IMG/VR virus record: IMGVR_UViG_3300030451_000521
Location: 1 to 40,367 of that record
Length of the DNA stretch: 40,367 nt
Strand: one strand, 5' to 3'
Source: a virus
How positions within the stretch are numbered: position 1 is the first letter of the stretch; every line of letters begins with the position of its first letter. This document shows positions 1 to 40,367 of this stretch, in pieces. The translations under genes were made by a program, and so were the position numbers. The notes below the pieces were generated by a model, which saw only the letters and a program-made list of their open reading frames with translations, searched no databases and was not told the DNA's origin.

Positions 1-804
1 TAACATTTTGGCTTGCATAGCATCTGCTATGACTTTATTGTTTTTTGCAGTCTGTTCAAAAGCACCACCGTAAGTAAAGTTTTTTCTTAAAAAATCTCCT
101 ACATTTTTGTCTGCTCTTGCTGCCGCAGCAACACCTTCAGAGCCATCTTTTATAGTGGCTTTTGCTAAAGCACTCATATAAGGTGCGGCTAAATCTAATC
201 CAGCACCTGTTGCTTTAACAGCACCACCTACAATTTTAGGAGTAGCATATACAAAGGCTGCTGTCTCTCCAAAAACTTGCAGTCTTTCTTTTAATCTTTC
301 AGTAGCAGCATCTCTGCCTTCAAGTCTTTGCAATCTTTCTTCGTCTGACTCATCATCAAAAATCATGTCTGCAAATGTATCAACATCATCTGTTGCTACT
401 GCTGCGTCTACTGCGGCAACTCCAGCCAACTGTTTACCTTTGCTTAATTTAGATAGTGCACTTGCTGCTCTTAAGCCTGGAATACCAAACTGTGTTATAA
501 GTTGTGCTGTTTTACCAGCAGTGCTATCGACTTCAGGTTTAAATTTTTCAAAGAATGCGTTTACATCTGCTGTAACATTTGTATCAAATAGTAAATCAAT
601 ACCTGTGGTTGGTAAGGTAGCAATACCTTGTGGTATAGATACAGCACCAGCAGCTATGCCTCTTCCTATATCTCCTATGAAAGAACCAGATGATCCTCCT
701 GATGCTTTTCTTTTTTGAAATCTTTGTTTAGCTATCTCTATATCTTCTGGATTGCTACTTTGAACAAAAAGGTTTGTGCCATCTGGTAGCTTAATGGTTG
801 GCAT
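1..804 (-). CDS. Large internal virion-type protein, N-terminal part (runs off window)
   Basis: An open frame of 268 codons starts at ATG 804-802 and continues without a stop to base 1, so only the N-terminal part is present. The protein begins MPTIKLPDGTNLFVQSS and has an alternating Ala/Gly-rich and charged character, with a hydrophobic Gly/Ala stretch near residues 45-65 (DIGRGIAAGAVSIPQGIA) and an acidic patch DDESDEERLQRLEGRD. No catalytic motif is visible in this part. It is the last gene of the rightward-to-left late operon seen here, directly after other non-enzymatic virion-type genes. In podoviruses such large terminal genes often encode ejection or internal virion proteins; that role is inferred from position only. 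Confidence 0.75.
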   Translation of the reverse strand, partial: MPTIKLPDGTNLFVQSSNPEDIEIAKQRFQKRKASGGSSGSFIGDIGRGIAAGAVSIPQGIATLPTTGIDLLFDTNVTADVNAFFEKFKPEVDSTAGKTAQLITQFGIPGLRAASALSKLSKGKQLAGVAAVDAAVATDDVDTFADMIFDDESDEERLQRLEGRDAATERLKERLQVFGETAAFVYATPKIVGGAVKATGAGLDLAAPYMSALAKATIKDGSEGVAAAARADKNVGDFLRKNFTYGGAFEQTAKNNKVIADAMQAKML

Positions 805-806
805 GA

Positions 807-1703
807 TTAATCGTCTGAGGCTGCAACTTTTTCCAACAATACGCTTAAGTTTTCACCACTATCATAATACAGTTCTAATAGAGCAGACGAGCTCATTGGA
901 AGACCAGTTTCTATATTAAACACCTGATCTTTGTCTTTATATTTTTTACCATACAATTCTTCTTTTACTATATTTTCTATTGCAGCAGCGTCAGCCTGTC
1001 TTTGAGTTATTGGCGTTGGTGTAGATTTTCTTTGAAATTCTCTGTAAGCTTTTAATAGTTCTGGGTCTTGGCTTATGGTTTCTATTAGTTTAAGTTGATC
1101 TGGTATTTCACCTTCTTGTCTTACTCCCTCTGCCATTGCAGCCTCGCCAAAAGCTACGAATGGATTTACAGGCACAGGTCCAGCAACAGGTTTCATCATT
1201 GCTAAAAATCCTGCCATCATTTGTTTTGCAAACTCAGGATCTTTACTTACCTTTTCCATATAACTAGATGGGAAAGCTTTTACATAGTCAAAGAATACAG
1301 GTGTTGCTCTGCCTGATTCAGCAGCTATAGTCATAGTTCTTTCTCTAAGTATGTCTCCTAGTCTATCTGAAGTTTCTACTTCTGTTGATTCTTCAGGAGT
1401 AACCATACGTGTCTTAGGCCCTGAATCTTCATCATCACCAAACAAAGCCTTGCCTCCAAAATAAGCAGCAGGAACATAACTTGCTCTTATTGCTCCTCTT
1501 CCAAGACTGCCTTGGCCAAGAGCTCTTAAACTTTTTGCTGTTATGTCTCTACCAAAACGCACTGGGCCAGATATTTCTGGTGGTATGATGCTTTCTTTAG
1601 GCTTTTGTTTTGTAATAGCTTTTGACCTAGCTTTTGGTTTAGGTTTGGGTTTAAGTTTTTTTAAGATATTTAATATACCACCAGCTATTTGTTTTCTTGC
1701 CAT
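807..1703 (-). CDS. Hypothetical virion-associated protein with Lys/Pro N-terminal tract
   Basis: This 298-residue protein has a very basic N-terminus (residues about 13-35) containing KKLKPKPKPKAR, then an Ala/Gly-rich stretch and a mostly helical C-terminal half. I do not recognise a family. Only two bases separate it from the partial gene downstream, and two bases separate it from the gene upstream, so it is co-transcribed with the internal virion-type genes. The KPKPKPK tract recurs near the start of the protein at 32998-33708, suggesting a shared function such as DNA contact or virion incorporation, but this is inference. Confidence 0.7.
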   Translation of the reverse strand: MARKQIAGGILNILKKLKPKPKPKARSKAITKQKPKESIIPPEISGPVRFGRDITAKSLRALGQGSLGRGAIRASYVPAAYFGGKALFGDDEDSGPKTRMVTPEESTEVETSDRLGDILRERTMTIAAESGRATPVFFDYVKAFPSSYMEKVSKDPEFAKQMMAGFLAMMKPVAGPVPVNPFVAFGEAAMAEGVRQEGEIPDQLKLIETISQDPELLKAYREFQRKSTPTPITQRQADAAAIENIVKEELYGKKYKDKDQVFNIETGLPMSSSALLELYYDSGENLSVLLEKVAASDD

Positions 1704-1705
1704 AA

Positions 1706-2731
1706 TTATTTCTCTATTCTGTACCCTTTAGGTATTTCATCTAACAAATAAATTTCATCATCATTAGGATCGTATTCAAAGTAACCATAATCAGGGTCAT
1801 AATAAGCCACTCCAGGCTCGTATATATCACTATAACTTTGTGATCCAAATATATCTTTTACACCTTGTTGTATTTCTGGATCAGCTCCTATTGCTCCATA
1901 ACCTATAGCACCAGGCACAGTTTTTATACTACCAAGTTTTGCAACTGGCTCTAAAGCTTTTTTAGCTTTACGCAGTCTGTTACCGATCATTAAAGCTTTT
2001 ACACCTGCACCCACTAATCCAACACCAGGTATTGCCATTGCATAGTCTAAAGGGTTAGTAGGATCAAATAACAATCCATCTTTACCAAAATATTCTATGC
2101 CTGCATCACCGCCTTCTTGAAGCTTAACTATGCCTCCGTCTTTTCTGCCCATTAGTTCGTTATACTCTTTATCTGCCATATCTCTAGCTTCTGCTTTTAT
2201 ACGCTCTTCTATTGGATTAGACATGTATTCTTTTCCGTAGAAAGCTTTTCTAAGTTGTTTGGGTAATGTTGCTAACATAGCTATACCTGTCGAAGCACCA
2301 AACTCTTTCATCGGTAATCCATCAGACTCTTCAAAAGCTTTGCCACCTGGATAAAAACCTACTCTTTCTTGGTATCTTGAAAGCAAAGGCATATCTCTTG
2401 CAACTTTACCTCTATCGTAACGCATTAAAAAATCAAATTCTTCATCTGTTATTTTGCTATAGTCTGGAGATCTTCTCGTTCTAAAAGAATCATAGTCACT
2501 AAGATATAATTTAGTAAAAATGTTTTCTAACATTTGAGATTCTTCTTCAGATAAATCAGTTACATCTAATGGTCCACCGTCTGCATAAGCAGCTATACCA
2601 CCATTAGCTTTTTTAATAACGCCTCTACCCATGAGAATATCTTTTTGAGTTATTTTGCCGTCACCACTTAAATCAGGAAAGCCACCGTCTTTTAAATTTT
2701 TAGGCTCTAGCCCAGACATTATTCCTTGCAT
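1706..2731 (-). CDS. Hypothetical virion-type protein with EF-hand-like loop and K-x-GG motifs
   Basis: The 341-residue protein carries a DLSGDGKITQKD segment near residues 20-31 that fits the calcium-binding loop of EF-hand or dockerin motifs (acidic residues at positions 1, 3/5 and 12). It also has several short Lys/Asp-Gly-Gly boxes (LKDGGF, ANGGIA, ADGGPL, KDGGIV). A hydrophobic, glycine-rich stretch lies near residues 230-250 and the C-terminus is rich in Tyr and Asp. The ATG overlaps the end of the upstream gene by one base. I do not recognise the family; the loop suggests calcium binding and the position suggests a virion component. Confidence 0.7.
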   Translation of the reverse strand: MQGIMSGLEPKNLKDGGFPDLSGDGKITQKDILMGRGVIKKANGGIAAYADGGPLDVTDLSEEESQMLENIFTKLYLSDYDSFRTRRSPDYSKITDEEFDFLMRYDRGKVARDMPLLSRYQERVGFYPGGKAFEESDGLPMKEFGASTGIAMLATLPKQLRKAFYGKEYMSNPIEERIKAEARDMADKEYNELMGRKDGGIVKLQEGGDAGIEYFGKDGLLFDPTNPLDYAMAIPGVGLVGAGVKALMIGNRLRKAKKALEPVAKLGSIKTVPGAIGYGAIGADPEIQQGVKDIFGSQSYSDIYEPGVAYYDPDYGYFEYDPNDDEIYLLDEIPKGYRIEK

Positions 2732-3993
2732 TACATCACCTTGCTGTAATCAACAGCGTAGTAACCATCCTTAACTACAACTGCATCTGGTTTAACTTCT
2801 AATACTTCTTGAGCTAACACACCTTCGCTTGGCTCTGCTTCAGAATACAATTTTTTACCTTTATCATTCCAATCCCATGTGTACCAACCGATACCTGGCT
2901 CAAGCTCGCCTATTTTTGTAATGTTTTCTTTTAATTCAATATCTGAAAAACCCATGGCTCCAAGCCCAGTCATAATAGTTCCAGCAGCACCAACTGCTTG
3001 TCCTAGTGCTGTTGGTTGTTGATAGACACCACGTTGATATGCACTTGATCCAGTGCCACCAGAAATACCTCCCATTGGTGATCCAGCAAGTAATGCTTGA
3101 CCAGTTTGTAATCTTTGTAATGGTTCTTGAGCAAGCTGTTGTGCTGCACCAAACTGTCTTGATAGTGCGGCTTGTTGTGTCGCCTGTCCTTGAGCTCCAA
3201 GTTGGTTTAGTAAATTAATCTGACTTCCCAACATGCCTTGACCTTGTTGGCCTAGACTTGCAATACCTTGACCTAAGGCCGCTTGCTGTCCACCTAAAGC
3301 TGCTTGTTGTCCAGCTAATCCTGATTGTAAGTTTGCAAGTCCAGCTTGTCTTCCTTGTTGTGCTTCAAATGATTGTCTTGCAGCGTCTTGTGCTCTGCCA
3401 AAACCTTGACTTCTAAGAGCACCTACAGCCTCAGCTGCACCTCTGCCTGTTTGTCTTGCTAATTCTTCTTGGGCTATTCTACCTCTTGATCCACCAAACG
3501 CACCTTGGCTTATAGCTCTATCACGCAATCCTATGTCTTGTTGTGCTGCTGCTCGGTTTATGTCTTGAAGTGTTTGTTGCACCACTTGATCTTCGTATGG
3601 ATCATAAAATCTTGAAGCACTGCTAGGATCAAACATTTGAGTTGCACCAATACCACTTTGCTCTGCTCTTTGTAATGCACCTATACCACCTGATACAGTT
3701 CCAGCACCCTCTTCTATCATACCTCTAGCTTGATCTACAAAAGGCATGAACTGTCCTAAGCCTTGTGAGGCTTGTCTTGCTTGTATTTGTAGTGGTGTAA
3801 GACCTGCTGTTTGTTCTATAGGTATGTCTCTAGGTTGAGATATTAAACCCTCATATTCACCAGGCGATCCAAAGTAAGATGCTAGTATTCTTCTTGAATA
3901 ATCTTCTATGTAAGGAGATACAAAAGAATAACCAGTTTGGGGGGTGGTTATAATGTCTGCTTCTGGTGTTTTTTTTGTTTTACTAAGACACAT
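2731..3993 (-). CDS. Gln/Ala-rich internal virion protein with C-terminal S74 chaperone domain
   Basis: The 420-residue protein has a central low-complexity region (about residues 75-310) rich in Gln, Gly, Ala and Leu, with repeated GQQAALG-type elements. The last 72 residues form a compact intramolecular chaperone/peptidase S74 domain: FSDIELKENI starts at about residue 349, with the Ser and Lys of the self-cleavage pair five residues apart (S350, K355), followed by the LAQEV motif and a YYAVDYSKV ending. S74 domains normally end tail fibres or spikes and cut themselves off after trimer folding. Here the domain sits on a Gln-rich body, so the mature product is probably an elongated virion protein of about 348 residues. 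Confidence 0.8.
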   Translation of the reverse strand: MCLSKTKKTPEADIITTPQTGYSFVSPYIEDYSRRILASYFGSPGEYEGLISQPRDIPIEQTAGLTPLQIQARQASQGLGQFMPFVDQARGMIEEGAGTVSGGIGALQRAEQSGIGATQMFDPSSASRFYDPYEDQVVQQTLQDINRAAAQQDIGLRDRAISQGAFGGSRGRIAQEELARQTGRGAAEAVGALRSQGFGRAQDAARQSFEAQQGRQAGLANLQSGLAGQQAALGGQQAALGQGIASLGQQGQGMLGSQINLLNQLGAQGQATQQAALSRQFGAAQQLAQEPLQRLQTGQALLAGSPMGGISGGTGSSAYQRGVYQQPTALGQAVGAAGTIMTGLGAMGFSDIELKENITKIGELEPGIGWYTWDWNDKGKKLYSEAEPSEGVLAQEVLEVKPDAVVVKDGYYAVDYSKVM

Positions 3994-3999
3994 ATTTAT

Positions 4000-4473
4000 T
4001 TAATTCCTATAATACATACCACCTATTTGGTGAAAGCCTTTTTTATCAAATAATTTTTTAGCTCGTTCAACTCCTTGTAAGTTAAACACGCCCATTATTA
4101 AAGGCTTTTCTAGTTTATTAGCATAATCTATAACTGCATCTATTAAAAGATGTGAGGGCGATGTTTGATCTTTTAGGTTTCTGTATTCAGGTAAAACAAA
4201 AAACCATCCATCTCCTACATATTCTTCTGCTGACCACCAATGTTTATCAGGTGCGACAGCTATACTACCTACGATTTTATCGCCATCACTCACATTATAC
4301 ACAATACCTTCAAACATAAAATGATTTATGTGAGCAGAAGCTCTTGACCAATCTATTTCAGGAGATTGCTCTCCTGATAAAGAATGCTCTGTCCAAAAAT
4401 TTTCAGATAAAAATTTTGCAATTTCTTGACCGTTTTCAGCACTAGGAACTATAGTTTCTAATACTAAATTCAT
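4000..4473 (-). CDS. GNAT-family N-acetyltransferase-like protein
   Basis: The 157-residue protein fits the length and layout of a single GNAT domain: an N-terminal helix, a central strand pair (GIVYNVSDGDKIVGSIAVAP), a conserved-looking middle segment (GDGWFFVLPEYRN, about residues 92-104) and a C-terminal KKLFDKKGFHQIG element typical of the acetyl-CoA fold. The pyrophosphate-binding Q/RxxGxG/A loop is not a clean match (around LKDQTSPSHLL), so activity is not certain. The start codon overlaps the stop of the upstream gene as ATGA. Acetyltransferases in phage structural operons may modify a virion or host protein; the substrate cannot be told from sequence. Confidence 0.7.
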   Translation of the reverse strand: MNLVLETIVPSAENGQEIAKFLSENFWTEHSLSGEQSPEIDWSRASAHINHFMFEGIVYNVSDGDKIVGSIAVAPDKHWWSAEEYVGDGWFFVLPEYRNLKDQTSPSHLLIDAVIDYANKLEKPLIMGVFNLQGVERAKKLFDKKGFHQIGGMYYRN

Positions 4474-5438
4474 GTTAGCTTGTTAGCAAAATCTTCTCCA
4501 ATTTTTTGCATTTCGTACATTTTACGAGCTCCAAGTAATCTTTGTTCGTATTCATCTTCTGGATTTGCACCAGCTTGTAAACCTATACCTCTTACGGCAG
4601 CAGCGTTTACAACAAATTCGCCATCACTTAACATGGCTGGTATCTTGTCGCCTCGCTCCCCACCTGGACCTGTAATTAATTCACTTCTATCTACAAACTT
4701 ACCGTCTTTAGCATATAGTTGACTTGTAATTTTTCTTGGCTGTAGATCATCAATAAAAGTTGCCTCTTTAGGCGGTGCCACCAAGGGGGAAAATGGCACG
4801 CCTTTCATTTGAGAGTAAAGTTTTGAGACCTCACTAGGATAAAATTTGTAAACAGCAGGGTTTTCTGATCGTGCATCTATAGTTATATCAGCACCTGGAG
4901 TTGTGCCTCTATAAGCATTACCACCCATAGCACCAGAGGCACCATAACCTCTTGCTAATCTCATAGCCTCTTGTTCTTCCTCTGTTAATGGTGTTGTTGT
5001 TCCAGCACCTAAAACGTTATTAATATAATCTTTTATATTAAAATCATCAGCTATAAAATCTCTTTCGTATAAACTACCTAAACCACCTGGCATACCGCCT
5101 CTTCTAAAACCTTGTGGCATTAATGTTTCAGGATCTGGTCTTCTTATCTTAGGTATAATTGCTTCAATTCCTGCAACCTTACCTGGTTTTACTAAAGGGG
5201 CAAAGTCTGATGACTCTCCTATCATTGAAAGCATTTCAGCTAATGCTTCTAATTTATTTTGTTTGTCTAAATCTTCTTGAGCTTCGTCAACAGCTTCATC
5301 AACACCTGGTTTATCAACACTAGGCATTCCACCCATAAAGTAGCCTGGCACGTCATAACCAAACTTGTCTTCTACTAAGGCAGGATTTTCTTTTGCTAAT
5401 GCCTGTATACCTTTGTTTCCTTCAGATAATTTTTTCAT
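4470..5438 (-). CDS. Virion structural protein with IPAMLSDGEFVVNA motif
   Basis: The 322-residue protein contains, near residues 260-285, the sequence GERGDKIPAMLSDGEFVVNA. This is a motif I know from the C-terminal ends of many phage tail and virion proteins (form D-x-IPAMLSPGEFVVN). The N-terminal half is acidic and Gly/Met-rich (GYFMGGMPS, RRGGMPGG). No enzymatic motif is visible. It overlaps the acetyltransferase gene by four bases and follows a small virion-type gene by two bases, so all are translated from one transcript. It is probably an internal or tail-associated virion protein. Confidence 0.72.
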   Translation of the reverse strand: MKKLSEGNKGIQALAKENPALVEDKFGYDVPGYFMGGMPSVDKPGVDEAVDEAQEDLDKQNKLEALAEMLSMIGESSDFAPLVKPGKVAGIEAIIPKIRRPDPETLMPQGFRRGGMPGGLGSLYERDFIADDFNIKDYINNVLGAGTTTPLTEEEQEAMRLARGYGASGAMGGNAYRGTTPGADITIDARSENPAVYKFYPSEVSKLYSQMKGVPFSPLVAPPKEATFIDDLQPRKITSQLYAKDGKFVDRSELITGPGGERGDKIPAMLSDGEFVVNAAAVRGIGLQAGANPEDEYEQRLLGARKMYEMQKIGEDFANKLT

Positions 5439-5440
5439 AT

Positions 5441-5776
5441 TTAATTTGCAGTTATATTGATGGATATATCTCCGTTGGTCTTAACAGAGAGTGATCCTAC
5501 TGATGCAGTCATCTCAAAGCCTTGTGCATTGCTTGGAGTATGTAACTGTATCCATTGATTGCCAGTATAAACCTGCAAAACATCAATAGATGTATTCCAT
5601 ATTACATCACCAGCGTTAAAATTTAAAGATGATATTTCAGAATCACTAAACTGTGGTGTAGAGTTTGTATCAAATTTACCTAAGTTTATTTCAAGTATTC
5701 TAATTAATCTATTAAAAGTTCCTGCTTCAACTTGGCCATTTGCTTGAGGTAATCTTGTTTCAAGTAGTTTAGCCAC
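5441..5776 (-). CDS. Small virion protein (tail-associated, inferred)
   Basis: This 111-residue protein starts MAKLLETRLPQANGQVEAGTF and ends in a beta-rich segment GFEMTASVGSLSV. That ending is strikingly like the C-terminus of the zinc-knuckle protein at 20690-21022 (GYEMTASLGEVTI) and the repeat unit of the protein at 17781-18542. The start shares a base with the stop of the tail hub gene upstream. No enzymatic motif is present. Position next to the P22 gp10-like hub suggests a small tail or baseplate component, which is inference. Confidence 0.65.
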   Translation of the reverse strand: MAKLLETRLPQANGQVEAGTFNRLIRILEINLGKFDTNSTPQFSDSEISSLNFNAGDVIWNTSIDVLQVYTGNQWIQLHTPSNAQGFEMTASVGSLSVKTNGDISINITAN

Positions 5777-7659
5777 TACCTTCTACCATCGTTTTTAACA
5801 TCTATTCTACTAGAGCCTAGCCTCCATCTAAAACCTGTTCGCACTCCTGTAGCTGCGTCATCATCAGATTGAACTCTAAGAACTAGCTGCCTGCCTCTAG
5901 CACGTGTAAAATTTTGTTGTGTAGAGCTAGTAACATCGTTTGTTGAGTTGATGGTTAAGGTATCGCCTGGAAAGTTACGAGTTTTAAGAACAAAGTTTAT
6001 TTGACCACCAGATGCAGACGAACCAAAAAACTTTACATCAGGAATAATTCTGCTAATAAAACCAAAACTATCTCCATCTTCTATATCTATATCGCCTGAC
6101 TCTATATAAACATTGTCCATTGGCGATCCGTCATCATCGTCAGAGTCTTCGTGTATATACAAATAACTTGTGCCGCTATCTTTACCTGTTGCTTTTGGCT
6201 TTTCAAATACGCCTTCGTCTAGCCAAGCTGTTCTTGATAGGTTTCCTATACTCCATACACCTTCTAAATAATTATAAGTAACATATCTATCTATTTCCTC
6301 AGATGAAGATGAACAGTAAAACCAACCAACCTCGTTAAACTCTTTGTTTGTAAAAGCTATGGTTTTAAATGCTTGAGATGAATTAAAATCATCTAACACA
6401 TAATTTAATACGCTACATACTAATCTTTTTACTGATCCTGAATAGGTATAAAAACCATCTCTTGCCATCCAATACACGCTGTCTGGCGTGTTTATTGCAG
6501 CATTAGGAGATATAAGTCCTACGTTTTCATTTATAAGATTAACACCAAAAGTAAAAGGTGCACCTACAAACTGCATACTATACAAAGATGTATCAGTCCA
6601 AATAAGTATTTCTTGTCTTGATCTTAGACCACCTACTATTTGTGATCCTGAAGATAGTCTTAGTGAACCTGCTGTATTAGTAGCAGTTGGCTCCCAGTTA
6701 GTTGCACTTTCTTGATCTGAAAATGCTATAAGCATAGGATCTATAACACCTGTTCTTGAGCTACCACTAATAGGATCAGCACCTAAAACTATAACATGCC
6801 TATCAATATCGCTTACTATGACTTGTAATCCTCTAGTTGGTACAAGATTAGCACCACTTAAACTACTTAACTCAACTGCTCTAGTGCTTGTTCCATTAGT
6901 TTTGTCCCAATAATAAATACTGCCTGCTCTTGGATTTATAATTAAATCTTCTCCAAAAGCATCGTGTGACCACAATCTTAATTGTCCAGTTTCTGTTATT
7001 GAGGTACCTGATCCCCATGTTCCAGCACCCCATGTTCCAGCACCCCAACCTGTTGATGCTACAAAAACATCTAGTCCTACATTTATTTGATAAGTTCCTA
7101 CAACGGAGGAGCCACCATTACCACTATCGGAGGAGTTTGCAGTAACTGTAGAACCAGATGTATCTTTTGCCTCTATGGTATAACTATTTGCATTTACTAC
7201 AGTTGCTATTTGATATTCTTGATTTAATACAGCAGCAGTAATATTACCACCTAAACTAGATGCACCACTAAATGTAACAAAATCGTTTTGTACAGCACCG
7301 TGACCTGTATCTGCGACTGTTATTGTTGCATCACCATTGCTTGCAGAAAATGTTACATCGCCTGCACTTGTGGTTGATCTTATTGGAGTAACATCATCAA
7401 AAGCAGACCCCTCTTTAATGTAATATTTAAGTGTAGTGCCAAGTCCTAAATATTTAGTTGAGTTTAAAGCAACCCAACCTAACAGTGCTCTGCCTGTGCC
7501 TAAGTAAGATGCACTGGTTTCTTTTTCCCAACCACCTATTTTTTCTGGTAGTCCTTTTCTAAACCTAACTAAATTACCATCTGTCCAACCGCCCTTACTC
7601 ATAAGGTCAGTCATTTCTTTGTTGATGCCTGGATTAAATTGTAATTTAGTTAATGGCAC
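5776..7659 (-). CDS. P22 gp10-like tail hub / packaged-DNA stabilisation protein
   Basis: The 627-residue protein begins MPLTKLQFNPGINKEMTD, followed by GGWTDGNLVRFRKGLPEKIGGW, a signature I associate with tail hub or 'stabilisation' proteins of P22-like podoviruses in marine genomes. About residues 95-185 form a beta-rich insert (DVTFSASNGDATITVADTGH, then QNDFVTFSGA) resembling FCCH/Ig-like modules of virion proteins. The C-terminal half is rich in Tyr/Trp beta strands. In P22 gp10 sits between the adaptor and the needle and closes the tail channel. The length is longer than P22 gp10 because of the insert. Assignment rests on recalled similarity and gene order. Confidence 0.72.
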   Translation of the reverse strand: MPLTKLQFNPGINKEMTDLMSKGGWTDGNLVRFRKGLPEKIGGWEKETSASYLGTGRALLGWVALNSTKYLGLGTTLKYYIKEGSAFDDVTPIRSTTSAGDVTFSASNGDATITVADTGHGAVQNDFVTFSGASSLGGNITAAVLNQEYQIATVVNANSYTIEAKDTSGSTVTANSSDSGNGGSSVVGTYQINVGLDVFVASTGWGAGTWGAGTWGSGTSITETGQLRLWSHDAFGEDLIINPRAGSIYYWDKTNGTSTRAVELSSLSGANLVPTRGLQVIVSDIDRHVIVLGADPISGSSRTGVIDPMLIAFSDQESATNWEPTATNTAGSLRLSSGSQIVGGLRSRQEILIWTDTSLYSMQFVGAPFTFGVNLINENVGLISPNAAINTPDSVYWMARDGFYTYSGSVKRLVCSVLNYVLDDFNSSQAFKTIAFTNKEFNEVGWFYCSSSSEEIDRYVTYNYLEGVWSIGNLSRTAWLDEGVFEKPKATGKDSGTSYLYIHEDSDDDDGSPMDNVYIESGDIDIEDGDSFGFISRIIPDVKFFGSSASGGQINFVLKTRNFPGDTLTINSTNDVTSSTQQNFTRARGRQLVLRVQSDDDAATGVRTGFRWRLGSSRIDVKNDGRR

Positions 7660-7661
7660 GG

Positions 7662-8105
7662 TTATACCTCATGCCATTCTTTGCCTTCAAATAATAAGGC
7701 TTCTGCTTCTCTCCTTCTTATTAAACCTTGTAAAACTTTACCACCTGCTTTATTCCAGCGTTTAATTTGTGCAGGCACTCCCTCATAATCTTTATCGTTT
7801 AATACTTTTAACAAAGTAGAGTTTTTCAGATTGGTTGACCCAAGATTAAATGTCCAAGATACTAAAGCATCAAATTGATTTTGTTCTAATGGCACTTCAA
7901 CAAGTTTGTTTACAGCTTCTTCAAATACCTCTACATCTTCAAGTAGTAACATGTCTGCTCTTTCTTGTGATATTTCCATACCTTCGTTTACATTATTAGT
8001 GCTTCCGTAACCTATAGTCCAAACACCTGCCGCACATTTATAAGCCTCAAGTTCACAACCCTCAAATTTTTTAATTAACGATAATCCCTCTTGTGATATT
8101 TCCAT
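7662..8105 (-). CDS. Endolysin, GH24 lysozyme (Glu-Cys-Thr type)
   Basis: The 147-residue protein is a single lysozyme domain of the T4/P22 family that cleaves the glycan backbone of peptidoglycan at lysis. The active-site spacing is preserved: E15 in KKFEG, C24 in YKCAAG and T30 in VWTIGYG. Cys replaces the usual Asp, a variant I recall from other phage lysozymes. The start is placed at ATG 8105-8103 because a strong AAGGAG box lies just upstream; the longer frame up to 8162 lacks such a site and would add 19 non-conserved residues. No signal peptide is seen, so release depends on the holin encoded immediately upstream. Confidence 0.9.
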   Translation of the reverse strand: MEISQEGLSLIKKFEGCELEAYKCAAGVWTIGYGSTNNVNEGMEISQERADMLLLEDVEVFEEAVNKLVEVPLEQNQFDALVSWTFNLGSTNLKNSTLLKVLNDKDYEGVPAQIKRWNKAGGKVLQGLIRRREAEALLFEGKEWHEV

Positions 8106-8106
8106 G

Positions 8107-8586
8107 TTACTCTCCTTTGTCATTGGTGTGAGATGCTCCGAAATAAAACGAAATAATAGCACTTGCTAACCCTCCTAAATAACCTAACACTAAATTTATT
8201 AATGCTTCGCTGTTTTGCTCTGGTGGTTGTAGGGTGACTAAAAATATATAACCAAGAAATCCACCTATGGTAAATAAACCTATAATTCTAGCTGTCCAAT
8301 CTTTGCTAAACATACCTCTAGCATGTTGTTTGTCTTGTGTTTCTAACTTAAAAACATCTACATCAAGCTCTTTCATTTGCACTTCAAACTCTTGTTCAGC
8401 TTTTTTAAGTTCCAACATTTGCTCTGGCGTAGCACTTTGCATGGCTTGTTGTATAGATTTTTGATCGTTAGATACACCTAATACTTCAGCTATTTTGCCC
8501 ATAGCCATATTGCCTAGTGGACCACCCATAGCCGATCCTAATGTTGGTGCTACAGCTCCAACTATATTTTTTAGTAATCCTTTCAT
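8107..8586 (-). CDS. Holin, 3TM (GTA-type) family
   Basis: The 159-residue protein has an amphipathic Gly/Ala-rich N-terminus (residues 1-35, GAVAPTLGSAMGGPLGNMAMGK), a charged central helix, a conserved-looking KDWTARIIG segment leading into one membrane helix (about 111-126), and a second hydrophobic helix (about 133-152) with LGYLGGLASAIISFYFGASH. This arrangement matches the 3TM holin family of phages and gene transfer agents. Holins form inner-membrane holes that let endolysin reach the wall. The lysozyme gene starts one base after its end and the next small membrane gene overlaps its start by four bases, giving a compact lysis cassette. Confidence 0.82.
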   Translation of the reverse strand: MKGLLKNIVGAVAPTLGSAMGGPLGNMAMGKIAEVLGVSNDQKSIQQAMQSATPEQMLELKKAEQEFEVQMKELDVDVFKLETQDKQHARGMFSKDWTARIIGLFTIGGFLGYIFLVTLQPPEQNSEALINLVLGYLGGLASAIISFYFGASHTNDKGE

Positions 8587-8798
8587 ATTAATATGCTCGT
8601 TAATACAGCTATACCAATAGCACCAAGAAAACCAAACACACCAAATGTGGCAGCTTTCATAGTTGAATTGATATAAGTGATTTCTTGTTTTATGTCAGAA
8701 AACTCGTTAAACGCAGTTTTCCAACGCTCATGCGATATAGTTTCTAACTTTGTTAGTCTTTCTGCTACATCATTTACTGTCATTTTTTTATTAACCAT
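8583..8798 (-). CDS. Small coiled-coil protein with C-terminal membrane anchor (lysis accessory, inferred)
   Basis: The 71-residue product has a charged helical N-terminal part (residues 1-47, NDVAERLTKLETISHERWK) and a single C-terminal transmembrane helix (about 49-70, FGVFGFLGAIGIAVLTSILI). The layout resembles XhlA-type holin accessory proteins: a cytoplasmic coiled coil tethered to the membrane. It overlaps the cyclase gene by eight bases and the holin gene by four bases. It is probably part of the lysis cassette, as a second holin or holin regulator; no spanin features are seen. Confidence 0.68.
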   Translation of the reverse strand: MVNKKMTVNDVAERLTKLETISHERWKTAFNEFSDIKQEITYINSTMKAATFGVFGFLGAIGIAVLTSILI

Positions 8799-10551
8799 TT
8801 TGTAATGTATATATTTTAATCGGCTTTTCTTTGCCTTTTACAAAAATACTATCAAGTTCTTTTAACATAATTTGATCGCTAAAGCTACTTGCACTGATAG
8901 TATCATAACCTATTACAATATCTTCTCCAACATCCTTGGTTGAGCTTTCAAGCCTTGCTGCAAGATTAACAGCATCGCCGATAGCAGAATAATCAAACCT
9001 AGTATCGCTACCCATGTTACCCACAACAGCATGACCAGTATTAACACCTAGTCCTATTTCAATACCAAGATCAGCTTTTTTAATATTGTCTTGTATTTCT
9101 TCAGCACATAATACTGCTACAGTTTCGTGATTTGGTAAATCTATCGGTGCATTAAATATGGCCATCATAGCATCGCCAATATACTTATCTACCATGCCAC
9201 CGTATTTTTTAACTGCATCAGCTTGTATGGTTAAAGCTTTGTTCATAATTTTAGTTACTTCTTCTGGTTCTAGTTTTTCTGACATAGCAGTAAAACCTCT
9301 AACATCTGTAAATAAAAAAGTGCAATATCTTTTTTCACCACCTAACACTAGAGAACTAGGATCGTCTTGTAATTTCTTTACTTGGCGTGGATCAAGGTAA
9401 TGTTCAAACTGTTTCTTAATCTGCTGTCTTAGTTTGTATTGTTGTCTGAATCTTAAGTAAAAAGCTATTGATCCTGTTATAAATTCAGATACTAAAGTCC
9501 AAGATACATCTACTAACAAACCTTGTTTAATCATGTAGACACCACCCAAACCTGTAACTAACATAAATACAGTAGCGATAGATACTCCCCATGTAATGCC
9601 AAAGTAATGCAATACAAACCAAACCAAACTAACAAATATTATTAAAATTAAAAGCTCTGCTGCTAATGACCAGTCAGGTATGTATGGTGAATCCTCTATT
9701 AGTATAGATTCAGCAAGTGCAGTTTGTATTTTATGTGGCTCTAAAAGTCCAACAGGCGTGGCTACTTGTGGCATGACACCGTTTGCTGTTACCCCTACAA
9801 ACACAAACTTACCGTTGACATTCATTTCTTGTAAATCTGTTTGTGATGTGTCAACCCAACTAATCCACTTACGACCAAGACTATCTGTTTTAATTGGTGG
9901 TATTCCTCTGATTGATATTTCTTCTATACCATTATCATTAGTTTTTATAATATAAGTTTTTACATCAAACAAAGATTTATATATTTGTGTACCAAAACTA
10001 GGTATCCATTCGTTATTTGGTGTTTTAACTAAAAGAGGTATTTTACGAACTAATAAATCTATATCAGTAGGAGCAATAGCCAAACCTTGTAGAACATGAT
10101 TGGATAGTAGAGGTAGGTTTGACTTTACTCCTGTAGAGAGTATACCACCATTATCATCACCAAGTACAACAGTTCCAGGTGATGTAGGATAATCGCCTTT
10201 ACCATCTTCAAACATGGCTATAACAGAAGGAGCGTATCCTAATGATCTGGCAAAGTCTTCATCACCGCCCATTCTATCTGCTTGTGGAAAGCTTATAACC
10301 CAACCTACACCTAAAGCACCTTTACCTATTATGTCTAGTTGTATTTCTGCTAATCTTTGTCTAGGCAAAGGCCAACCGCCCTCACGCTCTACATCTTCTT
10401 CAGTTATGTTAAGTATGACAAAGTTACCTGATGGCTTTGGTGTTTCTATAAACTTATCAAAAGTTTTTAGTTTTAATATTTCTGTAGGAGTGCTTTGAAA
10501 CAATAATGGTAAAGCTAGTATTATAAGTATTGGTAATAATAGTCTTTTCAT
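8791..10551 (-). CDS. CHASE2-domain transmembrane class III adenylate cyclase
   Basis: The 586-residue protein has an N-terminal membrane anchor (about 3-18) and a periplasmic CHASE2 sensor domain (about 25-285; segment ILNITEEDVEREGGWPLPRQ is typical). Three transmembrane helices follow (about 297-367), then the linker HYLDPRQVKKL and a class III cyclase domain (about 400-580). Catalytic features are intact: metal-binding D416 in FTDVRGFT and D460 in GDAMMAIF, adenine-selecting K456 and D526, and the transition-state pair N529 and R533 in NLAAR. It should make cAMP at the inner membrane in response to a periplasmic signal. The FecR gene ends at the adjacent base, and FecR-CHASE2 cyclase pairs occur in bacteria. 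An intact signalling cyclase in a phage late operon is unusual. Confidence 0.93.
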   Translation of the reverse strand: MKRLLLPILIILALPLLFQSTPTEILKLKTFDKFIETPKPSGNFVILNITEEDVEREGGWPLPRQRLAEIQLDIIGKGALGVGWVISFPQADRMGGDEDFARSLGYAPSVIAMFEDGKGDYPTSPGTVVLGDDNGGILSTGVKSNLPLLSNHVLQGLAIAPTDIDLLVRKIPLLVKTPNNEWIPSFGTQIYKSLFDVKTYIIKTNDNGIEEISIRGIPPIKTDSLGRKWISWVDTSQTDLQEMNVNGKFVFVGVTANGVMPQVATPVGLLEPHKIQTALAESILIEDSPYIPDWSLAAELLILIIFVSLVWFVLHYFGITWGVSIATVFMLVTGLGGVYMIKQGLLVDVSWTLVSEFITGSIAFYLRFRQQYKLRQQIKKQFEHYLDPRQVKKLQDDPSSLVLGGEKRYCTFLFTDVRGFTAMSEKLEPEEVTKIMNKALTIQADAVKKYGGMVDKYIGDAMMAIFNAPIDLPNHETVAVLCAEEIQDNIKKADLGIEIGLGVNTGHAVVGNMGSDTRFDYSAIGDAVNLAARLESSTKDVGEDIVIGYDTISASSFSDQIMLKELDSIFVKGKEKPIKIYTLQNG

Positions 10552-11670
10552 TTAATCACTTTGAGTGATAGTGATAACACTGTCGCTTCCTCCGTTGATT
10601 TTTATTATATTAGATACACCATCTTGAATCAAAATAACTGTGTAAGCATTACTACCGTTTAGATCAACTCTAACACTTTCATTAACCTCTCTTCGCAAAC
10701 TTACTACATTTCCTGTAATTAAAGCTGTTATCTGTGTGTCTGGATCTTTGCCTAACAGAGTACCTGCTATCTGTGTGCTAGTAGCTTGTGCTAACACATC
10801 TTCATCTTCATCTATTGCTAAAGCATCTAATACATTAAGCAAGTCTTCAAGATAATTTACATCAAGATAATTTATATCTAATTCTGTAAACTCAAGACTA
10901 TCTTCTTTTAAATAATCTTCTGCAAGATAATCTATATCAAGATCATTAAAATCTAATACACTATCTGCTTGCGTAGTAGTGGTTTCTTCTTCTACTAACA
11001 CTTCTTCTTTAGGTGGTGTAACAATAAGCATGTTATCTATTACATCAAGTGTTAGATCTAAAATTACAGGTTTGGTTGGAGCAGACTCAAATACGCTCAC
11101 TGTAGTAGCTTCGTAAGGTTTGTTTAGTATAACGGTGCCCATAGCAGTAACTACCTCTATTTCGCCACTAGAGAGCCCTAGAGCGTCTGGTAGCAAAATT
11201 ATAAGGCTACGCCCTAGTTCATCAACTGTAGCCGTAAAATCAGTCCCACGTATTGCTATGTTAGCTGTTGGTGTTTTAAGAGTTATGTTTTGTTTATCTA
11301 TACGGTTTAGATTGCCTGTAATAAACCTAGCTGTACCAAGTCCAAAGGTAAGAGCCATTTTTGCTTTACTTGGGTCTGGATCATATATGTACTCGTCAAT
11401 AAGTAGCTGACTATGTTCTGTAAGTTTTACAGTAGAATCATCAAGAAAAGTAATAGCCATACGACCATCTTTGGTTATGGCCTCATCATTACTTTGAATA
11501 GCAAACTTTAAATCTGCATCATAAGGCTTGTCTCTGACAATTTGAGCCGTACCGTTTAATTCAGATATATCTCCAATATCAACAGCTTGTGCTTGTACCT
11601 TGGTCGTTTTGAACAACACAAACGGTAGAAGCAGCAGTGCCAGAAACGGATATAATTTTAAGCCAGTCAT
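10552..11670 (-). CDS. Secreted FecR-domain protein
   Basis: The 372-residue protein has a signal peptide (residues 1-29, hydrophobic LALLLLPFVLF, cleavage after VQAQA) and a FecR domain (about 32-185). Hallmarks are a glycine-containing start (DISELNGTAQIV), DGRMAITFLDDSTVKLTEHS, and the NIAIRGTDFTATVDE segment. The C-terminal half is acidic with repeated DYLxEDxL and DINYL elements (about 235-285), followed by a beta-rich end. FecR domains are periplasmic sensors or ligand-binding modules. The stop abuts the start of the cyclase gene, so the two are probably made together and may act as a sensor pair. The start region overlaps the curlin-like gene by 92 bases. Confidence 0.88.
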   Translation of the reverse strand: MTGLKLYPFLALLLLPFVLFKTTKVQAQAVDIGDISELNGTAQIVRDKPYDADLKFAIQSNDEAITKDGRMAITFLDDSTVKLTEHSQLLIDEYIYDPDPSKAKMALTFGLGTARFITGNLNRIDKQNITLKTPTANIAIRGTDFTATVDELGRSLIILLPDALGLSSGEIEVVTAMGTVILNKPYEATTVSVFESAPTKPVILDLTLDVIDNMLIVTPPKEEVLVEEETTTTQADSVLDFNDLDIDYLAEDYLKEDSLEFTELDINYLDVNYLEDLLNVLDALAIDEDEDVLAQATSTQIAGTLLGKDPDTQITALITGNVVSLRREVNESVRVDLNGSNAYTVILIQDGVSNIIKINGGSDSVITITQSD

Positions 11671-12307
11671 TATCTTGGGTGCTTAGTTGTGAAATATTAA
11701 AAGTTCTCGAGCCACCTGTGTGATCAAGATAGAAATATCCACCTGCTGAAGCTGTAACTCCAGTACCAGTATAAGTCACTGTATTATCAGAGCCGTCTAT
11801 ATCCATATAGTTCGTTGCACCGTCTATATTAATATTTGATGTAACTGTGTTATTAGATCCGTTTATAATCCAATCTAAATCAAGCGAAGCTGCTAATGCT
11901 GTAGTTCCTTGGTTTAAAGTAAAAGTATTACCGCTACCTGTGACATCTACATATTGATTTGATCCGTCAGCACTATAAGTATCTGTAGGATCAACTTGTA
12001 TGGTAAAAGTATTAGTACCACCGTCAAACTCGTAAAAGCCAGTAAAGTTGTCAGCAAATATATCGCCAAGAAACTTGTTAGTTGCACCTATCATGTTTAT
12101 GTCAAGTGTCATACTGTTACCATCTAAATCAAAGGCGGTTAAATTACCTGCAGAGCTATTTAACCCACCTATGATATTAGAAATACCTAGTTGTTCTAGG
12201 TCTATATTGGCTCCAGTACCAGATTGATCTACATATATTTCGTTATCAGCCGCGTATGTCGTCAACGCACTCATCATCACAATCAGGCTTATCAATTTTA
12301 ATTTCAT
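11579..12307 (-). CDS. Secreted curlin-like beta-repeat protein (candidate CsgG substrate)
   Basis: The 242-residue protein has a clear signal peptide (1-19, MKLKLISLIVMMSALTTYA) and a mature part of Asn/Gly/Thr/Asp-rich strands separated by turns, such as NIDLEQLGISNIIGG, SNQYVDVTGSGNTFTLNQG and NYMDIDGSDNTVTYTG. Curlin repeats have the spaced Ser/Gln/Asn pattern; here only some repeats keep the Gln, so it is a divergent curlin. It lies directly after csgG, with a 62-base overlap, as expected for a pore and its cargo. It may form amyloid-like fibres or coat the cell surface. Two Cys residues near the C-terminus (TVCVVQ and the final residue) are odd for curlins. Confidence 0.72.
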   Translation of the reverse strand: MKLKLISLIVMMSALTTYAADNEIYVDQSGTGANIDLEQLGISNIIGGLNSSAGNLTAFDLDGNSMTLDINMIGATNKFLGDIFADNFTGFYEFDGGTNTFTIQVDPTDTYSADGSNQYVDVTGSGNTFTLNQGTTALAASLDLDWIINGSNNTVTSNINIDGATNYMDIDGSDNTVTYTGTGVTASAGGYFYLDHTGGSRTFNISQLSTQDNDWLKIISVSGTAASTVCVVQNDQGTSTSC

Positions 12308-13148
12308 TATTTAATTCTACTCCTTGGTTATCATTTTGTAAAACCCAGAAACCACGATCATAACCAGTGTTAATGATTTCTAGCACACCTCCTTCTATAG
12401 CTTTCATCAAAGCTATGGTTGATGACTCATTTCTTGCGTTGCCTAGTTCTATTTCTACTAGCTCGCTTTCAGCTTCAACAAACCTAAATACGTCCTCAGA
12501 TTTGCCATAACTAAATATTGTTTTTTGACTTAATACCTCTAACAAAACCTCTCCTGTTGCAACAGATACCATACGCATACTTATCGTTATGTTGTCCTCT
12601 CTATACATAACGCTTTTGCCTATACCTAAATATCTAGCACCTGCTCCACCACTTTCTAAATTTACTTCGTAAGATATAACAGCTCCCTCAATCAAAATAC
12701 CAGCAAACAATAAAGGTCTTAGTGCTTTCTTTTTTTCTTCTTCATTGGTTGATTGTTCTCTTGCTGATCTTATAAGCTGTCTTTCTTTGGTAAGATTGTC
12801 TAATCCCACTCTTTCTACAACCCTAAAAAACTTACCGTCTCCTGCATGCTTTAAAGCTCTTATAAGTAACGCATTTGGTTGTTGTGTTATAGCTGTGCTA
12901 AACAAAGCAAACTCACTATTGCTTTTTCTTTGTCCTGTCTGATCTGTGAAAGCAGTAGGATACACTGCTACAACAGGACTAACTTGAGGTATAGGAACAT
13001 ATTTTAGTTCCTTAGATTGTAAATCTTGTATATTTACAACATTGTGTAGTGGAAACCTATGTTCGTAAGTATCTTCTATCTGATCAAATATAGAACAACT
13101 AGAAAGTAAAAGTACCAATAGGTATAACGATTTCGGTAATTGTTCCAT
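12246..13148 (-). CDS. csgG: CsgG-like curli secretion pore lipoprotein
   Basis: The 300-residue protein has a lipoprotein signal peptide ending in LLSSC (lipidated Cys about residue 18). It then follows E. coli CsgG closely from about residue 58 to 272: AVYPTAFTDQTGQRK, TAITQQPNALLIRAL, the ERVGLDNLTKERQLIR helix, IEGAVISYE, the hallmark SGGAGARYLGIG (166-177), VATGEVL and GFWVLQN. CsgG assembles into an outer-membrane nonameric pore that exports curli subunits. A 30-residue acidic tail after WVLQN, with two Cys, overlaps the start of the next gene. It overlaps csgF by 50 bases. No CsgE is visible in the window. Confidence 0.95.
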   Translation of the reverse strand: MEQLPKSLYLLVLLLSSCSIFDQIEDTYEHRFPLHNVVNIQDLQSKELKYVPIPQVSPVVAVYPTAFTDQTGQRKSNSEFALFSTAITQQPNALLIRALKHAGDGKFFRVVERVGLDNLTKERQLIRSAREQSTNEEEKKKALRPLLFAGILIEGAVISYEVNLESGGAGARYLGIGKSVMYREDNITISMRMVSVATGEVLLEVLSQKTIFSYGKSEDVFRFVEAESELVEIELGNARNESSTIALMKAIEGGVLEIINTGYDRGFWVLQNDNQGVELNNEIKIDKPDCDDECVDDIRG

Positions 13149-13584
13149 CCGCCTCAGTAATTTTAAGAGTTAAAGTTACACCATCACTTGTGTATTCAAT
13201 AGTATTGCCTTCTAAAGTGATGACACCTTCGCTTTGCGGTGTTTCTCCGAATAAGTTATTTACTAACTGTCTTGATAATTCTGCGTAAACCCTAGACTCA
13301 AGATTACGCATAAATCTTGCAAGAGTAGAGTTTTCTTTTTCTCTCTTGATTTCATCTTGTAATGCTTTTATTTCTTCTTTAATTGTAAGCTTACGAGTAT
13401 ATTGTTGGTTTTCTATTGTAAGGTAATGACTTGATGTGCCCACACCATTAAAACTAGGTGACTTAAATTTATGTGTAATAGTATCAGACCATAAAGGATT
13501 AGATAAAATTACAAGAAAAAAGAAAATACTTAAACCAAATGCAATTCTATATATCAAAATATTATCAGTCTTTTCGTTGGTCAT
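13099..13584 (-). CDS. csgF: CsgF-like curli assembly factor
   Basis: The 161-residue protein has a membrane/signal segment (about 11-33, ending NPLWS) followed by ITHKFKSPSFNGVG (36-49). This corresponds to the CsgF N-terminus that inserts into the CsgG pore (E. coli MTFQFRNPNFGG). A charged helix and the ESRVYAELSRQLVNNLFGE helix come next, then a beta-rich end with GVTLTLKITEADGTITEI. The order helix then beta hairpin matches CsgF. It is slightly longer than E. coli CsgF because of an inserted charged helix (about 65-88). It lies directly upstream of csgG, and the csgG start lies inside its last codons. Confidence 0.9.
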   Translation of the reverse strand: MTNEKTDNILIYRIAFGLSIFFFLVILSNPLWSDTITHKFKSPSFNGVGTSSHYLTIENQQYTRKLTIKEEIKALQDEIKREKENSTLARFMRNLESRVYAELSRQLVNNLFGETPQSEGVITLEGNTIEYTSDGVTLTLKITEADGTITEIVIPIGTFTF

Positions 13585-13915
13585 CTCTTCCTGCCTTTGC
13601 TATTTTTCCGCTATCAATTAAGTTAGGTACACCCAATATGGTTTTTATTAAAGTGTCTTGGCGTATTATTTCGTTGTCTAAACTACGCACTCTATCTATC
13701 AATGCTACCAAAATACCATGTTGTGAATCAAGTTTTGTGCCAAGTCTTTCTTCTATTGCAGCTATCTGACTTTCTACTTTTTCATCAACAGTATCAAGTT
13801 TTGTTTCCATACCGTCAACAATACGCATAATTAATTTATAAATAAACCAACCAAGACCTAGTGCCGCTGCAATAGGAAACCCAACCTCTTGAATTAAAGT
13901 AACGGCTGACTCCAT
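13565..13915 (-). CDS. Membrane-anchored coiled-coil protein (holin-like or accessory)
   Basis: The 116-residue product has one N-terminal transmembrane helix (about 10-30, GFPIAAALGLGWFIYKLIM). A long charged coiled coil follows (about 35-95: GMETKLDTVDEKVESQIAAI, then RVRSLDNEIIRQDTLIK). The topology resembles small phage membrane proteins placed near holins, but no specific family is certain. It overlaps csgF by 20 bases and shares one base with the thermonuclease gene, so it lies between the nuclease and the curli genes on the same transcript. Confidence 0.65.
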   Translation of the reverse strand: MESAVTLIQEVGFPIAAALGLGWFIYKLIMRIVDGMETKLDTVDEKVESQIAAIEERLGTKLDSQHGILVALIDRVRSLDNEIIRQDTLIKTILGVPNLIDSGKIAKAGRDDQRKD

Positions 13916-14295
13916 TAGTAGTCACCCCAAACTTTTTTCTTTTTGCCTCCGTCATATTCTACGGCATGACCTTCTTTAATAAGCACTTGGCATATATCTC
14001 TACCGTCTTCTGTATAAGGTATGCCTAAAATACGACCATATTTACCTTTACCTAACGATTTCACCTTAAAATTACCAATACAAAGCTCTTTAAGTCTTGC
14101 TTTTGCAGCTAGGCCTAGTTTTTTTTCTGCAAGATCTCTAGTCCTGCTTTCAGGTGTGTCTATACCTGCAAGTCTGACACGCTGTTTATGTAGCTTTACA
14201 TCAAACCCAAGATCAAGACAGCAATCAAAGGTGTCCCCATCTACAATTCGTTCTAACGTAGCATTATAAACAAACGCATCAGGTGATTTAGCCAT
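13915..14295 (-). CDS. Staphylococcal-nuclease-like (thermonuclease) protein
   Basis: The 126-residue protein is a single SNase fold. Motifs in order are RIVDGDTFDC (calcium-binding D19 and D21), RVRLAGIDTPES (R41, D46, E49) and KYGRILG (R88), equivalent to the catalytic and calcium residues of S. aureus nuclease. It cleaves DNA or RNA in a calcium-dependent way. No signal peptide is present, so it should act in the cytoplasm or be packaged. It ends in a basic GGKKKKVWGDY tail. Its start overlaps the stop of the upstream 53-residue gene by one base. Possible roles are host DNA degradation or debris removal at lysis. Confidence 0.88.
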   Translation of the reverse strand: MAKSPDAFVYNATLERIVDGDTFDCCLDLGFDVKLHKQRVRLAGIDTPESRTRDLAEKKLGLAAKARLKELCIGNFKVKSLGKGKYGRILGIPYTEDGRDICQVLIKEGHAVEYDGGKKKKVWGDY

Positions 14296-14456
14296 TATGA
14301 CTCTTTAGATTTTTTAACTCTTTTAGTAGTCCAAGCCTCGTCTACATCTGGTGTAGATTTATCGTCAGCCACATAATGTCCTTTTTTGTTTCTAGCTCTT
14401 ACTTTTACTTTTTCAGTACCAGTAACTTTGCTCCACATTTTTTCTAACCAACTCAT
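14295..14456 (-). CDS. Small basic hypothetical protein (53 residues)
   Basis: This short frame runs from ATG 14456-14454 to TAA 14297-14295 and encodes MSWLEKMWSKVTGTEKVKVR and onward to a Lys-rich end KRVKKSKES. Its ATG overlaps the stop of the upstream small gene as ATGA, and its TAA overlaps the ATG of the nuclease gene as TAATG, so it fits exactly into a translationally coupled chain. I do not recognise a family. The tight coupling at both ends is the main support. Confidence 0.68.
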   Translation of the reverse strand: MSWLEKMWSKVTGTEKVKVRARNKKGHYVADDKSTPDVDEAWTTKRVKKSKES

Positions 14457-14617
14457 CCTTTATCCTTGGCTTTTAAAACATTTAATGCACACCAATCAAT
14501 TACTTTGTATATGTAACTAAACCAATGGTCGTCTTTTGGAGTGGGTGTAATTGCTGCTATAACTGAAGCTATAGATATAATTGCAGTTACCCACATTAGT
14601 ATATTAAGTATTGTCAT
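14453..14617 (-). CDS. Small membrane protein (54 residues, possible holin)
   Basis: The frame from ATG 14617-14615 to TGA 14455-14453 encodes a 54-residue protein with one N-terminal transmembrane helix (about 3-24, ILNILMWVTAIISIASVIAA). It continues with ITPTPKDDHWFSYIYKVIDW and ends LNVLKAKDKG. I recall similar tiny membrane proteins with the TPTPKDD segment in other phages, without a firm function. It overlaps the upstream coiled-coil gene by 14 bases and the next gene by four. A role as holin or membrane accessory is possible but unproven. Confidence 0.7.
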   Translation of the reverse strand: MTILNILMWVTAIISIASVIAAITPTPKDDHWFSYIYKVIDWCALNVLKAKDKG

Positions 14618-14852
14618 CTTGATCCTCCTCTGGATTATTTAAGATTTCATCTGCTTTTTGTTTAGCAGATTCTATAAATGCGTTTTGAAACACATTTAAA
14701 CTGGCATTGACTTGGTCAAGTTCAAACTGTATGCGTTTTTGTTTATTGGTTAAATCTAGTATTTGGCTATGAAAATATTGTTGTTCGTTTGTAAGCTCAC
14801 TTACTTTGACTTCTTTGTCATCAATCATTACAACTGGTTCTTGCGTAGCCAT
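14604..14852 (-). CDS. Small coiled-coil protein (DUF6447-like, tentative)
   Basis: The 82-residue product begins with a short beta segment (VVMIDDKEVKVSELTNEQQ) and continues as one long helix with heptad character (about 25-68). It ends in an acidic tail, NNPEEDQDDNT. The pattern of an 'ID-x-KEY/V' start followed by a helix resembles small phage proteins grouped as DUF6447; this is recall, not a search. It is two bases downstream of the previous gene. Function unknown. Confidence 0.65.
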   Translation of the reverse strand: MATQEPVVMIDDKEVKVSELTNEQQYFHSQILDLTNKQKRIQFELDQVNASLNVFQNAFIESAKQKADEILNNPEEDQDDNT

Positions 14853-14854
14853 AA

Positions 14855-15133
14855 TTAACTATTAGATGATATGTATGATTTACCTGTAGTAATAGCGTTT
14901 GTGCAATCAGTTTTTTTACTGCTTGATGAGCCTTTAACATTAGGTTTATCATCATCACTATCAACAGGTGCGTATTCTAAAATAGTTTCTAAATGGTCAA
15001 CATTCCTTTGCACCATTGTATTTATTTCAGCTTGTGTCATGCCTTCAATATTCCAACTGCCACCATTTACACCGTTAATTAAATTGACGCTGTCCATAGC
15101 TATATTAAGACATTCTGTTACTGTTTGTGCCAT
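14855..15133 (-). CDS. Hypothetical protein (92 residues)
   Basis: The protein has a helical N-terminal part (MAQTVTECLNIAMDSVNLIN) followed by an acidic linker (YAPVDSDDDKPN), a SSSSKK stretch and a Ser/Thr-rich end. A possible RBS (GGAGAA) precedes the ATG. It lies between the tail fibre gene and the small coiled-coil gene with one- and two-base gaps. No family recognised; it may be a tail fibre accessory or chaperone by position. Confidence 0.6.
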   Translation of the reverse strand: MAQTVTECLNIAMDSVNLINGVNGGSWNIEGMTQAEINTMVQRNVDHLETILEYAPVDSDDDKPNVKGSSSSKKTDCTNAITTGKSYISSNS

Positions 15134-15134
15134 A

Positions 15135-17777
15135 TTATTCTCCTTCGTTTAATTTAGCTTTTAATTCTTCTACTTGTGCAGAAAGTTCTTGCACTGCATT
15201 TACCAAATACCATGTCATATTATCTGGATCAACAGTTTTTACCCCTGTTGATTCTTCTTTGACTACATCTGGTAAAACATTTTCTATTTCTTGTGCTATA
15301 ACTCCTACTTGCACTCCTTCTTTATTAACTGTTACTGAATCAACATTATCAAAATCAGTTATTTCATCTTTAGTTCTATATTCAAAGTTTCTAACTTGTA
15401 TTTGATTAATAGCTTCTAAACCTATGTTATTATCTTCTATATTCTTTTTAATTCTTCTGTCAGAAGTTGTTGCCCAAGATGATGAATTATTACCTTGAAA
15501 TATATTTCCATTCGCTGATATAAAACCTGTATTATCACCTTTACCAACTACAGAAACACCTATAACTAATTCACTAGAACCACCACTACTACTTTCAGCA
15601 TCATAACCTATTAATATATTACTAGATGAATCTACTATTGAAGTACCAGCACCATAACCTAGTACTGTGTTATTACTACCTGTGGTCATTTGTGCAGCAG
15701 TATTACTACCTATAATAGTATTATAATTACCTGTAGTTGCGTTCATGGCTGCTCTATAACCTAAGAAAGTAGCATGAGCTCCAGTGCTTAAATCTTCACC
15801 AGCTTCAAAACCCATAATAGTATGAGCATCGCCTGTAGTACAGTTGGTTAATGCTGCATATCCTATCGCTGTATTACCAGCAGCAGTTGTTATTGCATCA
15901 CCAGCAACATAACCCATTAAAGTATGGCTTGTTCCTGTTGTTATAGCTTGTCCTGTATTATAACCAACAGCTACATTTCCAGAATTATCTCCAGCATTTT
16001 GATTTAATAAAGCATTTCTACCTATAGCTACAGTATAACTTCCTGTATCATCAGTATTTAAAGCATTAATACCTATAGCAACATTACTACCACCAGTTGT
16101 ATTACCTCTTAAAGTATGTTTACCTATTGCTGTGTTTTCATTACCTGTATTGTTTTCTAAGGCTTCAACACCTACAGCAACATTACCTGCTCCTGATAAA
16201 GTATCTAGTAAAGCTGCTCTACCCATAGCAACATTATCAGTACCAGTTGTTAGTTTACCCATAGCTTCATAACCAACAGCAGTATTGTTAGAACCTGTAG
16301 TAATTGCGTCTGCACACTCTGCACCTACTGCTGTGTTTTGACCACCTGTTGTGTTTGATCTTAAAGAATCAACACCAACTGCTGTATTGTTAGAAGCAGT
16401 CGTATTTAGTCTTAGTGAGTCATGTCCAACTGCTACAAGATTTGCTCCAGTAGTATTTGTAAGTAACGCATTTTGCCCTAAAGCTGTATTTTGGTCAGCT
16501 GTAGTATTATTAGCTAACGCATTTTCACCCATAGCTACATTGTTTGTACCTGTTGAATTATCTTTTAAAGAGTCTTTACCAACTGCTGTATTACTTTCGC
16601 CTGTTGTATTTGCTGTTAAAGCAGATAAACCAACGGCAGTATTGTTTGATGCTGTAGTGTTTGCTGCTAGTGATCCTTGTCCTACAGAAGTATTACTAGC
16701 ACCTGTGGTATTAGCACTTAAAGCAGAAGTACCTACTGCTGTATTATTACTTGCTGTAGTATTAGCATCTAGTGCTTGACCACCAACAGCAACATTAGAA
16801 CCACCTGTGGTGTTAACTAATAAAGCGTTTCTACCTATAGCTGTATTAAAAGTTGCTGTAGTATTAGCTCCTAGTGCATCTGTTCCTACGGCTGTGTTAT
16901 AGCCACCAGTTGTGATTGCATCCCCAGCACCTTTACCCACTGCAACATTTTCTGTGCCTGAGGTGTTTGACAGTAAAGCTGTAAATCCAACAGCAGTGTT
17001 ATTATCTGATGTTGTATTTGCTTCTAATGCAGCAAACCCTACTGCTACATTGCCACTACCTGTAGTTAATGCTTTTAAAGAATCAGCACCTATACCAACA
17101 TTATTATCACCACTCGTTAATGCTGCAAATACAGTATCACCCAGACCTGTGTTATTAGTAGCAGCATCTAAAGTACCTGTACTTGCATTTTGACTTATTA
17201 AAATACTATCAGTAAAGTTTGTAGCATCAGCTAGAATACCTACGCCATTAACAGTACCACCAGTTAAAGCTCCTGTAACTGCTGCGTCTCCGCCTATACT
17301 TACATCATCTGTAACTGTTAAATCATCTTCTACTTTAAGATCTACGACATTTAAACTAGCAAAAGCATCTACTATTGCTGCACCAGAACCAGCACCATCA
17401 GAATAAACTACTTTTACATCACCTGCTGGTATTGTTACATTAGCACCACTACCTTGCGATATAATTATGTTTTGTGAACCTGATGTTCCGTTTTCTATAA
17501 ACCAAAGTTTTGATACTGTGTTTGGTCCAATAGTAATAGTACAAGCACTATCAAGTGTGCCTGTGTATTTGAGATAAATTGATCTGCCTGGATCAGTAGA
17601 TCCATCAGCTATCGTGGTTGTATGAGTATCAGCGTTAGTGGTTATCGCCTCTGTGCCAAAGCTAAAAGCCTCAGCAATAAGTTCTAAGTTTGTATTAGTT
17701 GTGGTTCCCCATGATCCCGACTGATCTCCAGTCGCCATCTCCTCAAGTCTTAAGTCATTTACAAATGTTGATGCCAT
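15135..17777 (-). CDS. Tail fibre with YadA-head-like repeats and C-terminal S74 domain
   Basis: The 880-residue protein starts with an N-terminal virion-binding part (MASTFVNDLRLEEMATGDQS, then GSWGTTTN). Residues of about 205-740 are an array of 18-residue repeats of the type NNTAVGxxALxANTTGxS, like the left-handed beta-roll heads of YadA-type trimeric adhesins. The end, from about residue 766, is an S74 intramolecular chaperone: TTSDRRIKKNI with self-cleavage pair S772 and K777, GVIAQEI, and a final coiled coil. Such proteins are receptor-binding fibres trimerised by the chaperone, which then cuts itself off. The repeats make the gene prone to gain or loss of units and so to changes in host range. 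Confidence 0.9.
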   Translation of the reverse strand: MASTFVNDLRLEEMATGDQSGSWGTTTNTNLELIAEAFSFGTEAITTNADTHTTTIADGSTDPGRSIYLKYTGTLDSACTITIGPNTVSKLWFIENGTSGSQNIIISQGSGANVTIPAGDVKVVYSDGAGSGAAIVDAFASLNVVDLKVEDDLTVTDDVSIGGDAAVTGALTGGTVNGVGILADATNFTDSILISQNASTGTLDAATNNTGLGDTVFAALTSGDNNVGIGADSLKALTTGSGNVAVGFAALEANTTSDNNTAVGFTALLSNTSGTENVAVGKGAGDAITTGGYNTAVGTDALGANTTATFNTAIGRNALLVNTTGGSNVAVGGQALDANTTASNNTAVGTSALSANTTGASNTSVGQGSLAANTTASNNTAVGLSALTANTTGESNTAVGKDSLKDNSTGTNNVAMGENALANNTTADQNTALGQNALLTNTTGANLVAVGHDSLRLNTTASNNTAVGVDSLRSNTTGGQNTAVGAECADAITTGSNNTAVGYEAMGKLTTGTDNVAMGRAALLDTLSGAGNVAVGVEALENNTGNENTAIGKHTLRGNTTGGSNVAIGINALNTDDTGSYTVAIGRNALLNQNAGDNSGNVAVGYNTGQAITTGTSHTLMGYVAGDAITTAAGNTAIGYAALTNCTTGDAHTIMGFEAGEDLSTGAHATFLGYRAAMNATTGNYNTIIGSNTAAQMTTGSNNTVLGYGAGTSIVDSSSNILIGYDAESSSGGSSELVIGVSVVGKGDNTGFISANGNIFQGNNSSSWATTSDRRIKKNIEDNNIGLEAINQIQVRNFEYRTKDEITDFDNVDSVTVNKEGVQVGVIAQEIENVLPDVVKEESTGVKTVDPDNMTWYLVNAVQELSAQVEELKAKLNEGE

Positions 17778-17780
17778 TTT

Positions 17781-18542
17781 TTATGCTACCTCTTCCCAAT
17801 TTGGGGTTTGTGTTTCATTAATTTCAGCAAAGGATGAACTTTGATCTGCATTTATATTAGCATAATTTTTCGTTTGTGTATCATCTATTAGTCCCCACAC
17901 TAACACGTCAGTTACAAATCCTGTGGCTGAAACCCCTGTTGGCACTACGTTTGCTTTAGATATTGTGGTAACTGATCCTACACTTCCTGTTACACTAACG
18001 CCTGTAATATCAAATTTTTCGTTATGATGAACGGTCACTGATCCCACTGCTGAAGTTGCAGATACGCCAGATATTATTACATTTGCCTCTCCATCTACAT
18101 CAACTCCAACGGTGCCAACTGATCCTACTGCTCCAGGTGCATTAGCAACTGCATCGCCATTAACACCTACGCCTCCTATAGCGGATGTGCCAACTTGTGA
18201 ACTAGGTGTTACATTTGCTTTTGCAACTGTAGATACGGTGCCTAATGCACTTGTTCCAACTTGTGTTGACGGCGTAACATTAGCTTTTGCTACAACCGTA
18301 GCTGTGCCAAGAGCACTTGTAGATGATTGTCCTGTAAGAGTTAAATTAGCCTCACAATCAAGAGTAGGAGTTCCTACTGCTGTGGTGCCAACTTGAGAAG
18401 AGGGAGTTACATTAGCTTTTGCTATAACAGAAACAGTGCCTAACGCACTTGTGGCTGCTAATCCTGTAAGAGTAACTGGTAAAGCTTCATTCCAAGCACC
18501 CTCACCCCAAGTGCCTCTACCCCAACCAGTTATGTTAGCCAT
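17781..18542 (-). CDS. Repeat-rich tail-associated virion protein
   Basis: The 253-residue protein begins GWGRGTWGEGAWNE and then has about eight repeats of about 22 residues built on ANVTPSSQVGTSALGTVS, each ending in an alternating-hydrophobic strand. The C-terminus carries DDTQTKNYANI and NETQTPNWEEV, related to the DQTPNW-type endings I know from phage tail proteins. It is four bases downstream of the next virion gene and precedes the tail fibre gene by three bases. It is probably a tail or fibre connector; no catalytic residues are evident. Confidence 0.72.
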   Translation of the reverse strand: MANITGWGRGTWGEGAWNEALPVTLTGLAATSALGTVSVIAKANVTPSSQVGTTAVGTPTLDCEANLTLTGQSSTSALGTATVVAKANVTPSTQVGTSALGTVSTVAKANVTPSSQVGTSAIGGVGVNGDAVANAPGAVGSVGTVGVDVDGEANVIISGVSATSAVGSVTVHHNEKFDITGVSVTGSVGSVTTISKANVVPTGVSATGFVTDVLVWGLIDDTQTKNYANINADQSSSFAEINETQTPNWEEVA

Positions 18543-18546
18543 AAGG

Positions 18547-18975
18547 CTAGGCTATTCTTATAATAGCTGTGCTTGCTGCTGCGGCTGGAAAAACAATAGT
18601 AAAATCACCTGCTGTAGATGTTTTATCTCCACCAAAATCTATTGTAGCTACAGATGCGTTACTATCAGATGAATTGTAAATCATACAACCTCTAGCTGTA
18701 ATTGTAGCTGTACCAAAAGTTAGATCAGCAAAATCAGTAAATCCTGTTGTGCCACTTGAGGTAGGATCTACTCTAGTCAAATTACTACCACCAGATGAAT
18801 AGTTAGTACCACTTGCTTGTCCTGTTGTAGTAAAAGCTGTAGTAGCTGCACCTAAAGTAGCAGAGCTTGTATATAAAGCTAATTTAAAAGTATCTCCGCC
18901 TGAGTTTTTAAAGTTATGCACAGCTTCAAGAAGTTCTTTTTTAAAGCTAGTGGTTAATGTTGATGTAATAGCCAT
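18547..18975 (-). CDS. Conserved phage virion protein, beta-rich (142 residues)
   Basis: The protein starts MAITSTLTTSFKKELLEAVH and continues with NSGGDTFKLALYTSSATLG, a pattern I recall as common in tail-region proteins of many phages. It ends with a hydrophobic strand TIVFPAAAASTAIIRIA. It is rich in Thr, Ser and Gly with no Cys pairs or catalytic motif apparent. Gene order between a small helical protein and the repeat protein suggests a tail or fibre-base component. Confidence 0.72.
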   Translation of the reverse strand: MAITSTLTTSFKKELLEAVHNFKNSGGDTFKLALYTSSATLGAATTAFTTTGQASGTNYSSGGSNLTRVDPTSSGTTGFTDFADLTFGTATITARGCMIYNSSDSNASVATIDFGGDKTSTAGDFTIVFPAAAASTAIIRIA

Positions 18976-18976
18976 A

Positions 18977-19276
18977 TTAAATCCTTTTTATAATATCTGC
19001 TAACTCTGTGTCTCCTTGTTTAATAAAGTCTTGTATCAGAGTAGCTTTATAGGATTTTAACGCATTTTTTATATAAATCAAACAAACCTTATAAATCAAA
19101 TCTTTATATGCTTTTGCTTGTTCTTGAATGTAAGGATCTTCACTGTCACTACTGCTGACTATTTTTTCTGCTAATCTCTCTGCCCAAAACTCTGGCGAGT
19201 GACCACCATAGTTAGAAGTTTTAGCTTCTATTAAGCCTAGTTCAGGCATTCCTGCTGGTGTTATTTCATCTACCAT
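18977..19276 (-). CDS. Hypothetical helical protein (99 residues)
   Basis: The protein begins MVDEITPAGMPELGLIEAKT and is mostly helical and charged, with FWAERLAEKI and a long helix around YKDLIYKVCLIYIKNALKSY. It ends DTELADIIKRI. The start overlaps the Rossmann-type gene upstream by seven bases. No family is recognised; possible roles include a chaperone or connector for the neighbouring tail proteins. Confidence 0.62.
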   Translation of the reverse strand: MVDEITPAGMPELGLIEAKTSNYGGHSPEFWAERLAEKIVSSSDSEDPYIQEQAKAYKDLIYKVCLIYIKNALKSYKATLIQDFIKQGDTELADIIKRI

Positions 19277-20001
19277 TTTTTTGGCTCTGGTGGTTTTAAA
19301 TGACTATCATACCTATCAGCTATTTGAGGTAATATTTGTTTTTTTTCTACTTTAAGTTCACTAAGTTTTTTTAATTCAATTCCTTTTTGATCTACAACAG
19401 GAATATAAGGATCACTTAAACGATGATAACCGTACAATCTTTGTTGACCTGGTATGTTTGTATCTAGCAAAGAACTACTAGATGCTACCTCTACTTGTAT
19501 TCCTTTATCCATACACTTAGCCAACCAAAATTCAACACAAGCCCTGCCTGACTCTGCAAAGTGTAAATTATTTTTGTAAGAAAAATCCATACCAAATAAT
19601 TTTATATTAGCCACATTATTCCAATACGCAAAAGCTATAGCGTAAGCTACCGTATTGTTTAAATAATGACAGTTAGTTTCTTTAACTATTTCTTTAACAG
19701 GATATTCAACTAAATTTTTACATCTTTCATCGAGTTGACATGTGTATATTGGTTTGTTGTGATTGGTTAATAATTCTTTCATGCAATCTGTTTGGCCACC
19801 TGCATCTTGCGTATCTAAAAATCTACTAGGTGGGTCCATCATAAAAACACGATCATGAAATATTACTGATGCTACGGCATTTATAGCCCAAACTTCGTCA
19901 AAGTGAACGCTGTGTGATTTTGCTAAATTATAATCAAACCAACTTTTGCCAAGACCGACAATAGCTATAGTTTTACCATTAAGTTTTTTTATGGGTTTCA
20001 T
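19270..20001 (-). CDS. Rossmann-like protein of the phage 'norphogenetic'/DUF115-like type
   Basis: The 243-residue protein opens with KTIAIVGLGKSWFDYN, a beta strand plus GxGxS loop typical of nucleotide-binding Rossmann folds. It continues with FDEVWAINAVASVIFHDRVF and MMDPPSRFL, an order I recall from phage proteins often labelled 'norphogenetic protein' and distantly similar to the DUF115 family. Later segments NIKLFGMDFSYK and GIQVEVASSSSLLDT look like further strands of the fold. The substrate is unknown. It might act in sugar or nucleotide modification of the virion or host surface. Confidence 0.65.
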   Translation of the reverse strand: MKPIKKLNGKTIAIVGLGKSWFDYNLAKSHSVHFDEVWAINAVASVIFHDRVFMMDPPSRFLDTQDAGGQTDCMKELLTNHNKPIYTCQLDERCKNLVEYPVKEIVKETNCHYLNNTVAYAIAFAYWNNVANIKLFGMDFSYKNNLHFAESGRACVEFWLAKCMDKGIQVEVASSSSLLDTNIPGQQRLYGYHRLSDPYIPVVDQKGIELKKLSELKVEKKQILPQIADRYDSHLKPPEPKKW

Positions 20002-20018
20002 CTCTCTCCTTTTGAAAC

Positions 20019-20693
20019 TTAAGTTACATTAGTTCTTAATGAATCGTATCTGTATTCATCTCTCCTTCCACGTGCTTCTGCAAGATTTTTCAATCTATTT
20101 ATTTCACTTGCAAAGCGTTGTTCGTATTGCTGTAATAAATCATTTTCACCTTTCATAAATATGTAAGCCTCAACTAGACTTCCATATAGTAAAGCGTTTC
20201 TAGCATTGCTAGATACCCAAGTGCCTGTGGTATCTGTAACTAAAGAATTTGGTTTAAATAAATAATGCAGCTCAACATTGTAGTTAGAATCAGGAACTGG
20301 ACTAACAATAATTGTAGAGCCATTGTTTGATGCTGTAGATAGTTCTTTATCAAAGTCTCCATAATATTTTGGTAAACCTCTTAAAGTTGAATCAGTTGGA
20401 TCAACAGAGTATTCACGCATAAACGATGGATGTTTTTTATCTAAGTAATGATAATCTCCGTTGCCGTCTATAACTGCTAGAGAAAAACTTGTTTGATAGT
20501 CTGTAGGAGTTGTAAGGTAAGTATTGCCTGATGTTAATGTACCTGTTACATTTTTACGAAAAAAATCAAACTGTACTAATTCAAATATTCTTTCCTCAGC
20601 ATTTTTAATAAAGTCATCTAGTGTGTCTACGAATGTAGTTTCTGTATTCTGAGTATAGTTTTGTATTAATGTTTTTAATTCTGATAATGTCAT
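20019..20693 (-). CDS. Head-tail adaptor protein (SU10/P22 gp4-like)
   Basis: The 224-residue protein has an N-terminal helical part with TLDDFIKNAEERIFELVQFD, a central beta domain (TLTSGNTYLTTPTDYQT, then DYHYLDKKHPSFM) and a C-terminal helix pair (LYGSLVEAYIFMKGENDLLQ, then YEQRFASEINRLKNL). This matches adaptor proteins that line the channel below the portal in short-tailed phages. Its start overlaps the zinc-knuckle gene by four bases. A second, possibly paralogous adaptor is encoded at 21024-21698, consistent with a two-ring neck. Confidence 0.72.
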   Translation of the reverse strand: MTLSELKTLIQNYTQNTETTFVDTLDDFIKNAEERIFELVQFDFFRKNVTGTLTSGNTYLTTPTDYQTSFSLAVIDGNGDYHYLDKKHPSFMREYSVDPTDSTLRGLPKYYGDFDKELSTASNNGSTIIVSPVPDSNYNVELHYLFKPNSLVTDTTGTWVSSNARNALLYGSLVEAYIFMKGENDLLQQYEQRFASEINRLKNLAEARGRRDEYRYDSLRTNVT

Positions 20694-21022
20694 GTTGTTA
20701 TTGTAACCTCGCCAAGTGAAGCTGTCATTTCATAACCTAATATCTTAGATCCTATTGGATCAGCAGTCATGGATGAATTAGTATCGCTGTCATTAGTATA
20801 AACCACTCCTTCTCCTATTTCTAAATCGTTATTAGGTCTAGGTTTATATAAAGCTTCAGGATCAGAAACGTGTGGTAATGGCTCAAGCTGTGGATGTTTT
20901 GGATCAAAACAATCTCTACAGGTTTTTGCTCCGTTCCATTCTTCCCTTAGTTGAGATAGTTTGTATTCAAAGCCACACCTATCGCAAAGGGCTATTGCGT
21001 ATTTACCAGTAGCGTATGCCAT
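20690..21022 (-). CDS. Zinc-knuckle virion-region protein
   Basis: The 110-residue protein has two CxxC pairs near its N-terminus (ALCDRCGFEYK at about 12-22 and KTCRDCFDP at about 33-41), which should bind one zinc ion. An HPQLEPLP turn and a disordered acidic linker follow. The last 14 residues, GYEMTASLGEVTI, match the end of the protein at 5441-5776. It lies between the two adaptor genes with a one-base gap on one side and a four-base overlap on the other. I recall similar zinc-knuckle proteins beside adaptor genes in other phages; function unknown. Confidence 0.72.
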   Translation of the reverse strand: MAYATGKYAIALCDRCGFEYKLSQLREEWNGAKTCRDCFDPKHPQLEPLPHVSDPEALYKPRPNNDLEIGEGVVYTNDSDTNSSMTADPIGSKILGYEMTASLGEVTITT

Positions 21023-21023
21023 A

Positions 21024-21698
21024 TTAGTATCCGTTTCTTAAATAAGGAGATATTCTAAAAGAAGCAGTATCTTCGTCTTGAGACATGGCTCTTTCAAACT
21101 CGTCTTCGTACATTTGTTTTAACATGCCTACTCTGTCTGGTGCTTTCTTAATAGCTATGTAATAAGCAAGACCTGCTGCGAAGCAAGGGTAAAATCTAAA
21201 CGGCATGTCCATAGTGTTGGTAGCTGTATCAGCATCGTCCATTCTTACTAACTTATTAAATACTAATACATCAGTGCTGTTTTCTGGTGTTGGCCATATA
21301 TTTAAAACAGGACTAACCTGTTTGTCTAAAAAGAATTGATTAGGTCTAGCTTGAGTAGATTTAGTTGGAATATTTAAAAATTCACTTCTGCTAATTTTTG
21401 TCATTTGCAAATCAAGATTAGTGCCGTCAGTATCTCTTCTTAATGAGCAATCTAATATGTCAATAACATTAGAGTCTAAAGTATATTGATTAGTGCCTTT
21501 GGTTACAGTTTGAGTTGCTTGTTCTATAGTCCACTGATTAAGTCCTCTGTTTGCCCATTCAGCTAACATAAGGTTTATAGATCGTTTTGCTGTTTTGAGA
21601 TCATACCCTGTTCTAAGTTCTAGCCCACATCTTTCAAAGGCTTCTTCAACAAACTCAGTTACATCTGGTTCAAAATTAGTGCTATTTGATGTTGCCAT
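21024..21698 (-). CDS. Head-tail adaptor / tail accessory protein (P22 gp4-like)
   Basis: The 224-residue protein has the helix FVEEAFERCGLELRTGYDLK followed by TAKRSINLMLAEWANRGLNQ, a pattern typical of podovirus adaptor proteins. A beta domain (QTVTKGTNQYTLDSNVIDIL) and a conserved-looking PNQFFLDKQVSPVLNIWPTP segment follow, then a C-terminal helix ending in MYEDEFERAMSQDED. In P22 gp4 binds below the portal to extend the channel. It is adjacent to the zinc-knuckle gene (one-base gap) and to the conserved gene upstream (no gap). Confidence 0.75.
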   Translation of the reverse strand: MATSNSTNFEPDVTEFVEEAFERCGLELRTGYDLKTAKRSINLMLAEWANRGLNQWTIEQATQTVTKGTNQYTLDSNVIDILDCSLRRDTDGTNLDLQMTKISRSEFLNIPTKSTQARPNQFFLDKQVSPVLNIWPTPENSTDVLVFNKLVRMDDADTATNTMDMPFRFYPCFAAGLAYYIAIKKAPDRVGMLKQMYEDEFERAMSQDEDTASFRISPYLRNGY

Positions 21699-22379
21699 TT
21701 AGTCTTCCTCTGGAGCATATAGATTGTTGAATGTTATGTTCGGATCCATATAACTCTCATGTTGTTCTGCTGAATGTATCCATTGTGAAGGCATAAAGTC
21801 TGGTGCTCCTTCTCCAACACGCCATAAAGCAGGGTTTGTAGCCCTAACTCTGTTATTAGGTAAAGCTACAAAATTACCAGTATATTCACCAGCGTCTGTT
21901 AAATATAACACATGTGATTGCTTATGTTGAGCAGAATCATCAGCTATTGAGTTTTCTGTGTAATCTACCGTAAACAAATATTTGCCTGTATAAAAGTCTC
22001 CACCTATTTTACAAAGCCAAGGTGATGAACTAACTCTATCCATGGTAACAACAGAATGATGATGACTAAGACAATCCCAAGGCTGTGCTAAATGATCTTC
22101 CATAGGAGTTGGCCAATCTTGTAATGGTATGTCTGCAACTAAAGCTTGAATAGGCATTCTTGCCCACATAGCACCACCGTGAATATTTGGTGCGTCTTCT
22201 TCATCGTCTATTTCACACCCAGTAAAAACTACTTGAAAACTTAGTGATCTATCTGGAATAGTATTAACAGCAATGGCAAGAGCATGTAGATACTCTCCAT
22301 GATAATTGCTGTGGTTAGCTGTAAACTCTTTTCTTACCCAGCATTTAAACTGAGGTATATTTGAAATCAAATATGACAA
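21699..22379 (-). CDS. Conserved phage protein of unknown function (TTG start)
   Basis: The 226-residue protein begins with a TTG codon (22379-22377) preceded by a good GGAGAG ribosome site, and no ATG lies nearby to replace it. Notable segments are FKCWVRKEFTANHSNYHGEY, RSLSFQVVFTGCE and NIHGGAMWARMPIQALV. I recall these conserved blocks from marine phage genomes, without a known function. It is rich in His and Trp. It sits between the basic protein cluster and the adaptors, so it is likely a virion or assembly protein. Confidence 0.7.
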   Translation of the reverse strand: MSYLISNIPQFKCWVRKEFTANHSNYHGEYLHALAIAVNTIPDRSLSFQVVFTGCEIDDEEDAPNIHGGAMWARMPIQALVADIPLQDWPTPMEDHLAQPWDCLSHHHSVVTMDRVSSSPWLCKIGGDFYTGKYLFTVDYTENSIADDSAQHKQSHVLYLTDAGEYTGNFVALPNNRVRATNPALWRVGEGAPDFMPSQWIHSAEQHESYMDPNITFNNLYAPEED

Positions 22380-22412
22380 AACGCTCTCTCCTTTGTTGTT
22401 GTGAAAAAGTTA

Positions 22413-22673
22413 CTAAACCTTTCCACCCTTAGCCATATACTTAGTGCCTTTCATAGCACCGCCTTTCGCCATATACTTTGTACCTTTCATGGCTCCACCT
22501 TTTGCCATGTATTTAGTACCCTTCATAGCACCACCTTTAGCCATATACTTAGTCTTCTTGGCTGCACCACCTTTGGCCATGTATTTAGTTCCTTTCATAG
22601 AACCACCCTTAGCCATATATTTGGTACCTTTGACCATTCCGCCTTTAGCATAGCCTTTAGTTCTTTTATACAT
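22413..22673 (-). CDS. Lys/Gly-rich 12-residue tandem-repeat protein
   Basis: The 86-residue protein is almost entirely a repeat of MKGTKYMAKGGA (six to seven units, two slightly altered: KKTKYMAKGGA and the first, VKGTKYMAKGGS). It is strongly basic with no acidic residues. The DNA repeats with a 36-base period, and third positions differ between units, so the amino-acid pattern is under selection rather than being a recent duplication. The plus-strand frames across it are artefacts of the repeat. It may bind DNA or coat packaged DNA, or it may be a tag-like virion peptide; function unknown. Confidence 0.72.
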   Translation of the reverse strand: MYKRTKGYAKGGMVKGTKYMAKGGSMKGTKYMAKGGAAKKTKYMAKGGAMKGTKYMAKGGAMKGTKYMAKGGAMKGTKYMAKGGKV

Positions 22674-22682
22674 TATTCACTC

Positions 22683-23003
22683 CTATGAATATTTAGTTTT
22701 CTTTCTTCTGTTGCTCATTACTTTACCACAACCTCTTGCAATTTTTCTAACTTCTCCACCGCTCTTCATGGATACTTTAGCTTTCTTAGTATTAGCAACA
22801 ACAGTCTTACCTTTTCTGCCTGCTGCTTTTTTCTTTCTTGCAGTTTTAGCTCTTTCTGCTTTGCTTAAACTTAATGCTTTTGCTTTTGGTAAACAACGAT
22901 CTGGATTTTTTTTATCTTTACTTGTACCACATGGACCTTTGATAGAACCGTCAGTTCCGATCCTTACCCACTGTTGTTCTCGCCATTGTTTTAGCTGTCC
23001 CAT
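22683..23003 (-). CDS. Basic Cys-containing protein (DUF5872-like)
   Basis: The 106-residue protein has an N-terminal QWREQQWVRIGTDGSIKGPC block, then CGTSKDKKNPDRCLPKAKAL, and a Lys/Ala/Arg-rich tail with the SGGEVRKIARGCGK box near the end. The N-terminal pattern, with conserved Cys around PCG and DRC, fits DUF5872, which I recall from phages and giant viruses. Function unknown. Its start shares a base with the stop of the gene at 23003-23230. It is one of a run of small basic genes upstream of the adaptors. Confidence 0.7.
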   Translation of the reverse strand: MGQLKQWREQQWVRIGTDGSIKGPCGTSKDKKNPDRCLPKAKALSLSKAERAKTARKKKAAGRKGKTVVANTKKAKVSMKSGGEVRKIARGCGKVMSNRRKKTKYS

Positions 23004-23230
23004 TATCTGAGTCTTTCTTTCATAACGATACCTTGTCCTCTTATATTAACAAGTCCACCGTTTTTCATTTTTTTCTTTTTACCTTTGCTACCTTTAGCAT
23101 AGTTAGGATCTTTACAATATTTAGACGCAGCCATATTTGCATACGCTGAAGGGTATGTATCAAAAGTTCTTTTTGCCCAAGCTTTACCAGCTGGACAAAT
23201 CTTGCCACCGCTTTTTGCTTTCTTTGCCAT
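23003..23230 (-). CDS. Small basic protein, DUF5872-like relative
   Basis: The 75-residue protein contains KICPAGKAWAKRTFDTYPSA and ASKYCKDPNYAKG, with Cys residues spaced much as in the neighbouring DUF5872-like protein. A Lys-rich segment KGKKKKMKNGGLVNI follows. It is probably a shortened relative of its neighbour. It overlaps the upstream gene by one base and the downstream gene by one base, so translation is coupled. Function unknown. Confidence 0.68.
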   Translation of the reverse strand: MAKKAKSGGKICPAGKAWAKRTFDTYPSAYANMAASKYCKDPNYAKGSKGKKKKMKNGGLVNIRGQGIVMKERLR

Positions 23231-23523
23231 TATTTTATTCTACCATGTTTTTTTCTAATCGCATCTTTGCCTCTTCTAAATATTTCAGCTTGCTTTGGTT
23301 TGCCTCCATACCTAGATCGTTGCTCTCCTACAGTTAATATTTGTATTAATCTTGCAAAAGGTTTTCTAGTTCTTTTTACTTTAGCAACTGTATCTCTAGC
23401 ATCTTGAACAGTTGCATATTTAATTGAAACAGTATCCCTTGGGTTTTCATCTGTGTATAGTCTTCTATCACTACCTTTTGGTTTTTTTCCTGTTCCTACT
23501 TTTGGGTCTTTTCTTTTGGGCAT
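23230..23523 (-). CDS. Small basic hypothetical protein (97 residues)
   Basis: The protein begins MPKRKDPKVGTGKKPKGSDR and then has a folded-looking segment with DTVSIKYATVQDARDTVAKV and FARLIQILTVGEQRSRYGGK. It ends FRRGKDAIRKKHGRIK. It is strongly basic throughout. Its first 53 bases overlap another, shorter Lys-rich frame (23471-23617). I do not recognise a family; the net charge suggests nucleic-acid contact. Confidence 0.68.
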   Translation of the reverse strand: MPKRKDPKVGTGKKPKGSDRRLYTDENPRDTVSIKYATVQDARDTVAKVKRTRKPFARLIQILTVGEQRSRYGGKPKQAEIFRRGKDAIRKKHGRIK

Positions 23524-23617
23524 TTTTAACTAATTTTTTTAACACGTTTGATTGTCTTTTGTGTAATTTAGATGCTTTGTTAAGCTGTCTTGATACTTTT
23601 TTTATTTTTCTTAACAT
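23471..23617 (-). CDS. Very small Lys/Arg-rich protein (48 residues)
   Basis: The frame from ATG 23617-23615 to TAG 23473-23471 encodes MLRKIKKVSRQLNKASKLHK and ends SRNRKKTKR. A GGTGGAG ribosome site lies directly before the ATG. It starts inside the last codons of the DUF6321-like gene and its C-terminus overlaps the next gene in another frame. It fills an otherwise empty 87-base gap and matches its neighbours in charge, which supports it as a gene, but it is short. Confidence 0.55.
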   Translation of the reverse strand: MLRKIKKVSRQLNKASKLHKRQSNVLKKLVKNAQKKRPKSRNRKKTKR

Positions 23618-23913
23618 CTCCACCTTCTTCTTGCTTGTCTAATTCTTGAATTAGGATTATTTCTTGTTTTGGCTGAACTTTTCTTTAATTGTCCTAGTGA
23701 TCTAGCACAAAAAGATTTTCTACGTTTCGCAGCCCTACTACCTTTTTTAACTATACCTGTTACTGCTGTTTTAAGTTTACTACCTGGATTTTTTTTTCTA
23801 TACGCACGCACACCTTTTTTAGTCATGCCTGCACCAGACTTGGTAGGGCGGAAGTTACCGCCCTTACCAACTGTCCTACGTATATTTTTAGTTTTTCTTC
23901 TTTTTACAACCAT
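23611..23913 (-). CDS. Highly basic protein (DUF6321-like)
   Basis: The 100-residue protein reads MVVKRRKTKNIRRTVGKGGN, then FRPTKSGAGMTKKGVRAYRK and KNPGSKLKTAVTG, and ends with SFCARSLGQLKK and a final RIRQARRRWRC. This arrangement matches the DUF6321 family as I recall it, common in phages and algae-infecting viruses. About one third of residues are Lys or Arg. The C-terminal Cys and the SFCARS Cys might pair or bind zinc. It is probably virion-linked or DNA-binding; function unknown. Confidence 0.72.
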   Translation of the reverse strand: MVVKRRKTKNIRRTVGKGGNFRPTKSGAGMTKKGVRAYRKKNPGSKLKTAVTGIVKKGSRAAKRRKSFCARSLGQLKKSSAKTRNNPNSRIRQARRRWRC

Positions 23914-23916
23914 TCA

Positions 23917-24318
23917 TTAATAGCTTTTATTTAAAACTAAAATAACAGAGTAAGCGTCACCACTTGAGTGACCTACTGTTGTAAAGTCAATATCTCCAGT
24001 TATACCAGATCCTGCATTATTAGGTATGCCAGAAAATAAATCATAGTATTCATCTCCTGTGCTATCTGCTGGTAATGGTATAGCTAAAACGTTAGTGCTC
24101 GCATCAAACTCTATATCTACACCCATACCTCTGGTTGCCCAGTATATACGTGATATAGAAACTCTACTGCAAGACTCACCTAAATTGTTTTTAGCTAAAG
24201 CTGAAACATCAACTTTTTTAACAGAGGATTCACCTGTTCCGTCAGATTCATTAGTAAACTTTAATATCGCTACTCTGTCACTATCATGAATAGTTTGAGA
24301 AGTTACTGTATCTGCCAT
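23917..24318 (-). CDS. Virion-region beta-rich protein (133 residues)
   Basis: The protein starts MADTVTSQTIHDSDRVAILK and contains RVSISRIYWATRGMGVDIEF, ASTNVLAIPLPADSTGDEYY and a final GDAYSVILVLNKSY. It looks like an all-beta fold, and I recall similar proteins directly downstream of capsid genes in phage genomes. No enzyme motifs. It is ten bases downstream of the next gene and three bases upstream of the basic cluster. A capsid-decorating or neck role is inferred from order. Confidence 0.68.
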   Translation of the reverse strand: MADTVTSQTIHDSDRVAILKFTNESDGTGESSVKKVDVSALAKNNLGESCSRVSISRIYWATRGMGVDIEFDASTNVLAIPLPADSTGDEYYDLFSGIPNNAGSGITGDIDFTTVGHSSGDAYSVILVLNKSY

Positions 24319-24328
24319 GAGCTACTCC

Positions 24329-24835
24329 TTATGCGTCAGCAAATGGTGTTACTAAAGTTCCTGAACCTAGTGTAATACCTTCTACTGCATATTTAGCTGA
24401 GGCCATAGCAGTTACTTTGATAATGCTACCAGCTAATCCGCCTTTGGTAGAGCCATTCAAAGTAATAACATCATTTGAAGCACCAGATATAAATGTTTTA
24501 CCTGTATTGTCATCTACACCTGTATATAAACCACCAACGAATTTATCAGTGCCATCAGTTTTAATATCCATATCTGTAGCTGCTGTTTCAACTACAAAGA
24601 AGAAAGAAGCACCTAAGTTGTTTAATTGGTTAGGATCCTCATTTGTTGATGGAGTAGTAGTTACAATACTAGGCAAAGTAAACTTACCGTCTGCATCATT
24701 ACAAGTTAATATTTTTCCAGCGTGAGCAGCAACTGTAAGAGTAGTATCTGCTGTTAGGCTAACTACTGATGCGTTACCTGCTGAGATGAATCCAGCTAGT
24801 GATTTAACTGGTCCACTAAAAGTCGATTGTGCCAT
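24329..24835 (-). CDS. Probable head decoration or fibre protein
   Basis: The 168-residue protein starts MAQSTFSGPVKSLAGFISAG and is rich in Thr, Gly, Ala and Val with strand-turn repeats (VVSLTADTTLTV, then DNTGKTFISGASNDVITLNG). This is typical of beta-rich head fibre or decoration proteins made in high amounts. A TCAGGAGAA ribosome site precedes the ATG. It is the first gene after the terminator that follows the major capsid gene, so its expression relies on readthrough or a local promoter. I saw only a weak promoter candidate in the 150-base gap. Confidence 0.68.
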   Translation of the reverse strand: MAQSTFSGPVKSLAGFISAGNASVVSLTADTTLTVAAHAGKILTCNDADGKFTLPSIVTTTPSTNEDPNQLNNLGASFFFVVETAATDMDIKTDGTDKFVGGLYTGVDDNTGKTFISGASNDVITLNGSTKGGLAGSIIKVTAMASAKYAVEGITLGSGTLVTPFADA

Positions 24836-24985
24836 AATTTTTCTCCTGAAAAATAAGTTCTATTATCTTGGCTTGTCTGCTAGGTCAGTTAATAGAACAA
24901 GTTAATAAACCCTAGACTTTTGATTGTATATTAGTTTTAGCCAAAAAAAAAGGGAGCCGAAGCTCCCTTAGATAATCAACAGAGA
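24836..24985 (-). other. Intergenic region between capsid and decoration genes
   Basis: This 150-base gap is the largest on the late strand. It holds the terminator and the ribosome site of the downstream gene. For restart of transcription I see only a weak promoter candidate (a GATAAT box at about 24855-24860 with poor -35 partners), so partial readthrough is at least as likely. Confidence 0.5.
24943..24970 (-). terminator. Rho-independent terminator after the major capsid gene
   Basis: Read on the minus strand, an 8-base perfect stem AAGGGAGC/GCTCCCTT with a TTCG loop (24949-24970, sharing end bases) is followed by a run of about nine T (24951-24943). The loop is a stable UUCG-type tetraloop. 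It starts about 16 bases after the capsid stop codon. It should end most transcripts there, separating high-level head expression from downstream tail and lysis genes. The stem arms are identical to those of the terminator at 37037-37063. Confidence 0.9.
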
Positions 24986-25894
24986 TTATGCACCTTGAGA
25001 TGCAAACACTGCTCTTGGGTTTGAAAATCCAAATGAGTATCTTTCTCTAGCTTTGAATCTGACATTGCCAGTATCAAAGTCACCTTCCATAGAAGTTGAA
25101 AGAGGTGATCTCTCGAAGTGTTTGAATCCGTCAGGACAATCTGTTAATAAGAACCAAGCATCGGTATCTGTTAAGAAGTTATTTACAGAATAACCCTCTG
25201 GTACCATGCCCATGTTCTTAATAGCATTGATGTCATTATCTGATGTGCTCACTCTACCAGGTGTTTGTAGCAATCTATCAACCACGAATTGTAATTGTGG
25301 TGGAACGATCAACTTAGTTCCTTGTAAAGCAATAACCATATTTCTGTCATCAACAAAAGTTGAAACTGAAATAAGTGCATCTTCTAATGAAGTCTCATTC
25401 AAGTCAGTGTAAGTGCTTGGTCTGTTTGAGAATGTTCCGCCACCTGTTAAAGGGTGAGAATCACTCACTAAAGCAACACCATCTCCTCCAGTGAAGCTTG
25501 ATGAGAATGCGTTATTAAGCACAGACGCAGCTTTTACTTGCTTTGTGTGTGCCATTGATCTTGCTAAAGCCTTTGTGTATCTGGCTCCTAATCTATCATA
25601 CAGATTATCTTCGATAGCTTCTTCAGTTAATGCAAATGCTAACGCAATGGTCTCATGTGAGTACCTTGCAGTAAAACCTTCAGATGCTTGGTCAAATGCC
25701 ACGCTTTGTCCTTCTGATTTTACTTTTGCGTTACCGAAACCTACTATTAAGGTTTCTTCTTCAAATGCTCTATCTGATGCTTCTGTCTCAAATATTTCTG
25801 CATGTTGTTGTTCATACCTGTTGTATTCCATGCCAAATAAGGCATTCAACCCAGGCTCTAATTCTTTCGCTAATTGAGCTCTTGAAATAGCCAT
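24986..25894 (-). CDS. Major capsid protein (HK97-fold, inferred)
   Basis: The 302-residue protein has the layout of an HK97-fold coat protein. A helical N-terminal arm (MAISRAQLAKELEPGLNALF, then RYEQQHAEIFETEASDRAFE) is followed by a strand and turn (FGNAKVKSEGQSVAF), a long spine helix (FALTEEAIEDNLYDRLGARY), LVSDSHPLTGGG with DDRNMVIALQGTKLIVPP in the peripheral domain, and a beta C-terminus (FKARERYSFGFSNPRAVF). It follows the scaffold and accessory genes and has a strong AAGGAG site. Its own terminator suits a product needed in hundreds of copies. No prohead protease gene was recognised nearby. Confidence 0.88.
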   Translation of the reverse strand: MAISRAQLAKELEPGLNALFGMEYNRYEQQHAEIFETEASDRAFEEETLIVGFGNAKVKSEGQSVAFDQASEGFTARYSHETIALAFALTEEAIEDNLYDRLGARYTKALARSMAHTKQVKAASVLNNAFSSSFTGGDGVALVSDSHPLTGGGTFSNRPSTYTDLNETSLEDALISVSTFVDDRNMVIALQGTKLIVPPQLQFVVDRLLQTPGRVSTSDNDINAIKNMGMVPEGYSVNNFLTDTDAWFLLTDCPDGFKHFERSPLSTSMEGDFDTGNVRFKARERYSFGFSNPRAVFASQGA

Positions 25895-25909
25895 AATTTA
25901 TACTCCTTA

Positions 25910-26494
25910 TTAAGCTAAACCTGCACCTTTTATGCCGCAGATATGATTTTGAATAACAACTAAAACGTTTGTATTTGCCGTAGCAACGTCTGAATTTTCA
26001 GGATCTCCTGAAATATCAATCGCTTTTAGCGGTAAATTTGTTGAAGTTGCACCTGTTGTGACATCTAACTCAGCTCCTGAAATACCTGTGACGGTACTAC
26101 CTGAACTTGTGTAAACAATGTCAAAGTTTCCAAACAGATCAGCCACTGGGAAAGTGTCATCTGCTTGTACCTCGAAGACCACGTTAGGATCATCGATTAT
26201 AAAAGCAATTATATCTGAAGCATTAGTGCTTGCAGGATAAAAATTACTGAATACTTGTTCGCTTGTAGTCGGATCGGTGTAAGAACATCCATTGAATACT
26301 CCAACAATAGGAACTGTGCCACCGTCAGCGTGTACTTCAATACCGCCTCCAGTTACTTGCATTACCATATCTCCTTGGAAGATACTTGTTCCGTAGTTTG
26401 CAGCTATTCTATAACGACTTTGTCCACCAGTATAAGGTGAACCACCCATCATTCTTACAGGCTTCATTCCAAAAGCAGCATCTTGATTTGCCAT
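25910..26494 (-). CDS. Capsid-associated beta-rich protein (decoration or stabiliser)
   Basis: The 194-residue protein begins MANQDAAFGMKPVRMMGGSP and YTGGQSRYRIAANYGTSIFQ, followed by repeated strand-turn segments (DTFPVADLFGNFDIVYTSSG) and VLVVIQNHICGIKGAGLA at the end. The sequence is low in charge and rich in Gly, Thr and Val, like capsid decoration proteins. It is encoded 15 bases upstream of the major capsid gene with its own GGAG ribosome site. I recall such proteins directly next to the coat gene in uncultured marine phages; the exact role is inferred. Confidence 0.72.
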   Translation of the reverse strand: MANQDAAFGMKPVRMMGGSPYTGGQSRYRIAANYGTSIFQGDMVMQVTGGGIEVHADGGTVPIVGVFNGCSYTDPTTSEQVFSNFYPASTNASDIIAFIIDDPNVVFEVQADDTFPVADLFGNFDIVYTSSGSTVTGISGAELDVTTGATSTNLPLKAIDISGDPENSDVATANTNVLVVIQNHICGIKGAGLA

Positions 26495-26539
26495 TTTTGT
26501 TTCTCCTATAAAATAGTTATAATTTCAGAGTTCACAAAG

Positions 26540-27037
26540 TTATCCTTTGCTACCTCCACCAAAAGTCACCCTTGATTTAATCTCTTTTGAGATTGGCATT
26601 GAGGGATTCTCTTCACGCATTAGGTCATTCTCAACAGCAGTCATTTGATTATTGGTTTGTTGTTCAAAAAAGTCATTTCTTTGATCTGCGATTTCTTTAT
26701 CTATTTTGCACAGTATCAACCCACCAACTCCAATTACTCCTGCGTGACGACCGTCATCGACAGTAGGTAAATCATGGTATCCAGGTAACTCATCTGGTTT
26801 AACAACCTCGAATCCTTCACGAAATCTTTTTGAGACATTCGTTTTGTCATCTTGGCCTAATACAGATTCTCTAACCCAACGATAAGAAATACCTTGTGAT
26901 TTAGCTAATTCTACAGCTTCTTCTGGTAATTCTAACGCTGAAGGCATCTTCCAGGCTTTTGGCCTAGTGTTTGTCTCTCTAGTGTCAGAGTTTCTAGTAG
27001 CTCTGTTATCTTCAGTTTTATTATCTATTTCGCTCAT
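26540..27037 (-). CDS. Head-region hypothetical protein (165 residues)
   Basis: The N-terminal 35 residues are polar and disordered (EDNRATRNSDTRETNTRPKA). A compact region follows with MPSALELPEEAVELAKSQGI, SYRWVRESVLGQDDKTNVSK, HAGVIGVGGLILCKIDKEIA and a long helix to the SRVTFGGGSKG end. It lies between the scaffold and the capsid accessory gene, with an ATGA overlap to the scaffold. I recall it in this gene position in related phages but not its function; a head assembly role is likely. Confidence 0.68.
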   Translation of the reverse strand: MSEIDNKTEDNRATRNSDTRETNTRPKAWKMPSALELPEEAVELAKSQGISYRWVRESVLGQDDKTNVSKRFREGFEVVKPDELPGYHDLPTVDDGRHAGVIGVGGLILCKIDKEIADQRNDFFEQQTNNQMTAVENDLMREENPSMPISKEIKSRVTFGGGSKG

Positions 27038-28026
27038 GATTTTTGTAACCTCGCTTTTTGTATTGCGTAATCTTTAAATGACACTCCAAGTTTTTTAGCT
27101 AGTGCTTGTTCGCTCGGTGTCAACTCGATACGATTTTGTTTGCGTCCAGTCGATGTGTTGCGTGTGGCTGAAGCGACTGTTTGGACGGGTTTTTTGTTCG
27201 CTTCCACGTTAAACTTGTGAGGCAACTCTTGTCGCACTCGTTTATCTATCTCACTATAGTATGCATCACTCTCTGTGTCAAAGCCTTCGTTCTCTAATTG
27301 TTTGTGAACTGCAAAGGCTACACTGGTTGCAACATCGTCTGTTCCAAACCAAGTATTTCTTTGAGCCCACTCTCTAGCTTTGTCAGAGGGCTGATCATAT
27401 TCTTCTTGAATAGGCTGTGGCTGTGAATATTGTTGCTGTTTAGCCTGTTCTAAGTAAGCTTGTTCTTGAGCTTCGTATTGTTTTTGCTGTTGTTTATACT
27501 GCTCATGTCTAGCCTTATCTGCTGTTGCCATGCTCAAAGCTTCGGTTGCAGTTGCTATGGCTTCTGCATCTCCAGCTTCAGTAGCTTGTTTTAAAGCTTG
27601 TTTTGATAATGCTAATTGAGACTCAACTCTAGTTGAAAACTCATCACCGTAATTAGATTGAAAAGCTTTCTGAGAATGTCTTAATTGTTCGTTTTGTTCT
27701 CTAAGTTCATTAGCGTATTGAACAGCCATAAGCTCTCTTCTTTGAAACTCTTTGGCTTGTGCTACAGCTTTGTTTATTCTGTTTTGTGCTAATGCTGCTC
27801 TTTTTTCTACATCTGATTGATCTTTTACTTTTTCTTCTACTTTAGGTGATGCCTCAAAGTCTTCTTGTATTTCATCTTCAGATACAGGTGCTACATCTTG
27901 ATTAACCTCTACCTCTACAGGAGTATCCTGTACTTCTTCTTCAACTCTTCTATTTTCAGGAAGTGCTGCTTTTTCTATTTTTTCTTCCGTTATCTCAACG
28001 TCTATGTTTTGTGCTTCTTCGCTCAT
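27034..28026 (-). CDS. Probable scaffolding protein
   Basis: The 330-residue protein is acidic at its N-terminus (about 1-75, many Glu/Val pairs such as EEVQDTPVEVEVNQDVAPVS). It then has a long Gln/Ala/Glu coiled coil (about 80-210, including AEAIATATEALSMATADKAR) and a more basic C-terminus ending KKLGVSFKDYAIQKARLQKS. An acidic, helical, Gln-rich body with a basic C-terminal coat-binding end, located just upstream of the coat gene, is the standard profile of phage scaffolds. No protease motif is present. Confidence 0.78.
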   Translation of the reverse strand: MSEEAQNIDVEITEEKIEKAALPENRRVEEEVQDTPVEVEVNQDVAPVSEDEIQEDFEASPKVEEKVKDQSDVEKRAALAQNRINKAVAQAKEFQRRELMAVQYANELREQNEQLRHSQKAFQSNYGDEFSTRVESQLALSKQALKQATEAGDAEAIATATEALSMATADKARHEQYKQQQKQYEAQEQAYLEQAKQQQYSQPQPIQEEYDQPSDKAREWAQRNTWFGTDDVATSVAFAVHKQLENEGFDTESDAYYSEIDKRVRQELPHKFNVEANKKPVQTVASATRNTSTGRKQNRIELTPSEQALAKKLGVSFKDYAIQKARLQKS

Positions 28027-28035
28027 TCTTTACTC

Positions 28036-28542
28036 CTATAAAGATTTTATGTCATCTGGATCAAGGATTGTTGCAATCACTTCATCATCGTTAATAATAC
28101 GAACTTCGTTATCATCTTCTAATCTGAAACGAGTTCCTGCGTATCTGCCAATCAAAATCCAATCACCTTGTTTGCACCAAGGAGTGTTAGATTTGTTTGG
28201 CTGACCAAATTTATTATCTTTATAAGCTAAAGGGCCTACCTTTAAAACATAGCAGATCACTGTAGCTAAAGCTTCTCTGTCTACGGTTTCTTTAACTAGC
28301 TGAATACCACCGTCAGTTTGACCTTTGCCTCTGTATGGCAATACGAGTATCCGCCATCCAACAGGATCAGGCATTCTGTCAAGTAGTGATTTGTCTAGTA
28401 GTTTAGGATCTAATACCCTTTCTTCTGATTTTACGAAAGCTTTATCTAGTTCTGAGGACTCTTCTGCTTTCTTTTTTGCAATTTGTTCTTTATGTTTTTC
28501 AAATTGTGTTTTTTCTGCGACTTTCTCAACCATCGATGTCAT
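28036..28542 (-). CDS. GroES-like co-chaperonin
   Basis: The 168-residue protein has a helical N-terminal extension (1-57) and a Cpn10/GroES-like domain (about 58-160). The domain opens DPVGWRILVLPYRG; a mobile loop with GGIQL (78-82) corresponds to the GroEL-binding GGIVL of GroES. Strands ATVICYVLKVGP, a longer roof loop (105-122), KQGDWILIGRYAGTRFR and NEVRIINDDEVIATIL follow. It would cap host GroEL and help fold the coat protein, as T4 gp31 does, consistent with its place beside the scaffold and coat genes. The first ATG lies inside the previous gene; a second ATG nine bases on is equally possible. Confidence 0.85.
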   Translation of the reverse strand: MTSMVEKVAEKTQFEKHKEQIAKKKAEESSELDKAFVKSEERVLDPKLLDKSLLDRMPDPVGWRILVLPYRGKGQTDGGIQLVKETVDREALATVICYVLKVGPLAYKDNKFGQPNKSNTPWCKQGDWILIGRYAGTRFRLEDDNEVRIINDDEVIATILDPDDIKSL

Positions 28543-28720
28543 CCATTTGCAGCGTTTCTTTTAAATCTTGTTGTAGGGAGCGAATCGCCGATAACTCTCC
28601 CATAACATATTTGTAATCTTCCATTGATTTTATATTGCCACCAGCAATAATGTCAACAGCGTTTCTCTCTCTTTCTCGCAAAGTTTTAAAAAAATACTCT
28701 GCTAGTTTAATACCATCCAA
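28526..28720 (-). CDS. Small helical hypothetical protein (64 residues)
   Basis: The 64-residue product begins MDGIKLAEYFFKTLRERERN and is probably all helical, with a second helix EDYKYVMGELSAIRSLQQDL and an acidic end LQMDDIDG. A GGAGAGAGC ribosome site precedes the ATG. It overlaps the co-chaperonin start by 17 bases. I do not recognise it. Short helical proteins in this position may be head assembly helpers. Confidence 0.65.
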   Translation of the reverse strand: MDGIKLAEYFFKTLRERERNAVDIIAGGNIKSMEDYKYVMGELSAIRSLQQDLKETLQMDDIDG

Positions 28721-28741
28721 TTAGCTCTCTCCTAATTTTAA

Positions 28742-29860
28742 CTATACAAGTGTCTTAAACGATCCTATTCCTCTGTCTAAAGACATCATTGGCATTTGTG
28801 TTTCTATTTGTGGTAATTGTAAATTTGTTGGTGCCATAGGCATAGGTGTTGCTATGGGTCCAGGCATAGGCATTCTAGGTCTTATGGGCATAGGACTAGG
28901 CATGGGCATAGGCTCAGGCGACATAGGCATTTTTGCTGGCATTGGCATTATTGCAGGATCATTAGCCCTAATTATATTTTCCATAGGCATAGGCTCTGAT
29001 GGAATTTCTCTCATGGGTGGCATAATTGGTGATGGTACTTGTGGTATTGGTTGTGGACCTTGCGGTAATTGAGGCATTGGTTGACCTACAGGCTCCATCA
29101 CTCCTGTTGCAAGATTAGGTAACATATCTGGTTTTGTAGGCATTAAGCCTGGTGATGGACTGTAAATAGGACTTAATGGGTCTGCTTGACCGCCACCTGG
29201 TCCACCTATTGACATGAAATCATCAGGTGTAAATTTTATTTGCTCTAAATTATAATTACCTATTCTGTTGATTGGTTCTTTGTAACCTGGTGGAGTTTCT
29301 CCACCACGCAATAATTCTCCACCACCTGGTCCACCTATAGACATGAAATCATCTCGTTTTGGCATTTGATTTTTATAAAAATCTAAAAAATTAAAATTAC
29401 CTAATCCTGGTTTTGGCTCCATAATTGGATTTCCGTCATCATCATAAATAAATTCTGGACCAGCAGTGCCAAGTGGAAATCTACCGTATCCTGATCCACC
29501 TAAAGTGCCAACTTTAAAATCATCAGGCTCTCTCGTAGGCTGAGGAAAATCCATTGGCGGTTCTTCTCTCATAGGAGGCATGTCGTCTATAAATATTTGA
29601 TCTGGTGGTTTTGGAGGATCAATCATTTTAGGTGGTCCTGGAACACGATTTAATGGTGGTTGAGCAGCAAACATGTCTGCTATCGGATCACGCATAACAT
29701 CGGTAGGAAGAAAGGCTTGTTCAGGTTGCACAGGAGGTACATACCCCTCAGGAGTGAAGAAAGCTGGTCCACCTTGAATTAGCGTAGGTCTAGGTGCAGG
29801 AGCAGGAACTTCTCCTTGAGCTTGTCTTTGAGCCTGTAATATTTTATTAAGAAATCCCAC
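28742..29860 (-). CDS. Pro/Met-rich low-complexity protein (GTG start)
   Basis: The 372-residue protein starts with GTG (29860-29858) overlapping the TAG of the small upstream gene as TAGTG. It is dominated by Pro, Met, Gly and Ile, with two copies of DDFMSIGGPGGG. A long C-terminal stretch (about 250-350) of Met-Pro units such as MPMPSPMPIRPRMPMPG precedes an ordered tail MSLDRGIGSFKTLV. It is predicted to be disordered. The start region shows a direct repeat of 11 bases, GGGATTTCTTA, spanning the two genes. No function is evident; its place upstream of the chaperonin suggests a head assembly or virion role. Confidence 0.65.
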   Translation of the reverse strand: MGFLNKILQAQRQAQGEVPAPAPRPTLIQGGPAFFTPEGYVPPVQPEQAFLPTDVMRDPIADMFAAQPPLNRVPGPPKMIDPPKPPDQIFIDDMPPMREEPPMDFPQPTREPDDFKVGTLGGSGYGRFPLGTAGPEFIYDDDGNPIMEPKPGLGNFNFLDFYKNQMPKRDDFMSIGGPGGGELLRGGETPPGYKEPINRIGNYNLEQIKFTPDDFMSIGGPGGGQADPLSPIYSPSPGLMPTKPDMLPNLATGVMEPVGQPMPQLPQGPQPIPQVPSPIMPPMREIPSEPMPMENIIRANDPAIMPMPAKMPMSPEPMPMPSPMPIRPRMPMPGPIATPMPMAPTNLQLPQIETQMPMMSLDRGIGSFKTLV

Positions 29861-30030
29861 TAAGAAATCCCTTTAAACTTTTTACCTCTAAGTGCGGCAC
29901 CGCCACCTCTTGACTCACCACCGCCATAACCTTGTGGTTGTGGAGCAGAGCCGTTAGGTATTTTTTCAGGAGTAGAGTATTTAACTTCTCCTTGATCTTT
30001 AATGGTTACACTTGATTTTACTTTTGTCAT
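29860..30030 (-). CDS. Small Gly-rich protein (56 residues)
   Basis: The frame from ATG 30030-30028 to TAG 29862-29860 encodes MTKVKSSVTIKDQGEVKYST and ends GGGAALRGKKFKGIS. It fills the gap between the AT-hook gene and the Pro/Met-rich gene, and its stop shares a base with the GTG start of the latter, so translation is coupled. The composition (Gly-rich middle, basic end) resembles the other small virion-region proteins. No family recognised. Confidence 0.65.
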   Translation of the reverse strand: MTKVKSSVTIKDQGEVKYSTPEKIPNGSAPQPQGYGGGESRGGGAALRGKKFKGIS

Positions 30031-30043
30031 AATTGCACCTATA

Positions 30044-30286
30044 TTATTTTTTATTTTTAGATCCCTTAGGTCTGCCTCTTTTCTTAGGAGCTGACTTAGT
30101 TACCTTTTTAGTTTTCGCTTTAGCCTTGGTCGAAGTTTTTTTAACCGTTTCTTTTTTAGTCTCTTTGACTTCGGCTTTGTTATTTGCATCTTCATTGATG
30201 ATCGGCTGATTACCATTTAATATTTCCTCTTCTTTTTTGAGCATAGCTTTGTGTATAGCTTGCATTTTTTGTCTGACTGAACTCAT
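30044..30286 (-). CDS. AT-hook DNA-binding protein
   Basis: The 80-residue protein has a helical N-terminus (MSSVRQKMQAIHKAMLKKEE) and a Lys/Thr-rich linker. It ends in KKRGRPKGSKNKK, which contains the AT-hook core GRP flanked by basic residues. AT-hooks bind the minor groove of AT-rich DNA, which fits this AT-rich genome. It lies three bases after the portal gene. It may bind packaged DNA or the host nucleoid; either is inference. Confidence 0.75.
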   Translation of the reverse strand: MSSVRQKMQAIHKAMLKKEEEILNGNQPIINEDANNKAEVKETKKETVKKTSTKAKAKTKKVTKSAPKKRGRPKGSKNKK

Positions 30287-30289
30287 AAA

Positions 30290-32749
30290 TTAACCTCGCA
30301 TTATGTCCATAGCCTTAAACTGTGCAGCTTGATCTATACGTTCTCTAGCTATGTCGTCTTTCATTGTAGCTATTTCTCTTTGAATTGCCAATCTTTGTTC
30401 TGCAAGTTTATTATTTTCCATAGCTTTCATAGCATCAAACTCTTGTCTTTGTGCGAACTCTTCACGTTTACGTTGCACATCATCAGCTTTAATATCAAGT
30501 TCTTTATCTCTTAACTGCACCAACGGATCAACAGGTGGTGGCGGTGGAATAAACATAGCATTGATTTGTTCAGTAAGTTGCGATACCACAGCAGCAACAT
30601 CTTTAGCCACTTTCTCTTGTATCTGTTGTTGATAGCCTTGTGCAACCTCAGGTGGCAACATTTGTATTTGCTGTAACATTTGTTGAAACTCTTGGTTTTG
30701 TGCGTTTTGTTGATCTACTATCTCAGCAGCCCTAAAAGATATATGCTGATAGATATGTGCTTGAATCAAAGATAGCACAACAGGATTAGCTTGTGCTGTC
30801 ATAGTTCCGTATAAAGACATGTGCGAATTAATATGTGCATCATGATCTTGACCTGGAAAAGCTTGAGCAGGCATACCTGCAATCAAAGCTGCGTTTTCAT
30901 TAGCTGGGTCTAAAGGTTGTGGTTGTGGTGGTGGTGGCAATAACTGTTCTATGTTTTGCACACCCATAGCACCGTACATTCTTCGATAGGCCTCATGCAA
31001 ACCTGTTGGACCGTGTATCTCAGGGTTGCTTTGCACGGTTCTAAGTATTTCTTGAGCCATCATAACTCTTTGACTCATAGAGAATGTATTAGGGTCTGAA
31101 ACTGGCAGGACATCTACTCTATCATCAAAGTCTTGCGATTTAATAAACTGGTTGCCGTTAGCTGTTAAATAAGGATAGTTCGGTGGTAAATACTGACTAA
31201 ATACTTTGGATAGTATTTCAAACTCAATTCTTTGAGATGCGTGCAATCTTTTGTGAATCGCACTCATCACTCTAGTACCACGCTCTAATAACGCAATCGT
31301 TGTACCTACAGGTGCATTTTGATTACCGTCTCCTACTTGTGTATCGGCTATCGAAGCGAAACGCCTTCCACTGTCGACCAAGATACCCAGGAGAGAGAGC
31401 AGGGTTTGGCTTGGCTCCTTAAAAGGTAACGGTACGAAAGCGTCTCGCAAACTTCCGCCAGGAGCATCCATGTCTCTAAACTCACCAGGTTGTAATGGCT
31501 GATCATCGTTACGAATACGAATGCCTCTAGCTTTAAATCCAGCAGGTAAGTTAGATAATGTACCTGAATCAATAAGTTGTCTCAAAATAGATGTTGATGC
31601 TTTAGACAAGCCACCTATCATGTGAGTCAAACCGAAGCCATAGAATCCTAGACCTGGTAAAAACTTATAGTGCACAAAGTAATTGATACGCTGTTTTAAC
31701 GGATCGGTTTCTTTGTAATTTCTACGAATAGATAGAACTTTGTCGTTAGCAATGGTAACAATGTATGGCAGTTTAATTTCAGTAGGCTCGCCCTCTGAGT
31801 CTAAATCCTCGAAGCCAAGTATGTCTAGTTCGGTATGTATTTCATATACCTTGCAAGTATCGGTGTCGTTGTAATTAGGGCTAACGCCTTGAAGTTCGTC
31901 TATCTCTTCTTGAATCTCATCGTAGTCATCTGCCATGATGTTGCCCATAGATATGTTTACATCACGATAAAAACCTACTTGTTGTAGTTTCTTTATGTCA
32001 TTCAACGACATATCAATGACATGCGTAATTCTTGTGGCACTGTGCAAGTCAGTTGCAGAGTAGGGCACAATCAAGTCTTCACTAGGTATGAACTTAGATA
32101 CGGCTCTGTCTAAGTTTTGATCGTAGTAAACTTTTCTAAATGCAGAACCTGATAACGGCAAATAGAACAACATTTGGTCTGTTTCAGAGTCATACTCTTT
32201 CATAACCTGCATAAGCTGATAGTTCATAAACTCCTGAACTCTCGATGCTTGTTGCTCAGATTCAGCCGTTGTCATACCTAGGACTTGAGTTTTGACAGGC
32301 CCTTGAGATGGGAGTAACTCATTATAAGCCTGTGCTTGGAACTGAGTAACGGATTCGGCTAAAAGCGGATGCATAACTCCAGAAGCACCCTCGAATGGTT
32401 GCGTTCTTTCCTCGTACTTCATACCTAATTGTTCAAGACCCTCTCTATAAGTCTTTTCCCAATCGGATCTCGAGTCTTTGTCAGAATCAACATTAGCCAT
32501 TAAGTCGTTCTTAATCACGCTAAGTTCAGAGGAATCTAGTTCTTCAGCTAAGTTAGAATAGAAGTCGGTATTATCTACAGGTGGTGTGGGAGCACCAAAC
32601 ATGATGGTGCCGTCTTCCATTTGCTCAAACTCTTCAAGATCAAGATTTTCTTCTTCAACCTCAACCTCAATTTCCATTTCCTTCGAACGATCACGAACTC
32701 CTAGTTCTACCTGATCTTCAGGAGTAATGGCTTTGTCTACGTCTGACAT
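30290..32749 (-). CDS. Portal protein (P22-like)
   Basis: The 819-residue protein is of the size and layout of P22-type portals. An acidic N-terminus (EVEVEEENLDLEEFEQ) is followed by SDWEKTYREGLEQLGMKYEE, GASGVMHPLLAESVTQFQAQ, PLSGSAFRKVYYDQNLDRAV and PSEDLIVPYSATDL. Later come TAITDxQ-like segments (ASIADTQVGDGNQNAPVGTT) and a long Gln-rich helical C-terminus (about 640-819), which may form the barrel inside the head. The portal is the DNA entry ring. The gene is adjacent to an AT-hook gene and follows two basic genes after terminase. Confidence 0.88.
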   Translation of the reverse strand: MSDVDKAITPEDQVELGVRDRSKEMEIEVEVEEENLDLEEFEQMEDGTIMFGAPTPPVDNTDFYSNLAEELDSSELSVIKNDLMANVDSDKDSRSDWEKTYREGLEQLGMKYEERTQPFEGASGVMHPLLAESVTQFQAQAYNELLPSQGPVKTQVLGMTTAESEQQASRVQEFMNYQLMQVMKEYDSETDQMLFYLPLSGSAFRKVYYDQNLDRAVSKFIPSEDLIVPYSATDLHSATRITHVIDMSLNDIKKLQQVGFYRDVNISMGNIMADDYDEIQEEIDELQGVSPNYNDTDTCKVYEIHTELDILGFEDLDSEGEPTEIKLPYIVTIANDKVLSIRRNYKETDPLKQRINYFVHYKFLPGLGFYGFGLTHMIGGLSKASTSILRQLIDSGTLSNLPAGFKARGIRIRNDDQPLQPGEFRDMDAPGGSLRDAFVPLPFKEPSQTLLSLLGILVDSGRRFASIADTQVGDGNQNAPVGTTIALLERGTRVMSAIHKRLHASQRIEFEILSKVFSQYLPPNYPYLTANGNQFIKSQDFDDRVDVLPVSDPNTFSMSQRVMMAQEILRTVQSNPEIHGPTGLHEAYRRMYGAMGVQNIEQLLPPPPQPQPLDPANENAALIAGMPAQAFPGQDHDAHINSHMSLYGTMTAQANPVVLSLIQAHIYQHISFRAAEIVDQQNAQNQEFQQMLQQIQMLPPEVAQGYQQQIQEKVAKDVAAVVSQLTEQINAMFIPPPPPVDPLVQLRDKELDIKADDVQRKREEFAQRQEFDAMKAMENNKLAEQRLAIQREIATMKDDIARERIDQAAQFKAMDIMRG

Positions 32750-32750
32750 A

Positions 32751-32996
32751 TTAACCCTTTACGTTGTATTTTACTTTAAATCTTAAAAGTTCCTGTTTCA
32801 TTTCAGCTATTTCTTTAGAATCTCTGTTATAAGCTTTATTGCTTATGTAAGGGGAATCTTTTTGTAGCCTATTTTCTTTTAACTGGATTCTCTCTTTCAT
32901 TCTGTCAGCTTTTTTCTTAACAACCTTGTCCATAACTGTTTTTACAGGCTTACTAATATGTTGTAAGCCTTTTCTAGCTATTTCTTTTTTAGGCAT
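32751..32996 (-). CDS. Small basic helical protein (81 residues)
   Basis: The product begins MPKKEIARKGLQHISKPVKT and is nearly all helical and Lys/Arg-rich, with DKVVKKKADRMKERIQLKEN and EIAEMKQELLRFKVKYNVKG. It lies between the portal (one-base gap) and the 236-residue basic protein (one-base gap). A small terminase subunit would be expected near the terminase gene, but this protein lacks a clear DNA-binding motif, so that role is only a possibility. Confidence 0.62.
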   Translation of the reverse strand: MPKKEIARKGLQHISKPVKTVMDKVVKKKADRMKERIQLKENRLQKDSPYISNKAYNRDSKEIAEMKQELLRFKVKYNVKG

Positions 32997-32997
32997 G

Positions 32998-33708
32998 TTA
33001 TCCTTTTAAAGCTCTACCAAAACCTCTTTTAGCCGCACCGACACCTCTTGGTTTTGATCTTCTAGCAGAAACTACGCCACCTGATTTCAGTGCAGGTACT
33101 TTTCTTGTTGTACCGCCTAAGCCTGTAGTTCCAAGTTGTGATTTACCTTTTGATTTTCTAGCAGCTCTTCTAGCTTGTCTACGTTCTTTAAAAGTTGCAA
33201 AGCCTATTCTTTCTTTTCTACGCTCTTGTCTTTTTTGTTTTCTAGTTTTTGCTTTATTATTTTTATTAACTTCGCTTACTATTTTTTTTGCTGCAGCATC
33301 GATGTCTATTTTCTTTCTACCACCAGCTCTGTTATAAGCTGCTAATCCAGAGGTATCAGTTTTGTAACCTTTCTTCTTAAGATCATCTTTGGTTACAGCT
33401 ACATAAGACTTACCGTTAAAAGTAAATTTAGTACCCTCGCCTTTTGCTCTAGCTGTTCTAAAAGCGTCATCAAAAGTTTTACCACCTTTGTTTTTGTTAG
33501 CTCCTGCTATGCCAGCCCCTATAACTGCCGTACCAGCTGCTATTGGAGCTACTGCTGCTGGTATTGCACGTTTAGGTGTAGTTGCCGTTTTAGGTGTAGT
33601 TGCTGCTGGAGGTGCAGTTTTTTTAGGTCTAGTTTTAGGTTTAGGTTTAGGTTTAACTTTTTTAGCTATTTCCTTAGCACCTTTTTTTACGATTGCTTTT
33701 TTTACCAT
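32998..33708 (-). CDS. Basic virion-associated protein with KPKPKPK tract
   Basis: The 236-residue protein has an N-terminal Lys/Pro tract (KKVKPKPKPKTRPKKTAPP, about 16-34). An Ala-rich hydrophobic stretch (AAVAPIAAGTAVIGAGIAGA) follows, and then a folded segment KTFDDAFRTARAKGEGTKFT with FNGKSYVAVTKDD. I recall this block (form F-x-x-AF-x-x-AR-x-x-G-x-x-x-F-x-W/F-NGK-x-Y) from many phage virion proteins. An Arg/Lys-rich region and a terminal box LKSGGVVSARRSKPRG complete it. It may be an internal virion protein that contacts DNA. Confidence 0.68.
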   Translation of the reverse strand: MVKKAIVKKGAKEIAKKVKPKPKPKTRPKKTAPPAATTPKTATTPKRAIPAAVAPIAAGTAVIGAGIAGANKNKGGKTFDDAFRTARAKGEGTKFTFNGKSYVAVTKDDLKKKGYKTDTSGLAAYNRAGGRKKIDIDAAAKKIVSEVNKNNKAKTRKQKRQERRKERIGFATFKERRQARRAARKSKGKSQLGTTGLGGTTRKVPALKSGGVVSARRSKPRGVGAAKRGFGRALKG

Positions 33709-33729
33709 GATTAAATTACTCCCATAATT

Positions 33730-35199
33730 TTAATAATATATTCTTTGTTTCGGCACTGGCTCATCGTCTTCCTCATCTGAATCAAGTCTTACGAAGTTGC
33801 CCTGACGAAATCTTAGTATAGCCTGTGTTGTCGAATCTACAAAATCATCGTTCTCTCCATACGGAAAGGCCGCACATTCTTCTATCACCTCTTCTGCGAA
33901 GATCGTGTCTGGAGCCCAGACCATACCAGCTTCAAACACTGGCGATACCGAATGCACTCGAGTGACTTTGTCTCTTCCTTTCGTTGGACGATAGTTCACA
34001 ACTGGGATTCCCATCATTCTCAACTCATGCGTCAAAGGAGTACCACTTGCTTGAGATTCTATCAGCACTGAGTCTGGTTGCCAATACATAAATTCATCGT
34101 AAGCTGTCGCTTTCAACTCAGGAAAGTCCCACCTACCTCGTTTGGCATCGAGCAAAATGATGGATTCTGGTGCACCGTCACTAGGTCGAAACACTCCCCA
34201 CGTAGTAATCGCAGAGTAGTCAGCCGTTTCTTTAGAACTAAACGCAGTATCGTAGGATTGCAGTATGTAAGTTGTGTTAGGTGGGTCGTCATGCTCCCAT
34301 GGTTGCCACCAATCTCGTTTTAACAGGGCACCTTCTTCGGAAGTTGGGTTCTGCATGTACTGAGCATTCCATTTTGCTACAGGAATCGAGGCTTTTACGG
34401 ACTCAAGCTCTTCTATTTTCCAAAACTCAGGCCATAAAGGCTCGCCACTGTCCAAAATAGCAGGTAATTCTAGTATATCCCACTGATCTGCATGATCTTC
34501 AGACATTCTTTTGATAAGTTTCTCGGTTAAATCAAGCGTACTCCACCTTGTCATGACAATAACTATGATTCCGCCTGGTTGTAAACGCTGTCGCGGTCCA
34601 GAGGTGTACCATTCGTAGGCAGATTCTAGGGCAGTTGGGCTCAAAGCATCCTGTTCAGAGTGTGGATCGTCAATAATCAGCAGATCCGCACCACGACCTG
34701 TGATAGCACCGCCGACTCCTGCGGCAAAATACTCGCCACCGTGGTTGGTTTCCCACCTACCTGCTGATTTGCTGTCGGCAGAAAGTCTAACCTTGTCGAA
34801 TATTTGCTTATATTCGTCTGTATCCATGAGATTTCTAACTTTACGCCCAAACCTTGCAGATAGTTCGGCGGTGTGAGTCGTTTGCATGATCTTCATATCA
34901 GGGTGCAAGCCCATAATCCAACTAGGAAAAAACACGGACGCAAACTCAGACTTGGTATGACGAGGTGGCATGTTCACGATTAGGCGTTTAGTCTTGCCCT
35001 TGGCTACATCTTCTAGCTTTTTGGCAAACAATCTATGGTGTTCGCCCTCAATAAAACCGTCCCATACATTTTTTACATAAGCTATGAAGTCTTCTTTAGA
35101 TTTTTTGCTGGTGTCTAGCTGATCAATACGATTTTTGATCATGACCATCTCTTTTAGAGCCTCGTCTGATACGTGTTCTAGTTTGCTGTCTTTTCCCAT
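33730..35199 (-). CDS. terL: Terminase large subunit
   Basis: The 489-residue protein is the DNA-packaging motor. ATPase motifs: a Walker A-like MPPRHTKSE (77-85), Walker B LLIIDDPH (173-180, acidic D177/D178), and the coupling motif TRWS (217-220). Nuclease motifs of the RNase H-like domain: QSYDTAFS (314-321, D317), LIESQASG (379-386) and DDFVDSTTQAILR (D455). All expected catalytic residues are present and the length is normal. It overlaps the XF1762-like gene by 22 bases. The nuclease cuts concatemeric DNA during packaging into the portal encoded downstream. Confidence 0.96.
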   Translation of the reverse strand: MGKDSKLEHVSDEALKEMVMIKNRIDQLDTSKKSKEDFIAYVKNVWDGFIEGEHHRLFAKKLEDVAKGKTKRLIVNMPPRHTKSEFASVFFPSWIMGLHPDMKIMQTTHTAELSARFGRKVRNLMDTDEYKQIFDKVRLSADSKSAGRWETNHGGEYFAAGVGGAITGRGADLLIIDDPHSEQDALSPTALESAYEWYTSGPRQRLQPGGIIVIVMTRWSTLDLTEKLIKRMSEDHADQWDILELPAILDSGEPLWPEFWKIEELESVKASIPVAKWNAQYMQNPTSEEGALLKRDWWQPWEHDDPPNTTYILQSYDTAFSSKETADYSAITTWGVFRPSDGAPESIILLDAKRGRWDFPELKATAYDEFMYWQPDSVLIESQASGTPLTHELRMMGIPVVNYRPTKGRDKVTRVHSVSPVFEAGMVWAPDTIFAEEVIEECAAFPYGENDDFVDSTTQAILRFRQGNFVRLDSDEEDDEPVPKQRIYY

Positions 35200-35645
35200 C
35201 TAAATTTAAGTTGTCCTGTAACTGGTTGCCATTCTCTACCTGGTCTAGTTGTCCATCCTTTGCCTTTGTCCCAACCGCCAGTCTCTCCTATCATTTTCCA
35301 TCCTACAGCTTTCATGGTAGATCCAGACTCTTTTTGCAATGTATAGGTAATCATTCTTTTACCACCCATTTGTTGCCAAACTCTCCAAGATTTTCCATAC
35401 AAAAATGAATTTGTATTTTTTGGAGCGTCATCTAAAACGCATGATCTAGTTACTTCTGCTGTAAATCCATCGTCTAACTTTCTAGCAACTGGTCTTCCTA
35501 CGATAATAACTCCAACAAGTTTATCATTGTAGCTGGCACCTAAGCAAAATTTAGCACCCTGTACTTTTTTATTATGTCTATGGAAGTTTTCAACAAATAA
35601 ATTTGCTTCCTTTAAATTTATAGGAACCACTTGTAATCTCTCCAT
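35178..35645 (-). CDS. XF1762-like phage protein (acetyltransferase-type fold)
   Basis: The 155-residue protein starts MERLQVVPINLKEANLFVEN and has FHRHNKKVQGAKFCLGASYN, then DKLVGVIIVGRPVARKLDDG and AEVTRSCVLDDAPKNTNSFL. These match the XF1762 family I know from phages, a small group with a GNAT-like core. A histidine pair in FHRH and the RPVAR segment are typical. Its substrate is unknown. It is the first gene of the leftward late operon; its ribosome site is weak (GAGG about 11 bases before ATG), and two 10-base direct repeats lie in its leader. Confidence 0.78.
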   Translation of the reverse strand: MERLQVVPINLKEANLFVENFHRHNKKVQGAKFCLGASYNDKLVGVIIVGRPVARKLDDGFTAEVTRSCVLDDAPKNTNSFLYGKSWRVWQQMGGKRMITYTLQKESGSTMKAVGWKMIGETGGWDKGKGWTTRPGREWQPVTGQLKFRWEKTAN

Positions 35646-35651
35646 GTGAAA

Positions 35652-35674
35652 TATGGTACCTCATTATGGTACCT
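35652..35674. repeat. Direct repeat TATGGTACCT x2 in the leader of the leftward operon
   Basis: TATGGTACCT occurs at 35652-35661 and again at 35665-35674, a 13-base spacing. Each copy contains the palindrome GGTACC. The repeats sit 7-29 bases upstream of the XF1762-like start codon, in the leader of that gene. They could be an operator for a repressor or a translational control site; the function is inferred. Confidence 0.55.
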
Positions 35675-35761
35675 AATTAAAGCAAGGGGGGGTGAAATGG
35701 TTTTTGGGGTAATTATTTATGTTGATAGTTATTTATATACTACGCGGATTTTTGCCACGCC

Positions 35762-35789
35762 CTTATATGTGGGGGTGGGGGGTGTCCAA
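35762..35789 (-). promoter_or_regulatory. Candidate leftward (late operon) promoter
   Basis: On the minus strand a TTGGAC box (35789-35784) and a TATAAG box (35767-35762) are separated by 16 bases. The boxes fit a sigma70-type promoter moderately well. It lies about 115 bases upstream of the XF1762-like start codon. The spacer is C-rich on this strand. An alternative -10 (TATAAA at about 35737-35732) lacks a good -35. Confidence 0.45.
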
Positions 35790-35857
35790 TTTTTGATCTG
35801 AAAAAACGCCACTCAATTCAATAGAGACCCAAAAATTATTTAATGTATAAAATGTGC

Positions 35858-35887
35858 TTGTAATGTGTCTATAAATAATGTTATAAT
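35858..35887 (+). promoter_or_regulatory. Rightward early promoter P1
   Basis: TTGTAA (35858-35863) and a perfect TATAAT (35882-35887) are 18 bases apart, a good sigma70-type promoter. It lies about 45 bases before the first early ATG. The spacer and -10 context GTGTCTATAAATAATGTTATAA closely resemble those of promoter P2 (37341-37370), so the two are probably read by the same factor. Confidence 0.72.
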
Positions 35888-35931
35888 AACTTTGTTATTA
35901 ATTAACAGGCGTGAGCCAAGGAGAACTTAAA

Positions 35932-36237
35932 ATGAAAATTGATAATAAAGAGATACAAGATCTTAATAAACTTGCAAAGCGATTAGTATTGAATCTTGTA
36001 TCAGAACTTGAGGATGATATTCATCAGACCACATTTGGAAATATGGATATTGAATCAGAACAGGCTAGAGAGTTTCTCAAACAAAAAAAGGGAATCGAAC
36101 TCAGCCATGTTGAAGCAATTTTGCTAAACAAGAATATTAGATTCGAGTTAGCTAAAATTGAAAGTGTGCTAAAGAAACAGTTGGGCGAACAGGAAATATC
36201 CAAGTATCCAACCAAGTCAATGTTTGGCATTAATTAA
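35932..36237 (+). CDS. Early protein of unknown function (101 residues)
   Basis: The start is set at ATG 35932 because a GGAGAACTTAA ribosome box (35920-35930) lies just before it; the same box precedes the next gene. A GTG 21 bases upstream is in frame but would place that box inside the coding sequence. The protein begins MKIDNKEIQDLNKLAKRLVL and looks helical and charged (REFLKQKKGIELSHVEAILL). It is the first gene after P1 and is followed directly by a terminator. No family recognised; first-expressed phage genes often inhibit or redirect host functions. Confidence 0.7.
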   Translation: MKIDNKEIQDLNKLAKRLVLNLVSELEDDIHQTTFGNMDIESEQAREFLKQKKGIELSHVEAILLNKNIRFELAKIESVLKKQLGEQEISKYPTKSMFGIN

Positions 36238-36249
36238 ACCAATAAGAGG

Positions 36250-36275
36250 GGGGGACGGCGTCCCCCTCCATTTTT
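36250..36275 (+). terminator. Rho-independent terminator after first early gene
   Basis: GGGGGAC (36250-36256), loop GGC, GTCCCCC (36260-36266), then TCCATTTTT. The 7-base GC-rich stem and T run start 13 bases after the stop codon. It should terminate part or all of the P1 transcript before the next gene. Confidence 0.82.
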
Positions 36276-36276
36276 A

Positions 36277-36293
36277 GATCTGAAAATCAGATC
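36277..36293 (+). repeat. Hairpin element GATCTGAAAATCAGATC, copy 1
   Basis: A perfect 7-base inverted repeat with an AAA loop. It starts in the T run of the preceding terminator and ends two bases before the AAGGAGAACTT ribosome box of the next gene. An identical hairpin occurs at 36596-36612. It may be a processing or stability element that defines the 5' end of the next message, or an antitermination site. Confidence 0.75.
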
Positions 36294-36308
36294 AAGGAGA
36301 ACTTAAAA

Positions 36309-36563
36309 ATGGCTATAAAAAAATATAATACGGCTAGGGAATATTTAGACGATGACACAATTACAAGTGCTAATCAAATAGCTTGGAATACTTTAGAAAG
36401 TGAAGAGCTCTCTAATGGTATGACAGTCTACGATCATTTGGAAGATGTGCCAGAATCTGATCCGAGAACCTTTATGTTTATGAGAAGGAATTTAGGTTTA
36501 ACTTCTGATGAAGCTGTAAAGGTTTTAAACCTTTGGCAACTTGATAAAAAGTTTCCAGAATAA
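36309..36563 (+). CDS. Early protein of unknown function (84 residues)
   Basis: The product begins MAIKKYNTAREYLDDDTITS and has a helical, acidic body with NQIAWNTLESEELSNGMTVY, DHLEDVPESDPRTFMFMRRN and a final KVLNLWQLDKKFPE. The ribosome box GGAGAACTTAA is identical to that of the first early gene. The gene is flanked by a terminator plus hairpin on each side, forming a self-contained unit. No family recognised. Confidence 0.7.
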   Translation: MAIKKYNTAREYLDDDTITSANQIAWNTLESEELSNGMTVYDHLEDVPESDPRTFMFMRRNLGLTSDEAVKVLNLWQLDKKFPE

Positions 36564-36572
36564 TATTAATCA

Positions 36573-36595
36573 GGGGGAGTAATCCCCCATTTTTT
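36573..36595 (+). terminator. Rho-independent terminator after second early gene
   Basis: GGGGGA (36573-36578), loop GTAA, TCCCCC (36583-36588), then ATTTTTT. It starts ten bases after the stop codon and its T run leads directly into the next GATCTGAAAATCAGATC hairpin. Confidence 0.82.
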
Positions 36596-36612
36596 GATCT
36601 GAAAATCAGATC
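36596..36612 (+). repeat. Hairpin element GATCTGAAAATCAGATC, copy 2
   Basis: Identical to copy 1 at 36277-36293 and again wedged between a terminator T run and an AGGAGAACT ribosome box. Identity of non-coding sequence across two junctions implies selection or recent duplication of a whole expression cassette. Confidence 0.78.
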
Positions 36613-36627
36613 TAGGAGAACTAAACA

Positions 36628-36942
36628 ATGGAATATAAATCAGATAAAGAAAGAGCTGAAGCATTTTTAAAAGATTGGTTTCCTAAAGGAAGCACGGCAC
36701 ATACAACAGTTGTTCATGTCGCACAATCTGGTATGAGTAGACACATAAAAGTATTTGCTATTTCTGGAGAACGAATACAGAATGTCAGTTATCATGTCTC
36801 TAAATTACTTAACTGGAGACTTACAAAAAATGATGCTGTTTTTGTTAGTGGTTGTGGTATGGATATGGGGTTTCATTTGATCTATACACTATCAAGCAAA
36901 TTGTATGAAGACGGCTACGCAATAAAGCAATCTTGGGTATGA
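36628..36942 (+). CDS. Conserved early phage protein (104 residues)
   Basis: The protein begins MEYKSDKERAEAFLKDWFPK and contains TTVVHVAQSGMSRHIKVFAI, DAVFVSGCGMDMGFHLIYTL. I recall the HV-x-x-SGMSR and GGCGMDMGFHLVY blocks from conserved small proteins of many phages; no function is known. The ribosome box is AGGAGAACTAAACA. Promoter-like boxes of the candidate small RNA begin 14 bases after its stop codon. Confidence 0.78.
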   Translation: MEYKSDKERAEAFLKDWFPKGSTAHTTVVHVAQSGMSRHIKVFAISGERIQNVSYHVSKLLNWRLTKNDAVFVSGCGMDMGFHLIYTLSSKLYEDGYAIKQSWV

Positions 36943-36955
36943 TCATAGCCACCTA

Positions 36956-36984
36956 TTGCAAATCAATAACCGAAAAGGTATCAT
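36956..36984 (+). promoter_or_regulatory. Candidate promoter of the small RNA
   Basis: TTGCAA (36956-36961) and TATCAT (36979-36984) are 17 bases apart, a moderate sigma70-type promoter with ideal spacing. The predicted start near 36990 coincides with the first base of the perfect hairpin at 36990-37009, which supports it as a dedicated small RNA promoter. Confidence 0.55.
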
Positions 36985-36989
36985 TCGGT

Positions 36990-37063
36990 CATCTATATAT
37001 CTATAGATGTTAAGTTCTCCAAACTTAGATACAACTAAGGGAGCTGAAAAGCTCCCTTTTTTT
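36990..37063 (+). ncRNA. Candidate small RNA with anti-Shine-Dalgarno segment
   Basis: From a predicted start near 36990 the RNA would be about 74 bases. It has a 5' hairpin CATCTATA/TATC/TATAGATG (36990-37009), an unpaired segment that begins TTAAGTTCTCC (37010-37020) and runs to about 37036, and a terminator hairpin with a 7-base T run (37037-37063). The TTAAGTTCTCC segment is an exact 11-base complement of the ribosome box GGAGAACTTAA of the two genes at 35932 and 36309. It pairs over 8 bases with the box of the gene at 36628 and over 7 with that at 37402. The architecture is that of bacterial trans-acting small RNAs that block translation. Expression is not shown by sequence alone. Confidence 0.6.
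37037..37063 (+). terminator. Rho-independent terminator ending the small RNA
   Basis: AAGGGAGC (37037-37044), loop TGAAAA, GCTCCCTT (37051-37058), T run to 37063. The stem arms are identical to those of the capsid terminator at 24943-24970 although the loop differs, so the phage reuses one stem sequence. Confidence 0.88.
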
Positions 37064-37098
37064 ATGCTTGAATTTTATTGATCTGAATTACTTTATCT

Positions 37099-37229
37099 AC
37101 GCCAAAGGTCGCACATTTCAAATCGCACGCAATAGGTCGCAAAATCTTATAAGAACGCAGAAGGTCGCACATTTTTAGAACGCAACAGGTCGCAAATTTT
37201 ATTTAGAACGCAAAAGGTCGCAAGTTTTA
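37099..37229 (+). repeat. Five iteron-like direct repeats (ACGCAnnAGGTCGCA)
   Basis: Units start at 37099, 37127, 37155, 37180 and 37208 (spacings 28, 28, 25 and 28). Each carries ACGC(A/C)nnAGGTCGCA followed by (A/C)A(A/G)T and a T-rich tail. The CGCA half-sites within a unit lie 10 bases apart, one helical turn, and the units are spaced regularly, as in protein-binding iterons of replication origins or in operator clusters. AT-rich DNA follows (37261-37390). A further degenerate GGTCG appears at 37246. Function is inferred. Confidence 0.75.
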
Positions 37230-37340
37230 TGGTCTGAAAGTTTTTGGTCGTGGGTGTTTGAGGGTGGGCGAGACAATAAAAGAGTGTTTATTGAGTGTTT
37301 GTTTTATCTGTGCTTATCATTAAATATTGTATATTATTTG

Positions 37341-37370
37341 TTGAACTTGTGTCTAAAATAGTGTTATAAT
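37341..37370 (+). promoter_or_regulatory. Rightward promoter P2
   Basis: TTGAAC (37341-37346) and perfect TATAAT (37365-37370) are 18 bases apart. The sequence GTGTCTAAAATAGTGTTATAAT closely matches P1. It lies 32 bases before the ATG of the downstream operon and right after the iterons, so repeat-binding proteins could affect it. Confidence 0.75.
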
Positions 37371-37401
37371 TATCTTGTATTTAATTTAAAGGAGAACAAA
37401 T

Positions 37402-37599
37402 ATGAATATTAAATTTACAGACAATGAACTTTCATTATTGAAAGGGTGTTTTGATATGAATAGTGGCGACACTTACGCAAGAGGAACATTATTTCCACAA
37501 TGGCTTAAAGAAGATTGTAATCTTACTGAAAAGCAAACAGAAAAATTATTTGAAAGCATAGACAAAAAATTTACAAAATGGATAGGGGAGGAAAAATGA
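37402..37599 (+). CDS. Early hypothetical protein (65 residues)
   Basis: The protein begins MNIKFTDNELSLLKGCFDMN and ends KLFESIDKKFTKWIGEEK. An AAAGGAGAAC ribosome box precedes the ATG. The N-terminal pattern (INLN/KFTDNEL) is like that of the next two proteins (RINLNEKELAML, NLSTKELAIV), suggesting three related small proteins in a row. It is the first gene after P2. Function unknown. Confidence 0.68.
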   Translation: MNIKFTDNELSLLKGCFDMNSGDTYARGTLFPQWLKEDCNLTEKQTEKLFESIDKKFTKWIGEEK

Positions 37600-37844
37600 G
37601 AATTAATTTAAACGAAAAAGAACTTGCCATGTTAGTTCATTTAATATGGAGAGCAGAAGGTGAGGGAGAATTTGTGCCTTACTATCCAAATAATTCAGGA
37701 GAACATATAAAAGTTTTTGTTGGTAATCCAGACGGAAGCGAAGATTATTGGCTACCAACAACACAAAAAGAATTTTATAACTTAGCATACAAAATAGATA
37801 ATTGTTTATCTAAAGAGTTTAAAAAGAATAAGGGGGCAAAATGA
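37596..37844 (+). CDS. Early hypothetical protein (82 residues)
   Basis: The start is placed at ATG 37596, which overlaps the previous stop as ATGA and has a GGGGAGG ribosome box; a further ATG at 37578 would put that box inside the gene. The protein begins MRINLNEKELAMLVHLIWRA and has a central GEFVPYYPNNSGEHIKVFVG segment and a helical end. It shares the short N-terminal NEKELA pattern with its neighbours. No family recognised. Confidence 0.7.
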   Translation: MRINLNEKELAMLVHLIWRAEGEGEFVPYYPNNSGEHIKVFVGNPDGSEDYWLPTTQKEFYNLAYKIDNCLSKEFKKNKGAK

Positions 37845-38059
37845 ATTTATCAACAAAAGAGCTTGCTATTGTTAGCAAACTAATAGACTTAAACCATGAG
37901 TATTTTCAAGCTAAGAAAATGCACAATCCAATTAAAAATCAAATCAACGACAATTTAGAATGTTATAAATCAAACCAAGATTTCAAATTGTATCAAAAAG
38001 ATTTTGTTGTTTTGAGATCTAAAATTGAGGATTATTTTAACGAGAAAGGGGAAGAATGA
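37841..38059 (+). CDS. Early hypothetical protein (72 residues)
   Basis: The product MNLSTKELAIVSKLIDLNHE and onward is helical and charged, ending IEDYFNEKGEE. The start overlaps the upstream stop by four bases (ATGA) and follows an AAGGGGG ribosome box. The STKELAIVSKL start resembles those of the two upstream proteins. No function evident. Confidence 0.66.
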   Translation: MNLSTKELAIVSKLIDLNHEYFQAKKMHNPIKNQINDNLECYKSNQDFKLYQKDFVVLRSKIEDYFNEKGEE

Positions 38060-38187
38060 AACTAACCAAATCACAAAAAGAAATGCTTATATTTGCTTTA
38101 AATGTTGTTCTGAAAAACTATTGTTCAACACAACAAGACGAACAAAGATACGCAGATTTAATTAAACATATTAAGGGGGAGAAATGA
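38056..38187 (+). CDS. Very small early protein (43 residues)
   Basis: ATG 38056 to TGA 38187 encodes MKLTKSQKEMLIFALNVVLK and ends YADLIKHIKGEK. It is linked by ATGA overlaps to both neighbours and has an AAAGGGGAAG ribosome box, so it belongs to the coupled chain. The TKSQKEMLIFAL start is again of the KEL-type pattern. It is too short to assign. Confidence 0.6.
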   Translation: MKLTKSQKEMLIFALNVVLKNYCSTQQDEQRYADLIKHIKGEK

Positions 38188-38477
38188 ATACAAAATGTTT
38201 AGTAAATGAAAAGGGATTTATAACAACAAATGAGCCATTATTCTTATGCAAATGGAATGGTGGAGATATTGTAGAAATTCACACTAGATTAACTTTATAT
38301 GCTACATATAAAAATACAGGTTTATATGATAATCCAAGCACAGGAGATAGTTGGTCAAACTTTGAAAGCATAAATGATTTGTTAGACCATTTATCTTTTA
38401 CAGATAAAGATAACTACAATTATTTTGATAATGAAAAATACACTAACGACAATATGTCAATTCAAAGAATTTATTAA
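38184..38477 (+). CDS. Early hypothetical protein (97 residues)
   Basis: The protein begins MNTKCLVNEKGFITTNEPLF and is rich in Asn, Tyr and Asp (TRLTLYATYKNTGLYDNPST, then DNYNYFDNEKYTNDN). The start overlaps the previous stop (ATGA) and follows an AAGGGGGAG ribosome box, a form repeated before several genes here. No family recognised. It has no membrane segment and the C-terminus looks polar and possibly disordered. Confidence 0.65.
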   Translation: MNTKCLVNEKGFITTNEPLFLCKWNGGDIVEIHTRLTLYATYKNTGLYDNPSTGDSWSNFESINDLLDHLSFTDKDNYNYFDNEKYTNDNMSIQRIY

Positions 38478-38486
38478 GGGGGAGAA

Positions 38487-38627
38487 ATGAAACTTAAACA
38501 AGAATGGAAACTATTTAAACAAGACTTCAAGCGACAAGCTAAAGAAAGTTTTATGTTTAGATTTAATTGGTATGTGCTAAAGCCTATCGCTTTAGTGCTT
38601 GTAATAATCGCTTTAATTATTTTATAG
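38487..38627 (+). CDS. Small membrane protein (46 residues)
   Basis: ATG 38487 to TAG 38627 encodes MKLKQEWKLFKQDFKRQAKE, a basic amphipathic segment, followed by one C-terminal membrane helix (about 31-46, KPIALVLVIIALIIL). An AAGGGGGAG ribosome box lies 5 bases before the ATG. A small early membrane protein could act in superinfection exclusion or inhibit a host membrane process; this is inferred from topology only. Confidence 0.62.
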   Translation: MKLKQEWKLFKQDFKRQAKESFMFRFNWYVLKPIALVLVIIALIIL

Positions 38628-38639
38628 GAGGACTTAAAA

Positions 38640-39050
38640 ATGGGTAATAGAGCAGTAATAACAATAAAAGAAGAAAACACACCAAAAGAAGATTGGAGCT
38701 CGTTATATCTTCATTGGAATGGTGGGCGAGATTCAGTCGAGCCTTTACTCCATGTAGCCAAATTGTATGGGGTTAGATGTCAAGTTGATCCAAGTTATGC
38801 GATAGCAAGACTATCACAAATAACAGGAAACGCATTAGGTGGAACACTATCTCTTGGGGTAGGCACTTATAAACAGCTTGATACTAATAACTTTGATAAC
38901 GGAGTTTATGTTGTCCAAGATTGGGAGATAGTCGATAGAGAATTTGAACCACCATACGAACAACAAGAGTATGACTTCAACGAAATGGTCGCAGAAATTA
39001 GAAGTAAAAATGACCATGTCTTTGGTTATGAGGAGAAAGCAAATGGATAG
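38640..39050 (+). CDS. Conserved phage protein (MGNRAVITI family)
   Basis: The 136-residue protein reads MGNRAVITIKEENTPKEDWS, then LYLHWNGGRDSVEPLLHVAK, ARLSQITGNALGGTLSLGVG and NGVYVVQDWEIVDRE. I recall this order of blocks from a small protein found in many phages; its function is not known. A TAGGAGGACTT ribosome box precedes the ATG. It overlaps the next gene by eight bases. Confidence 0.78.
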   Translation: MGNRAVITIKEENTPKEDWSSLYLHWNGGRDSVEPLLHVAKLYGVRCQVDPSYAIARLSQITGNALGGTLSLGVGTYKQLDTNNFDNGVYVVQDWEIVDREFEPPYEQQEYDFNEMVAEIRSKNDHVFGYEEKANG

Positions 39051-39393
39051 AGAAATAAAAAAAGCCATTGGAATTATTGAAAATGCTTTAATGTTTTATG
39101 CAGAAGAAGGTATATCTTCTGATAAAAAAGCACAAAAAGAATTAGATGATGCTTGGAATATAGTGAAAGAAAAAAGGAACTATGGATATGGTTACGATGA
39201 TAGCAATTCTATAGCTATTATTTGGGAAATAGATGATATAAAAGGAATTAGACCCTATTTGACTGATGATGAGTGCATGGAAGTTTTAGATTATGCAGAA
39301 AGAAAACATGATGCAACATTGGGTATTACTTACGATACTTTAGAATGGCATTGTGATTATCTGTTTCCAGAAAAGGAGAAAGCAAATGATTAA
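39043..39393 (+). CDS. Early hypothetical protein (116 residues)
   Basis: The start is set at ATG 39043 because AGGAGAAAGCAA lies just before it and the same box precedes the next gene. An upstream in-frame ATG is within the previous gene and lacks a site. The protein MDREIKKAIGIIENALMFYA is helical at first and acidic, with NYGYGYDDSNSIAIIWEIDD and a C-terminal AERKHDATLGITYDTLEWHC. No family recognised. It overlaps both neighbours by eight bases. Confidence 0.68.
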   Translation: MDREIKKAIGIIENALMFYAEEGISSDKKAQKELDDAWNIVKEKRNYGYGYDDSNSIAIIWEIDDIKGIRPYLTDDECMEVLDYAERKHDATLGITYDTLEWHCDYLFPEKEKAND

Positions 39394-39712
39394 ATATGAG
39401 GATTTAAACAGATGGCTACAAAAGTATGGTGGAGCTGATTCAAAAAAAATACTTAACGATCTTGTAAATAATCAGATCAAAAAAGAATATATGATTGATA
39501 GCATAATCTCACACGCACAACAAGACCATGAGAACGCAGATATGTTTTATGAACAAATGTGGATTAAAAACCAAAAACCATACTGCCATGAATGTAAGTC
39601 TTTGAATGTGGCTACGCACGATCAGAACGGCAGTCCAATAACAGACTTCGCAAATCGGAATGGCTATTGTTTTAATTGTGATGACTTTGCACAAATAAAG
39701 GGGGTGAAATAA
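39386..39712 (+). CDS. Early protein with a C-terminal zinc-binding pattern (108 residues)
   Basis: The start is at ATG 39386, preceded by AAGGAGAAAGCAA. The N-terminal part (MIKYEDLNRWLQKYGGADSK) is helical. The C-terminal part has CHEC (about residues 68-71) and CFNC (about 95-98), four Cys in two pairs that could hold a zinc ion. It could bind nucleic acid or protein. It overlaps the previous gene by eight bases and shares one base with the next. Confidence 0.7.
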   Translation: MIKYEDLNRWLQKYGGADSKKILNDLVNNQIKKEYMIDSIISHAQQDHENADMFYEQMWIKNQKPYCHECKSLNVATHDQNGSPITDFANRNGYCFNCDDFAQIKGVK

Positions 39713-40050
39713 TGTCAACAAACTATGAACCATTAAAAGATTTATCTTATAAAAAGATGAAAAGGGTATGCACGGATATTGAATTTGTGAAAGATAAAAA
39801 CTCATCTAACAAATGGGGAGAGATCATACACAAAGACGGAAATTGGCTACACTTTTACGAAGTCAATAACAAAGTGTGTGGCTTTACTAGGTATGGCCGA
39901 AATGATGTCGAGGACATAATCGCACACATACAATTCAAAATGGGTGTGCCTATTTATGATGAGTATAGTGATGAATATTATGAACTATGGCTAAGTAATC
40001 TAACAGAAGAAGAACGCAAAGAAGTTGAGGAGGAATATAGTGACAGTTGA
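39712..40050 (+). CDS. Early hypothetical protein (112 residues)
   Basis: The start overlaps the previous stop as TAATG and has a GGGGGTGAAA ribosome box. The protein MSTNYEPLKDLSYKKMKRVC has a compact middle with HKDGNWLHFYEVNNKVCGFT and a very acidic C-terminus (NLTEEERKEVEEEYSDS). No family recognised. The acidic end could mimic nucleic acid, a common trick of small early phage proteins, but this is speculation. Confidence 0.65.
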   Translation: MSTNYEPLKDLSYKKMKRVCTDIEFVKDKNSSNKWGEIIHKDGNWLHFYEVNNKVCGFTRYGRNDVEDIIAHIQFKMGVPIYDEYSDEYYELWLSNLTEEERKEVEEEYSDS

Positions 40051-40252
40051 AGAATTAATAAACGCACTTAATAAAATCGAAGATAAAACTTTATGTGTAA
40101 GAGTGCATGAAGCTAGACCAGAATGTGAGGAATGTTCTTGGAATGACCCTAATTATTGGCTAGAAAACCATCTTGATAGTGTTATTGAACATAGCACAGG
40201 CAGTAGTGGATATGAACTTCACGGTGAAGTGCTTTTAACAGGATATGAATAG
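40040..40252 (+). CDS. Early hypothetical protein (70 residues, GTG start)
   Basis: A strong GAGGAGG ribosome box (40027-40033) precedes the GTG at 40040 by six bases. An in-frame TTG at 40025 lies upstream of that box and is less likely. The protein (M)TVEELINALNKIEDKTLCVR has a Cys-containing middle (HEARPECEECSWND) and the end EHSTGSSGYELHGEVLLTGY. It overlaps the preceding gene by 11 bases. No family recognised. Confidence 0.62.
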   Translation: MTVEELINALNKIEDKTLCVRVHEARPECEECSWNDPNYWLENHLDSVIEHSTGSSGYELHGEVLLTGYE

Positions 40253-40262
40253 GAGCTGAACA

Positions 40263-40367
40263 ATGACACAGTATAAAGATAAAGTAGATCAACAACGCAA
40301 ACTTATTCGCTTGGAGGAATGGAGAAAAGGTATCAAGATGCTACTGCACGAACGCAAAAGCGAGGAC
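40263..40367 (+). CDS. Early gene, N-terminal part (runs off window)
   Basis: ATG 40263 follows an AGGAG ribosome box and starts MTQYKDKVDQQRKLIRLEEW. It continues in frame to the last base of the window (35 codons) without a stop. The visible part is a charged helix (LEEWRKGIKMLLHERKSED). Too little is present to assign a function. Confidence 0.6.
   Translation, partial: MTQYKDKVDQQRKLIRLEEWRKGIKMLLHERKSED

Follow-up and report, generated by a model that had tools for sequence, protein, structure and literature searches.

A candidate phage small RNA and the coevolution of its seed with early-gene ribosome sites of the same phage

Genome setting of the locus

Does the stretch at 36956-37063 of this virus genome encode a small RNA, and if so, is it aimed at ribosome sites of early genes in the same genome? 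The window, by which we mean the whole stretch of DNA analyzed, is a virus record of 40,367 bases. Its minus strand carries the genes for the portal, the major head protein, the tail spike and the terminase, and its plus strand from ~35.85 kb onward forms the early region. The terminase is 59-62% identical to its homologs in pelagiphage HTVC027P, phage 023Pt_psg01 and phage DSL-LC04; thus, the host is likely a marine bacterium.

Two early promoters on the plus strand, TTGTAA-18-TATAAT (35858-35887) and TTGAAC-18-TATAAT (37341-37370), precede the genes at 35932 and 37402, which are the first genes downstream of them. Both promoters lie within the same extended element, TGTGTCTA...TGTTATAAT, and may thus respond to one early regulator or represent a strong promoter type used twice. 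Five iteron-like repeats of the form ACGCA-NNAG-GTCGCA (37100-37222, plus strand, 25-28 bp spacing) are located directly 3' of the small RNA terminator and probably mark a replication origin. Iteron-like CGCA arrays occur downstream of the small RNA in related phages as well.

Anatomy of the small RNA gene

A promoter, a 5' hairpin, a seed hairpin presenting CUCC and an intrinsic terminator are all encoded on the plus strand within 36956-37063. The first-pass annotation had described a promoter-like pair with ideal spacing, a perfect hairpin at the predicted start and a strong terminator, and these three features were recovered as described. The σ-70-like promoter (36956-36984) comprises a -35 box TTGCAA (36956-36961), a 17-bp spacer and a -10 box TATCAT (36979-36984). 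Sites of this type number 24 in the window against 24.4 expected, so that the promoter alone is not above chance; it is credible because it is conserved in relatives. It lacks the TGTGTCTA...TGTTATAAT element of the early promoters and is therefore presumably under different control. An inverted repeat, ACCGAA-N9-TTCGGT, spans the -10 box (36969-36989), is present as a single copy in the window, and looks like an operator for some regulator. In three relatives (L087, L090, and L094) the repeat reads AGCCAA-N9-TTGGCT, both arms having changed together, and it occurs once per genome checked.

The perfect 5' hairpin CATCTATATATCTATAGATG (36990-37009) lies at the predicted transcription start, 6-7 nt 3' of the -10 box, and shows compensatory changes in relatives. 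Between this hairpin and the strong terminator the element reads TTAAGTTCTCCAAACTTAG. The seed TTAAGTTCTCC (37010-37020) had been described as an unpaired 11-base segment. Folding places it instead in a stem-loop, TTAAGTT-CTCCA-AACTTAG (37010-37028), in which TTAAGTT and AACTTAG form a 7-bp stem and CTCCA, hence CUCC, is left in the loop. The intrinsic terminator AAGGGAGCTGAAAAGCTCCCTT with its T run (37037-37063; stem at 37037-37058, then seven T) provides the predicted RNA 3' end, and the letters of its stem vary among relatives while the pairing is kept. The element folds as three hairpins with a z-score of -5.9, that is, 5.9 standard deviations below shuffles.

Predicted targets in the window

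Exact 11-nt complements of the seed are present, as the first-pass annotation had claimed, in the leaders of the genes at 35932-36237 and 36309-36563. Their ribosome boxes, both GGAGAACTTAA (35920-35930 and 36296-36306, respectively), pair perfectly with the seed over 11 bp at -16.2 kcal/mol. A probable third target is GGAGAACTAAA (36615-36625) of gene 36628-36942, with 8 contiguous bp plus flanking pairs (-16.4 kcal/mol), and a possible fourth is GGAGAACAAAT (37391-37401) of gene 37402-37599, with 7 contiguous bp (-12.3 kcal/mol). The leader of gene 38640-39050, absent from the earlier list, is a probable fifth target, as GGAGGACTTAA (38627-38637) pairs over 11 bp with one G-U (-15.7 kcal/mol). 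All five sites are on the plus strand, and pairing has to pay the ~1.5-4 kcal/mol that opening of the seed stem costs. The shorter matches listed earlier at 36628, 37402, 39043, and 39386 do have the lengths given (8, 7, 6, and 6 nt), but the last three amount to little more than GGAGAA, carry little weight and were dropped as evidence. No known function was recognized in the proteins of the target genes.

Within this single genome the seed match is only suggestive (p ~0.006-0.01). The probability of a chance match had been put at 75/4^11 (1.8e-5), yet comparable sequences do equally well against some leader in ~0.6-1% of cases: a match of 11 nt or longer to one of the 14 early leaders is found for 0.58% of 74-base stretches elsewhere in the genome and for 1.1% of dinucleotide shuffles. 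The background is hundreds of times above the estimate because 14 leaders are searched and the composition is skewed. Given the weakness of the single-genome match, the decision had to come from relatives.

Distribution and conservation in relatives

An exact search of IMG/VR for the seed hairpin returned eight further full copies, and an exact search for the 5' hairpin returned the same eight plus one coincidence in coding sequence. The RNA core is identical in all nine sequences (the window and the eight copies), an invariance partly built in because the searches required exact matches. Among them the promoter inverted repeat varies, and two unrelated kinds of gene occur upstream. Since this A-type RNA is unchanged while the upstream gene differs, the small RNA is a unit of its own.

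The bias of exact matching led us to build a covariance model, which was run over loci fetched via neighboring proteins. Diverged copies were obtained with this model, a hairpin-loop descriptor, a terminator-gapped pattern, and a promoter pattern, and the small RNA carriers reached by several search routes number at least ~40 IMG/VR contigs. The diverged copies were assigned to classes A2 (L099), A3 (L301), B (the L186-L203 group), C1 (L110, L325, L334, and others), C2 (L276, L303, L331, and others), and E (L400, L401, and L408), with a probable class D (L121). Their seeds are of at least five types, TTAAGTTCTCC, TTGGGTTTCTCC, TTGTTTTTCTCC, TTAGTTTTTCTCC, and TTAGTTTTCTCC, and probably also ATTTGTTCTCC.

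In every carrier with a readable promoter the -35 and -10 boxes are 17 bp apart and the RNA starts ~7 nt after the -10 box, whereas the boxes themselves differ (-35: TTGCAA, TAGACA, TTTACA, or TTTACT; -10: TATCAT, TATTAT, TAGAGT, TATGGT, or TAATGT). In classes B, C, and E, iteron-like TCGCA copies lie inside the promoter and immediately 3' of it. Promoter spacing and terminator are kept in all classes while the upstream gene varies, as in an independent transcription unit.

The secondary structure is also conserved. Twelve of the 21 base pairs have changed on both sides, a count reached in none of 500 shuffles and far lower in slid structures, although it derives from a model-fitted alignment that leans towards its own structure. 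The seed-stem pairs covary also when read independently of that alignment; counted from the loop, pairs 3-6 alternate between classes as G-C/U-A, A-U/G-C/U-A, A-U/G-C/U-A, and U-A/G-U/G-C. Conserved structure with covariation is what would be expected of a trans-acting base-pairing small RNA. A model built without class E recovers class E, and over 84 sources (856 kb) it reports carriers only.

A near-identity search of the phage collection gave no match to the early region, blastn with the element alone gave short chance matches only, and the small RNA was not found, at this sensitivity, in the three nearest phage genomes examined. Weak model matches in HTVC027P and DSL-LC04 were rejected on reading, and pattern matches in L084, L086, L093, L095, and L388 proved to be chance, as they fall within coding regions or other unrelated sequence. 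When the hairpin scan was relaxed to admit other pyrimidine loops, nothing convincing emerged, and a near-exact scan of bacterial genomes, for class A only, yielded a single coincidence.

Several further features were observed around these loci. A GGC-GNNA-GCC hairpin (GGCGTGAGCC, 35908-35917) lies directly 5' of the ribosome box of the first early gene. Such a hairpin precedes the first early box in most class A phages, reading GGCGAAAGCC or GGCGTAAGCC in relatives, and could stack on the ribosome box or on the small RNA duplex. The palindrome GATCTGAAAATCAGATC occurs at 36277-36293 and 36596-36612, upstream of the boxes of genes 36309 and 36628 and each time just 3' of a terminator-like hairpin. 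Gene 36628-36942 belongs to the phrog_12365 family, to which at least 413 stretches in IMG/VR match; where a contig lacks the small RNA (e.g., L012 and L015), this gene has the box GGAGAAG, not GGAGAAC. The possible sixth class, D, consists of one contig and was left out of the tests (L121, reverse strand, ~9507-9610). It has an open, unpaired seed, ATTTGTTCTCC, and a box, GGAGAATAAAT, that forms 11 pairs with it, one of them G-U; leaders in this contig read GGAGAATAAATT-ATG (11 pairs, one G-U) and GGAGAATAACT-ATG.

Coevolution of seeds and ribosome boxes

Comparison of the seed with the ribosome boxes in related phages had been proposed as a check on the small RNA, and we find that the two change together over five RNA classes, including in an orthologous gene. 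Boxes at gene starts read GGAGAACTTAA in class A, GGAGAAACC or GGAGAAACTTA in class B, and GGAGAAAAAC or GGAGAAAAAT in class C. Exact matches to the A seed that reach 9 nt or more number 11 at gene starts in A contigs and none in foreign contigs; for the B seed there are 12 in B contigs versus 3 in a fourfold larger amount of foreign sequence. Hybrid energies are likewise stronger with own than with foreign leaders for A (p = 1e-4) and B (p = 4e-4), and in the all-leader test of the U-rich class C the difference is not significant (p = 0.2). The true seed assignment was the best of 6, and permutation of contig labels never reached the observed total (0 of 20,000), although this permutation overstates the evidence because contigs of one class are related.

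Classes A2, B, C1, C2, and E share an orthologous early gene (116-120 codons), whose boxes read GGAGAACTTAAC, GGAGAAACC(A/T)AA, GGAAAAACAATT, GGAGATAAGACTAAT, and GGAGAAAACTA(A/G), respectively. Twelve of its 13 leaders pair best with the seed of their own class, and the true assignment ranks first among 120 class permutations, the smallest value that five classes allow (~0.008), as there are few independent seed changes (five or six classes). In class C1 there is no GGAG in the box of this gene, which is nevertheless complementary to the extended seed AATTGTTTTTC over 11 nt.

A promoter search turned up class E only once the hypothesis had been fixed, so that this class is out of sample. Its seed TTAGTTTTCTCC predicts the box GGAGAAAACTAA, which is found in two of the three class E contigs: L400 has GGAGAAAACTAG-ATG and L408 has GGAGAAAACTAATC-ATG, and other seeds match neither beyond 8 nt. 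This prediction and the orthologue test are not as much affected by within-class kinship as the contig permutation. Some leaders break the rule. Those of L187, L334, and L401 (orthologue) pair over only 8-9 nt, and the non-carriers L219, L223, and L225 have GGAGAAACT though no small RNA was seen there. Overall, the seed is complementary to its target ribosome sites, and this complementarity is held by compensatory change.

Alternative explanations

Could the same locus be explained without a trans-acting RNA? It lies directly 3' of a gene and 5' of the iterons, it ends in a strong terminator, and its seed match is not very rare within a single genome, all of which would suit a purely cis-acting element, either the untranslated tail and terminator of the upstream gene or an insulator of the iteron origin. 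The box match would then be a by-product of purine-rich boxes set against pyrimidine-rich hairpins. We regard this as very improbable, as termination in cis does not call for an 11-nt seed, changes in the seed go with changes in unlinked boxes up to several kb away, and in every class the element carries a promoter of its own, its spacing fixed at 17 bp, next to an upstream gene that is not conserved. An RNAI/CopA-like antisense or primer RNA limiting initiation at the iteron origin, with effects on gene leaders that are secondary or limited to a replication gene, is very improbable too. Five iterons directly adjoin the small RNA and iteron-like TCGCA copies recur in or just after the promoter of classes B, C, and E, as such a role might predict, but a terminator stands between the RNA and the iterons, the RNA does not appear to be antisense to a primer or rep leader (no function was recognized for gene 37402), and several unrelated small early genes appear as targets, none of them recognized as a replication gene.

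A CUCC loop alone is able to pair with any GGAG box, and the phage small RNAs lambda PreS and VP882 VpdS set a precedent for action on the host (PMC12197685). The RNA might accordingly have mainly host mRNAs as targets, or mimic an anti-Shine-Dalgarno sequence that titrates a factor, leaving the fit to phage leaders to avoidance or coincidence. This appears highly improbable, since the specificity lies in 5-7 nt beyond GGAG, where phage boxes fit their own seed better than foreign ones. As for a short coding gene, an ATG at 37007 opens a 24-codon frame that runs through the terminator and is open in the window and in L085. The frame has no ribosome box, its ATG is missing from classes B and C, a one-base length difference in L088, L092, and L094 shifts it, and changes preserve helices rather than codons; the alignment of relatives refutes this reading, and its probability is negligible.

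Proposed mechanism

At the level of sequence, the comparisons demonstrate a conserved transcription-unit anatomy, an RNA structure with compensatory changes, and coevolution of seed and targets. We therefore return to a trans-acting RNA, and consider it very likely that 36956-37063 encodes a phage small RNA that masks the Shine-Dalgarno sites of early genes of the same phage and thereby represses their translation. That such an RNA targets early ribosome boxes as a group, as the first-pass annotation had proposed, is supported by the seed-box covariation; we infer its transcription, repression (the switch-off direction) rather than activation, and action after first early expression, and an RNA chaperone may be involved.

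In the proposed mechanism, a free-standing gene would yield a ~74-nt RNA with a protective 5' hairpin, a hairpin presenting CUCC, and an intrinsic terminator, and the 5' arm of the seed hairpin would extend complementarity to the phage's own early ribosome boxes beyond CUCC. The RNA would pair in trans with Shine-Dalgarno regions, strongly with those of 35932 and 36309, probably with those of 36628 and 38640, and perhaps with that of 37402. Pairing would block 30S binding and so reduce the expression of several early genes together, all driven by a promoter type different from that of the small RNA. The operator-like repeat of class A, like the iteron-like copies at the promoters of classes B, C, and E, hints that the timing of small RNA synthesis may be set by a DNA-binding protein of the phage. 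If occlusion is correct, GGAGAACUUAA should be protected in leader RNA and the 30S toeprint should be lost.

A conserved family of small RNAs coevolving with early ribosome sites of the phages that encode them would switch early genes post-transcriptionally, a task commonly attributed to proteins. At least five classes supply matched seed/box pairs that are ready-made orthogonal pairs for reporters, so the mechanism is directly testable without the host, which is probably marine. A tentative and rather unlikely extension is that seed/box pairs form an RNA-based specificity system, in which the RNA of a resident or co-infecting phage silences the early genes of the same group only. This would amount to superinfection immunity by RNA, a counterpart of repressor/operator immunity groups, and seed/box pairs would diverge under immunity pressure.

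Comparison with known systems

Some trans-acting seed RNAs of bacteria, such as RNAIII and RsaE of Staphylococcus, direct CU-rich loops against Shine-Dalgarno sites. The small RNA described here resembles them in its exposed CUCC loop, a short seed over the box, and an intrinsic terminator, but it is phage-encoded and aimed at the phage's own early-gene group; no sequence relation to them was found. Rfam gave no family at gathering score in five loci of other classes and only sub-threshold chance matches in the window, none of them C4; matches to PsrR1 and RT-2 were far below gathering scores and were rejected.

Among phage RNAs, c4 of P1 and P7 pairs near a ribosome site. According to PMC8546580, which cites Citron and Schuster (1992), this ~77-nt RNA acts in trans to repress production of the Ant proteins of its phage. 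The present RNA is of similar length (~74 nt) and would likewise repress proteins of its own phage in trans. On the other hand, c4 is processed from the transcript of its target and acts on one operon, whereas the main targets here lie upstream on the same strand under another promoter. P22 sar, lambda OOP, and aQ also control phage mRNAs by base pairing, sar by interfering with translation initiation (PMC12197685). Unlike the present RNA, which is encoded elsewhere on the same strand as its window targets, overlaps none of them and uses a short seed, these three are transcribed from the opposite strand and overlap fully. Lambda PreS and VP882 VpdS are phage-encoded small RNAs expressed in infection, are Hfq-dependent and are described as acting on host (and some phage) mRNAs (PMC12197685), whereas the predicted regulon here is the phage's own early genes.

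The literature compared describes phage RNAs directed against single phage genes (c4, sar, OOP, and aQ) or mainly against host genes (PreS and VpdS), and in it we found no independently encoded phage RNA directed at the early ribosome sites of its own phage as a group. Because the two c4 features tested are absent, we do not place the small RNA in the c4 family and instead regard it as a new variant among trans-acting base-pairing RNAs, distinguished from c4 by a separate promoter and terminator, by several unlinked targets, and by group-specific seed/box types.

Follow-up and report, generated by a model that had tools for sequence, protein, structure and literature searches.

Direct CGCA repeats in the early region of a relative of HTVC023P-type pelagiphages as a candidate iteron-type origin

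The question raised by this locus is whether five regularly spaced direct repeats among the early genes of a phage mark a start of replication, an operator of early transcription or something else. The window, meaning the whole stretch of 40,367 bp that was analysed, represents part of the genome of a phage related to the HTVC023P-type pelagiphages (TerL identity 59-62%), the nearest TerL proteins being those of phage 023Pt_psg01 (62%) and of the Pelagibacter phages HTVC027P and HTVC023P (59%). Left of 35.6 kb the genes are leftward and comprise terminase, portal, capsid, tail and a FecR/adenylate cyclase block, which fits the curli cluster reported in HTVC023P-type pelagiphages (PMC9599517); right of 35.9 kb they are rightward, small, mostly of unknown function and of early type. 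A Mom-like DNA modification gene (Pfam PF25680, phrog_1384) is located between TerL and the early region at 35178-35645 and looks like a recent insertion, since about 35184-35637 is without a match in G001 or G002, two of the relatives described below.

The array and the gene-free gap

The array lies on the forward strand and comprises unit 1 (ACGCCAAAGGTCGCA, 37099-37113), unit 2 (ACGCAATAGGTCGCA, 37127-37141), unit 3 (ACGCAGAAGGTCGCA, 37155-37169), unit 4 (ACGCAACAGGTCGCA, 37180-37194) and unit 5 (ACGCAAAAGGTCGCA, 37208-37222). Start-to-start distances are 28, 28, 25 and 28 bp, exactly as an earlier note on this DNA had described. All units but unit 1 match ACGCAnnAGGTCGCA exactly. In a complete unit, CGCA-N6-CGCA, the distance between the two direct half-sites is exactly 10 bp and thus one helical turn, as had also been claimed; in unit 1 the first half-site is degenerate and reads CGCC.

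Chance does not account for these repeats. Matches to the unit with at most two mismatches number 8 in 40 kb where 0.67 are expected, a count reached by none of 100 shuffles, and the three located outside the array all carry two mismatches. Within its 130 bp the array has 10 CGCA tetramers, all of them on the same strand, and the maximum in any other 130 bp of the window, on either strand, is 3. CGCA-N6-CGCA was identified 4 times in the intergenic region (0.003 expected) and nowhere else in the 40 kb. A coding role was discarded, given that the 28-bp period breaks the reading frame and the segment contains stops. A role at the RNA level was discarded as well: the array folds more poorly than 200 of 200 shuffles (z +3.2), and without RNA structure it should therefore act as DNA.

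At 459 bp, the gap that contains the array (36943-37401) exceeds every other gene-free stretch of the window, in agreement with the earlier note, which had also placed an AT-rich stretch and promoter P2 beside the repeats; both are present. The first is a conserved AT/GT-rich block (37261-37340, forward strand; alignment A2). It is a candidate unwinding element and contains a TTATC triad, intact at 37304 and 37314 and degenerate in its first copy near 37288. By nearest-neighbour duplex energy, the 100 bp of lowest stability in the window (37315-37414) abut the array. P2 is a sigma70-type promoter (37341-37370, forward strand; TTGAAC-18-TATAAT, with TG before a -10 box conserved in relatives), its -35 box about 120 bp downstream of the array, and is followed by a 65-aa gene of no known function (37402-37599, forward strand). 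Promoter P1 of the early operon (35858-35887, forward strand; TTGTAA-18-TATAAT) is without an array unit. Two further sequence elements were observed in this region: the palindrome GATCTGAAAATCAGATC, at 36276-36305 and 36592-36622, right after two terminators and ahead of the next ribosome-binding site; and GATC just ahead of the array units, at about 37080 in the window and also in relative G003, an N6 methylase being encoded by relatives.

Upstream of the array the gap contains a conserved structured RNA of four hairpins (36969-37063, forward strand; fold z -5.2), the last of them an intrinsic terminator (37037-37058), with a possible pseudoknot between 36978-36982 and 37028-37032. Across 11 sequences 96% of cells are paired, pseudoknot included, and double-sided changes number 21 against 6.7 in shuffled alignments, none of them in helices 3 and 4; this covariation is strong but is not a formal probability because the rows are related. 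Rfam gave no match at the gathering score, and below it only two at E 0.085 and 0.91. Within the RNA, AAGTTCTCC (37012-37020, forward strand) has its CTCC in the hairpin 3 loop and is complementary to GGAGAACTT, which serves the early genes as ribosome-binding site. GGAGAAC ahead of a start codon is found almost only in early genes, at 35920, 36296, 36615 and 37391 in the window and at 7431, 8912 and 9201 in G001, where it also precedes an HTH gene (52382). In the diverged relatives L036 and L037 the RNA reads AGTTTTCTCC and the ribosome-binding sites GGAGAAAACT (L037) or GGAGAAAA; judging from these sequences, seed and target have changed together. The structured RNA is thus a candidate trans-acting phage sRNA on early translation, whose loop would pair with early-gene ribosome-binding sites, including that of the HTH regulator.

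Relatives and a candidate initiator

IMG/VR was scanned with three queries, namely TerL, the array and the AT block, and about 18 distinct phage arrays were identified in relatives, located in the early region opposite TerL. Among 33 distinct units compared, position 4 (C) is invariant and positions 3, 9, 12, 13, 14 and 15 vary in three at most. Spacing, whose conservation in relatives the earlier note had made a test of its reading, is conserved though flexible: 28 bp is the commonest distance and dominates, but spacings of 25-27, 31, 34 and 35 bp occur too, with a far unit at 61-62. In several relatives this is ATGCGAAAGGTCGCA, 62 bp past unit 5, in a segment missing from the window. The number of units varies even among close relatives. 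Scattering of the motif across many loci, the other refuting case named in the earlier note, was not seen: the window and G001 each have a single site, in G002 the array is split, and genomes of the G003 type have two sites. In 84,980 prokaryote species genomes the pattern was matched only by two chance repeats (L115 and L116), dropped as unrelated since their periods are 15 and 24.

At every main site read the order is terminator, array, AT block and promoter, shared by the window, L008, L018, L024, L027, L036, L037, L102 and L105; upstream of it lies the structured RNA, of which the terminator is part. In the alignment of close relatives (A1) the AT block shows the highest pairwise identity of the region (0.90). 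The TTATC triad keeps a 16/10 spacing in relatives; in L018, L024 and L027 it starts 55 bp past the final CGCA, L027 having lost the middle copy. The repeats beyond chance, the arrays of some 18 relatives, the fixed order, the conserved AT block with its low duplex stability and the geometry of the triad all argue for an origin. Against it stand the unit spacing of 28 bp, which does not correspond to an integral number of turns of the helix; the unit core, in close relatives barely more conserved than the array spacers (0.87 vs 0.83); and the array flank, which in G001 and G003 is not the least stable DNA. GC skew, proposed earlier as a check for an origin signal at 37.1 kb, gave none, and it was dropped as a marker because it follows gene orientation.

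Different repeats were observed in other phages and were not treated as homologous to the array. L049 (4493-4675), L054 (4872-5088) and L078 (4304-4507), with TerL identities of 63-65%, carry GGTCGGG-rich repeats at several points of the early region, and nearly all of these share one strand. In the isolates HTVC023P (L107 12469-12567 and 14910-15056) and HTVC027P (L106 16912-17020) the same early region by TerS/TerL has other direct repeats between genes, some beside promoter-like sequence.

The earlier note had seen no initiator gene, which holds for the window because it is a fragment; complete relatives encode a PrimPol-AAA helicase. G001 (56.6 kb), which covers most of positions 1-35,200 of the window at 95-98% identity, carries on one strand a Cas4-type exonuclease, a helicase, an SSB-like protein and an AAA protein; then, past a divergent gap, an HTH regulator, the 678-aa PrimPol-AAA protein, two DNA methylases and TerS (2921-3409). 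After TerS the coding strand changes, and the array (7608-7738) lies among the small early genes that follow. The HTH protein was dropped as array binder, since its own divergent region in the complete relatives carries the inverted repeat GGTGTGAGTTAAA and no array. Array and PrimPol were identified together in five records (G001, G002, G009, G010 and G027), which supports an origin. Residues 587-671 of PrimPol align with winged-helix domains, and its C-terminus is probably of this type; the matches are middling (Z up to 7.2) and the model is of low confidence (pLDDT 42; a first model, at 33, was too poor), which weighs on the other side. A PDB sequence search with PrimPol gave only a chance match. 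The protein is a candidate initiator for the array.

The loci scanned around PrimPol contain CGCA clusters that are coding or unrelated, but no array. This distance speaks against an origin, those of SaPIs and PICIs lying beside the initiator gene. In G001, on the other hand, no space is left for an origin directly after PrimPol, because the next reading frame overlaps its end, and this favours an origin elsewhere.

Comparison with known systems

The closest likeness is to iteron origins. As in these, the repeats are tandem, direct, in one orientation and beyond chance, and beside them lies an easily melted AT-rich region with short repeats, the stability signal being weaker in G001 and G003. 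The same arrangement of repeated initiator sites adjoining an AT-rich region with its own short repeats is known from RK2 oriV and F oriS (PMC4081077). The differences from theta plasmids are the spacing (28 bp, against the 21-22 or so usual there), the two identical half-sites that make up each unit at a distance of 10 bp, the lack of an adjoining Rep gene and the absence of any noticed DnaA-box cluster.

The pri-rep-ori modules of SaPIs and PICIs share a primase-helicase initiator with a C-terminal DNA-binding domain, of winged-helix layout in SaPI Rep (PMC7581432), and iterons by an AT-rich melting site (PMC6092414, PMC7581432). Their origins directly follow the 3' end of the initiator gene, and iterons flank the AT-rich region in two sets, whereas the phage iterons are on one side only and the initiator gene is far away. 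The pRN1 protein ORF904 likewise combines primase, helicase and C-terminal winged helix, although there a large stem-loop 3' of the gene takes the place of iterons (PMC4234260).

The operators of lambda CII and P22 C1 also comprise two direct tetrads with 6 bp between them on one helix face. The lambda CII sites are TTGC-N6-TTGC and overlap the -35 box, and an activator gene goes with them; the phage array has CGCA instead of TTGC and five units far from the -35 box, and no CII-family match was identified among the proteins scanned.

Origin, operator and weaker alternatives

The most likely single reading, given about even chances, is that the array is the core of an iteron-type origin overlapping early-promoter control. 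A sequence-specific protein would read ACGCA-N5-TCGCA on one helix face and load head to tail across the five units; the array would then nucleate an initiator complex, the AT-rich block would melt and the PrimPol-helicase would be loaded. The upstream terminator would shield the region from read-through, and the early promoter would read away from it. From the features described above we infer the binding of a protein to the array, the identity of this protein and a start of replication at this place. The array-binding protein would probably affect P2 too. Rep proteins often bind both their iterons and their own promoter, so that one site can be origin and operator at once.

The main rival, clearly possible though less likely than an origin, is an array for the control of early transcription, in which a phage or host regulator would bind the half-sites cooperatively upstream of P2, and in some relatives upstream of one or two further early promoters, switching early gene sets with no role in replication. 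It owes this rank to the relatives that carry extra arrays at other promoters. A three-unit array precedes another promoter in G003, L013, L018 and L067, ahead of a 139-aa gene in the G003 group; in L036, L037 and L040 extra units follow further terminators and precede the MGNRA gene, and L036 and L037 contain more units before the structured RNA. The TTATC block is absent from the extra arrays of the two scanned (G003 and L036), which counts against the origin reading. The layout terminator-array-promoter, found at nearly every site read with the exception of the split array of G002, suits an operator, as do the tetrads 6 bp apart on one face that recall the CII sites. The syntenic region of HTVC027P carries gp30, gp33 and gp34, expressed early or early-to-middle (PMC12753301). 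An operator would not account for the conserved AT block, with its fixed TTATC spacing, that separates array and promoter; moreover, the array is distant from the -35 box, P1 lacks a unit and the sole HTH regulator found in complete relatives has its own site. The iteron likeness claimed earlier stands for the direct units, the half-sites, the adjoining AT-rich DNA and their conservation, but the extra promoter arrays keep the operator in contention.

A wider reading, considered rather unlikely, takes the gap as one control region in which an iteron origin is joined to an sRNA damping early translation as the phage enters replication; the coupling of sRNA and array is speculation.

A packaging site (pac or cos) bound by the small terminase is very improbable. 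Tandem small-terminase sites exist elsewhere, as in lambda cosB, and about 2 kb separate the array from TerL, but TerS is several kb away in G001, and instead of one site per genome by the terminase genes the G003 group, L036 and L037 have two or more arrays. The GCACATGC-type repeats just before TerS would suit a packaging site better. In G001 these GCACATGC and TGCAC-rich repeats (L094 2689-2769) are a possible packaging site, and similar DNA was observed in relatives at L139 5370-5540 and L141 7250-7420.

Least probable of all is a recombination hot spot for the swapping of small early genes, with repeats that let cassettes in and out: the G002 array is split by a cassette of about 0.6 kb (G002 32844-33578, equal to L091 12844-13578) with an opposite-strand ORF (33110-33451), its own terminator and similar units at both junctions, unit number varies and the first gene after P2 differs among relatives, but the invariant 10-bp half-site geometry and the conserved neighbouring blocks are left unexplained and recombination is more likely a by-product. 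The G002 record (73.9 kb; loci L090-L093) contains two diverged copies of the tail/FecR/adenylate cyclase region, at 1-15 kb and 54-73 kb, and is probably a chimera or a joined assembly, not a single genome.

Pelagiphages infect SAR11 and are among the most abundant viruses of the ocean. In the open-access papers found on their genomes no origin is described for this group, and none of the early genes of the isolate HTVC027P has a known function (PMC12753301). The reading of the array as an iteron-type origin is partly supported by the comparisons above. If the adjacent sRNA proves real, the phage would possess an RNA directed against ribosome-binding sites of its own early genes. With a defined candidate origin of 300 bp and a named candidate initiator, replication of the group would become testable in a surrogate host.
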